Shown here: piece after piece, positions 1-40,462 of the stretch
How positions within the stretch are numbered: the stretch's first letter is position 1
How the letters are laid out: each line of letters opens with the position of its first letter
DNA from: Actinocrinis puniceicyclus
Lineage (GTDB): Bacteria; Actinomycetota; Actinomycetes; Streptomycetales; Catenulisporaceae
Direction of reading: 5' to 3'
Assembly (NCBI RefSeq): GCF_018283645.1
Contig: NZ_JAGSXH010000052.1
Coordinates: forward strand, 1 to 40,462
DNA length: 40,462 nt
Made by a program: the position numbers and the translations under genes
The notes under the pieces: model-generated
The model's input: the letters and a program-made list of their open reading frames with translations, nothing else
The model's database searches: none
What the model was told of the DNA's origin: nothing

Positions 1-143
1 GTCCGGTCGTCATCATCTCCGGTTCGCCCGTCACGGGCAGCGGGACCGTCAAGAACCCGGGTGGTTCCGCAGGCGCAGGCTCGGGGTCCGGGGCGCCCGG
101 AAACGCGGGGGGCGCCGGCTGGACCGTCCAGCTGGTGAACTGA
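1..143 (+). CDS. C-terminal fragment of a Gly/Ser-rich protein (partial)
   Basis: The reading frame is open from the window edge (first full codon at base 3) to TGA at 141-143, giving 46 residues. It ends in a Gly/Ser/Ala-rich stretch (about residues 15-39) followed by the short hydrophobic end WTVQLVN. The stop lies one base before the ATG of the next gene, so the two are probably co-transcribed and translationally coupled. A Gly-rich linker with a short beta-like end occurs in surface proteins and in phage minor tail proteins; the fragment is too short to choose. No function is assigned. Confidence 0.6.
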   Translation, partial: PVVIISGSPVTGSGTVKNPGGSAGAGSGSGAPGNAGGAGWTVQLVN

Positions 144-144
144 C

Positions 145-2196
145 ATGGGGCGTTCATTCAGCGCTTTCACCACGGCCGGTTACACGCAGCCGGGTGCCGG
201 GCCGACACAGTACGGCAACCTCAGCGTAGGCGTCTCGCTGGGAAGCGCGTACCAGTGGTACTTCTCGAGCCTCGGCGCGTCGCAGCAGAGCACAGAGATC
301 GCCAGGATGCGGGCCGCGGGCATCACCTCGGTGCGCATGGACGTCTCGTGGGACGCGGTGGAACACACGCAGGGTTCATACAACTGGAGCTACCCGGCGC
401 TGACCGCCGCGCCCATGCTGGACGCCGGCATGAACGTCCTGATGATCTTGTTGTGGTCGCCGTCGTGGGCGCTGGCCGTCGGTAACAACCCGGCGGTGTC
501 CGGCGATCCGTTCCCGACGATCGCGCCGACCGATTTCGCGGCGTTCTGCGGGGCTGCGGCCGCGCACTTCGGGCCGCTGGGCGTGTCGGCGTTCGAGATC
601 TGGAACGAGCCGAATCTGGACAAGGGAGTCTCCGGCCCGCTCGGCCTCGGGTACTGTTCCCCGATCGGCTACGCGGGCCTCGCTACTGCCGCTTACAGCG
701 CGATACACGCCGACTACGTCGCCAAGCCCGGCGGCGCGCCCACCCCGACGGTGGTGGGCGGCGCGCTGGCCGGCTGGCCCCGGCTCGACTGGTCCACGTC
801 GCCGCGAACCGCCTCCTGGTCCGCTGTCGCAGCCGGTGCCAAGAGTGCGACCGTCACCTGCTCCAGCCCGAGCTCCACGGACCGCTATAAGCTGGTGACC
901 GGCACTTCGGTCTCCGTCTCGCCATCCGGCACGGCCGGGCAGTGGCCGGCCGGAACCTATGTCAGTGACGTCACGTCCAGCGGCTATGTCGTCAGCCCGC
1001 CGCCCTGGATGGCCGCGTTCCCCGCGGTCGACGACTCCGGCGCATTCTCCACCACCACGGAGAACGGCGTCTTCGGACTCGGATTCGGGTATCCGCCCGA
1101 CGTCTTCCTCACCCAGGCTTACGCCGCCGCGGCGGGCCGGCCGATGTTCGACGCGCTCTCCATCCATCCTTACGCGTGGTCGCTGAACTCGTTCCGCAAG
1201 CTCGACGCGGGCGCCTGGGGCATGGTGCCCGAGTTGCGTCAGATCATGATCGCGCATGGCGACGGCGCAAAACCCGTCTGGTTCACGGAACTCGGGGCGC
1301 CGACCGGACAAACGGCCGCTTCCTGGTCGGCGGCCGCGGCGAGCGCGAACCACGTGGTGTTGTACGGCGGCGCCTCGGCCGAGGACGCCGGTTGCCTCGT
1401 GGGGAACCAGGCATTTCCGCTGCACAGCTACGTCGCCTCGGTCACACCCGGCGCATCGTGGACGGTGGTCCCGCCGACGGGCCTCGCGCTGGACTACGAC
1501 GGGCTGACCCAGGAAACGACCCTGGTACCAGGCACGACGATCAGCGTGCTCAGGGTCAAAGCCGCATCGGCCAACGCGAGTTCGATCACCGTGCCGGGAA
1601 ACACCGCCCTCAAGGTCTGGTTCGGTGACGGCAACGGCTACAGCGGCGGCGACGGCGACGGCGACAACGGTTACGCGCTGCCGTCCATCACGATGGTCAC
1701 CACGACCGATTCGTCCTCCATCGCGCCGGGCGCCGGCGCGACGCTGAACATCGAGTCGGTGACTCTGCCCACCGTGCTCAACGGCGTCATCCTCAAGTTC
1801 CCTGACAGCGGGATCGTCCAGTGCGCGACCAACCCCGTCCAGACCTGGGGCACGGCGATCCCCGCCGCCGCCGACGCGCTGCTCAACATCCTGCCGCCGG
1901 GCGTGCTCGCGACCTGGCCGCGCGGCTCGGCGGCGCCGAATGCCACAGTGGTCTCGTCGGAGGAACAGCAGGCGCTGATCGTGCCCTATTCCTACGAGTT
2001 CGTGGTCTCGGAACCGTGGCCGTTCGTGGGGCCGATGTTCGTGTACTGCTGGAGCGATACCAGTCTCGGCGGCAGCGCCGGGCCGTTCGGGCTGACCAGA
2101 GTCGACGGCACCGCCAAGCCCGCGCTCGCGGCCCTGACCGCCATCGCGCAGACCGGAGGTGCCTCGCCGGGCCTCGGCCTGCCCGGGTACACGTAA
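145..2196 (+). CDS. Clan-A glycoside hydrolase (GH39/GH5-like) with inserted beta domains
   Basis: 683 residues. A TIM-barrel hydrolase is indicated by an N-terminal RMDVSWDAVE strand/helix unit, the acid/base motif EIWNEPN (Glu155) and the nucleophile motif WFTELG (Glu382), followed by a late barrel strand FVYCWSD. This spacing of two Glu after strands 4 and 7 is the retaining clan GH-A pattern; GH39-like or GH5-like is the best guess and the substrate is unknown. Two Ser/Thr/Gly-rich beta segments interrupt the barrel: about residues 213-290, and a longer one about 405-605 with a DGDGDNG acidic turn that might bind calcium. There is no signal peptide or membrane segment, which is odd for a polysaccharide hydrolase. 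The first segment (PAGTYVSDVTSSGYVVS) resembles repeat units in phage tail and surface proteins. The ATG follows the upstream stop by one base; a weak GGTGA lies before it. Confidence 0.7.
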   Translation: MGRSFSAFTTAGYTQPGAGPTQYGNLSVGVSLGSAYQWYFSSLGASQQSTEIARMRAAGITSVRMDVSWDAVEHTQGSYNWSYPALTAAPMLDAGMNVLMILLWSPSWALAVGNNPAVSGDPFPTIAPTDFAAFCGAAAAHFGPLGVSAFEIWNEPNLDKGVSGPLGLGYCSPIGYAGLATAAYSAIHADYVAKPGGAPTPTVVGGALAGWPRLDWSTSPRTASWSAVAAGAKSATVTCSSPSSTDRYKLVTGTSVSVSPSGTAGQWPAGTYVSDVTSSGYVVSPPPWMAAFPAVDDSGAFSTTTENGVFGLGFGYPPDVFLTQAYAAAAGRPMFDALSIHPYAWSLNSFRKLDAGAWGMVPELRQIMIAHGDGAKPVWFTELGAPTGQTAASWSAAAASANHVVLYGGASAEDAGCLVGNQAFPLHSYVASVTPGASWTVVPPTGLALDYDGLTQETTLVPGTTISVLRVKAASANASSITVPGNTALKVWFGDGNGYSGGDGDGDNGYALPSITMVTTTDSSSIAPGAGATLNIESVTLPTVLNGVILKFPDSGIVQCATNPVQTWGTAIPAAADALLNILPPGVLATWPRGSAAPNATVVSSEEQQALIVPYSYEFVVSEPWPFVGPMFVYCWSDTSLGGSAGPFGLTRVDGTAKPALAALTAIAQTGGASPGLGLPGYT

Positions 2197-2565
2197 GAGG
2201 GCTTATGTCCCGCGCCGTGAAGCGCACTGATTCGTCCGGTACGGCGGGCGGCGGCGTACGCTGCCGTCTGCCACCGGGCGCGAACGAAGTCGCGAGACCG
2301 CTTGCCTCAGTAACGAAACCGTCTCGGATTGTTGAAATCAACACCGGCCCGCAGGTAAGGGGTTCGGCCCGCGCCGCGGGTGTGCGACGATGAATGCCCG
2401 CCTCGGGGGTTTCGGGAGAGTGAGCCTCCCGACGTGATCCCCCGGCCCGGACAGCGGTCGACGCGGCCCGCATCCGTTCAGCACATGAAGGCGTGCCCTG
2501 ATACTGGCGGACGGTCCTCGCCGGGCGGCGGCCCGGAAGGTGAAGCAGGGGGAGAAGCGCAGCGC
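2197..2565 (+). promoter_or_regulatory. 369-bp intergenic region with a possible promoter
   Basis: No convincing gene is seen. The reading frame of the downstream gene stays open upstream to about 2380, but its first residues are low-complexity Pro/Gly/Arg and no ribosome-binding site precedes 2380 or the ATG at 2485. A possible promoter is TTCAGC (2477-2482), 17 bp, GATACT (2500-2505), about 60 bases before the chosen start. An imperfect inverted repeat GTTGA-AA-TCAAC lies near 2333-2344. Confidence 0.3.
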
Positions 2566-4227
2566 ATGCGAATACGCGAGAGCGTCGCGGTTGCGGACGA
2601 CCGGGGGTTCGACCAGCCCATCGACCCGTGGTGGCCGGACCCGGAGACCGACGACGCCGACGAGATCGATGACGCGGAAGGCGGCGCCGAGGACGCCGAT
2701 CCCCGTCCCCGGACCCGGCTCAGTGTCCGGATGGCCGCGCTGCTGCCGGTGCTCCCCGTGCTCGCCGCGCAGGCGTACCTCGCATGGAAGCTGCTGTGGA
2801 TCGACAACGCGTTCCTCGACGAGGCGACCTACCTCTACGCCGGCCACCAGGAGGTCGGCCATCTCGCGCACGGCACGCCGATCGCGACGTACCAGACCTT
2901 CTTCTCCGGGGCGCCGGTGCTCTACCCGGTGCTCGCCGCGCTGGTCGACGCCACGGGCGGCCTGACCGGCGCTCGGGTGCTCAGCATGATCCTGATGCTG
3001 TTGGCGACGCTCGCCGTTTATCTCACCGGCCGGCGAATGTACGGCACGCTCGCCGGCTTCTTCGCCGCGGCGCTGTTCGCCGCGCTCGGCCCCACCCTGC
3101 ACCTGAGCGCGTTCGCCACCTTCGACGCGCTCGCGCTGTGCCTGCTGGCCTGGTCGACCTACTGCGTCGTGCTGTTCGCGCACGGTGACCGCCGCGACGT
3201 GCTGGTCTACGGCGCGGCCCTGATGATCCTGGCCGACTGCGTCAAGTACGCCTCGCTGCTGTGGAATCCGTTCATCATTCTGCTCGGCGGCCTGTCCGGA
3301 CCCGGCTTCGCGGCGTGGAAGTGCTCCAGGTCCTGGAACCTGCAGCGGCTGGGCATGGTCACCGGGACGCTGCTGCTGCTGGCGATCATCATCGGGCGCC
3401 AGCCGTACTTCGACGGCTTCCTGTCGACCACACTCACCCGCAGTCCGAGCACGACCCCGGCCGGCGCGATCGGGACCGGCGTCGCGCACTGGATCGGCGC
3501 GCTGCTCGCCCTGGCCACCCTGGGCCTGCTGCTGATCGGGTTCCAGGCCTACCGGCACAGACTCTCGTGGGCCGAGGCGGGCACCGCGGCGGTGCTCCTG
3601 GCGGCCGGAACGGCCGCGCCGCTGAACCAGCTGCGAATACACACGCTGACCTCGCTGAACAAGCACGTCGACTTCGGTGCGCTGTTCGCGGCGGTGCTCG
3701 CCGGGGCCTTCCTCGCCCGGGTGATCGGCGCCATGCGGCTGCCCCGAACCCTACGGGCTCTCGCCGCCGCCGCCGCGCTGGCCGCCACGGTCGGGCCGAT
3801 CGGCTGGTTCGGCGTCGCGCAGGCGAAGACGATGCAGGACGAGTGGCCGAACTCGACCGCGATGATCGCGGCGCTCGAACCGCTGGTGCACAAGGGCCCG
3901 GACCGCTACCTGGTCGAGGATCCCTACGTCGCGGCCTACTACATCGGCAGCCGGGTGGGCTGGAGCCAGTGGGCCGACACGTGGTCGACCGCGTTCACCG
4001 ACCAGGCCACGGGCCGGCGCCTGACCGGCGTGCCCGCGTTCGAGGCGGCCATCGAGGCGCATCACTACGCGGTCATCGTGCTCAGCTTCACCGACACCGC
4101 GACCACGGACGAACAACTCGCCCCGCTGATCGGCCGGTCCGGATACAAGCTCGTGGCCAAGATCCCGCACAAGGACGCGCTCGGCAGCGGCCACTACTTC
4201 ATCTGGACGTACACGGCGACCCCGTGA
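2566..4227 (+). CDS. Polytopic membrane glycosyltransferase, GT-C / GT39-like
   Basis: 553 residues from ATG 2566, chosen because GGGGGAG (2548-2554) lies just upstream and the longer frame adds only low-complexity residues. The N-terminus has an acidic cytoplasmic stretch (about residues 24-46), then a first membrane helix (about 55-78) followed by IDNAFLDEATYLYAG. An Asp-Glu pair (Asp85-Glu86) in the first external loop is the hallmark of GT-C enzymes that use polyprenyl-phosphate sugars (ArnT and protein O-mannosyltransferase relatives). About nine more hydrophobic segments follow, then a soluble C-terminal part of about 110 residues facing outside. It probably transfers a sugar from a lipid carrier to a polymer or protein outside the membrane; donor and acceptor are unknown. 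It faces the GH26/GT2 operon tail to tail. Function at family level only. Confidence 0.7.
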   Translation: MRIRESVAVADDRGFDQPIDPWWPDPETDDADEIDDAEGGAEDADPRPRTRLSVRMAALLPVLPVLAAQAYLAWKLLWIDNAFLDEATYLYAGHQEVGHLAHGTPIATYQTFFSGAPVLYPVLAALVDATGGLTGARVLSMILMLLATLAVYLTGRRMYGTLAGFFAAALFAALGPTLHLSAFATFDALALCLLAWSTYCVVLFAHGDRRDVLVYGAALMILADCVKYASLLWNPFIILLGGLSGPGFAAWKCSRSWNLQRLGMVTGTLLLLAIIIGRQPYFDGFLSTTLTRSPSTTPAGAIGTGVAHWIGALLALATLGLLLIGFQAYRHRLSWAEAGTAAVLLAAGTAAPLNQLRIHTLTSLNKHVDFGALFAAVLAGAFLARVIGAMRLPRTLRALAAAAALAATVGPIGWFGVAQAKTMQDEWPNSTAMIAALEPLVHKGPDRYLVEDPYVAAYYIGSRVGWSQWADTWSTAFTDQATGRRLTGVPAFEAAIEAHHYAVIVLSFTDTATTDEQLAPLIGRSGYKLVAKIPHKDALGSGHYFIWTYTATP

Positions 4228-4289
4228 TCCCGCGGCCCACGGCAGCGCACCCGGGGCACACGCCAGGCGCCGCCAGGCAGCGCACGAGG

Positions 4290-5429
4290 CTATTGGCCGA
4301 CGGCGACCAGGCTCAGCTTCTTGATCCCGTCGCGGAACGCCGTCTGCGTCGCCGGGTCCGCGTCGAAGCGCCAGTCGGCCGTCGAACCGCCGCGCCCGAC
4401 CTGGTACTCCGACCAGACGAAGCCGATCACGTCGGTGCGCTGCTGGACCCAGTCGAGCAGGTCCGCCGTCCAGCCGGGCTTCTGCGCGCCGGACTGGGAG
4501 CCGGTCTCGGCCAGCAGCAGCGGCTTGTTCGTGAAGGCCCTGATCTTCGCCATGGTCGGCCCGAGCAGCTGCATCGCGGTGGTCTCGTGGTCGTCGTACG
4601 CGGAAAGGCCGATCCAGTCGACGTACGCGTCACCGGGATACAGCTCGTCGAGGCTGAGCCGCGACTGGGCCCCGCGCAGGATGTTCGGCGCCCAGATCCA
4701 GATGACGTTGTTCGCCCCCGCGCGGGTGAAGATGTCGTGCACGTGCTTCCACGCGGCCACGTACGATCCGGGGGCGTTTCCGTTGACCTTCTCGCACCAC
4801 GGGTACCAGTCGCCGTTCATCTCGTGTGCGAACCGGATCGCCACCGGCCACTGCTGCGCCGCCGCGGCCTGCGCGAACCTCGTGATGTAGGCGTCGTACC
4901 TGCCGCCGGTGATCTGGCTGAGCGCGTACGCGGGCTGCTTCGCCTGCGCCTTCGTGGTGCCGCCCTGCGCCCACGGCTCCCAGGTGATGACCGGCAGTTC
5001 GTCGTGCGCGTAGGAATCGGCCACGGTGGCGGCCGGGAAGTCCTGTACCCAGGTGGTGAAGGTCTCCGACATGTTCGGCGCCACGCCTCCCGCGGCCTGG
5101 GCCAGTTTGCCCACCGCCGTGCCGTTCCACGGCACGTCCGCGGCCATCACCCCGAAGTAGTTGGCCGTCGCGGCGACGAACTGCTGTTTGGTCGGCACGG
5201 TCTTGGTGGCCAGCGCCCTGGCCACCTTCGGGTCGACCTTGGTCAGGCCGCCGGTCTGCGCGGACGCGGTCGACTGCGCCTGCTGGGCGATCGCCGCCTC
5301 GTGGTACACGCCGAAGACCACCGCGCTGAGCATCGCGGTGTTCACGACCATCCATATTCGCAGGCGTGGCTTCCGGTTGGCGCGCCCGGCCTGTGCCCCG
5401 GCCGCGCCCGCGTGCACTGCCTTACGCAC
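4290..5429 (-). CDS. Membrane-anchored GH26 family glycoside hydrolase
   Basis: 379 residues. An N-terminal signal-anchor (about residues 24-42) follows a basic cytoplasmic stretch, then an Ala/Gln/Ser linker and a GH26 barrel. The acid/base is Glu203 in FAHEMNGDWYPW and the nucleophile is Glu308 in PLLLAETGS; YPGDAYVDWIGLSAY is the typical strand between them. GH26 covers beta-mannanases, beta-1,3-xylanases and beta-1,3-1,4-glucanases, so the substrate is open. The GTG start at 5429 overlaps the last 8 bases of the upstream GT2 synthase gene, implying translational coupling and action on the polymer made by that synthase. It is a close paralogue of the protein at 11927-13030, sharing the block AIRFAHEMNGDWYPW. 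Confidence 0.85.
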   Translation of the reverse strand: MRKAVHAGAAGAQAGRANRKPRLRIWMVVNTAMLSAVVFGVYHEAAIAQQAQSTASAQTGGLTKVDPKVARALATKTVPTKQQFVAATANYFGVMAADVPWNGTAVGKLAQAAGGVAPNMSETFTTWVQDFPAATVADSYAHDELPVITWEPWAQGGTTKAQAKQPAYALSQITGGRYDAYITRFAQAAAAQQWPVAIRFAHEMNGDWYPWCEKVNGNAPGSYVAAWKHVHDIFTRAGANNVIWIWAPNILRGAQSRLSLDELYPGDAYVDWIGLSAYDDHETTAMQLLGPTMAKIRAFTNKPLLLAETGSQSGAQKPGWTADLLDWVQQRTDVIGFVWSEYQVGRGGSTADWRFDADPATQTAFRDGIKKLSLVAVGQ

Positions 5430-6744
5430 TGATCAACACCGAAATCGTGAGCATGATCCCTCCGAGTAGATAGGGAACGACGGCCAGCGGGTTGAAGCCG
5501 CGTTCCCCGGAGAACCCCGCCGACCGGGTGCCCCAGCCGGCATTGTGCGCGCAGCGGAAGAAGCCGAGCAGCCGTACCGGCAGCAGGATCAGTGTATTGA
5601 TCATCATGAACACCGGCAGGTAGAGCAGGTCGACCGGCCGGTAGGCGAAGTGCCGGCCGAAGCGCACGGTGATCGAGACCAGGGTCAGGAACCCGGCCAG
5701 CACCATCACCAGTGGGATCGAGCGGGCAGCGTCGTCCGGCAGCGGCAGCTGGCCGTAGATCGCCGGGCGGTCCCGGTGCAGCACGAACGCCGAGATCCAC
5801 GAGGTGAAGGTGCCCAGCAGCACGAACGGCACCAGGATGTCCACCGCGTAGAACAGTGCCAGGAACCGGGCCTCGCGGATCATCCACGGCATCATCCGCA
5901 GGGTGTTGTACTGCGAGCCGCGAGCCCACCGGTACTGCTGCTTGACCAGCTTCCAGACCTTCGTCGGCGCGTCGGTGTACACCAGCGAGGTCGCCTGGTA
6001 CACGGTCTGATACCCGGCCATCAGCGTGTAGTTCGTCAGCGTCCGGTCGTCGCTGACCTCGAGGAAGGTACCCAGGAACTTCTCGGTGAGGAACCGCTCC
6101 ATGCAGTCCACCAGGATCTGCCTGCGGAAGGCAATGGTGCGCCCGGGCAGGCAGCCGACGGTGCCGACCACGCTCATCGCGGGCATCGAGTACTCGCAGC
6201 GCACGCTTTCCAGCCAGTCCGCCCAGCGGGTGAGCACCGAGCGGGCCGGATCGAGGATCCGCTGGCGGGTGGTCACGCCTCCGATCCGGGGGTTGCGGAA
6301 GGGCTTGACCAACTCGGCCAGCGTCCGCTCGGTCCACATCGTGTCCGAGTCGACCAGCACGGCGATCTCGCCGCGGGACCGTTCGATCGCGATCCGCAGG
6401 GCGTTGCGCTTGCCGGGGACGGCGGTCCACACCCAGGTGACCCCGGCCTTCTCGCAGATCTCCTCGAGCACCTCGTTGCGCGGGCCGTTGATGACCACGA
6501 TCACCTCGGTCGGCTGCTGCTCGGTGATCCGGTCCAGCACCTCGCGGAACAGGTCCTCCGGCTCGTCGACCACCGGGATGATCACCGAGGTGGTGCCGGT
6601 CCAGGCGCGCCGCCAGGGACGATAGCGGCGCAGCAGGGCGACGCGCACGATCCACAGCAGCCACACCAGGAGCATGAAGGCGGCGAACGGATAGAAGGCT
6701 CCGTCGAACCAGTAGTTGCGCAACTCCAGGAGAAATGCGAGCAC
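5422..6744 (-). CDS. Processive GT2 membrane glycosyltransferase (hyaluronan/chitin synthase-like)
   Basis: 440 residues from GTG 6744. Two N-terminal membrane helices precede a family-2 catalytic domain with TSVIIPVVDEP, DSD (132-134, UDP/metal site), VSDDRTLTN (Asp232/Asp233, where hyaluronan synthases have GDDRHLTN, including the catalytic base) and QQYRW (269-273, the Q-x-x-RW motif of processive synthases). Four or more C-terminal helices would form the export channel. The family makes and extrudes beta-linked polymers such as hyaluronan, chitin oligomers or glucans; the product here is unknown. The frame is open to a TTG at 6843, but that extension is Arg-rich and has no ribosome-binding site, so GTG 6744 (weak CGGA upstream) is preferred. 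The 3' end overlaps the GH26 gene by 8 bp. An operator-like repeat lies about 135 bp upstream. Confidence 0.85.
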   Translation of the reverse strand: MLAFLLELRNYWFDGAFYPFAAFMLLVWLLWIVRVALLRRYRPWRRAWTGTTSVIIPVVDEPEDLFREVLDRITEQQPTEVIVVINGPRNEVLEEICEKAGVTWVWTAVPGKRNALRIAIERSRGEIAVLVDSDTMWTERTLAELVKPFRNPRIGGVTTRQRILDPARSVLTRWADWLESVRCEYSMPAMSVVGTVGCLPGRTIAFRRQILVDCMERFLTEKFLGTFLEVSDDRTLTNYTLMAGYQTVYQATSLVYTDAPTKVWKLVKQQYRWARGSQYNTLRMMPWMIREARFLALFYAVDILVPFVLLGTFTSWISAFVLHRDRPAIYGQLPLPDDAARSIPLVMVLAGFLTLVSITVRFGRHFAYRPVDLLYLPVFMMINTLILLPVRLLGFFRCAHNAGWGTRSAGFSGERGFNPLAVVPYLLGGIMLTISVLISA

Positions 6745-6879
6745 TGCGAGTCCGTCCGTGTGTCCCTGCCCCGCAAGCCGCCGTCGACCCCGGCGGCATG
6801 GACCGGGCTCCCCATCGCGGCTCGTCGGTGCGCCGCCGCGCAATAGCTAATGAGTGGATGCACCCGGCGTCATCGTCGG

Positions 6880-6928
6880 TGGCGCACCGCATACTACTCA
6901 ATGGCGCATTGCATACTACTAATGCGCC
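6880..6928 (-). promoter_or_regulatory. Operator-like double repeat upstream of the GT2-GH26 operon
   Basis: Two direct repeats of 19 bp, TGGCGCAYYGCATACTACT, lie at 6880-6898 and 6902-6920. They match at 17 of 19 positions with a 22-bp period, about two helical turns. The second copy also forms an inverted repeat GGCGCATT (6903-6910) / AATGCGCC (6921-6928). Read on the minus strand each repeat contains TAGTAT, a good -10 hexamer, so a regulator bound here could cover a minus-strand promoter for the GT2 gene. The rest of the 6745-7149 interval shows no gene, and no clear promoter is seen for the plus-strand gene at 7150. Confidence 0.5.
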
Positions 6929-7149
6929 TGCGCCCGCGTGAACCCCTGGATCATGTCAGTGGGCTTGTGATGGAATCGATACCTGCTGGGGGCTTGGCGC
7001 CGGCTCGCCTTGTGTGCTGCGGTGATTCGTGTCCTGCGTTGACGGGGTGGCGGTGGCGCCCGGCCCGGGTTCGGTACGCTCCAGCAGCGTCGGCGTATGC
7101 GCAGTGCCCACCGGGGCGAATGCTTGCGAGCACAGTGGAGGGGATCGGG

Positions 7150-8838
7150 ATGGCGGCCTGGGCACGGGGGAGGCGGAATCGGGCTTGCGCGTTGACGGCC
7201 GCCGCGATCGCACTGGCGGCGGTGGCCATCGGCGGACAAGCCGCCGCCGCGACGAGGTCGAGCGGTCCGCCGTGGTACTTCAGCGCCTTCGACATGAACG
7301 ACGTGTGGAAGATCACATCCGGCGGGCAGGTCGTGGTCGCGGTGGTGTCCGGCGGCGTCGGATCGCCGGCCGGGATGCTGCAGGACGCCCTGATACCCGG
7401 CAGTGACGTGTCCTCGGACGGCGGTGCAGGCGGAACCGCCGACGTGCTGTCGGCCTACGACGGGACGCAGGTCGCCGCGCTCATCGCGGCCAAGGCGGCC
7501 TCGCCGGTGCAGGGCATGGCGCCCGGCGCGTCGATCCTTCCGGTGCGGGACATCGCCAAGGGAGAACAGTCCTCTGATGCCGCGGAGACGTCGCGGGGCA
7601 TCCGCTATGCCGCAGACCACGGCGCGGCCGTCATCGTCGTCGTCGACACGGCCCCGCGGATGGACGGGTCCGTGGCCGCGGCGGTGGCCCACGCGGAGAG
7701 CAAGAACGCGATCGTCATCGCCCCCTCCGGCAACACCGGGCAGTCCGGGAACGTCGTCAACGCCGTGTGCTCGTTCGACGGCGTGCTGTGCGTCGGCGCG
7801 ACCTCGCCGGACGGCAAGCGCTGGCCGAACTCGGCGTCCGGGCCGAAGATCGACCTGGCCGCGCCCGGCGTGCAGGTGACCGTGCCCACCGCCTCGGGCG
7901 GGACCAGGCTCGGCTCGAGCACCCACTACAGCGCCGCGCTGGTCGCCGCGGAGGCCGCGCTGATCCGCTCCGCGCACCCGACCTGGAGCGCCGGGCAGGT
8001 CGTGCGCGTGATGCTGCAGAACACCGACGGCGGCAGGGCCGACCACACCCGCGCCGGCGACGCGATCGGCTACGGCATCATCAAACCGTTGGCGGCGGTC
8101 AAGGCCGCTCAGCCTTCGAATACGGCGAACCCGCTCTCCACGGCCAGCGCGCGTGCGTCGAGCCCGGCCCCCGCGCCGAGCCACGCCGGCCGCACCGCGG
8201 CCGCATCCGGCTCGTCGCGCGGCTCGGGCTCCGGGAACACCCTGCTGATCGTCGGCGCGGCCCTGGGCGGCCTCGTGGTCATCGGGCTCGTGGCGTGGAT
8301 CCTGCTGCGCAGTCGCAGCCGCAGACGCAACTACCTGACCGATCCGGCCTACGGCGCGGGGTACTTCGGGCAGGACCCCGGTCCGACCTCCCAGATCGGG
8401 GGATACCAGGGCTGGAACTCGCCGCCGCAGGTGCCGCCGTACCCGCCGGCCCCGGCTGCGCCGCCGCCGTTCCAGCCCGGACAGGACCCGCAGTCGTACT
8501 GGGGGTCACAACAGGCGCAGCAGGGCCAGCCGCCCCAGCCGCCGCCGGAGATGTCAGAGGCCGAAATCGGCCGTGGCTACACCCAGCCGTTCGCCGGCGA
8601 GCCGCTCGCATCGCAGCCGTGGCCGCCGGCCGGCCCGTGGGACGCGCACGGCGAACCCGGTCAGGAGCAGTTCCCGGCCCAGGATCCCGCGTCCGGGCCG
8701 GCCGCTGCGCAAGGGCCGCAGCCGGAGCACACCGGATCCGCCGTACCCGGACAGCCATCGGATCCGCAGCAGCAGCAGCAGCAGTCGCAGCAGCAGTCGC
8801 AGCAGCAGCCGCGCCAGACCCCGGGCGACTCGTCGTGA
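7150..8838 (+). CDS. Mycosin-like S8 family membrane protein, catalytic triad lost (pseudoprotease)
   Basis: 562 residues from ATG 7150, preceded by GGAGGGGA (7137-7144). Signal peptide about 1-34, a subtilase-like domain about 40-320, a Ser/Ala/Pro linker, one membrane helix (about 363-387), then a roughly 175-residue Pro/Gln-rich tail. This is the layout of mycosins, the proteases of type VII secretion, except that their tail is short. Aligning the motifs, the Asp site (usually AVIDTGV) reads VAVVSGGVG (Ser67), the His site (HGTxVA) reads DGTQVA (Asp104), and the Ser site (GTSYAAPYVAG) reads STHYSAALVAA (His259). The oxyanion Asn is kept in APSGNTG (Asn195). It therefore probably does not cleave peptides and may be a structural or binding protein. 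No ESX genes are in the window. Its stop overlaps the next start. Confidence 0.75.
   Translation: MAAWARGRRNRACALTAAAIALAAVAIGGQAAAATRSSGPPWYFSAFDMNDVWKITSGGQVVVAVVSGGVGSPAGMLQDALIPGSDVSSDGGAGGTADVLSAYDGTQVAALIAAKAASPVQGMAPGASILPVRDIAKGEQSSDAAETSRGIRYAADHGAAVIVVVDTAPRMDGSVAAAVAHAESKNAIVIAPSGNTGQSGNVVNAVCSFDGVLCVGATSPDGKRWPNSASGPKIDLAAPGVQVTVPTASGGTRLGSSTHYSAALVAAEAALIRSAHPTWSAGQVVRVMLQNTDGGRADHTRAGDAIGYGIIKPLAAVKAAQPSNTANPLSTASARASSPAPAPSHAGRTAAASGSSRGSGSGNTLLIVGAALGGLVVIGLVAWILLRSRSRRRNYLTDPAYGAGYFGQDPGPTSQIGGYQGWNSPPQVPPYPPAPAAPPPFQPGQDPQSYWGSQQAQQGQPPQPPPEMSEAEIGRGYTQPFAGEPLASQPWPPAGPWDAHGEPGQEQFPAQDPASGPAAAQGPQPEHTGSAVPGQPSDPQQQQQQSQQQSQQQPRQTPGDSS
8767..8808 (+). repeat. In-frame CAG trinucleotide repeats (poly-Gln tail)
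   Basis: The arrangement is (CAG)6-TCG-(CAG)3-TCG-(CAG)3, in frame near the end of the mycosin-like gene, encoding Gln6-Ser-Gln3-Ser-Gln3. Copy-number change would alter the length of the cytoplasmic tail without shifting the frame. It sits 27 bp before the overlapping start of the next gene. Confidence 0.9.
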
Positions 8839-10667
8839 CCGAGTTCGCCGTGGCGGATGAGTCGCCCTCGGATCGGAGAGTTGCGCGGCGGTCCGCCGAC
8901 GAGCGAGCGCAGCCGCTGACCGGTCGGCTCCGGCGGTTCTGGCGAGCGGCCTGGCCGTCACTGCTCTACCTGATCCCCGCGGTCGCGGTGATGAACCACC
9001 TGCTGTTCCATCCGCTCTCCCAGCACAGCAGCGTGGACGGCGCCGACGAGTACCTGTTCGAGTGGGTCTACACCAGCGTCGCGCAGAATCTGGCCCATCT
9101 GCACAGTCCGATGTTCGCCACCAGCATCGACGCCACCGCCGGCGTCAATCTGATGGCGAACACCGGCATGCTGCTCGTCGCGGCCCCCTTCACGCCGATC
9201 ACCCTGCTGTGGGGCGCGCCGGTGTCGATCGCGCTCGTGCTGACCCTCAACCTCGCCGCGTCGGCGGCCGCATGGCGCTGGTTCTTCAACCGCCACCTGC
9301 TCGCCGCGCAGGGCGATGGCCGGGCGGCCTCGCCGCGCACGAGGGCCGCGCTGTGCTGGATCGGCGCACTGGTGTGCGGGTTCGGCCCCGGCATGATCGC
9401 GCATACCAACGGGCACCCGAACCTGACCGCCCTGTGGCTCGTCCCGCTGCTGATCGACCGCGCGCTGCGGCTGGCCAAGCCGGTCACGCCGGTGCGCGAC
9501 GGCGTCCTGCTCGGAGTGCTGGCCGCCGGGCAGATCCTGCTGACCGAGGAGATCCTGTTCCTGCTCGGGCTTGGGCTGGCCGTCTTCGTGGTGCTCTACT
9601 GCGCGCAGCGGCCGCGCGTCTTCGCGCAGGTCTGGCGCGGCGCCGCCACCGGACTGGCCGCCGCCCTGTCGACGGCCGCGGTGCTGGCCGGCTATCCGCT
9701 GTGGTTTCAGTTCAACGGCCCGCAGTCGTACGGCGCGATTCCGGACTCTCCGACGCTCTACTCGGTCAACGCCAAGACCTACCTGCTCTTCCCGGCGCAT
9801 TCGATCGCCGGCGACACCGCCGCGATCAAGGCCGTGCTCAAGAGCAACACCGAGCAGGCCGCGCTCATCGGCTGGCCGCTGCTGATCCTGGTGCTGGCGG
9901 CGGCCGTCCTGCTCGCCCGGGAACTGGTGGCCCGCACCGTCGCGGCCACGCTGCTGGTCCTCGCCGTGCTCTCCTGGGGGCCGAATCCCAGGTTCGGCAG
10001 CCTGGCGCTGCCGTTCCACGGGCCCTGGTACTGGGTGCAGTCGCTGCCGCTTTTCCAGGACGCGCTGCCGATCCGGCTCAGCCTGCTGATGTTTCCGGCC
10101 GCGGTGTTCCTGTTGGCGGCGGCCGCGCTGCGGATCGTCGCGAGCGGATCGGTGCTCGTGCGCGCGGGAGCCGGCGCCGTCGCCGCCGCGGCGCTCGTCC
10201 CGTTGGTCCCGCTGCCCTTCCCGGTCAGTCCGAGAGCGCCGCTGCCCGCCTTCATCACGGCCGGGGCGTGGAGTCAGTGCCTCGCGCCCGGGCAGACCCT
10301 GGCGACCGTGCCGTTCACGGACAAGGCGCGCTGGGAACCGGTGCGCTGGGTGACCGCCGCCAACGCGGGGTTCGCCATCCCGATGGGTTCGGTATGGGTA
10401 CCGGGCAAGAACGGCGACGCGCAGATGGGCCCGCAGCAGCCGGCTACCGCCACCCTGCTCGACAAGGTCGACACGACCGGCCGGATCCCGAAGATCACGG
10501 CGAAGATGCGTGCCGCGGCCCGCGCCGACCTCGCCTCGTGGCGGACGCGCTGCCTCGCCGTGCTGCCCTCGGCCGCGCACGCGCAGGCGGATGCCCGAGC
10601 CGTCACCGCGCTGCTCGGCCCGGGTCGGCTGATCGGCGGCGCCTGGACCTGGAAGATCGAGCCCTGA
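8835..10667 (+). CDS. Large integral membrane protein, GT-C/YfhO-like, function unknown
   Basis: 610 residues from GTG 8835, whose GTGA overlaps the stop of the mycosin-like gene by 4 bp. After a polar N-terminus of about 35 residues come about ten hydrophobic segments. The first external loop (HSSVDGADEYLFEWVY, about residues 60-75) is acidic, followed by ATAGVNLMANTG. A soluble stretch of about 140 residues closes the protein. This layout (acidic first loop, many helices, C-terminal extracytoplasmic part) is that of GT-C folds and YfhO/PTPS-related membrane proteins of actinobacteria, which are thought to move sugars from lipid carriers. No catalytic residues can be assigned with confidence. 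Overlap with the upstream gene implies joint expression and perhaps one membrane assembly. Confidence 0.6.
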   Translation: MTEFAVADESPSDRRVARRSADERAQPLTGRLRRFWRAAWPSLLYLIPAVAVMNHLLFHPLSQHSSVDGADEYLFEWVYTSVAQNLAHLHSPMFATSIDATAGVNLMANTGMLLVAAPFTPITLLWGAPVSIALVLTLNLAASAAAWRWFFNRHLLAAQGDGRAASPRTRAALCWIGALVCGFGPGMIAHTNGHPNLTALWLVPLLIDRALRLAKPVTPVRDGVLLGVLAAGQILLTEEILFLLGLGLAVFVVLYCAQRPRVFAQVWRGAATGLAAALSTAAVLAGYPLWFQFNGPQSYGAIPDSPTLYSVNAKTYLLFPAHSIAGDTAAIKAVLKSNTEQAALIGWPLLILVLAAAVLLARELVARTVAATLLVLAVLSWGPNPRFGSLALPFHGPWYWVQSLPLFQDALPIRLSLLMFPAAVFLLAAAALRIVASGSVLVRAGAGAVAAAALVPLVPLPFPVSPRAPLPAFITAGAWSQCLAPGQTLATVPFTDKARWEPVRWVTAANAGFAIPMGSVWVPGKNGDAQMGPQQPATATLLDKVDTTGRIPKITAKMRAAARADLASWRTRCLAVLPSAAHAQADARAVTALLGPGRLIGGAWTWKIEP

Positions 10668-10723
10668 TCCCTAAGTCGCGAGCCCTGGGCCCTGGGCCGA
10701 GATCGACCTCCTGGCTCGGGACG

Positions 10724-11791
10724 CTAGCCGTTCGTCCCGCCTGCCGCACGCGCGGCGCCGACCGTGTAAAGCAGTCGGCCGCCGTGTTGCTTGACCAGGC
10801 TGCGCAGCGCGCTCGCCCCGACCGGGAAGTCGACCAGCAGATGGTCGCGGCCCTGCGTCGGGTAGTTGAAGTAGACCAGGGCTTTGACGGTGGCCGGGTG
10901 CTGGTCCGCCCAGGAGAACACGAGGTCGAACACGCCACGGCGGTCGGGCTGCGGCGCGGTCGGCGCCCATTCGGCGAGCATCACCGGCTTGTCGTGCTGC
11001 TGGCTGAACGCCGCGAGCACGTCGAGCCCGTCCGCCCCGGCCAGTACCGTCGCCTCGTTGTCGGCGCTCGGATAGGTGTCGATGCCGACCCAGTCCACGT
11101 ACCGGTCGCCCGGGTACCAGGCGGAAGCGGCGAGTGAGCTGAACCTGCCGGTGTTCGGCGACCACACGAAGGCCGCGTTCCCGGCGCCGGCGTCCTGGAA
11201 GACCTCCCAGACGTGTTGCCACGCCGCGACGTAGTCCGCCGGCGAGACGTAGCCGTCGCCCCACAGCCCGTACCAGGTCGCGTTCATCTCCCAGTCCAGC
11301 CGGAGGAACACCGGCCTGCCGAACGCGGCGACGGCCCGCGCCTGCCGGTACAGGTACGAGTCCCAGGCGCCCGAGACGACCTTGCCGCCGGTGAAGTCCA
11401 CGCCCCACGAGACCATCGGCGCCGTGGAGGGCAGGTCGTCCACGTCGTCGAGCACCGTACTCACATCGTCGGTGCCGCCGATGTATCCGCCGAGGATCGC
11501 GGGGCGCTCGATCCCGGCCGCGGACTCGAACGCCGGAAGCGTCGCAACGCTCGACGACACGCCGAAGTAGAGTCGCCCGTTCGCGGGGATCGCCGGCCGC
11601 CCCGAGGCGCCGCCCGGGCCCGTGGAGCCGGGCGCCGGGACGTGCCCGGCGGGGCTGCTCGTGGCGGTCCGGACGGCCGTTTGCGCGGCCGAGCTGCGGC
11701 TGCCTCCCGCGATCGCCACGCAGCCGAGGCTGATCGCGACGACCAGGAAGGCGCTGAGCAGGGCCGCGAGGCGGAACCGGCGTCTGATCAT
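10724..11791 (-). CDS. Exported GH26-like glycoside hydrolase (divergent)
   Basis: 355 residues from ATG 11791. The N-terminus is a signal peptide or anchor (hydrophobic about residues 8-29; a Cys at 24 is not in a good lipobox), then a Ser/Pro/Gly linker to about residue 70. The barrel has acid/base Glu168 in FLRLDWEMNATWYGLWG and nucleophile Glu274 in PVMLAEWAPT, with YPGDRYVDWVGIDTYP between. This is the GH26 layout, but HEMNGDWYPW is replaced by WEMNATWYGLW, so its substrate may differ from that of the other two GH26 proteins. It lies 135 bp downstream of the GH26 gene at 11927-13030 on the same strand and converges with the membrane protein gene ending at 10667. No strong ribosome-binding site is seen. 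Confidence 0.75.
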   Translation of the reverse strand: MIRRRFRLAALLSAFLVVAISLGCVAIAGGSRSSAAQTAVRTATSSPAGHVPAPGSTGPGGASGRPAIPANGRLYFGVSSSVATLPAFESAAGIERPAILGGYIGGTDDVSTVLDDVDDLPSTAPMVSWGVDFTGGKVVSGAWDSYLYRQARAVAAFGRPVFLRLDWEMNATWYGLWGDGYVSPADYVAAWQHVWEVFQDAGAGNAAFVWSPNTGRFSSLAASAWYPGDRYVDWVGIDTYPSADNEATVLAGADGLDVLAAFSQQHDKPVMLAEWAPTAPQPDRRGVFDLVFSWADQHPATVKALVYFNYPTQGRDHLLVDFPVGASALRSLVKQHGGRLLYTVGAARAAGGTNG

Positions 11792-11926
11792 GGTGGCGGT
11801 CTCGTGGAACTCTCGTGACGTCTTGAGCGGCTTCGTCGGCAGGTTCTGTCAGGAAGTCGATGTCTTACTCAAAGCCAGCCTATCGTCGCAGTATGACGCA
11901 AGGCGTGCTGGTCGGCGGCTGCGCGG

Positions 11927-13030
11927 TCAGCTGAGCCGCCGGGCCAACGTCAGGGTCCGAATCCCCTTGCGGAACGCGGAGAGGGTGGCCGGATCGGCGT
12001 CGAAACCCCAGTCGGTGCCGGCTCCCTGCGTGTAGGTGTACTCGAACCATACGAAGCCGAGCACGTTCGGCTGCCTCGCCAGCCAGCCGAGGAAGTCGGC
12101 GGTCCAGGCCGCCTTGTTCGAACCCGGCTGACCGCCCAGCTCGGTGAGCAGCAGCGGCTTGGCGGTGAACGCGCGCAACTGCTTCAGCGTCGGGTCGAGC
12201 AGCTGAGCCGTCGTCCGCTCGGAGACCTCGTACGCGCTCAGGCCGATCCAGTCAACGTATCGGTCTCCCGGATAAAGCCGCTTCATCGGCGTGGTCGCGC
12301 TGCGTACGATGTTCGGCGACCAGACCCAGATCACGTTGAGCGCGCCCGCCTTCTGGAACAGGTCGTGGACGTGCCGCCACGCCTCGGCGTACTGCCCGGC
12401 CGTGTTGCCGTTGACCCCCTCGGACCACGGATACCAGTCGCCGTTCATCTCGTGCGCGAAGCGGATCGCCACCGGCCACTTGACGCCCTTGACCGAGGCG
12501 GCGAACCGGGTGATGTAGGCGTCGTGGGCGCCGTCGATGATGCTCTTGAGCGTGTAAGCGGGGGCGTGGGCCGAGGTGTGACGCGCAGTGCCGCCGGCGA
12601 ACGGCTGCCAGCTGAGCACCGGCAGCATGCCCTGCGCATAGGCGTTCACGATCGGCTGCGGATCGAAGTCCTTGGTCCAGTTGACGAAGTACTCCGCCAT
12701 GTTCGGGGAGACCCCCGCGCTCGTCGCGATCTTCGCGCGGGCCGCGGCTTGCCACGGCACGTTGGCCGCGGCGACGCCGAAGTACTTGCCCGAGCCCGCC
12801 ATGATCTGTGCTTTCGTGGGGATCACGACGCTCGCGGCGGTGGCCTTCGGCGACGCGGAACCGTTCGCCGACGTGGCGGGACGCGCCGACGGGCGCGTCC
12901 CGAAGGCGCCGAGGCCGTAGGCGAGTGCGGAGCCGACGGCAAGGCACGCGGCGAGCAGAATCACGGCCAACCGCATCCGTATGTGGATGCCCGTGTGGAT
13001 GCCCGGCGTCTTCCGTTCCCGCTGCGCCAC
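11927..13030 (-). CDS. Exported GH26 family glycoside hydrolase
   Basis: 367 residues from GTG 13030, with a GGGGGG run 6 bases upstream. A basic N-terminus and hydrophobic segment (about 19-43) act as signal or anchor, followed by a Ser/Ala linker and a GH26 barrel from about residue 70. Acid/base is Glu194 in FAHEMNGDWYPWSEG and nucleophile is Glu297 in PLLLTELGG. The sequence is a close paralogue of the GH26 protein coupled to the GT2 synthase (positions 4290-5429), including KYFGVAAANVPW against NYFGVMAADVPW. Both may therefore act on the same kind of beta-linked polymer. It is transcribed away from the ribosomal operon; a 16-bp palindrome lies 50 bp upstream of its start. Confidence 0.85.
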   Translation of the reverse strand: MAQRERKTPGIHTGIHIRMRLAVILLAACLAVGSALAYGLGAFGTRPSARPATSANGSASPKATAASVVIPTKAQIMAGSGKYFGVAAANVPWQAAARAKIATSAGVSPNMAEYFVNWTKDFDPQPIVNAYAQGMLPVLSWQPFAGGTARHTSAHAPAYTLKSIIDGAHDAYITRFAASVKGVKWPVAIRFAHEMNGDWYPWSEGVNGNTAGQYAEAWRHVHDLFQKAGALNVIWVWSPNIVRSATTPMKRLYPGDRYVDWIGLSAYEVSERTTAQLLDPTLKQLRAFTAKPLLLTELGGQPGSNKAAWTADFLGWLARQPNVLGFVWFEYTYTQGAGTDWGFDADPATLSAFRKGIRTLTLARRLS

Positions 13031-13079
13031 TGCGGCCCCCCCTAGCCTCTGGACTTGAGCTTGGACAGTCCGTGCAGAC

Positions 13080-13095
13080 TAGTCGAACTCGACTA
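13080..13095. promoter_or_regulatory. 16-bp palindrome upstream of the GH26 gene
   Basis: TAGTCGA-AC-TCGACTA: two perfect 7-bp arms around a 2-bp centre, 50 bp upstream of the GTG of the minus-strand GH26 gene. The size and symmetry suit a dimeric repressor or activator. No matching copy was noticed at the other GH26 genes. Confidence 0.4.
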
Positions 13096-13310
13096 CGTGT
13101 TCGTACTACAGACGTCTTCTTGACGGACATGTTGTAAGTGCGGCGAGGGCCTCGGGGGCCGGTGTGCGGCGGGACCGCGAGCCCGTCACAGCGGCGCTGT
13201 ATTCGAACATCGACCTCGATGCGCCGCCGATGCGCCCCCGTGGACGTGCACGTGTGACAGGAGCCGGCCGGGCGCTGGTCGTGCGGCGACCGGTCCCGGA
13301 CCGGCCCGAT

Positions 13311-13340
13311 TTGGCCCAGGGCGTGCGGCTCCGGCATACT
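13311..13340 (+). promoter_or_regulatory. Probable promoter of the S10 operon
   Basis: TTGGCC (13311-13316), 18 bp, CATACT (13335-13340), a fair match to the primary sigma factor consensus. Transcription would start near 13347, leaving a leader of about 290 nt before rpsJ. Confidence 0.45.
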
Positions 13341-13491
13341 GTTTCAGTTGCTCGGCGAGGGATGTTTCCTTCGTCGGGCGCCCGGAGTGAAGTACCAGCC
13401 ACTCGCGAAGTCTCGCCAGAAGGCGTGCCAGCTGCGCGGTGGACCTCCAGGGCCCGCGCTCATCAGCAATGGTGGCCGGCAGGGTTGTGCC

Positions 13492-13548
13492 CTGCTGCCG
13501 CGCACTCGTGTGCGGCAGCAGCGCGACACGCCCGACCGCGTGGGTCGG
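13492..13548 (+). promoter_or_regulatory. Two hairpins in the rpsJ leader
   Basis: The first stem is CTGCTGCCGC (13492-13501) with GCGGCAGCAG (13512-13521), 10 perfect base pairs and a 10-nt loop. The second is CCGACC (13532-13537) with GGTCGG (13543-13548), 6 bp and a 5-nt loop. No T-run follows either, so they look more like a structured leader than a terminator. In other bacteria S10 leaders bind L4 for autogenous control; whether that occurs here is not known. Confidence 0.45.
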
Positions 13549-13638
13549 AGAAAACCGGACAGACGGCTCCGAACAGAGGCAAACCCGCACCGCGGGGGCG
13601 CCGCAGCGGTTTTACGAGTAGAAGGAATTCGAGCAGCC

Positions 13639-13947
13639 ATGGCGGGACAGAAGATCCGCATCAGGCTCAAGGCCTACGACCACGAGGTCATCGACTCCTC
13701 GGCGCGCAAGATCGTCGAGACGGTGAGCCGCACTGGTGCGCAGGTCGCGGGCCCGGTGCCGCTGCCGACCGAGAAGAACGTGTACTGCGTCATCCGGTCG
13801 CCGCACAAGTACAAGGACTCGCGCGAGCACTTCGAGATGCGCACCCACAAGCGGCTCATCGACATCCTCGACCCGACCCCGAAGACCGTCGACTCGCTGA
13901 TGCGGCTCGACCTGCCGGCCGGCGTCGACATCGAGATCAAGCTCTAA
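13639..13947 (+). CDS. rpsJ: 30S ribosomal protein S10
   Basis: 102 residues, the normal length. The [15 protein letters not shown] start and the [20 protein letters not shown] segment are diagnostic. S10 sits in the 30S head and, in other bacteria, also binds NusB during antitermination. ATG 13639 is preceded by AAGGA (13622-13626) at rather long spacing; the frame is open upstream but that part has no S10 homology. First gene of the S10 operon, 14 bp before rplC. Confidence 0.97.
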
Positions 13948-13961
13948 GGAACCTGCCGATC

Positions 13962-14603
13962 ATGAGTAAGCAGATCAAGGGCCTCCTGGGCGAGAAGCTC
14001 GGCATGACGCAGGTCTGGGACGCGGACAACCGGGTCGTCCCGGTGACCGTCGTCAAGGCCGGTCCGTGCGTCGTGACCCAGGTGCGCAACACCGAGAACG
14101 ACGGATACAGCGCGGTGCAGATCGCCTTCGGCGAGATCGACCCGCGCAAGGTCAACAAGCCGCGCAAGGGCCACTTCGACAAGGCCGGCGTGACCCCGCG
14201 CCGCCACCTGGTCGAGATGCGCACCGACGACGCCGCCGAGTACTCCCTCGGGCAGGAGCTCACCACCGAGGTTTTCACGGTCGGTCAGCGCATCGACGTC
14301 GTGGGCACCTCCAAGGGCAAGGGCACCGCCGGTGTCATGAAGCGGCACAACTTCCGCGGTCTGGGCGCCGCCCACGGCACCCAGCGCAAGCACCGCTCGC
14401 CGGGTTCGATCGGCGCCTGTGCCACCCCGGGACGCGTGTTCAAGGGCGTGCGCATGGCCGGCCGCATGGGCAACGCGCGGGTGACCGTGCAGAACCTGAC
14501 CGTGCACGCCATCGACGCCGAGAAGGGCCTGCTGCTGATCAAGGGCGCCATTCCGGGCCCCACCGGCGGCGTCGTGCTCGTGAAGACGGCTGCTAAGGGC
14601 TGA
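13962..14603 (+). CDS. rplC: 50S ribosomal protein L3
   Basis: 213 residues, close to the usual 205-215. It has the L3 start [15 protein letters not shown] and the conserved central loop [19 protein letters not shown] with [17 protein letters not shown], the extension that reaches toward the peptidyl transferase centre. L3 binds 23S rRNA early in assembly. It lies 14 bp after rpsJ and 6 bp before rplD, inside the S10 operon. Confidence 0.97.
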
Positions 14604-14609
14604 TGAGAG

Positions 14610-15266
14610 ATGACCACTACTCTGACTGTCGATCTCCCGGCGGAGATCTTCGACGTACCGGCGAACGTGCCGCTGATCCACCAGGTCGTGGTGGCGCAGC
14701 TGGCCGCCGCGCGCCAGGGCACGCACAAGGTCAAGAACCGCGGCGAGGTCTCCGGCGGCGGTAGGAAGCCGTACCGGCAGAAGGGCACCGGCCGGGCCCG
14801 CCAGGGCTCCACCCGCGCACCGCAGTTCACCGGCGGTGGCGTGGTGCACGGCCCGGTGCCGCGCGACTACTCGCAGCGCACCCCGAAGAAGATGAAGGCG
14901 GCCGCGCTGCGCGGGGCCCTTTCCGACCGGGCGCGCCACGGCCGCGTACACGTCATCGACGCCTTCGACGTGGCCGAGAAGCCGCACACCAAGACCGCGC
15001 TGGCCGCCATCAAGGAACTGACCGACCGTAGGCACGTGCTGGTGGTGCTCGGCCGCGAGGAGAAGAACGCCTGGCTGTCCCTGCGCAACCTGCCCGAAGT
15101 GCACCTGCTGCGCGCCGACCAGCTCAACACGTACGACGTGATGGTCAGTGACGACGTGGTGTTCACCAAGGCCGGCTACGACGCGTTCGTGAACGGCCCG
15201 AAGAAGGCCGACACCGCGGCCGTCGACACCGACACGGCCGACGCCGCGGAAGGAGACGAGGCCTGA
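14610..15266 (+). CDS. rplD: 50S ribosomal protein L4
   Basis: 218 residues. The internal loop [23 protein letters not shown], which lines the peptide exit tunnel, is intact, as is the [20 protein letters not shown]-terminal part. An acidic tail of about 20 residues ([17 protein letters not shown]) goes beyond the E. coli protein. L4 represses the S10 operon by binding its leader in Enterobacteria; the structured rpsJ leader here may or may not be a target. The stop overlaps rplW by one base (TGATG). Confidence 0.97.
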
Positions 15267-15598
15267 TGCCCGAGTTCGACCGCTACAACGCCGCACGTGA
15301 CCTGCTGGTCCGGCCGGTGGTCTCGGAGAAGAGCTACGCGCTGCTCGACGAGAACAAGTACACGTTCATCGTGCACAAGGACGCCAACAAGACGCAGATC
15401 CGCCAAGCGGTCGAGCTGCTCTTCGACGTCGAGGTCACGGGCGTGAACACGATCAACCGCAAGGGCAAGCGCAAGCGCACCCGCGCCGGCTTCGGCAAGC
15501 GCCCCGACACCCGTCGCGCCATCGTCTCGGTCGATCCGAATCCGAGGGACGCGAGCAAGAAGAGCCGGATCGACATCTTCGGGGGCCCGGTCTCCTAA
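15266..15598 (+). CDS. rplW: 50S ribosomal protein L23
   Basis: 110 residues. It has the L23 pattern [35 protein letters not shown] and the basic loop [21 protein letters not shown]23 lies at the exit of the peptide tunnel, where trigger factor and the signal recognition particle dock. Its ATG overlaps the rplD stop by one base; a 42-bp spacer with GAGGAAT follows before rplB. Confidence 0.97.
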
Positions 15599-15640
15599 GG
15601 GGATCGGACACCGAGGACACGCAGAGGAATCTGAGAAGCC

Positions 15641-16477
15641 ATGGGCATCCGCAAGTACAAGCCGACGACCCCGGGTCGCCGCGGCGCCAGCGTTGCCGAC
15701 TTCGCCGAGATCACCCGGGACTTCCCCGAGAAGTCCCTGGTGCGCCCGCTGCACTCGAAGGGCGGACGTAACGCGCAGGGTCGCGTCACGGTCCGTCACC
15801 AGGGTGGCGGCCACAAGCGCGCTTACCGTGTCATCGACTTCCGTCGGGACGACAAGGACGGCGTGCCGGCGAAGGTCGCGCACATCGAGTACGACCCCAA
15901 CCGCACCGCGCGTATCGCGCTGCTGCACTACGCCGACGGCACCAAGCGCTACATCATCGCCCCGGCGCGGCTCAAGCAGGGCGACCGGGTAGAGGCCGGC
16001 CCCGACGCCGACATCAAGCCGGGCAACAACCTGCCGCTGCGCAACATCCCGACCGGTACGGTCATCCACGCCATCGAGCTGCGGCCCGGCGGCGGCGCGA
16101 AGATCGCCCGCTCGGCCGGAGCCAGCGTGCAGCTGGTCGCCAAGGACGGTCCCTACGCGCAGCTGCGCATGCCGTCCGGCGAGATCCGCAACGTCGACGC
16201 GCGCTGCCGCGCCACCGTCGGCGAGGTCGGCAACGCCGAACAGAGCAACATCAACTGGGGCAAGGCCGGCCGCATGCGGTGGAAGGGCAAGCGCCCGACC
16301 GTCCGCGGTGTCGCGATGAACCCGATCGACCACCCGCACGGCGGTGGCGAGGGCAAGACCTCCGGTGGTCGCCACCCGGTCTCGCCCTGGGGCAAGCAGG
16401 AGGGCCGCACCCGCATTCCGGGCAAGGCCAGTGACAAACTCATCGTCCGTCGTCGCAAGACGAACAAGAAGCGCTAG
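15641..16477 (+). CDS. rplB: 50S ribosomal protein L2
   Basis: 278 residues, standard length. The protein opens with [15 protein letters not shown], has the conserved [14 protein letters not shown] segment near the peptidyl transferase centre, whose His is important for activity in E. coli, and ends in a basic tail [10 protein letters not shown]2 is a primary 23S rRNA binder needed for subunit joining. It is followed after 12 bp (containing AGGAGG) by rpsS. Confidence 0.97.
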
Positions 16478-16489
16478 GAGGAGGTCGAG

Positions 16490-16771
16490 ATGCCGCGCAG
16501 TCTGAAGAAGGGCCCCTTCGTGGACGACCATCTGCAGAAGAAGGTGGACGCCCAGAACGAGAAGGGCTCGAAGAACGTCATCAAGACGTGGTCCCGGCGC
16601 TCCATGATCGTCCCGGACATGCTGGGCCACACGATCGCGGTGCACGACGGCCGCAAGCACGTCCCGGTGTTCGTCACCGAGTCGATGGTCGGTCACAAGC
16701 TGGGCGAGTTCGCCCCGACCCGCACGTTCAAGGGTCATGTGAAGGAAGACCGGAGGTCCCGCCGTGGCTGA
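16490..16771 (+). CDS. rpsS: 30S ribosomal protein S19
   Basis: 93 residues, typical. [14 protein letters not shown], the central [29 protein letters not shown], and [16 protein letters not shown] are all conserved S19 signatures. S19 forms a complex with S13 in the 30S head near the A-site tRNA. Its AGGAGG ribosome-binding site precedes ATG 16490; the last 8 bases overlap the rplV GTG start. Confidence 0.97.
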
Positions 16772-17165
16772 GAACAAGGCCAAGGACCTGCCCGAGAACC
16801 AGGCACTGGCCCAGGCCCGGCACGTGCCGATGACCCCGATGAAGGTGCGCCGGGTCGTCAACGAGGTGCGCGGGCTGCCGGTGGACCGGGCGCTGGACTA
16901 CCTGAAGTTCGCGCCGTGGGCCGCCGCCGAGCCGGTGTACAAGTGCGTCGCGTCGGCCGCTGCCAACGCGCGTCACAACAAGAGCCTGTTCGGCGACCTG
17001 TACATCGCCGCGGCTTACGTGGACGAGGGCCCGACGCTCAAGCGCTTCCAGCCGCGCGCCCAGGGCCGGGCCTTCCGCATCCGCAAGCGCAGCAGCCACA
17101 TCACTGTCGTGGTCGAGGAGTTCGTCCCGGCGAACGTCGGCGGCAAGAAGGGCAGGACCCGGTAA
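16764..17165 (+). CDS. rplV: 50S ribosomal protein L22
   Basis: 133 residues from GTG 16764, which lies inside the end of rpsS and is preceded by CGGAGG (16751-16756). It has the L22 fold signatures [20 protein letters not shown] and the extended beta-hairpin [20 protein letters not shown] that lines the exit tunnel; changes in this hairpin cause macrolide resistance in other bacteria. The N-terminus is about ten residues longer than that of E. coli. The stop overlaps rpsC by one base. Confidence 0.97.
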
Positions 17166-18043
17166 TGGGCCAGAAAGTCAACCCGCACGGGTTCCGCCTC
17201 GGAATCACCACGGACTTCAAGTCGCGGTGGTACGCCGACAAGCTGTACAAGGCGTACGTCAAGGAAGACGTCGCGATCCGCAAGCTGATGACCACCGGCA
17301 TGGAGCGCGCCGGGATCTCGAAGGTGGAGATCGAGCGCACCCGTGACCGCGTGCGCGTCGACATCCACACCGCCCGGCCGGGCATCGTCATCGGCCGCCG
17401 CGGCGCGGAGGCCGAGCGGATCCGCGGCGAGCTGGAGAAGCTGACCGGCAAGCAGGTGCAGCTGAACATCCTTGAGGTCAAGAACCCCGAGGTCGACGCG
17501 CAACTGGTCGCCCAGGGCGTCGCCGAGCAGCTCTCCAGCCGGGTGGCGTTCCGCCGCGCGATGCGCAAGGCGATCCAGTCGACCATGAAGGCCGGCGCCA
17601 AGGGCATCAAGGTGCAGGTCTCCGGCCGTCTCGGCGGCGCCGAGATGAGCCGGTCCGAGCAGTACCGCGAGGGCCGGGTCCCGCTGCACACACTGCGCGC
17701 GAACATCGACTACGGCTTCTACGAGGCCCGCACCACCTTCGGCCGCATCGGTGTGAAGGTGTGGATCTACAAGGGCGATGTCGCCAACCTGCGCGCGGCG
17801 CGCGAGGCCGAGGCCGCGGCGCAGCGCCAGGGCCGTCCGGCCGGCGGCCGCGACGAGCGGCGCGGCGGGGACCGTCCGCGCGGCGGGCGTCCCGGCGGCC
17901 GCGGCGAGCGTCCGGCCCGCGGCGGCGAGCGCCGTCCCGCCGAGGCCCCTGTCACCGCGGCGAGCGAGGCTCCGGCCGAGGCGCCCGCGGCAACCCACGC
18001 GGCTGAGCCGCAGGGTGTGGCACAGTCACCGAAGGAGGGCTGA
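17165..18043 (+). CDS. rpsC: 30S ribosomal protein S3 with an Arg/Gly-rich C-terminal tail
   Basis: 292 residues against 233 in E. coli. Residues 1-215 are ordinary S3: [14 protein letters not shown], a KH domain with GRRG (77-80), and the [18 protein letters not shown] segment at the mRNA entry tunnel. From about residue 220 an added tail carries repeated RGG/GGR units, then an Ala/Pro/Glu-rich end (about 260-292). Such tails occur on S3 of several actinobacteria, though the RGG density here is notable; it might bind RNA. The start overlaps the rplV stop by one base; rplP follows after 3 bp. Confidence 0.96.
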
Positions 18044-18046
18044 CCC

Positions 18047-18466
18047 ATGCTGATCCCGCGCAGGGTCAAGCACCGCAAGCAGCACCACCCGTCCCGCTCG
18101 GGCGCGTCCAAGGGCGGCAACGAGCTGGCGTTCGGCGAGTACGGCATCCAGGCTCTGACGCCGGCGTACGTGACGAACCGCCAGATCGAGTCCGCGCGTA
18201 TCGCGATCAACCGGCACATCCGCCGCGGTGGCAAGGTCTGGATCAACATCTACCCGGACCGTCCGCTGACCAAGAAGCCCGCCGAGACCCGGATGGGTTC
18301 GGGCAAGGGTTCCCCCGAATGGTGGGTGGCCAACGTGAAGCCGGGCCGCGTGCTGTTCGAGCTGTCCTTCCCGAACGAGAAGGTCGCTCGTGAGGCGCTG
18401 CTTCGCGCAACGCACAAGCTGCCGCTCAAGTGCCGCATCATCAAGCGCGAGGCAGGCGAGGTCTGA
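18047..18466 (+). CDS. rplP: 50S ribosomal protein L16
   Basis: 139 residues, typical. [15 protein letters not shown] and the loop [21 protein letters not shown] are conserved; this loop points into the A/P tRNA region, and its central Arg is hydroxylated by YcfD in E. coli. GAAGGAGGG (18031-18039) precedes the ATG. The stop overlaps the rpmC start by one base (TGATG). Confidence 0.97.
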
Positions 18467-18687
18467 TGGCGATCGGGACGAAGACGCACGAGCTGCGTGA
18501 GCTGACCGACGAGGCGCTCGCCGGCAAGCTGCGTGAGGCCAAGGAGGAGCTGTTCAACCTCCGCTTCCAGCAGGCCACCGGCCAGCTGGAGAACCACGGT
18601 CGGATGAAGGCCGTCAAGTCCGACATCGCGCGGATCTACACGATCCAGCGCGAGCGGGAGCTCGGTATCACGGACGGTGCCGAATGA
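18466..18687 (+). CDS. rpmC: 50S ribosomal protein L29
   Basis: 73 residues from ATG 18466; a longer frame from 18430 would overlap rplP and adds no homology. It has the two-helix hairpin [33 protein letters not shown] and the conserved [16 protein letters not shown]29 lies next to L23 at the tunnel exit. It overlaps rplP by one base and rpsQ by four (ATGA), which implies tight translational coupling. Confidence 0.96.
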
Positions 18688-18971
18688 GCGATGAGGTAAC
18701 CAACGTGGAGAGCGCCGACGAGCGCAACCGCCGCAAGGTCCGCGAGGGCCTGGTGGTGAGCGACAAGATGGACAAGACCGTCGTCGTGGCGGTCGAGGAC
18801 CGCGTCAAGCACGCGCTGTACGGCAAGGTCATGCGCCGTACCAGCAAGCTGAAGGCGCACGACGAGCAGAACGCCTGCGGTATCGGCGACCGGGTCCTGC
18901 TGATGGAGACCCGGCCGATGTCCGCGACCAAGCGCTGGCGCGTGGTCGAGATCCTCGAGAAGGCGAAGTAG
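18684..18971 (+). CDS. rpsQ: 30S ribosomal protein S17
   Basis: 95 residues. The OB-fold signatures [19 protein letters not shown] and the [39 protein letters not shown] region are clear; an N-terminal extension of about 18 polar residues is longer than in E. coli. S17 is a primary binder of the 16S 5' domain. It closes the S10 gene group; a 106-bp spacer with hairpins precedes rplN. Confidence 0.97.
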
Positions 18972-19001
18972 TACAACCCGCACGCTCTTAACCGAGCACA
19001 G

Positions 19002-19051
19002 CCTCTGCGAAGAGGATGGACCGCCACCCCGCGCCGGGCGACCGGCCGGGG
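19002..19051 (+). promoter_or_regulatory. Two GCGA-tetraloop hairpins before rplN
   Basis: Hairpin 1: CCTCT (19002-19006), loop GCGA, AGAGG (19011-19015). Hairpin 2: CCCCG (19027-19031), bulged C, GCCGG (19033-19037), loop GCGA (19038-19041), CCGGC (19042-19046), CGGGG (19047-19051). Both loops are the same GNRA tetraloop. The rplN ribosome-binding site AGGAG and GTG follow within 30 nt. It may be a protein-binding or stabilising leader of the spc genes. Confidence 0.45.
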
Positions 19052-19077
19052 AGGCAGATCTCATTCAGGAGTAGAAC

Positions 19078-19446
19078 GTGATTCAGCAGGAATCGCGGCT
19101 GCGGGTCGCCGACAACACCGGTGCTAAGGAAATCCTCTGCATTCGGGTTCTCGGTGGATCCAGCCGCCGCTATGCCGGGATCGGCGACGTCATCGTCGCC
19201 ACGGTCAAGGACGCGCTGCCCGGCGCCGGCGTGAAGAAGGGCGACGTCGTCAAGGCGGTCGTCGTGCGCACCGTCAAGGAGCGCCGCCGGCCGGACGGCT
19301 CGTACATCCGTTTCGACGAGAACGCGGCCGTCCTGATCAAGGACGGCGGCGACCCGCGCGGCACCCGCATCTTCGGCCCGGTGGGCCGCGAGCTGCGTGA
19401 CAAGCGGTACATGCGCATCATCTCGTTGGCCCCGGAGGTGCTGTAG
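19078..19446 (+). CDS. rplN: 50S ribosomal protein L14
   Basis: 122 residues, the invariant L14 length. [32 protein letters not shown] and [26 protein letters not shown] are conserved. L14 contacts L19 and 16S helix 14 at the subunit interface. The start is GTG 19078 with AGGAG about 6 bases upstream. First gene of the spc part, 2 bp before rplX. Confidence 0.97.
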
Positions 19447-19448
19447 CC

Positions 19449-19820
19449 ATGGCGCACAAGATGAACATCCACAAGGGCGACCTGGTCCAGGTCATCACCG
19501 GCAAGGACAAGGGTCTTCAGGGCAAGGTCGTGCAGGCCTTCCCGGAGACCCAGAAGGTCATCGTCGAGGGTGTCAACCGGGTCAAGAAGCACGAGAAGGT
19601 CGGCCAGACCGCCCGCGGCGCCAAGACCGGCGGCATCGTGACCGTCGAGGCGCCGATCCACGTCAGCAACGTGATGCTGGTCGTGGAGCACGAGGGCAAG
19701 AAGGTCGTCACCCGGGTCGGCTACCGGCGCACGCAGCAGGAGCGCCGCCTGCCCGACGGCACCACGAAGACGGTCACGCGGTCCGTTCGGTACTCGAAGA
19801 AGACCGGTGAGGACATCTGA
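19449..19820 (+). CDS. rplX: 50S ribosomal protein L24
   Basis: 123 residues, about 20 longer than E. coli L24, mostly in the C-terminal half. The KOW motif is [19 protein letters not shown] and [10 protein letters not shown] follows. L24 starts 50S assembly by binding the 23S 5' region. It lies 2 bp after rplN; the stop overlaps the rplE ATG by one base. Confidence 0.97.
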
Positions 19821-20395
19821 TGACCGCTGTCGACGAGACGTCTGCCAAGGTCGCGCCCCGGCTCAAGGAGCGCTACCGCGCCGAGATCATCGGCGAGCTG
19901 CGCAAGCAGTTCGGCTACGCGAACATCATGCAGGTGCCCGGCGTCACCAAGGTGGTCGTGAACATGGGCGTCGGCGACGCCGCCCGCGACTCCAAGCTGA
20001 TCGAGGGCGCGGTGCGCGACCTGACCGCGATCACCGGTCAGAAGCCGGCGATCACCAAGGCCCGCAAGTCCATCGCGCAGTTCAAGCTGCGCGAGGGCCA
20101 GCCGATCGGCACGCACGTGACCCTGCGCGGCGACCGGATGTGGGAGTTCCTGGACCGGCTGGTGTCCATCGCGCTGCCCCGTATCCGCGACTTCCGCGGC
20201 CTGTCGCCGAAGCAGTTCGACGGGAACGGGAACTACACGTTCGGCCTGAACGAGCAGTCGATGTTCCACGAGATCGACCAGGACCGCATCGACCGGGTCC
20301 GCGGCATGGACATCACCGTGGTCACCACAGCCAAGACCGACGACGAGGGCCGCGCGCTGCTCAAGCTGCTCGGCTTCCCCTTCAAGGAGGCGTGA
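19820..20395 (+). CDS. rplE: 50S ribosomal protein L5
   Basis: 191 residues, slightly longer than the usual 179 because of an N-terminal extension of about ten residues. [38 protein letters not shown] and the [10 protein letters not shown] segment are diagnostic. L5 binds 5S rRNA and forms bridge B1b with S13. It overlaps rplX by one base and is followed 2 bp later by rpsZ, whose ribosome-binding site AAGGAGG (20384-20390) lies inside rplE. Confidence 0.97.
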
Positions 20396-20397
20396 TC

Positions 20398-20583
20398 ATG
20401 GCGAAGACCGCTCTGATCAACAAGGCCAACCGCAAGCCGAAGTTCAAGGTGCGCGGCTACACCCGGTGCCAGAAGTGCGGCCGCCCGCACTCGGTCTACC
20501 GCAAGTTCGGGCTCTGCCGCATCTGCCTGCGGACCATGGCGCACGCCGGCGAACTGCCCGGCGTGACCAAGTCCAGCTGGTAG
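20398..20583 (+). CDS. rpsZ: 30S ribosomal protein S14 type Z (zinc-binding)
   Basis: 61 residues, the short C+ form. Cys24, Cys27, Cys40 and Cys43 form the zinc site (CQKC and CRIC). Actinobacteria often carry a second, zinc-free S14 elsewhere that is made under zinc starvation. S14 sits in the 30S head. The stop is followed by 361 bp of structured non-coding sequence before rpsH, which is unusual inside the spc operon. Confidence 0.97.
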
Positions 20584-20944
20584 AGCGGCGAGTCAACCCG
20601 CGAAGACGAGCCTGGTGACTGGTCGGGACCATCCGTCCCGACCGGTTACCATGGAACGAAAGACGTGGGCGCGGCGCCGGCCGTAAGTGTGTCAGTCACA
20701 CCGGTCGGCGCCTCGCCACGATGGGCGCTCTAGCGAAAGCGAGTCCGTCGGTACTCCCCCCGCCCTGACCGGCGCCGGGGAAAGGCCGACTGCTGGTTAC
20801 CCCAACCAGGCGCCTTGCACTGTCACTACGACGCCGTAGGTCCCCTCGGCGAATCCAAGGCACCTGGTCGCTGTGTTTTCAGCGCCGCGTGCCCGGCGAC
20901 GCGCCTGAGGCGGAAACCGCGGTGGGAAGGCCGAAGGCCCACCT
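20584..20944 (+). promoter_or_regulatory. 361-nt structured leader between rpsZ and rpsH
   Basis: No gene is supported here; an 11-codon frame at 20651-20686 lacks a ribosome-binding site. Stems seen: (a) GGTCGGGAC (20621-20629) with GTCCCGACC (20635-20643), 9 bp. (b) GGCGCCGGCCG (20673-20683) with CGGTCGGCGCC (20702-20712), topped by GTGTG/CACAC (20687-20691, 20697-20701). (c) ACCAGG-C-GCCTTG (20805-20817) with CAAGGC-A-CCTGGT (20856-20868), enclosing CTACG/CGTAG (20826-20830, 20835-20839). (d) GGTGGG (20921-20926) with CCCACC (20938-20943), which encloses the rpsH Shine-Dalgarno region and ends one base before its ATG. The last could block translation. S8 autoregulates the spc operon in E. 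coli; a similar role here is inference. Confidence 0.55.
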
Positions 20945-21343
20945 ATGACCATGACCGACCCGATCGCAGACATGCTCACCCGTCTGCGCAACGGCAACGC
21001 GGCGTACCACGACACGGTCTCCATGCCGTACTCCAAGCTCAAGGCCCGGATCGCCGAGATCCTCCAGCAGGAGGGCTACATCGCCTCCTACAAGGCCGAG
21101 GAGCTGCAGGTCGGCAAGAACCTGATCATCACGCTGAAGTACGGCCCGAACCGCGAGCGGTCGATCGCCGGCATCAAGCGCATTTCCAAGCCTGGTCTGC
21201 GTGTCTACGCGAAGTCCACCGGCCTGCCGAGGGTGCTCGGCGGCCTGGGTATCGCCATCATCTCCTCGTCCTCCGGTCTGCTCACGGACCGTCAGGCCGC
21301 CAAGAAGGGCGTGGGCGGGGAAGTCCTCGCCTACGTCTGGTAA
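20945..21343 (+). CDS. rpsH: 30S ribosomal protein S8
   Basis: 132 residues, standard. [78 protein letters not shown] holds the conserved rRNA-binding C-terminal domain (STGL and the [10 protein letters not shown] region). S8 binds 16S helix 21 and controls spc mRNA in E. coli. The start lies one base after a short stem that includes the likely ribosome-binding site GGGAAGG (20924-20930). rplF follows after 21 bp. Confidence 0.97.
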
Positions 21344-21364
21344 TCCGGAAGGGAGGCAACAGCC

Positions 21365-21904
21365 ATGTCACGTATCGGACGGCTGCCCATCCCGGTTCCG
21401 GCCGGCGTTGAGGTCAGCATCAGCGGGCGCGAGATCACGGTGAAGGGCCCCAAGGGCACCCTGAGCCACACCATCGTCGCCCCGATCGAGGTCGAGAAGG
21501 CACAGGACGGCACCCTGCAGGTGACCCGTCCCAACGACGAGCGCGCAGCCAAGGAGCGGCACGGCCTGACCCGTACGCTCGTCAACAACATGATCGTCGG
21601 AGTGACCGCGGGATACTCCAAGACCCTGGAGATCTCCGGAGTCGGCTACCGCGTGCAGGCCAAGGGCTCGGACCTGGAGTTCGCGCTCGGCTACTCGCAC
21701 CCGATCACGATCACCGCCCCGGAGGGCATCAGCTTCCGGGTGGAGGCCCCGACCCGCTTCGTGGTCTCGGGCATCGACAAGCAGAAGGTCGGCGAAGTCG
21801 CGGCGAACATTCGCAAGCTGCGCAAGCCGGATCCGTACAAGGCCAAGGGCGTGCGGTACCAGGGCGAGGTCATCCGCCGCAAGGTCGGAAAGGCCGGTAA
21901 GTAG
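21365..21904 (+). CDS. rplF: 50S ribosomal protein L6
   Basis: 179 residues, typical. The protein begins [17 protein letters not shown] and has [24 protein letters not shown] and the conserved end [28 protein letters not shown]6 binds 23S domain VI near the sarcin-ricin loop. GGAAGGGAGG (21347-21356) gives a strong ribosome-binding site. rplR starts 2 bp after its stop. Confidence 0.97.
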
Positions 21905-21906
21905 CC

Positions 21907-22290
21907 ATGCCGTACAGCGTGAAGATCGCCAAGGGCGACGCGAAGAAGGCCGTGGCGCGCAAGCGCCGCCACCTGCGCGTGCGCAAGCGGGTCAACGGCA
22001 CCGCGGAGCGTCCGCGTCTGGTCGTGACCCGGTCCAACCGGCACATCGTGGCGCAGGTCGTCAACGACAAGCTCGGCCACACGCTCGCGTCCGCCTCCAC
22101 CCTGGAGAGCTCGCTGCGCACCGCCGACGGCACCAAGTCGGACCTGTCCCGTGAGGTCGGCAAGCTGGTGGGGGAGCGGGCCAAGGCGGCCGGCGTCTCC
22201 ACGGTCGTCTTCGACCGGGCCGGCTACAAGTACCACGGGCGGATCGCCGCGGTCGCCGACGGCGCCCGCGAGGCGGGGCTGGAGTTCTGA
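21907..22290 (+). CDS. rplR: 50S ribosomal protein L18
   Basis: 127 residues. The [34 protein letters not shown] region and the C-terminal [28 protein letters not shown] are conserved. L18 binds 5S rRNA together with L5. The N-terminus is about ten residues longer than in E. coli. A 55-bp spacer follows before rpsE. Confidence 0.97.
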
Positions 22291-22345
22291 TGTACCACAC
22301 CCAGAGCAGTGAATCGACACAGTGCAGTGAAATGAGGGATTCCTG

Positions 22346-22975
22346 ATGCCTCCCCAGCAGCGTCGCGGAGGCGGCGCCGGTGGCGGCCGCGGTGGCGAGG
22401 GTGGCGAGCGTCGGGAACGCCGCGACCGTCGCAACCAGGATGCCGCGCCCGCAGCCGAGAAGACCGCGTACGTCGAGCGGGTCGTGACCATCAACCGGGT
22501 CGCCAAGGTCGTCAAGGGCGGCCGGCGGTTCAGCTTCACCGCCCTGGTCGTCGTCGGAGACGGCGACGGCACGGTCGGTGTGGGCTACGGCAAGGCCAAG
22601 GAGGTGCCCGCGGCGATCGCCAAGGGCGTCGAGGAGGCCAAGAAGCACTTCTTCAAGGTGCCGCGGATCCAGGGCACCGTTCCGCACCCGATCATCGGCG
22701 AGGACGCGGCCGGCGTGGTGCTGCTCAAGCCCGCATCGGCCGGTACCGGCGTCATCGCCGGCGGCCCGGTTCGCGCGGTGCTCGAATGCGCCGGCGTGCA
22801 CGACGTGCTGTCCAAGTCGCTCGGCTCGGACAACCCGATCAACATCGTGCACGCCACGGTGGCCGCGCTCAAGGGCCTGGTGCGGCCCGAGGAGATCGCC
22901 GCCCGCCGGGGCCTGCCGCTGGAGGACGTGGCTCCGGCCGCGCTGCTGCGCGCCCGCGCGGGAGTGGGGTCGTGA
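22346..22975 (+). CDS. rpsE: 30S ribosomal protein S5 with a Gly/Arg-rich N-terminus
   Basis: 209 residues against 167 in E. coli. The S5 core begins near residue 41 ([30 protein letters not shown]) and includes [12 protein letters not shown] and the helix [15 protein letters not shown]. The first 40 residues are rich in Arg and Gly ([16 protein letters not shown], then ERRERRDRR). S5 takes part in decoding fidelity and mRNA unwinding at the entry site. It lies close to S3, whose tail here is also Arg/Gly-rich. The start is taken at ATG 22346, after GAGGG; rpmD follows after one base. Confidence 0.96.
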
Positions 22976-22976
22976 C

Positions 22977-23162
22977 ATGGCGAAGCTGAAGGTCACGCAG
23001 GTCCGCTCGAAGATCGGCACGAAGCAGAACCACCGCGAGACGCTGCGGTCGCTCGGCCTCAAGCGGATCAACCACTCGGTGATCAAGGAGGACCGCCCGG
23101 AGATCCGCGGCATGGTCCACACCGTCCGCCACCTCGTCGTGGTTGAGGAGGTCGAGGACTGA
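22977..23162 (+). CDS. rpmD: 50S ribosomal protein L30
   Basis: 61 residues, typical bacterial length. [28 protein letters not shown] and [16 protein letters not shown] are the L30 signature. Its ATG is one base after the rpsE stop and its own stop overlaps the rplO start by one base (TGATG), so the three genes are translationally coupled. Confidence 0.97.
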
Positions 23163-23644
23163 TGTCCGAAGAGAAGCAGTCCACGGGCGCGCGCCCGTCG
23201 AAGCACGTGCTCAAGGTCCACCACCTGCGGCCCGCCCCGGGCGCCAAGACCGCCAAGACCCGGGTCGGCCGCGGTGAGGGCTCGAAGGGTAAGACCGCGG
23301 GCCGCGGTACCAAGGGCACCAAGGCGCGTTACCAGGTTCCCGACCGCTTCGAGGGCGGCCAGATGCCGCTGCACATGCGGCTGCCGAAGCTCAAGGGCTT
23401 CAAGAACCGGTTCCGCGTCGAGTACCAGGTGGTCAACCTGGCCAAGCTCGCCGAGCTGTACCCGCAGGGCGGGGAGGTCACCAAGGACGACCTGGTCGCC
23501 AAGGGCGCGGTGCGCAAGAACGAACTGGTCAAGGTGCTCGGCACCGGGGATATCTCGGTGGCGCTGAACGTCAAGGTGGACGCCTACTCGGCCTCCGCCA
23601 AGGAGAAGATCACCGCCGCCGGAGGCTCCGTCGAGGAGCTGTAG
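23162..23644 (+). CDS. rplO: 50S ribosomal protein L15
   Basis: 160 residues. The N-terminal arm [36 protein letters not shown] and the [22 protein letters not shown] segment are diagnostic. L15 is a late 50S assembly protein. It ends the spc ribosomal-protein run; a strong hairpin terminator follows 6 bp later, separating it from secY, which is often co-transcribed in other bacteria. Confidence 0.97.
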
Positions 23645-23650
23645 CAGCGT

Positions 23651-23689
23651 TCGAAGGCCCGTCTCCGTATGCCGGAGGCGGGCCTTCGA
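23651..23689 (+). terminator. Hairpin terminator after rplO
   Basis: Stem TCGAAGGCCCG-T-CTCCG (23651-23667) with CGGAG-G-CGGGCCTTCGA (23673-23689): 16 base pairs around one internal T/G position (possible G-U), loop TATGC. No T-run follows, so it is of the U-less kind common in actinobacteria. It would end or reduce transcription of the spc genes before secY. Confidence 0.7.
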
Positions 23690-23725
23690 GCCTCCCGAGT
23701 ATCGCTTTGCCGCGCCCTCTTTGCG

Positions 23726-23731
23726 TAAGAT
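23726..23731 (+). promoter_or_regulatory. Possible -10 of a secY promoter
   Basis: TAAGAT lies 110 bp before the secY start and 36 bp after the rplO terminator, where a new promoter is expected. No good -35 is seen at the usual distance (TTGCCG at 23707-23712 is only 13 bp away). Confidence 0.3.
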
Positions 23732-23840
23732 GGCGCGAGCCGAGCGTTGCCCGGCTGTTCAGTCTTGTCTCTGAACAGACCCAACCGTCACACGAACCGT
23801 CGGGCGCCGCACGGCCCGGCGGGGTAGCGCAGGAGGAACT

Positions 23841-25169
23841 GTGCTCACTGCCTTTGCCCGGGCCTTCCGCACGCCGGACCTGCGCAACAAGCTGCTCTTC
23901 ACGCTCGGAGTCATGTTCCTGTTCCGAATGGGGTCGCACATCCCCGTTCCGGGCGTGGACAGCGCCACGATCCGTTCCTGTGTCTCCGGCGCCGGGTCGA
24001 GCAGCGGCCTGGGCCTGATCAACCTGTTCTCCGGTGGCGCGCTGCTGCAACTTTCAGTGTTCGCGCTCGGCATCATGCCGTACATCACCGCGTCGATCAT
24101 CCTGCAGCTGCTGACCGTGGTGATCCCGCGGCTGGACACCCTCAAGAAGGAGGGGCAGGCCGGCCAGGCGAAGATCACCCAGTACACGCGGTACCTGACC
24201 ATCGGCCTGGCGATCCTCCAGTCGACCGGTCTGATCGCGACCGCGAAGTACGGCCCGCAGAACCTGATCAACGGCTGCACGCAGCAGATCATCTACCCGA
24301 ACGTGGACACCAAGGCCATGGTGATCATGGTCGCCGTGATGGTGTCCGGCACCTCGATCATCATGTGGCTCGGCGAGCTGATCACTGACCGCGGCGTCGG
24401 CAACGGCATGTCCCTGCTGATCTTCACCTCGATCGCCTCGGGCTTCCCGGGCTCGCTGTGGGGCATCAAGGAGACTTCCAAGCTCGGCGGCGGCTGGGTG
24501 GTCTTCCTCGGCATCATCGCGATGGGCATGGTGCTGGTCGGCTTCGTGGTGTTCATCGAGCAGGGCCAGCGGCGCATCCCGGTGCAGTACGCCAAGAAGC
24601 AGGTCGGCCGGCGCATGTACGGCGGCTCCTCGACCTACATCCCGATCAAGGTGAACCAGGCCGGCGTCATCCCGGTCATCTTCGCCTCGTCGCTGCTGCA
24701 ACTGCCGGTGCTGGTCGCGCAGTTCGCCGACCCCAACGGCAAGCACCACTGGTCGGTGTGGCTGCGCAACGAGCTGGGAATGACGAACAACGGCTACTCG
24801 CTGTACTACTCGGTGGCCTACTTCCTGCTGATCCTGTTCTTCGCCTTCTTCTACGTCGCGATCACGTTTAACCCGGACGAGGTTGCGGACAATATGAAGA
24901 AGTACGGCGGCTTCATCCCGGGCATCCGCGCGGGCAAGCCGACCGCCGAATACCTGAACTACATCCTGAGCCGGATCACCTGGCCCGGTGCCCTCTACCT
25001 GGCGCTGATCTCGATCATCCCGATGATCGCACTGGCCGAGTTCCACACAGGCGGCAAGTTCCCCTTCGGCGGTACCTCGATTCTGATCATCGTGGGCGTC
25101 GGCCTGGAGACGGTCAAGCAGATCGAGAGCCAGTTGCAGCAGCACAACTACGAAGGGTTCCTGCGCTAG
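23841..25169 (+). CDS. secY: Protein translocase subunit SecY
   Basis: 442 residues with about ten membrane helices. The first helix (about 18-36) is followed by the plug region after GSHIPVPGVD; IMPYITASIILQLL and the long cytoplasmic loop QGQRRIPVQYAKKQVGRR (with conserved Arg needed for SecA and ribosome docking) are present, as is FNPDEVADNMKKYGGFIPGIRAG. SecY forms the protein-conducting channel with SecE and SecG. The GTG start is preceded by AGGAGGA (23831-23837). adk begins at the base right after its stop. Confidence 0.97.
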   Translation: MLTAFARAFRTPDLRNKLLFTLGVMFLFRMGSHIPVPGVDSATIRSCVSGAGSSSGLGLINLFSGGALLQLSVFALGIMPYITASIILQLLTVVIPRLDTLKKEGQAGQAKITQYTRYLTIGLAILQSTGLIATAKYGPQNLINGCTQQIIYPNVDTKAMVIMVAVMVSGTSIIMWLGELITDRGVGNGMSLLIFTSIASGFPGSLWGIKETSKLGGGWVVFLGIIAMGMVLVGFVVFIEQGQRRIPVQYAKKQVGRRMYGGSSTYIPIKVNQAGVIPVIFASSLLQLPVLVAQFADPNGKHHWSVWLRNELGMTNNGYSLYYSVAYFLLILFFAFFYVAITFNPDEVADNMKKYGGFIPGIRAGKPTAEYLNYILSRITWPGALYLALISIIPMIALAEFHTGGKFPFGGTSILIIVGVGLETVKQIESQLQQHNYEGFLR

Positions 25170-25820
25170 ATGCGTATCGTGCTGGTCGGTCCCCCAGGTG
25201 CGGGAAAGGGGACCCAGGCCAAGATCATCGCCGGGCGGCTGGCCATCCCGGCGATCTCGACCGGGGACATCTTCCGCGCCAACGTCGGGGCAGGCACGCC
25301 GCTGGGCCTGGAGGCCAAGGGCTACATGGACCGCGGTGCGCTGGTCCCGGACTCCATCACGATCAGCATGGTGCGCAACCGCCTGGCCGAGCCGGACGTC
25401 ACCGGCGGCTTCCTGCTCGACGGCTTCCCGCGCAACGTGGCGCAGGCCGAGGAGCTTGAGGCGATCCTGATCGCGCTGGGCGCGAAGCTGGACGTGGTGC
25501 TGGAACTCGTCGTGGACAACGACGAGGTGGTCAAGCGGATCGCCGGGCGCCGGCTGTGCCGCAACGACTCGACGCACATCTTCCACACGGACTTCAACCC
25601 GCCGAGCGTGCCGGGCGTGTGTGACGTGTGCGGCGGCGAGTTGTACCAGCGCGACGACGACAAAGAGGAGACGGTCCGCGAGCGGCTGGACGTGTACGTC
25701 CGGGAGACGGCGCCGATCGTCGGCTTCTACGCGGAGCGTGGCCTGCTCGCCAGCATCGACGCCATGGGCGCCCTGGACCAGATCACCGAGCGGGCGCTGG
25801 CCGTCCTCAGTGACCGTTGA
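25170..25820 (+). CDS. adk: Adenylate kinase, long form with zinc-type lid
   Basis: 216 residues. It converts ATP + AMP to 2 ADP in the cytoplasm. The P-loop is GPPGAGKGT (Lys13), the AMP-site segments STGDIFR and LLDGFPRN are intact, and the lid (about 126-162) has Cys130, His136, Cys151 and Cys154, a zinc-binding arrangement of Cys plus His/Asp rather than four Cys. It starts directly at the secY stop and has no spacer, so it depends on secY translation. Confidence 0.97.
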   Translation: MRIVLVGPPGAGKGTQAKIIAGRLAIPAISTGDIFRANVGAGTPLGLEAKGYMDRGALVPDSITISMVRNRLAEPDVTGGFLLDGFPRNVAQAEELEAILIALGAKLDVVLELVVDNDEVVKRIAGRRLCRNDSTHIFHTDFNPPSVPGVCDVCGGELYQRDDDKEETVRERLDVYVRETAPIVGFYAERGLLASIDAMGALDQITERALAVLSDR

Positions 25821-25843
25821 GCCGCGTACCGAAAATCGCACCC

Positions 25844-26659
25844 ATGGTTGAGCTGAAGACCGAAGAACAGTTCGCGCTGATGCGTGAGGCCGGGCTGGTG
25901 GTCGCCCGCACGCTGGAACTGCTGCGCGGCGAGGTCAAGGACGGGGTCACGACGGCGCGGCTGGACGCGCTGGCCGAGGACTCGATCCGCTCGCAGGGCG
26001 CCGTACCCTCGTTCAAGGGCTACGGTGGCGGGCACGGCGCGCCGGCGTTCCCCGGGGTGATCTGCGCCTCGATCAATCACGAGATCGTGCACGGCATCCC
26101 CGGCGACCAGGTGGTGCGTGACGGCGACATCGTCTCGATCGACTGCGGCGCGATCTACCAGGGCTGGCACGGTGACGCGGCGATCACGGTGGCCTGCGGC
26201 GGGATCGACCCGGCGCTGGCCGAGTTGATGCGCGTCACCGAGGAGTCGATGTGGCAGGGCATCGCCGCGATCAAGGACGGCGACCGGCTCAACAACATCG
26301 GCCGTGCGATCCAGTCCTACGTGCGCAAGCAGGGCTTGTACGGCATCGTCGAGGGCTACGGCGGGCATGGCATCGGCTCGCAGATGCACATGGACCCGCT
26401 GGTCTTCAACCACCGCACCATGGATCGCGGTCCGCGGATGCAGGTCGGCATGGCGTTGGCGATCGAGCCGATGCTGACGCTCGGCCACAAGCAGACCGTG
26501 GAACTCGACGACGGCTGGACCGTGGTGACCAGGGACGGATCGAGCGCCGCGCATTTCGAGCACACGGTCGCGCTCACCGCGCAGGGCCTGTGGGTGACCA
26601 CGGCCTTCGACGGGGGCAAGGAACGGCTGGCCGCGCTCGGCGTGCCCGCGCATCCCTGA
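25844..26659 (+). CDS. map: Type I methionine aminopeptidase
   Basis: 271 residues from ATG 25844. It removes the initiator Met from nascent proteins. The two-metal site is complete: Asp100, Asp111, His175 (GYGGHGIG), Glu208 (AIEPM) and Glu239 (HFEHTV); His83 is the conserved substrate-binding His. The start is uncertain: a TTG at 25817 overlaps the adk stop (TTGA) and would add nine residues, but the family usually begins near VELKTEEQF and neither site has a clear ribosome-binding site. Adk and Map follow secY in most actinobacteria. Confidence 0.95.
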   Translation: MVELKTEEQFALMREAGLVVARTLELLRGEVKDGVTTARLDALAEDSIRSQGAVPSFKGYGGGHGAPAFPGVICASINHEIVHGIPGDQVVRDGDIVSIDCGAIYQGWHGDAAITVACGGIDPALAELMRVTEESMWQGIAAIKDGDRLNNIGRAIQSYVRKQGLYGIVEGYGGHGIGSQMHMDPLVFNHRTMDRGPRMQVGMALAIEPMLTLGHKQTVELDDGWTVVTRDGSSAAHFEHTVALTAQGLWVTTAFDGGKERLAALGVPAHP

Positions 26660-26751
26660 TCACCGGGCCGGCGCCCGGTCGCCGATCCCTGATCGCCGGG
26701 CGGCTCGCGTTCGGCCCGTCGGCGCGGGTCGCCTCCCGCTCGACGGCGCGC

Positions 26752-26757
26752 TACACT
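26752..26757 (+). promoter_or_regulatory. -10 box, likely leaderless promoter
   Basis: TACACT ends 6 bases before the ATG at 26764, so transcription would begin at or beside the start codon, and no ribosome-binding site is present. This pattern marks leaderless mRNAs, which are frequent in actinobacteria. The -35 region (near 26729-26734) is poor. Confidence 0.45.
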
Positions 26758-26763
26758 CGCGAT

Positions 26764-27342
26764 ATGTCGCAAGGTGGGGTGCCGGATCCTAACCTCCGGG
26801 CGTCAGACGCCGACCGCGAACGGATCGTGGAGCAGCTCAGGAAGCACACGGCCGACGGTCGGCTCACCATGGACGAATTCGAGCAGCGGATGACCGCGGC
26901 CTACGCGGCCAAGACCTACGGTGAGTTGGCCCAGCTGACCCGGGACCTGCCGGTGGACCTGGGCGCGCGCTCGGCCGGGCTCCCCGGGAACGAGCGCAGG
27001 CCGCCGTTCGCGCCGCCCGTCGCGAGTGCGCCCGGAGCACCCAACGACATCGTCAACGCGCTCGTCGGCGCGGCGGTGGACTGGAAGGTGCAGCGGGAAC
27101 GGATGCGCGCGCAGCGCCACCAGGCGCGGCTGGTGCGCCGGGCCAACGTGCCGATCGTGGCGGGCTTCGCCGGCTGGGCGTTCCTGTCCGTACTGCTCGT
27201 CGGCATCTGGTTCATGACCGGGATCACCGGCGGCGGTTTCAGCGACTTCTGGCCGATCTGGCCGATCGGGATCATCGGCGTCCTCACCGCAGCGCGGGCG
27301 GTCAAGACACTCGTGCTGCGCCGCGACCTGACCCGTCGCTGA
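26764..27342 (+). CDS. DUF1707 and 2TM domain membrane protein
   Basis: 192 residues. Residues 11-63 (LRASDADRERIVEQLRKHTADGRLTMDEFEQRM) are a DUF1707 domain, a small actinobacterial domain of unknown role often joined to membrane or regulatory segments. After a Pro-rich linker and a basic stretch come two hydrophobic segments (about 131-151 and 163-179, with FWPIWPIGIIG), the 2TM domain pattern. It is not part of the usual ribosomal cluster; it sits between map and infA with its own leaderless-type promoter. Function unknown. Confidence 0.8.
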   Translation: MSQGGVPDPNLRASDADRERIVEQLRKHTADGRLTMDEFEQRMTAAYAAKTYGELAQLTRDLPVDLGARSAGLPGNERRPPFAPPVASAPGAPNDIVNALVGAAVDWKVQRERMRAQRHQARLVRRANVPIVAGFAGWAFLSVLLVGIWFMTGITGGGFSDFWPIWPIGIIGVLTAARAVKTLVLRRDLTRR

Positions 27343-27389
27343 GTGCCTCGACCATCTCGGCACTCGGGCTCGGGGCAGTCATCCGCCGA

Positions 27390-27420
27390 TTGGTGTTTTG
27401 AACTGCGCGCGGCGTAAACT
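27390..27420 (+). promoter_or_regulatory. Probable promoter of infA and the alpha-operon genes
   Basis: TTGGTG (27390-27395), 19 bp, TAAACT (27415-27420). The -10 is good; the spacing is at the long limit. It lies about 55 bp before the infA start. Confidence 0.45.
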
Positions 27421-27474
27421 GGCTCGTCGGTCCTGCGACCGCCGTACTAAGTCGTCTACTGAAGAAGCGAGGAC

Positions 27475-27696
27475 ATGCCCAAGAAAGAAGGGGCCATCGA
27501 GATCGAGGGCACCGTCGTCGAGTCTCTGCCCAACGCCATGTTCCGGGTTGAGCTGCAGAACGGGCACAAGGTTCTCGCGCACATCAGCGGGAAGATGCGG
27601 ATGCACTACATCCGGATCCTCCCGGACGACCGGGTCGTCGTCGAGCTCAGCCCGTACGACCTGACCCGCGGCCGGATCGTGTACCGCTACAAGTAA
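27475..27696 (+). CDS. infA: Translation initiation factor IF-1
   Basis: 73 residues, the standard length. It is a single S1/OB-fold: [42 protein letters not shown]-like pattern with DD in place of GD at 51-52, ending [11 protein letters not shown]-1 occupies the 30S A site with IF-2 and IF-3 during initiation. A purine-rich AAGCGAGGAC site lies just upstream. rpmJ follows after 41 bp, the usual actinobacterial order. Confidence 0.97.
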
Positions 27697-27737
27697 CCCA
27701 TATCATCCGCGATCTCGATCGCTCGAAGGGACCTGAC

Positions 27738-27851
27738 ATGAAGGTCAAGCCGAGCGTCAAGCCGATCTGCGACAAGTGCAAGGTGATCCGCCGTCACGGG
27801 CGGGTCATGGTGATCTGCGAGAACCTGCGGCACAAGCAGCGCCAGGGCTGA
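27738..27851 (+). CDS. rpmJ: 50S ribosomal protein L36 (zinc-binding form)
   Basis: 37 residues: [20 protein letters not shown] and onward, ending KQRQG. Cys11, Cys14, Cys27 and His32 form the zinc ribbon, so this is the C+ type. L36 binds 23S rRNA near the GTPase region. GAAGGGA (27725-27731) precedes the ATG. Its length puts it below common gene-finding cut-offs. Confidence 0.96.
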
Positions 27852-28102
27852 ATCAGCCCCGGTGCGTGTGTGCATCTGGCAGGACCCTGGCCGAATCTCC
27901 ACGCGCTTGCTCGTCGTCTGCGATTGACGTCCAGCACCCGTAAGAGCGCGGCATCCCGACCCCGGCGACCGGAAACGTACCCACGCGTGCGGAACCGGAA
28001 ACCGGACGCCACCCCCGGCACGGAGGCCGGGGACCTTGGGGCCTTCCCAGGACCGGTGCCGCGCCAGACCTCCGCTACTGAAACTGTAAGGAGCCTGCCG
28101 AG
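27852..28102 (+). promoter_or_regulatory. 251-nt spacer between rpmJ and rpsM with a hairpin
   Basis: No gene is seen. A stem CCCCGGC (28013-28019) with GCCGGGG (28026-28032), 7 bp and 6-nt loop, lies 70 bp before rpsM. TTGACG occurs at 27924-27929 but no -10 stands at the right distance. The rpsM ribosome-binding site AAGGAG (28089-28094) lies further down. Confidence 0.35.
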
Positions 28103-28483
28103 ATGGCACGCCTCGTCGGAGTCGATCTCCCCCGCGAGAAGCGGTTGGAGATCGCCCTGACTTACATCTACGGCATCGGCCGTACCCGCGCGCAGGCGAC
28201 CTGCGTCGGGGCCGGTGTCTCCCCGGACGTCCGGGTGAAGGACCTGACCGAAGACGACCTGGTCAAGCTGCGCGACTGGATCGACGGCAACTACAAGACC
28301 GAGGGCGACCTTCGCCGCGAGGTCGCCGCCGACATCCGCCGCAAGATGGAGATCGGCTGCTACCAGGGGCTGCGCCACCGCCGCGGCCTGCCGGTGCGCG
28401 GCCAGCGTACGCACACCAACGCGCGCACCCGCAAGGGCCCGCGCCGCGCGATCGCCGGCAAGAAGAAGCCGGGCAAGAAGTAG
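28103..28483 (+). CDS. rpsM: 30S ribosomal protein S13
   Basis: 126 residues. [30 protein letters not shown], then the conserved [29 protein letters not shown] segment and a basic tail that contacts P-site tRNA. S13 forms bridges B1a and B1b with the 50S. It begins the classic alpha operon order rpsM-rpsK-rpsD-rpoA-rplQ; rpsK follows after 72 bp. Confidence 0.97.
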
Positions 28484-28555
28484 TCCGCCGCGGTCCCGCC
28501 GACTGTGTTGGATCACGACACGGTGGACCGATCACCTCACTTGGAGTACTGCTAG

Positions 28556-28969
28556 ATGCCTCCCAAGAGCCGTCAGGCCGCGGGCGCCGCCAAATCCAAG
28601 GTGCGCCGCAAGGAGAAGAAGAACGTCGCCCACGGGCACGCGCACATCAAGAGCACGTTCAACAACACGATCGTCTCGATCACGGACCCGCAGGGCAACG
28701 TGATCTCCTGGGCCAGTTCGGGCCAGGTCGGCTTCAAGGGCTCGCGCAAGTCGACGCCCTTCGCCGCGCAGATGACCGCCGAGGCCGCCGCCCGCCGCGC
28801 CATGGAGCACGGCATGCGCAAGGTCGACGTGTTCGTCAAGGGTCCGGGCTCCGGCCGCGAGACCGCGATCCGCTCGCTGCAGCAGACCGGCCTGGAGGTC
28901 GGGTCCATCAACGATGTGACCCCGTCCCCGCACAACGGCTGCCGTCCGCCGAAGCGCCGCCGCGTCTGA
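28556..28969 (+). CDS. rpsK: 30S ribosomal protein S11
   Basis: 137 residues. It has [19 protein letters not shown], the [22 protein letters not shown] segment and the highly conserved end [19 protein letters not shown]11 lies on the 30S platform near the E-site codon. The N-terminal [22 protein letters not shown] is a basic extension typical of the family in actinobacteria. rpsD follows after 20 bp. Confidence 0.97.
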
Positions 28970-28989
28970 GACCCAGGAGATAGAAGGAA

Positions 28990-29616
28990 ATGGCCCGTTA
29001 CATCGGACCCGACTGCAAGCGGTGCCGCCGCGAGAAGACCAAGCTCTTCCTCAAGGGCGCCAAGTGCGAGTCGGCCAAGTGCCCCATCGAGATCCGTCCC
29101 TACCCGCCGGGTGAGCACGGCCGCGGCCGGACGAAGGACAGCGAATACCTGCTGCAGATGCGCGAGAAGCAGAAGTGCGCTCGCATCTACGGCGTCCTGG
29201 AGAAGCAGTTCCGCGGCTACTACGAGGAGGCGAACCGCAAGCAGGGCAAGACCGGCGAGAACCTGCTGCGCATCCTCGAGTCCCGGCTGGACAACGTGGT
29301 CTACCGGGCCGGCTTCGCCAAGTCCCGCGACCACGCCCGCCAGCTGGTGCGGCACGGCCACATCCTGCTCAACGGCCACAAGGCGGACATCCCGTCGATG
29401 CGGGTCAAGGAGAGCGACATCGTCGAGGTCCGCAAGGACTCGCTCGAGCTGACCCCGTTCGTGGTGGCGCGCGCCGAGGCCGGCGATCGCACCGTCCCGG
29501 CCTGGCTCGAGGTCGTCCCGTCCCGCATGCGCATCCTGGTCCACTCGCTGCCGGTGCGTCAGGTGATCGACACGCAGGTCCAGGAGCAGCTGATCGTCGA
29601 GCTCTACTCCAAGTAA
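28990..29616 (+). CDS. rpsD: 30S ribosomal protein S4 with zinc ribbon
   Basis: 208 residues. Cys9, Cys12, Cys26 and Cys31 form an N-terminal zinc site; the S4 RNA-binding domain includes RLDNVVYRAGFAKSRDHARQLVRHGHILLNG. S4 starts 16S 5' domain assembly and in E. coli and Bacillus represses its own operon through an mRNA structure. A strong hairpin and a palindrome lie in the 138-bp spacer after it, before rpoA, and could be sites for such control. Confidence 0.97.
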   Translation: MARYIGPDCKRCRREKTKLFLKGAKCESAKCPIEIRPYPPGEHGRGRTKDSEYLLQMREKQKCARIYGVLEKQFRGYYEEANRKQGKTGENLLRILESRLDNVVYRAGFAKSRDHARQLVRHGHILLNGHKADIPSMRVKESDIVEVRKDSLELTPFVVARAEAGDRTVPAWLEVVPSRMRILVHSLPVRQVIDTQVQEQLIVELYSK

Positions 29617-29649
29617 CCGCGCGCGGTTACGGCAGAGCCGAGCCGATAC

Positions 29650-29686
29650 GGGGTGCCGATCCCGGGTTATCCTGGGACGGCACCCC
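29650..29686 (+). promoter_or_regulatory. Long hairpin between rpsD and rpoA
   Basis: GGGGTGCCG (29650-29658) pairs with CGGCACCCC (29678-29686), 9 perfect base pairs. Inside, after one bulged A, TCCCGGG (29660-29666) pairs with CCTGGGA (29671-29677) with one G-U and loop TTAT. In all 16 bp. No T-run follows. It could be a partial terminator that sets rpoA levels, or a protein-binding leader. Confidence 0.6.
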
Positions 29687-29723
29687 ACGGCACGTCCGTA
29701 GGGGCGTGCATGGAGGGCGTCAA

Positions 29724-29741
29724 ATAGTGGGCGCCCACTAT
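29724..29741. promoter_or_regulatory. Perfect 18-bp palindrome at the rpoA ribosome-binding site
   Basis: ATAGTGGGC directly followed by GCCCACTAT. It ends 2 bases before the ACGGAGG (29743-29749) ribosome-binding site of rpoA. As DNA it could be a dimer-binding operator; as RNA it could form a 7-bp stem beside the ribosome-binding site. A five-codon frame (29709-29726) ends in it but is not claimed as a gene. Confidence 0.5.
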
Positions 29742-29754
29742 CACGGAGGTTCCC

Positions 29755-30777
29755 TTGCTCATCGCTCAGCGTCCCACGCTGACCGAGGAAGTCGTCGACG
29801 AGTTCCGCTCCCGGTTCACCATCGAACCGCTGGAGCCGGGCTTCGGTTACACCCTCGGCAACTCCCTGCGCCGCACCCTGCTCTCCTCGATTCCGGGCGC
29901 GGCCGTCACCAGCATCCGCATCGACGGGGTGCTGCACGAGTTCCAGACCATCCCGGGCGTCAAGGAGGACGTCACCGACCTGATCCTGAACATCAAGGGC
30001 CTGGTCGTCTCCTCCGAGCACGACGAACCGGTCGTCATGTACCTGCGCAAGCAGGGCCCCGGCATCGTGACCGCCGCGGACATCGCCCCGCCGGCCGGTG
30101 TCGAGGTGCACAATCCCGAGCTGGTCCTGGCCACCCTCAACGGCAAGGGCAAGCTGGAGATGGAGCTGACGGTCGAGCGCGGCCGCGGCTACGTCTCCGC
30201 GGTGCAGAACAAGCAGGCCGGCCAGGAGATCGGCCGCATCCCGGTCGACTCGATCTACTCCCCGGTGCTGATCGTCAAGTACGAGGTGCAGGCCACCCGA
30301 GTCGAGCAGCGCACCGACTTCGACAAGCTGGTCGTCGACGTCGAGACCAAGCCGTGCCTGCGCCCGCGCGACGCGGTGGCCTCGGCCGGCAAGACCCTGG
30401 TCGAGCTGTTCGGCCTGGCCCGTGAGCTCAACGTCGAGGCCGAGGGCATCGACATGGGCCCGTCCCCGACGGACGCCGCGCTGGCCGCCGACCTGGCGCT
30501 GCCGATCGAGGAGCTGGAGCTGACCGTCCGCTCCTACAACTGCCTCAAGCGCGAGGGCATCCACACCGTGGGCGAACTGGTCGCGCGCTCCGAGGCGGAC
30601 CTGCTGGACATCCGCAACTTCGGCGCCAAGTCCATCGACGAGGTCAAGGCCAAGCTGCACACCATGGGCCTGGCCCTGAAGGACTCCCCGCCCGGATTCG
30701 ACCCCTCGCTGGCCCTGGCCGAGGCCTACGGCGGCGAGGAAGACGACCTGGGCTACGCCGAGACCGAGCAGTACTGA
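29755..30777 (+). CDS. rpoA: DNA-directed RNA polymerase subunit alpha
   Basis: 340 residues. The start is TTG 29755 with ACGGAGG (29743-29749); it gives [17 protein letters not shown], matching the family. The N-terminal dimerisation domain has [28 protein letters not shown]; a linker follows ([17 protein letters not shown]), then the C-terminal DNA-binding domain [36 protein letters not shown], with the Arg that contacts UP elements and activators. The acidic end ETEQY is typical of actinomycetes. It assembles beta and beta-prime. Confidence 0.97.
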
Positions 30778-30805
30778 GCTGTCCCGGTCCTAGGACCACA
30801 CGCGT

Positions 30806-30831
30806 CCGGGGCCCGATCAGACGGGCCCCGG
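30806..30831 (+). terminator. GC-rich hairpin between rpoA and rplQ
   Basis: CCGGGGCCCG (30806-30815) pairs with CGGGCCCCGG (30822-30831), 10 perfect base pairs, loop ATCAGA. The stem can extend outward by GT/AC with one bulged base. It has no T-run. It may attenuate transcription into rplQ or cap the rpoA mRNA 3' end; rplQ follows 95 bp later with its own AAGGAG. Confidence 0.5.
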
Positions 30832-30925
30832 GACTGCGTCGGTACCACGGTCCCACGCCGCCCGGAAGGCGCGGCGCGGCGGACGCAGTCGGCCGGCGCA
30901 GGAACAACAAGGAGAACGAGGAAGT

Positions 30926-31501
30926 ATGCCCACTCCGAAGAAGGGGCCGCGTCTCGGCGGTTCCGGAGCGCACCAGAAGCACATGCTGGCGAACCTGGCC
31001 AAGTCGCTGATCGAGCACGGCGGGATCACCACCACGCAGGCGAAGGCGCGTGAGCTGCGCCCGTTCGTGGAGCCCCTGATCACCAAGGCCCGCAAGGGCG
31101 GCCTGCACAACCGGCGCCAGGTCATGGCCACGCTGGAGATCCGCAACTCGGCGTTCTACGACGGCGGCGGCGTGATCGCCAAGCTGTTCGAGGAGATCGG
31201 CCCGGCGTATGCGGAGCGTCCCGGCGGGTACACCCGGATCATCAAGCTCGGCCCGCGCCGCGGCGACAACGCGCCGATGGCCCGGATCGAGCTGGTCGAG
31301 GCCCGCACGATCGCGCAGCAGGCGACGGACGAGGCGAGCGCGGCGACGCGGCGCGCGGTGAAGGAGTCGCAGGCCAGGCAGAGCGTCGTGCCGGCTGCCG
31401 AGCCGGCCGAGGCCGAGGACGCCGCGACCACGGACACCGAGGCCGAGGCTTCCGCGCAGGAGGCCGAGCAGACCGACGCGGAGACGTCCGAGACCGAGTA
31501 G
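30926..31501 (+). CDS. rplQ: 50S ribosomal protein L17 with an acidic C-terminal tail
   Basis: 191 residues against 127 in E. coli. The core (1-125) has [45 protein letters not shown] and [25 protein letters not shown]. The last 65 residues are Ala/Glu/Thr-rich and strongly acidic from about 150. Such tails are frequent in actinobacterial L17. L17 lies near the tunnel exit. A long hairpin terminator follows 25 bp after the stop. Confidence 0.96.
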
Positions 31502-31526
31502 TCCGGACAAGTGACACGGTGTCAGA

Positions 31527-31561
31527 CGAGCGGGCGGGAGAACTCCACTCTCGCCCGCTCG
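31527..31561 (+). terminator. Terminator after rplQ
   Basis: CGAGCGGGCGGGAG (31527-31540) pairs with CTCTCGCCCGCTCG (31548-31561): 14 bp with one G-U, loop AACTCCA, then GCGTTTCC. It is the strongest terminator-like hairpin in the alpha region. truA begins 23 bp beyond, so truA is either expressed by read-through or from a promoter within rplQ. Confidence 0.7.
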
Positions 31562-31584
31562 GCGTTTCCCGGCCTGGAGGTGCG

Positions 31585-32409
31585 ATGACGGGCCTGACGC
31601 GGGTGCGTCTCGACCTGTCCTACGACGGCACCGAGTTCGCCGGCTGGGCGAGGCAGCGTTCCGGCGTGCGCACGGTCCAGGGCGTGCTTGAGGAGGCCCT
31701 TACCGCTGTCCTGCGCCTGCCCGAACCCGCGCAGCTGACCGTCGCGGGCCGCACTGACGCGGGTGTGCACGCCTCAGGCCAGGTCGCGCATGTCGATCTG
31801 CCCACCGGGACGTGGAAGGTGCACTCGGACAAGCTGCTGTACCGCCTCGCGGGCAAGCTGCCGATGGATGTGCGGGTATGGAACGCGGCTGAGGCTCCCG
31901 CAGACTTCGATGCGCGCTTCGCCGCACTGTCACGCCGTTACGTGTACCGCGTCGGGGACTCGCGGTACGGCGTCGAGCCGGTGCGTCGTCGATTCGTGCT
32001 CTGGCATGCGCATGAACTGGATGTGGAGGCGATGAACGCCGCCGCCGCGCTGATGCTCGGCGAGCACGATTTCGCGGCGTACTGCAAGAAGCGCGAGGGC
32101 GCGACGACCATCAGACGTCTGTTGCGGCTGCGCTGGGAGCGCATGCGGCCGGACGAGGTCGAGGCCACGGTGGAGGCGGACGCCTTCTGCCACTCGATGG
32201 TGCGCGCCCTGGTGGCGGCCTTGCTCATGGTGGGCGACGGGCGGCGCCCGGCCGAGTTCCCGGCCGAGGTGCTCGGCAGCCTCTGCCGCCATCCGGGAGT
32301 CAATGTCGTGCCCCCGAACGGCTTGTCGCTCGAAGAGGTGCGGTATCCCGCGGACTCGCAACTGGCGGCCCGCGCGCTCGAGGCCCGCCGCATGCGCACG
32401 CTGTGCTGA
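31585..32409 (+). CDS. truA: tRNA pseudouridine(38-40) synthase TruA
   Basis: 274 residues from ATG 31585, with TGGAGG (31575-31580) just upstream; an in-frame start at 31519 would lie before the terminator. The catalytic Asp58 is in [17 protein letters not shown], and [14 protein letters not shown] and the SRRYVYRV segment are conserved. It makes pseudouridine at positions 38-40 of the tRNA anticodon stem. It sits after rplQ as in many Gram-positive genomes. Confidence 0.95.
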
Positions 32410-32414
32410 TCGTT

Positions 32415-32449
32415 TTGACCGGCGCGTATGGCGTCAAGTAGCCTACTTG
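32415..32449 (+). promoter_or_regulatory. Promoter of rplM-rpsI overlapped by a palindrome
   Basis: TTGACC (32415-32420), 18 bp, TAGCCT (32439-32444) is a good promoter. A perfect palindrome CAAGTAG-C-CTACTTG (32435-32449) covers the -10, so a bound dimer would block RNA polymerase. The predicted leader is about 175 nt. Confidence 0.55.
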
Positions 32450-32625
32450 CGTTTGTGTTCCGCGTTTCGCCGCTTTCTCGCGGCGCGCGCCCGGACTTCG
32501 GCGGTCGTTTTCGACGGCGTCAGGCGAAGAAACCGGGAGGGCACGGTGCCTGATGCCGTAGGCGTCCCGGTGCGTGCCTACGGATCCCAAGACCAGGCAT
32601 TCCATCATCGAGTGAAGGCGATCCC

Positions 32626-33069
32626 GTGTCCACGTACACCCCCAAGCCCGGCGAGGTCGAGCAGAAGTGGTACGTCATCGACGCCGCTGACGTCGTCCTC
32701 GGTCGGCTCGCCAGCCAGACGGCCATCCTCCTGCGGGGCAAGCACAAGCCGCAGTTCGCGCCGCACGTGGACACCGGTGACTTCGTCATCATCGTCAACG
32801 CCGACAAGGTCTACCTGTCCGGCAACAAGCGCGAGGACAAGTTGGCCTACCGGCACTCCGGTTACCCGGGCGGTCTGCGCTCCGTCAAGTACGGCGACCT
32901 GATCGACAAGGACTCCCGCAAGGCCGTCGAGAAGGCCGTGCGCGGCATGTTGCCGAAGAACACCCTGGGCCGCCAGATGCTCAAGAAGCTGAAGGTCTAC
33001 GGCGGTCCCACGCATCCGCACGCCGCGCAGAGGCCCGAGCCGTTCGAGCTGTCCCAGGTCGCGCAGTAA
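32626..33069 (+). CDS. rplM: 50S ribosomal protein L13
   Basis: 147 residues from GTG 32626 (GAAGGCG upstream). It has [48 protein letters not shown], and [23 protein letters not shown]13 is an early 50S assembly protein; with rpsI it forms a conserved two-gene operon. rpsI follows after 47 bp. Confidence 0.97.
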
Positions 33070-33116
33070 ACACTGCCGCTAACAATCTTTCCCGATCTAC
33101 AAAGGAGTTCGCGGCT

Positions 33117-33620
33117 GTGTCTGAACTGACCGCCGACATCGAGGCCGAAGCCTTCGACGAGGACGACGCCCCCGAGAGCTACACCACCGAGAGCGCGCCG
33201 GCCGCCGCGCCGACCCGTCAGCTGCCCGCCGCCGTGGCCGCCTCCGGCACCGGCCGGCGCAAGGAGGCGGTGGCCCGGGTGCGCATCGTGCCCGGCACCG
33301 GGCAGTGGAAGATCAACGGTCGTTCCCTCGACTCGTACTTCCCGAACAAGGTGCACCAGCAGGAGGTCAACGAGCCCTTCCACGTGCTGGAGCTCGACGG
33401 CCGCTACGACGTGATCGCCCGCATCGACGGCGGCGGCATCTCCGGCCAGGCCGGGGCGCTGCGCCTGGGCATCGCCCGCGCGCTGAACGAGGCCGATCTG
33501 GAGACGAACCGGCCGACCCTGAAGAAGGCCGGCTTCCTGACCCGCGACGCCCGGGTCAAGGAGCGCAAGAAGGCCGGTCTCAAGAAGGCCCGCAAGGCTC
33601 CGCAGTACAGCAAGCGCTAA
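33117..33620 (+). CDS. rpsI: 30S ribosomal protein S9 with an acidic N-terminus
   Basis: 167 residues against 130 in E. coli. The core starts near residue 44 ([14 protein letters not shown]) and keeps [20 protein letters not shown] and the end [12 protein letters not shown], whose last Arg touches P-site tRNA. The first 40 residues are acidic and Ala/Pro-rich. The GTG start at 33117 has AAAGGAG (33101-33107). Acidic extensions are common on actinobacterial S9. Confidence 0.96.
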
Positions 33621-33743
33621 GCGCCGATCCGGCGCGGGGCCCGCCACGACCCCGCCGTGCGCTCCTCGCGTACGGTGGGGTTGTTCGTTTCCGCGCCCGG
33701 CAACGGAAATGACCCACACGTCCATCTCTTGGGGGTACGGACC

Positions 33744-35093
33744 ATGGCCCGACTCTTCGGCACCGACGGCGTGCGCGGACTCGCCAATCGCGAGCTGACC
33801 GCGCAGTTGGCGCTCGACCTGTCGGTCGCCGCCGCGCATGTCCTTGCCGAACGGGGCACCTTCGCCGGGCATCGGCCGCGGGCCGTGGTCGGCCGTGATC
33901 CGCGCGCCTCGGGGGAGTTCCTTGAGGCGGCGGTGTCCGCGGGTCTGGCGTCCGCGGGCGTGGACGTGCTGCGGGTCGGCGTGCTGCCGACTCCGGCGGT
34001 CGCCCACCTGACCGAGGTGCTCGGCGTGGACCTGGGCGTGATGCTGTCCGCGAGTCACAATCCCGCTCCCGACAACGGGATCAAGTTCTTCTCCCGCGGC
34101 GGCCTGAAGCTGGCCGACGAGGTCGAGGAGGCGATCGAGGCCAGGCTCGGCGAGCCGTGGGAGCGTCCCGTCGGCGCCGCGATCGGCCGGATCACGGACC
34201 TGCCGGACGGCGCGGAGCGATACATCGACTACCTGGTCGGCACGGTGCCCAATCGCCTGGACGGCCTGAAGGTGGTCGTGGACGAGGCGAACGGCGCGGC
34301 GTTCCGCGTCTCGCCCGAGGCGCTGCGCAGGCTCGGCGCCGAGGTGGTGGAGATCGGCGTGCGGCCGGACGGCCTGAACATCAACGAGGGCTGCGGCAGC
34401 ACGTACCTGGACCTGCTGCGTTCCGCAGTGCTCGAACACGGCGCGGACGCTGGCATCGCACACGACGGCGACGCGGACCGGTGCCTGGCCGTGGACGCCG
34501 ACGGCGAGGTCGTCGACGGTGATCAGATCATCGCGATCCTCGCGCTGACCCTGCGCGAGCACGGCAGGCTGGCGAAGGACACCGTCGCGGCGACCGTGAT
34601 GGCGAACCTCGGTTTCAAGATAGCGATGGAGCGCGAGGGCGTGCACGTGGTCGAGACGGCGGTCGGCGACCGTTACGTGCTTGAGGCGATGCGCGCCGAC
34701 GGCCTGTCGATCGGCGGCGAGCAGTCGGGGCACGTGATCCTGCTCGAGCACGCGAACACCGGTGACGGCGTGCTGACCGGGCTGCACCTGCTGGCCCGGG
34801 TCGCGGAGAGCGGCAAGCCGCTCGGCGAGCTGGCCGCGGTGATGCGCCGGCTGCCGCAGGTGCTGGTGAACGTCAAGGGCGTGGACAAGTCCCGGGTGCA
34901 CTCCGCGCCGCTGATCAGCGAGGCGGTGCGTGCGGCGGAGACGGAGCTCGGCGCCGCCGGGCGCGTGCTGCTGCGGCCCTCGGGCACCGAGTCGCTGGTG
35001 CGGGTCATGGTCGAGGCGCAGTCGCACGATCTGGCCGAGGCGATCGCGCACCGGCTCGCGGGCGTGGTGCGCGACGAGTTGTCCTCGGCCTGA
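33744..35093 (+). CDS. glmM: Phosphoglucosamine mutase
   Basis: 449 residues from ATG 33744; the frame continues upstream to 33657 but the family begins [15 protein letters not shown]. It converts glucosamine-6-phosphate to glucosamine-1-phosphate for UDP-GlcNAc. The phosphoserine is Ser104 in [12 protein letters not shown]; the metal loop is DGDADR (Asp241, 243, 245); the sugar loop GGEQSGH and the phosphate loop RPSGTES are intact. It follows rpsI in the usual actinobacterial order and ends 9 bp from a convergent methyltransferase gene. Confidence 0.96.
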
Positions 35094-35102
35094 GTTCTCG
35101 GC

Positions 35103-35948
35103 TCACACCCGGCGCAGCCACAACGCGCCGGGTTCCTGACCGCGCAACAGTTGCGGCACCGCTTCAGAGTGCCGGTGCCACAGCCAGGAGCTGAACAGCT
35201 CGATCCGCCATGCCTGGTTGTGGCACAGGAAGGCGTGCACGAGGTAGTCCTCGTTCCAGCTGCGGCCCTCCCGCAGCCACTGCGCCGGATACTCGAACGG
35301 CCAGAAGATGTCGTGTACGTGTACGACGACACCCGGCGCGAGCCGCGGCAGCACGTGCAGGAAGAGCCAGAGGACGTCGGAGCCCGCCTTGGCGACGTGC
35401 GTGGAGTCGATGAACAGCACGTCGCCCGGCTCCAGTTGCGTGAAGACCTCGACCGGCACGTCCTGCACCGGGGCGGCGATGAGCTTCACCTTGTCCTCGG
35501 CGAGCAGCAGCGAGTTGAGCCGGTCCGGGTACGGCTCTATGCACGTCACTTCGAGTGCGGGCAGGTACTGGTCGGCGGTGTCCAGCAGCATCGCGGTGGA
35601 GAACCCGGCGCCCACCTCGATCACGCGGCGCGGCTTGAGGTGGCGGACGAACGCACGGTAGACCAGTGCGTCGGCGGCTTCGTACATGCTGTTCCCAGAG
35701 CCCGCGCCGGCGCGGTACCGCCGGTAGGGCGCCTCTTCGAACAGCGGCAGCAGCGTGCCGAACAGCTCAAGCTGCGCGGGCTCACGCAGATCGACGCCTG
35801 GCAGTTCGGTGATCGTCGAGAGCCCTCGTGCCACGTCGGCCGGCCCGTTGACCGGCGAGTAGAAGTGGCCGTTCGGCACGAACGGCGGCTGCGACACCGC
35901 GCCGCCGGCGGCGCGCAGTGTCCGGACGGTGCGCCGCAGCACGCTCAC
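35103..35948 (-). CDS. Class I SAM-dependent methyltransferase
   Basis: 281 residues from GTG 35948. The SAM-binding motif is RVIEVGAGFSTAMLL (109-122), the acidic ribose-binding residue is Glu138 (CIEPYP), and LFIDSTHV (Asp181) and VHVHDIFWP (His212, Asp213) correspond to late strands with possible metal ligands, as in the Methyltransf_24 group. The substrate is unknown; relatives often modify sugars or natural products. The N-terminal 85 residues, with YRRYRAGAGSGNSMY, precede the fold. It converges with glmM and has no operon partner. Confidence 0.8.
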   Translation of the reverse strand: MSVLRRTVRTLRAAGGAVSQPPFVPNGHFYSPVNGPADVARGLSTITELPGVDLREPAQLELFGTLLPLFEEAPYRRYRAGAGSGNSMYEAADALVYRAFVRHLKPRRVIEVGAGFSTAMLLDTADQYLPALEVTCIEPYPDRLNSLLLAEDKVKLIAAPVQDVPVEVFTQLEPGDVLFIDSTHVAKAGSDVLWLFLHVLPRLAPGVVVHVHDIFWPFEYPAQWLREGRSWNEDYLVHAFLCHNQAWRIELFSSWLWHRHSEAVPQLLRGQEPGALWLRRV

Positions 35949-36065
35949 GCCGGTTCCTCGTTCACGGTGGTTTCTCCCCCTTCGGCCTGATCCCCTCGCG
36001 GGCGCCCGGCGGCCTGGCGTGCGCTGCTAAGAACTGTGCCATAACCGCTGCGCGCCGGGGCCCCT

Positions 36066-36100
36066 TTGGCCGAGTTGGCCGAGTTGGCCGCGTTGGCGGG
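36066..36100. repeat. 9-bp tandem repeat (TTGGCCGAG), nearly four copies
   Basis: Copies at 36066, 36075, 36084 and 36093, the last two with changes. They lie in the 279-bp spacer between the methyltransferase and the DUF1801 gene. The reading frame of the latter is open across it, but no ribosome-binding site supports a start there. Nothing else is seen in the spacer apart from a possible -10, TAGCAT (36182-36187). Confidence 0.7.
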
Positions 36101-36227
36101 GCGGGCGCGCGGCGCGTACGGCGCGCGGGCTCCCGGCCGCGATCGGTTCGTTTTCGAGAAGCCGCCTCGAGCGGTGGTCTCTAGCATGAGGACATCAACC
36201 TGGAGGTTCGCAGAGAGGAAACCCGCG

Positions 36228-36695
36228 ATGAGCGCCACCAAGAAGTCCGCGGACGCGGCCGGGCAGACGTTCGAGGGCTTCTCGGACGAGGAACGGGCCG
36301 CGATGAAGGAGCACGCCCGGGAGCTGAAGTCCGCGGCGCGCCGCGGTCCTCGCGCCACCAAGGCCGACGGGGAGAGCGACGTACTCGCGAAGATCGCCGA
36401 GATGGTGGAACCGGACCGCTCGATGGCCGATCGGATTCACGCCCTCGTCAAGGTCCACGCGCCACAGCTGACGCCGAGGCTCTGGTACGGGATGCCCGCT
36501 TACGCGAAAGACGGCAAGATCGTCTGTTTCTTCCAGACCTCACAGAAGTTCAAGACCAGGTACTCGACGCTCGGCTTCAACGACGCGGCGAGGCTCGACG
36601 AGGGCACCATGTGGCCGACCGCCTTCGCCCTGACGGAGCTGACCGCGGCCGACGAGGCCCGGATCGGCGCGCTGCTGACGCGGGCGGTGAGCTGA
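36228..36695 (+). CDS. DUF1801 domain protein (YdhG-like)
   Basis: 155 residues from ATG 36228, with GAGAGGAA (36213-36220) upstream. The DUF1801 fold covers about residues 60-153: [38 protein letters not shown], then the family's basic and aromatic segments. The N-terminal 55 residues are polar with a predicted helix. Proteins with this fold resemble frataxin and YdhG, but the role in bacteria is not settled. Soluble and cytoplasmic. A possible -10 (TAGCAT, 36182-36187) would give a short leader. Confidence 0.8.
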
Positions 36696-36725
36696 TCCGG
36701 ACGCCCTGAGCGGACTCACCGGTGA

Positions 36726-37445
36726 TCACGCGTCGCCGGTGAGGGTGAAGGAACGCAGCCGGTTGCCCGCGGCGGCGAGGGTCGCGACGGTCGCGATCGC
36801 GGCCAGGACCAGCGCCGTGCCGACGGTCAGGTGCGCGTCGAGCGCGTCGTCCTTCGCCACCGAATTCGCCAGAGCCAGCGAGTACTGCTCCGCGGACAGG
36901 TACTTGGCGCCGGACACCAGGTTCGTGACCACGCCCTCCCAGACCGCCACGTACGCCAGCGCGAACGCGACCGGGTGCCGCGTCACCGTCGAGATCAGCA
37001 CGAAGACCGCGGTGTACACGATCGAGCCGAGGACCGCGCCCAGTCCCAGGCCGAACGCGAAGGCCCCGGCCCGCCCGCTGGCGATGAGCGCGGCGACGAA
37101 CTCCGGGACCGCCGCGAAAAGCATCGTCACGCCGGCCGCGACGACCGCCTTCGTCAGCACGATCGACTCGCGGCGCACGGGCGTCGCCAGCAGGTGCAGG
37201 ATCGAGCTGTCGTCGATCTCCGCGCCGAGCACGGACGTGCCGATGATCAGGGCGGTGAGCGGGAGCAGGGCACTGAAACCGACGCGGCCGAGCACCTCGG
37301 CGGGCCAGCTGGTCGACGCGGCGTGGTCCGCCTTGAGCGCCAGGGTGATGATGAGCAGCACCGCGGCGGGCAGCGCGAGCAGGAAGACCCGCTTGCGGCC
37401 GAGCAGCGCGCGCAGCGTGATTCCGGCGATGGTGGGATTGAACAT
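36726..37445 (-). CDS. ABC transporter permease (ABC-2 type)
   Basis: 239 residues with six hydrophobic segments (about 20-37, 55-73, 102-122, 128-150, 158-174, 206-226). LGAEIDDSSILHLLATPVRRESIVLTKAVVA is the ABC-2 permease pattern in the first cytoplasmic loop. It is the last gene of a four-gene minus-strand operon; its ATG is 2 bp after the stop of the ATPase gene, which pairs with it. The substrate is unknown. Confidence 0.8.
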   Translation of the reverse strand: MFNPTIAGITLRALLGRKRVFLLALPAAVLLIITLALKADHAASTSWPAEVLGRVGFSALLPLTALIIGTSVLGAEIDDSSILHLLATPVRRESIVLTKAVVAAGVTMLFAAVPEFVAALIASGRAGAFAFGLGLGAVLGSIVYTAVFVLISTVTRHPVAFALAYVAVWEGVVTNLVSGAKYLSAEQYSLALANSVAKDDALDAHLTVGTALVLAAIATVATLAAAGNRLRSFTLTGDA

Positions 37446-37447
37446 CG

Positions 37448-38407
37448 TTACGCTCCCACAAGGTATGCGAAGACTGATTCAAGGGATTCGTCCGCGGGGA
37501 TGACCTCCCGCAGGCCCACCCCCGCGTCGCGGCTCACCGCGGCCAGTTGCCGGGTGAAGGAACCATGGTCGCTCGCGTGCACTTCCACGCCGCCCGGCGT
37601 CAGGCTGACGCCCTGGACCGCCTGGGTGCCGATAAGTGCACGAGCGAGCGCCCGGTCGTCGGTCGTGCGTACCAGGAACACGTGCGGCCGGTTGGTCATC
37701 AGCCGCCTGATGCTGCGGTAGTCGCCCGACGCAGCCAAGCGTCCGGCGACGACGACCTGAACGGTGTCGGCCAGCCTCTCGACCTCTTCGAGGATGTGCG
37801 AGGAGAACAGGATGACGCGGCCGGCCTGTCCCAGACCGCTCAGCAGGTCCATCATGTGCAGCCGCTGGCGCGGGTCCATCCCGTTGAACGGCTCGTCGAG
37901 CAGGAGCACTCGCGGGTCGTGCACGAGCGCCGCCGCGACCTTCGCGCGTTGGCGCATGCCCTTGGAGTAGGTCTCGATCGGGCGGTCGGCCGCCTCGGCG
38001 AGTTCGACCATGTCCAGGGCTCGTTCGGCCGCGGCCCGCGGATTCGGCAGCTTGTGCAGCTTCGCGGAGGCGGTGACGAACTCCCGCGCGGTGAGGAACG
38101 CGTACACCGAGTCGCGTTCCGGCACCAGGCCCACGGTGCGGAAGACCTCGACATTGCGCCACGGTGCGGCGCCGCCGATCGTGACTGTGCCGCGGGACGG
38201 TTCGAGGAACCCGGACATCATGTGCAGCAGCGTCGACTTCCCGGCGCCGTTGGGCCCGAGCAGACCGGTCACGCCGGGACCGAGGGTCATGCTGATGTCG
38301 TTGACCGCGACCACGTTGCCGTACCAGCGGGTGGCGTTGCGCAGTTCGATCAGGGACGCGGCGGCCGCGGCCGCGGTGGTCGTCGCCGAGGTGGATGTGG
38401 TTGTCAT
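37448..38407 (-). CDS. ABC transporter ATP-binding protein
   Basis: 319 residues. Walker A is GPNGAGKST (51-59), the signature reads YSKGM (147-151), Walker B is LLLDEP with Asp171 and Glu172, and the H-loop is His204. The Q-loop Gln is replaced by Glu (VPERDS, Glu97), as in many ABC-2 ATPases. The first 18 residues are Thr/Ala-rich; after residue 215 a C-terminal domain of about 100 residues follows. Its ATG overlaps the upstream permease gene by 4 bp (ATGA). Couples ATP hydrolysis to the permease pair of the operon. Confidence 0.9.
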   Translation of the reverse strand: MTTTSTSATTTAAAAAASLIELRNATRWYGNVVAVNDISMTLGPGVTGLLGPNGAGKSTLLHMMSGFLEPSRGTVTIGGAAPWRNVEVFRTVGLVPERDSVYAFLTAREFVTASAKLHKLPNPRAAAERALDMVELAEAADRPIETYSKGMRQRAKVAAALVHDPRVLLLDEPFNGMDPRQRLHMMDLLSGLGQAGRVILFSSHILEEVERLADTVQVVVAGRLAASGDYRSIRRLMTNRPHVFLVRTTDDRALARALIGTQAVQGVSLTPGGVEVHASDHGSFTRQLAAVSRDAGVGLREVIPADESLESVFAYLVGA

Positions 38408-39417
38408 GCGACGCCGACCTTCCGGTAGCGCAGGAACAGGCCGCCCGTGGTCAGGCCGGTCAGGACGATGAGTTCGAAGGCGTACAGCGCTCCGGCGTTC
38501 CCCGGGTCGGGCATCTGGCCGTCGGTCGCGTTGAGCGCCCAGACCCGGGTGCCCTCGACCAGGCGCAGCGGGTCGGCGAGGCCACCGTAGCGGGCGACCG
38601 AGTCGTAGGTCCTGGTGAGGCGGAACGGCGGCGGCTCGTCCGGATTTCCCGGCTGCGACCCGATCGTGATTCCCGGCTGCGACCCGTCCGCAATTCCGCG
38701 CGGCGGTACCGGTTGTGCCTGTTCGATGCCGGCGGCCGGGGTGAGATGGGTGCCCGCCGACTCGAGCACGTGCGAGACCGCGCTCGTGGCGAGGAACAGG
38801 ATCGCGATGGCCCCGGTCACGATCGCGCGGCGCCCCGTCATCGAGCCGATCAGCAGGGCCAGCGGCGCGAAGGCGAGCCCGTAGGCCAGCGCGACCAGCA
38901 GACCCGGCACCAGCGCCCTGGTCTGATTCCAGACCCCTGATCCGCTGGTGCTCGACGCGATGATGCCCAGGTACATCACCAGCAGCGGCAGCGCCTCGAA
39001 CAGCAGGATCGCGCAGGCCAGGGCGAGCAGTTTCGCCAGCGGGTAGTCGCCGCGGCGCAGCGGCCGGGAGAAGTACAGCGGGAGTGTGTGGTGCCGCAGG
39101 TCGCGGGAGACCAGTTCCGGCGCGGCCACGGCCACGAAGACGATCAGGAACAGCGACATGCTGTCGGCGTAGTGCGCGTAGGTCAGCACCGGATCGCCGC
39201 CGACCGACGCCACCTTGTAGATCGAGATCGCGGCCGGCAGCAGCATCGCGGTGAAACAGGCCAGCGGGATGATCCGGGCCCGGGCGCCGCGGCCGAAACC
39301 GAACGCCGAACGCAGGCTGAACCAGAAGAGCGAGCGCAGGATGTGGGCGCGGCCCAGCCGCGGGCCGGTGTACGGCTTGTAGCCGATGTCGTGGATGACA
39401 CTGTCGGTGGTGGTCAC
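38404..39417 (-). CDS. ABC transporter permease (ABC-2 type)
   Basis: 337 residues with about six hydrophobic segments. SRDLRHHTLPLYFSRPLRRGDYPLAKLLA is the ABC-2 cytoplasmic loop. An extracytoplasmic loop of about 70 residues before the last helix has a duplicated GSQPG unit, caused by a 24-bp tandem repeat in the DNA. The GTG start overlaps the upstream ATPase stop by 4 bp and its own stop overlaps the next ATPase start by 4 bp. The N-terminus (IGYKPYTGPRLGR) is typical of the family in actinobacteria. Confidence 0.82.
   Translation of the reverse strand: MTTTDSVIHDIGYKPYTGPRLGRAHILRSLFWFSLRSAFGFGRGARARIIPLACFTAMLLPAAISIYKVASVGGDPVLTYAHYADSMSLFLIVFVAVAAPELVSRDLRHHTLPLYFSRPLRRGDYPLAKLLALACAILLFEALPLLVMYLGIIASSTSGSGVWNQTRALVPGLLVALAYGLAFAPLALLIGSMTGRRAIVTGAIAILFLATSAVSHVLESAGTHLTPAAGIEQAQPVPPRGIADGSQPGITIGSQPGNPDEPPPFRLTRTYDSVARYGGLADPLRLVEGTRVWALNATDGQMPDPGNAGALYAFELIVLTGLTTGGLFLRYRKVGVA
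38646..38686. repeat. 24-bp period tandem duplication within a permease gene
   Basis: TTCCCGGCTGCGACCCG occurs at 38646-38662 and again at 38670-38686. It is in frame and doubles an eight-residue unit (GSQPG plus three) in the outer loop of the permease. Confidence 0.85.
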
Positions 39418-40352
39418 GGCTGCGGCTCCGCTACGTGGGCGAGATCGGTCGGCTGGCGGGCGGAGAAGAGTTCCTCGACGTGGTGGCGGCGTTGTTCCAT
39501 CCGGTTGAGCGGCAGGCCCAGGTCGGCGACCGCGTCCCGGACCAGGTCGAACACGCCGTCGTCGGCGACCGGGATGAGCAGCGCCCGGTTCTCCGGGTGG
39601 ACGGTCAGGCCGTGCGCGCCCAGGTGCGCGGCCAGGCGGTCGGCGCCCTCCTCCACCTCGACGGCCAGCCAGGGCACGTTCTGCGTCATGGAGGAGAGCG
39701 TCGCGGCGCGCAGCAGCCGGCCGCCCTCGATCGCGATCAACTGGTCGCAGATCCGCTCGATCTCGCTGAGCAGGTGCGAGGCCACCACGACCGCGATGCC
39801 GAACTCGGTGCCGATCCGGTGGATCAGCGCCAGCATCGCGTCCCGCCCGGCCGGGTCCAGGCCGTTGGTGGGTTCGTCGAGCAGCAGCAGGCCCGGGTCG
39901 CCGACCAGGGCCTGCGCCAGCTTGACGCGCTGCTTCATGCCGGTGGAGAAGGTGCCGATCTGCCGGTAGCGCTCCTCGTGCAGCCCGACGTGCCGCAGCG
40001 CCTCGGCGGCCTGTTCCTTCGCGGCGGTGGCGGGCAGCCCGGTCATCCGGCCCAGGTGGGTGACGAACTCGGTGGCGCTCACGTCCGGGGGCAGGCAGTC
40101 GTGTTCGGGCATGTAGCCGACCCGGGCCCGGATCAGCTCACCGTCGGTGCGGGTGTCGTGACCCAGCACGCGCGCGGTGCCGTCGCTCGGCGGCAGCAGG
40201 CCGAGCAGGATCTTGATCAAGGTGGACTTGCCGGCGCCGTTCGCGCCCACCAGGCCGGTGATCCCGGGTTCGACGGACACGGTGAGCCCGGCGAGCGCGG
40301 TCACCCCGCCCGGGTAGCGTTTGCCGAGGTCTTGCGTCTCGATGACTGACAC
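39414..40352 (-). CDS. ABC transporter ATP-binding protein
   Basis: 312 residues from GTG 40352; a TTG at 40391 would add 13 residues without homology. Walker A is GANGAGKST (36-44), signature FSTGM (135-139), Walker B LLLLDEP (Asp159, Glu160), with an E-loop RVGYMPEHDCLPPD in place of a Gln Q-loop. It is the first gene of the four-gene operon. A TACGGT hexamer ends 6 bases before the GTG, so the mRNA may be leaderless. The sequence resembles NatA/bacitracin-type ATPases, and its 3' end overlaps the permease start (GTGA). Confidence 0.9.
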   Translation of the reverse strand: MSVIETQDLGKRYPGGVTALAGLTVSVEPGITGLVGANGAGKSTLIKILLGLLPPSDGTARVLGHDTRTDGELIRARVGYMPEHDCLPPDVSATEFVTHLGRMTGLPATAAKEQAAEALRHVGLHEERYRQIGTFSTGMKQRVKLAQALVGDPGLLLLDEPTNGLDPAGRDAMLALIHRIGTEFGIAVVVASHLLSEIERICDQLIAIEGGRLLRAATLSSMTQNVPWLAVEVEEGADRLAAHLGAHGLTVHPENRALLIPVADDGVFDLVRDAVADLGLPLNRMEQRRHHVEELFSARQPTDLAHVAEPQP

Positions 40353-40462
40353 GCGGACACCGTAGTGCGCCGGGGCGCCGTGCGGCGTCAATTCCCGGGC
40401 TGGTTCTTCGTGTCCGTCTCAGGGATGACGGCCCCTGAGTCGGGCTAAGGGTGGGCTTGGGG
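40353..40462. other. Right edge: non-coding, promoter side of the ABC operon
   Basis: No gene is seen. It has a minus-strand TACGGT (40364-40359) just before the ABC gene start and an inverted repeat CTCAGGG (40418-40424) / CCCTGAG (40433-40439). Confidence 0.35.

Follow-up and report, generated by a model that had tools for sequence, protein, structure and literature searches.

The window, a stretch of 40,462 nucleotides of Actinocrinis puniceicyclus DNA, carries within a surface-glycan locus the gene for a mycosin-like subtilase in which all three catalytic residues are replaced. This pseudo-mycosin gene occupies positions 7150..8838 of the plus strand and encodes 562 amino acids; its reading frame, coordinates and residue numbers were verified. 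The ATG at 7150 is preceded by GGAGGGG and an alternative in-frame ATG at 6850 is less likely as the start. The ortholog from Actinospica durhamensis (L035:7312-8724, minus strand) starts at a comparable place, after GGAGGG. The protein possesses the mycosin layout of signal peptide, subtilase domain and C-terminal membrane helix. A predicted N-terminal signal peptide region with a hydrophobic stretch after RRNR (amino acids 1-35, 7150..7254) leads into a subtilase domain (amino acids 42-320, 7273..8109) delimited by a family match, an AF2 model and structure matches. A C-terminal transmembrane helix is predicted at about amino acids 364-386 (8239..8307), where hydropathy reaches a maximum of 2.5 over 19 residues, and is followed by a Pro/Gln-rich tail of 172 amino acids (37 Pro, 34 Gln; 8320..8835) that would be cytoplasmic in the topology implied by this layout. 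A pair of cysteines, Cys207 and Cys214 (7768..7791), is common to the ortholog and nearly absent from canonical mycosins.

The NCBIfam mycosin model TIGR03921 matches the protease domain of the protein, with nearly all of the model covered (E 3.1e-54, 184 bits, model positions 3-352 of 353), in agreement with the earlier note on this DNA, which had called the protein mycosin-like. The score lies below the equivalog cut-off of 278.75, which is uninformative because two canonical mycosins of the same genome also score below it (225.7 and 244.6 bits). Pfam PF00082 yields no match at E values up to 10 while it matches the ortholog at 8e-30; this miss is not decisive because the mycosin model and the fold settle the subtilase identity. 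Judged by its sequence, the product of 7150..8838 is a mycosin (TIGR03921) homologue.

The surrounding genes include glycosyltransferase and glycoside hydrolase families and are not those of an ESX locus, a setting on which the earlier note is silent. Directly downstream on the same strand lies a gene for a 610 amino acid protein (8835..10667) that has no Pfam family and reads as a polytopic membrane protein. Its start overlaps the pseudo-mycosin stop codon in the sequence GTGA at 8835, an arrangement that makes translational coupling of the two genes likely. Divergent from the pseudo-mycosin gene, a GT2 glycosyltransferase of the NodC/PgaC-like type is encoded at 5422..6843 on the minus strand. 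It resembles chitooligosaccharide and poly-GlcNAc synthases (NodC 1e-29, PgaC/IcaA 9e-16, both below the curated cut-offs) and is 73% identical to its counterpart in A. durhamensis. Family matches and synteny further identify three GH26-family proteins on the minus strand (4290..5429, 10724..11791 and 11927..13030) and a PMT_2 (GT39-like) membrane glycosyltransferase on the plus strand (2380..4227). The locus may include a further, uncharacterised glycoside hydrolase, the 683 amino acid protein encoded at 145-2196, which has only weak cellulase, GH35 and GH42 matches.

The catalytic positions of the subtilase domain are occupied by other residues. Ser67 (TCC, 7348-7350) stands at the catalytic Asp site, Asp104 (GAC, 7459-7461) at the His site and His259 (CAC, 7924-7926) at the Ser site, while the oxyanion Asn195 (AAC, 7732-7734) is retained; all codons are on the plus strand. 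Asp104 lies in the motif YDGTQVA (amino acids 103-109, 7456..7476) and His259 in the motif GSSTHYSAAL (amino acids 255-264, 7912..7941), both identical in the ortholog. In an alignment with 92 canonical mycosins, the three columns are 100% Asp, 100% His and 100% Ser (92/92). This set draws on three families for its mycosin-like matches, namely the family of this genome, another family of the order and a third one represented by the large genus g4, and adds a few sequences from elsewhere in the class. The stretch from G250 to E268 is equal in length to that of the canonical sister mycosins, so that His259 is placed at the Ser site without a gap. Nine sequences went into an AF2 model of the domain, which has a pTM of 0.83 and a mean pLDDT of 73 and adopts the subtilisin fold of family S8, with matches to subtilisins, MycP1 and MycP3 in the Z range of 32-33 (MycP1 4m1z, Z 32.3; MycP3 4kg7, Z 32.2). 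In subtilisin, the helices carrying His64 and Ser221 start at His64 and at Thr220/Ser221. The model helices start at Y103 and T258, which matches subtilisin and lends independent support to the alignment register. Alignment, model and helix boundaries thus agree on the residues that the earlier note had assigned to the three catalytic sites, and the alignment with canonical mycosins bears out the retained oxyanion Asn.

Changes extend to the rest of the active site. The Gly of the GTS motif, invariant in the canonicals, is replaced by Ser257, and position 165 of the substrate-binding strand, a Ser in 92% of canonicals, is Val in the pseudo-mycosin and Pro in the ortholog. Neither the alignment nor the AF2 model and its helix boundaries revealed any other Asp, His or Ser taking over as a substitute triad. 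Ser257 was considered as a nucleophile and rejected, as this would require a two-residue deletion before it and a two-residue insertion after it, and the model helix starts at T258. The Asp/His/Ser triad of an active protease is therefore absent, with S67/D104/H259 found here and Asp/Asp/His in the ortholog. The arrangement also differs from that of sedolisins, which combine a Ser nucleophile with Glu/Asp, in that the nucleophile site holds His. The protein thus lacks both the Ser nucleophile and the His base, and its GTS motif and substrate strand are altered, all of which supports the earlier proposal of a pseudoprotease. L097 and L110 are two mycosins that have kept the triad but lost the oxyanion Asn, which is Asp in the former and Ser in the latter.

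The only syntenic ortholog found, and the best match in 40 relatives, is encoded by A. durhamensis (CSCA 57; G005). Identity between the two proteins amounts to 45% overall and 48% in the core. The ortholog carries the motifs VDTGV, YDGTQVA and GSSTHYSAAL and accordingly an Asp-Asp-His arrangement. GSSTHYSAAL is the longest identical run of the pair (10 residues) and YDGTQVA the third longest (7 residues), though run length alone is not strong evidence because a run of 10 somewhere in the core arises in 8% of shuffles. Asp104, His259, Tyr103, Gln107 and Ser257 are common to the pair and nearly absent from the canonicals; further shared novelties are R170 and H299, besides the cysteine pair. 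A genome-wide scan with the single pseudo-mycosin sequence returned no relative and a scan with the two-row alignment returned A. durhamensis only. The DNA pattern encoding DGTQVA...THYSAA was matched in 2 of 392 genomes of the order, namely the two carriers. When 395 genomes of the class were searched with a profile, the loci examined, which exclude most of the weaker matches, held nothing but canonical mycosins. The earlier note had raised the possibility of a conserved new Ser-Asp-His site. Asp104 and His259 are indeed conserved in the sole ortholog found, whereas Ser67 occurs in this genome alone and is replaced by Asp in the ortholog, so that the data do not support S-D-H as a conserved unit.

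In both carrier genomes, the pseudo-mycosin is found together with the GT2 protein (73% identity), GH26 proteins and GT39-like membrane proteins in a locus adjoining the ribosomal S10 operon, with a gene order around the pseudo-mycosin that is not the same in the two. The A. durhamensis locus sits between tuf and rpsJ. There, a Ser/Thr kinase gene with a LamG-like domain (PF13385; L035:5304-7262) lies 3' of the pseudo-mycosin gene on the same strand, between the glycan locus and tuf. The GT2 was detected at E below 1e-30 in 3 of 21 genomes searched, the third being a 33% identical protein. In four relatives, the fetched part of the tuf-rpsJ region contains no GT2, GH26 or pseudo-mycosin gene. 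The relatives G003 and G001 carry more than 10 kb of other genes beside rpsJ (L135, L136). Among their products are proteins weakly similar to that at 145-2196 of the window and a kinase resembling the A. durhamensis one, which marks the site as variable and used by carbohydrate genes; the distance between tuf and rpsJ is no more than a few kb in G002 and G009.

Phylogenetic analysis recovers the two pseudo-mycosins as a monophyletic pair (100/98-99) on long branches (1.0-1.2), sister to canonical mycosins of the same family. This sister clade brings together canonical mycosins of this genome and of the genus to which A. durhamensis belongs, with copies in both carriers (L037, L096). Four canonical mycosins with GSS/GTS motifs that are arrayed in tandem in G003 (L095, C1:6759500-6766700) also belong to it, and a 5.1 Mb genome of the same order (G015; L008, L130-L134) has 11 mycosin-like matches, those examined having intact triads. 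Of 24 near-invariant positions, each conserved in 97% or more of the canonicals, D67, H104, G257, S259 and P206 (five in all) differ in one or both pseudo-mycosins, and the remainder, including structural Gly and Pro residues and N195, are intact; a post hoc Fisher test for the triad among the changed positions gives p 0.005. Canonical rows lose 0.25 of these positions on average and at most 2. The loss of near-invariant positions mainly at the active site adds to the case for a pseudoprotease, since change concentrated at the catalytic centre of a retained fold is the usual sign of a pseudoenzyme rather than of decay. Two orthologs in syntenic loci, with intact frames and changes centred on the active site, constitute a maintained gene family that has lost its catalytic residues. 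NG86 estimates are dN 0.52 and dS 0.70, with synonymous sites near saturation and 94% GC3, so that dN/dS is uninformative. The identity of about 45% between the pseudo-mycosins compared with 73% for the neighbouring GT2 indicates that they evolve fast, and constraint on them may be weak. The simplest order of events would be a duplication from a canonical mycosin lineage of the same family, with its sister copies staying intact in both genomes, followed by the changes of His to Asp, Ser to His and Gly257 to Ser and then by the divergence of the two lineages. The Asp to Ser change would have come later, in this genome, and sequence comparison indicates that the His to Asp and Ser to His changes probably preceded it. 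This remodelling left the subtilisin fold, the signal peptide, the C-terminal membrane helix and the tail in place.

Together, these observations lead us to favor, with a probability of roughly 0.6, a membrane-anchored pseudoprotease that arose from a mycosin and now serves a surface-glycan system as a subunit for binding or scaffolding. After export, the protein would stay anchored on the outer side of the membrane and cut nothing, while the remodelled groove of the former active site and the surface of the domain would bind a partner. Candidate partners are a membrane glycosyltransferase or hydrolase of the locus, a secreted protein or the glycan itself. By analogy with mycosins, which hold ESX complexes together without proteolysis, it may serve the surface-glycan locus as a subunit for assembly or regulation. 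Secretion continues with protease-dead MycP1 and MycP5, and mycosins have a stabilising effect on ESX complexes (PMC5082899). Support for the favored explanation comes from the replacement of base and nucleophile in both orthologs against a canonical Asp/His/Ser in 92/92 mycosins, from open frames whose products share 48% of core residues and long unbroken stretches of identity at the two altered sites, from the retained fold and the concentration of change at the active site, from the monophyly of the pair as sister to canonical mycosins, and from the co-occurrence of gene and glycan locus in both carrier genomes. Against it stand the fast evolution of the pair, which may mean weak constraint, the differing gene order around the pseudo-mycosin, and a link to the glycan locus that is one of neighbourhood in two genomes only.

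A working site of another kind, in which Asp104 and His259 together with Asp/Ser67, Asn195, Tyr103 and Tyr260 bind a metal or small ligand or carry out non-proteolytic chemistry, is unlikely. Asp/His pairs can bind metals, and a binding site based on these residues is possible because Asp104, His259, Tyr103, Gln107 and Ser257 are shared by two proteins only 48% identical in their cores, with fully identical runs around Asp104 and His259. The trypsin-fold pseudoprotease MamO did become a metal binder, via a site outside its triad (PMC4794232). On the other hand, the data hold just two orthologs, the first residue of the proposed site is not conserved (Ser versus Asp) and the substrate strand changed differently in each (V165 versus Pro). 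A rearranged catalytic triad is likewise unlikely. A rotated catalytic relay was considered and rejected, as its first residue is not conserved and the geometry of the subtilisin fold would put Asp in the middle position; with Asp there, where a relay needs His, a Ser-His-Asp relay should not be able to form. A more specific version of the ligand site, in which the former active site was rebuilt as a conserved Asp104/His259 pocket (with Asp/Ser67, Asn195 and Tyr103) for a metal or sugar, with the effect of tuning a synthase of surface polysaccharide, appears improbable. To our knowledge, such tuning would be a function outside those known for subtilases.

We consider it doubtful, and slightly less probable than a new ligand site, that the pseudo-mycosin is a decoy or regulator of an active protease, pairing with its canonical sister to steer or block it in the manner of CspC and CspA with CspB. 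Canonical paralogs from the sister clade persist in both genomes (L037, L096), and subtilase pseudoproteases alongside active relatives are known (CspC/CspA, PMC6636752), but the canonical sister of this genome is encoded on another contig (C429), outside the glycan locus, and sister-clade mycosins also occur in genomes without a pseudo-mycosin (G001, G003). Still less probable is a structural part like that of MycP in an ESX (type VII) secretion complex, played by a subunit for which proteolysis has become dispensable. The mycosin domain layout and the established non-proteolytic role of MycP (PMC5082899) would fit such a subunit, and the genome does hold an ESX locus with EccB, EccC and a mycosin. 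However, that locus lies on contig C406 together with a canonical mycosin of its own, no ESX gene could be recognised around the pseudo-mycosin in either genome and relatives with many mycosins lack a pseudo-mycosin. The ESX locus on C406 (L040:6023-13210) encodes a long EccC of 1880 amino acids in which EccCa and EccCb are fused, with ~570 extra residues ahead. Drift in a decaying gene heading for loss is very improbable: while the long branches and the loss of Asp in this genome only are compatible with decay, frames are intact in two genera, change is centred on the active site with structural invariants kept, the pair shares identical 10- and 7-residue runs and a new Cys pair, and the gene overlaps the next one.

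The pseudo-mycosin resembles several systems in which a protease fold serves without proteolysis. CspC and CspA of Clostridioides difficile share the subtilisin fold and have lost two catalytic residues, with a regulatory role that does not involve catalysis; CspC keeps the Asp (D105, T170, G485), as does the Actinospica ortholog (PMC6636752). They differ in being spore proteins with a retained prodomain, a jelly-roll domain and other replacement residues. PIMMS2, a subtilisin-like pseudoenzyme of Plasmodium, is similarly built from a signal peptide, a subtilisin-like domain, a transmembrane helix and a C-terminal extension, and its catalytic residues also vary among orthologs (PMC5520436), but it is eukaryotic, not a mycosin, and some of its orthologs keep Asp, His and Ser. 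MamO of magnetotactic bacteria is another bacterial protease domain repurposed for a non-proteolytic function (PMC4794232), with a different (trypsin) fold and a metal site outside the former triad. Sedolisins have a subtilisin-like fold with a Ser-Glu-Asp triad, in which an acidic residue replaces the His base (PMC11593635). They keep the Ser nucleophile, however, and their mechanism is not possible in the pseudo-mycosin because its Ser site is His.

No naturally inactive mycosin in a polysaccharide locus was found in the literature searched, the coverage of which was incomplete. The pair represents a mycosin lineage that has lost nucleophile and base and is nevertheless kept, outside an ESX context, in a glycan locus. 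The graded series of canonical sister, D-D-H ortholog and S-D-H protein lends itself to studying the conversion of a protease into a binding protein. It also shows that an eye-catching 'rotated triad' can arise in separate steps and not as a new catalytic design. A close comparison is with MycP1, MycP3 and MycP5, which are alike in fold, signal peptide, C-terminal membrane helix and oxyanion Asn. In contrast to these, the pseudo-mycosin has all three catalytic residues replaced (two in the ortholog), carries a long Pro/Gln-rich tail and is encoded in a glycan instead of an ESX locus. It provides a natural counterpart of the laboratory mutants which showed that mycosins can function without proteolysis.

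Follow-up and report, generated by a model that had tools for sequence, protein, structure and literature searches.

The spacer between rpsQ and rplN in the analyzed stretch of DNA (40,462 nt, below referred to as the window) contains a conserved stretch with a probable function. This function is likelier to depend on a fold that surrounds the rplN ribosome binding site than on the twin GCGA tetraloops by which the stretch had first been noticed. Our preferred reading, held tentatively and with slightly less than even confidence, is that the spacer carries a lineage-specific cis-acting RNA element that would control how rplN is translated and, through coupling, the downstream spc genes as well, in this genus and its sister genus. 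What is claimed as probable is a structure enclosing the ribosome binding site, against which a local hairpin competes, rather than an established switch. The stronger new result is a candidate pseudoknot before rplN in other actinobacteria.

The window contains an actinobacterial S10-spc ribosomal-protein cluster. According to the list of open reading frames, the last base of the rpsQ stop codon is position 18971 and the GTG start codon of rplN lies at 19078, leaving a gap of 106 nt; the Shine-Dalgarno sequence (SD) CAGGAG precedes this GTG. The presumed controlled gene is rplN (uL14; 19078..19446, plus strand), assigned by its open reading frame, tblastn and comparison with relatives, and it lies directly 3' of the element, in the position expected for a ribosomal-protein leader. 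The largest gap seen among the spc genes read is another one, the 361 nt between rpsN and rpsH (20584-20944).

The two adjacent GCGA-capped stems reported for this spacer in the preliminary description are real. Hairpin 1 (CCTCT-GCGA-AGAGG, 19002-19015, plus strand), identified from the sequence, is a candidate open conformation. The twin of this CCUCU-type stem (GCCGG-GCGA-CCGGC, 19033-19046, plus strand, loop GCGA at 19038-19041) is the tip of an inner hairpin, resting on CCCCG/CGGGG and GCC/GGC in a longer interrupted stem. The plus strand of the window has six GNRA hairpins with at least five Watson-Crick pairs, and these two form the only pair on that strand with the same loop at a distance of up to 60 nt. 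Such a pair is beyond chance expectation, being observed in none of 200 shuffled windows and none of 5000 shuffled spacers. Both hairpins are present in the fold of 18940-19090, which is only mildly stable for its composition (z-score -1.85). Folding also yields a small hairpin further upstream (GCUC-UUAACC-GAGC, 18984..18997, plus strand), with a longer hairpin at the same place in the sister genus.

Conservation was studied in two sets of loci. Among 60 related genomes, 58 had an rplN match; 50 of their spacers were read and eight others were left out. The sample of named genomes comprised 77 of 80 loci, some of them from non-actinobacteria by record title, as L065, L096 and L124 gave no rpsQ match in tblastn. 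The window and three genomes of the sister genus (L004-L006) have TCTGCGAAGAG and TCAGGAGTAGAAC in identical form. Outside these two blocks the window spacer barely aligns with the same genomes, and the third codon positions of rplN are 0.80-0.85 identical. We infer that selection acts on the two blocks.

The identity of the two tetraloops, in which the preliminary description had seen a protein-binding or tertiary-contact element, is not shared by the relatives: the second hairpin is predicted in all three sister genomes, with the loops GACC, GAGC and CAA. The whole inner hairpin (19023..19055, plus strand) keeps its stem there in a different sequence with non-GNRA loops, and we take the second GCGA loop of the window as incidental. 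The alignment of rpsQ-rplN spacers, suggested earlier as a check, speaks for only a part of the initial idea, and the twin tetraloops do not pass it. Besides the conserved blocks, it shows that hairpin 1 can be formed in all four spacers with one paired change (136 of 500 column shuffles are as good), while the second loop is never GNRA outside the window. The second stem is predicted in the relatives from the sister genus; hairpin 1 has a predicted probability of 0.04 or less in the three sister genomes, and among the twelve spacers read from the family the other eight (genus g3) differ in structure, keeping the pseudoknot.

The four spacers, folded up to the start codon, share one minimum free energy (MFE) architecture, and RNAalifold selects it too. 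It consists of a helix P1, an internal loop, a helix P2 and the variable inner hairpin (all coordinates are on the plus strand). The strands of P1 in the window are UCUGC (19004..19008) and GUAGA (19071..19075), the latter occupying the interval between the SD and the start; the full helix is UUCUGC/GUAGAA, and in the window it has five pairs, the outer pair being a C-A mismatch. The predicted strands of P2 are GGAUG (19014..19018) and CAUUC (19062..19066), corresponding to GAC and GUC in the sister genus, with one paired change from C-G to A-U. The strand GAAGA (19009..19013), identical in all four spacers, faces the SD across the internal loop, as both individual folds and RNAalifold suggest. 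The SD itself (AGGAG, 19067..19071), assigned by position and sequence, has AGGA in the internal loop and its last G in P1.

The z-scores of the spacers folded to the start codon are -3.27 in the window, -6.08 in L004, -3.72 in L005 and -4.89 in L006. The nine pairs of P1 and P2 are 97.2% paired in the four rows, compared with 22.2-50.0% after sliding by one to three columns. Covariation in P1 and P2 is restricted to the one paired change in P2, in four rows of which three come from one genus, and 120 of 500 column shuffles are as good. Shuffling the window spacer creates a five-base complement to GUAGA in 8.7% of cases; for the six-base one of L004-L006 the figure is 0.6-1.7%.

In the window, when the fold extends up to the start codon, the long-range helix takes the place of hairpin 1 in the MFE structure, whereas the centroid retains hairpin 1; in the ensemble with 18 coding bases, the probability of hairpin 1 is about 0.66 versus about 0.31 for the long-range helix. 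The probability of P1 is 0.93 in L004 and 0.80 in L005; in L006 with coding bases it drops to 0.12, since the arm then pairs within the rplN coding sequence. Given the low probability of hairpin 1 in the sister genomes, the conservation of the 5' arm is explained at least as well by its pairing beside the SD. Within the SD, AGGA is for the most part unpaired in the predictions (probabilities of 0.56-0.89 for the window and 0.84-0.99 for L004 and L005); base pairing alone thus does not hide the SD, which would have to be occluded by the helices on either side or by a ligand. In the proposed mechanism P1 and P2, either alone or ligand-bound, would hinder ribosome loading, while hairpin 1, built on the same 5' arm as P1, would be the competing open form, and the ligand would most simply be a ribosomal protein of the operon. 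The element is perhaps two-state.

The same hairpins could instead be two independent local structures between the S10 and spc segments, acting in mRNA stability, processing or insulation between rplN and rpsQ translation, with no switch involved. This is rather unlikely. This reading agrees with the fold of 18940-19090 and with the window centroid, each of which contains both hairpins, as well as with the prevalence of hairpin 1 in the window ensemble and its one paired change. However, hairpin 1 is nearly absent from the predicted ensembles of the three sister genomes, and the strictly kept arms together with GTAGAAC exceed the needs of a simple hairpin.

Conservation of sequence beyond what pairing requires is also consistent with the blocks being a site for a sequence-reading protein, on RNA or DNA, the folds then being by-products of G+C-rich sequence. 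In line with this, the M. tuberculosis rplN promoter region is bound by the regulator ResR/McdR (PMC10336103), but the ResR consensus given there is unlike the conserved block, and a scan of 12000-26000 for sigma-70-like promoters detected none. Moreover, the 12-mer YTCTGCGAAGAG has a single occurrence in the genome itself, at the rplN spacer, which makes cis action likelier than a regulon. In other genomes it occurs twice in G001, four times in G003 and twice in G005 (the reversed control, five in all); the only place seen to recur is the one at rplN, the five other matches being unplaced. A protein site of this kind is unlikely.

Several searches produced matches elsewhere. The pattern of the core with the downstream hairpin was found in 34 of 245 genomes of the order, where the match G005:C11:22294 is the known spacer and the others are unplaced. 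Model R1, applied to the class with strict filters, matched 55 of 118 genomes at E up to 1, the sister genomes not being among the matches listed; among 15 loci taken from this search, only the one from the genome itself (L144) held rpsQ or rplN, the other matches being unplaced. A second spacer match in the same genome (G000:C11, E 7.5e-4) falls into an adenylation-domain-like gene and was taken as chance. The pattern TTCTGCGAAGAG-gap-CAGGAG, which cannot match the window since the latter reads CTCTGC, was found in one of 394 genomes of the class and rejected, as inspection of the translated flanks by eye revealed neither rpsQ nor rplN.

In other actinobacteria the rpsQ-rplN spacer often bears a different structure whose distance to rplN is fixed, and this supports the preferred reading by site. 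The motif GUUC-b-A(A/G)GC-variable hairpin-GAAC-C-b' is present in 85 of 127 spacers read: 43 of the 50 spacers from related genomes and 42 of the 77 named ones (42 of 58, if only named spacers of at least 30 nt are considered). The distance from GAAC to the rplN start in these spacers is 21-26 nt. The motif was found in L008-L034, L036-L048, L050-L052 and 42 named loci within L063-L142 (examples are L101:1452-1500, L082:1451-1500 and L123:1446-1500), and two further loci, L007 (E 5.3e-11) and L081 (E 5.9e-5), were recovered with model R2. By record titles, the bearers include Streptomyces, Micromonospora, Plantactinospora, Actinomadura, Microbispora, Nocardioides, Arthrobacter, Rothia, Brevibacterium, Schaalia and Amycolatopsis, as well as a Bifidobacterium MAG and an Acidimicrobiales MAG; of the Nanopelagicales MAGs one bears the motif and L116 does not. 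A phylum search with R2 under strict filters gave matches at E up to 0.01 in at least 12 of 198 genomes, seven of them, from the same order, directly adjoining rplN and the other five unplaced.

The pairing of b with b', together with GUUC:GAAC, would form an H-type pseudoknot, and paired changes support this model. The two middle pairs of b:b' hold in all 85 spacers, one end pair in 74 and the other in only 18, these counts being partly limited because the selection pattern allows only C/T, A/G and A/G at the three positions that follow GAAC. The same pattern fixes GUUC, A(A/G)GC(T/A) and GAAC, so the invariance of GUUC:GAAC carries no weight. The middle pairs are mostly G-C and C-G, with A-U, C-G, G-U and U-A as replacements, and the forms of b/b' include CGCC/GGCG, CACC/GGUG, CCCC/GGGG and CGUC/GACG. 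In the alignment A3, which consists of 43 of the 85 motif rows, thinned by hand mainly in Streptomyces, the whole structure has 67 double-change cells (eight in b:b', the remainder in the variable hairpin), compared with a mean of 20.3 in shuffles that ignore kinship, none of 500 shuffles being as high; slid controls gave 10-27 such cells.

Spacers of this region show other features as well. Streptomyces-like spacers (L022, L045, L046) have an extra hairpin just 3' of rpsQ, often CCU...AGG, upstream of the motif. Another common hairpin with the core GGTCGGAAATC(T/C), located 29-68 nt before rplN, is seen in four of the 77 named loci (L091, L094, L118, L134; Prescottella, Rhodococcus, Actinoalloteichus and Saccharothrix). 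The spacers of Modestobacter, Klenkia and Blastococcus (L063, L070 and L117; 202, 202 and 237 nt, respectively) lack the pseudoknot motif and contain G+C-rich repeats of their own, resembling each other.

Since g3, a genus of the same family, keeps the pseudoknot, the latter was probably lost on the branch leading to the window, and the window spacer, which still contains GCC...GGC, could be its functionless decayed remnant. We consider this very unlikely: R2, comprising GUUC/GAAC, the unpaired AGGC and b:b', has no match in the window spacer (L003) and only partial hairpin matches in L004-L006 (E 2.4-5.1), and two genera share the conserved new core. A role of the spacer as intrinsic terminator or attenuator ending the S10 segment is highly improbable. 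The strong hairpin shortly 3' of rpsQ would suit it, but no U tract follows either stem and the terminator scan of 12000-26000 lists none in the spacer.

The element of the preferred reading resembles the uS8 operator of the E. coli spc operon in being a (here predicted) RNA structure in spc mRNA over an initiation region, where in E. coli an operon protein represses translation. The uS8 operator, however, belongs to the third gene, rplE, at whose start it is found, and imitates the 16S rRNA site bound by uS8 (PMC10931766), whereas the window element precedes rplN and neither model matched rRNA. The rpsO (uS15) leader of mycobacteria and E. coli, a ribosomal-protein 5' UTR in which a hairpin competes with a pseudoknot at the site of ribosome binding (PMC8470358), is similar in outline to the alternative folds predicted before rplN. 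It differs in gene and ligand, and the window element is a nested stem rather than a pseudoknot; the topology of the rpsO leader recurs in the model of the widespread rplN motif, though for another gene. With the latter motif the window element shares the spacer and the vicinity of the rplN start, and probably the purpose, while differing in sequence and topology. Like the candidates of PMC7247131, it would be a lineage-specific structured leader before a ribosomal-protein gene; that study has 20 candidate ribosomal leaders, and its main text, as far as covered here, does not mention rplN.

In the 16S and 23S rRNA of the genome itself, G003 and G014 no convincing counterpart was found for R1 or R2. 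Within 16S, R1 gave nothing better than E 1.7 and the motif scan was negative; its best match in rRNA loci (E 0.044) covers only unpaired model positions in flanking DNA outside the rRNA gene and was rejected, and the best match of R2 has E 2.1. As obvious rRNA likeness is typically missing in ribosomal leaders (PMC2864571), its absence here decides nothing. The Arthrobacter form of the motif (L109, L113, L114, L120) contains CCGCAAGGCU, identical to the 16S stretch GGCCGCAAGGCUAAAACUC (L169-L171); this may be chance, and no weight is placed on it, since the pairing partner of b is b'. Rfam 15 has no match at the gathering threshold in the window and, in nine related loci, none with an E value of 1 or below, and no report of either element was found in the literature covered (largely open-access, supplements aside). 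The pseudoknot, the fold of this lineage and the other hairpin all appear to be uncatalogued.

A broader reading, which is possible though doubtful, is that translation of the spc genes is controlled at the rpsQ-rplN junction across much of Actinomycetota, and that different RNA operators have replaced one another there. The ancestral one would be the H-type pseudoknot with its unpaired AGGC and the b:b' helix near the SD; here it would have given way to a two-state switch, open as the GCGA hairpin and closed as P1/P2, and some Mycobacteriales and Pseudonocardiales would use another hairpin. The fold in the window and the covariation-supported pseudoknot provide directly testable operators for the longest ribosomal-protein operon. 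If true, two different structures occupying the same site in a single family would reveal the speed at which such operators are swapped.
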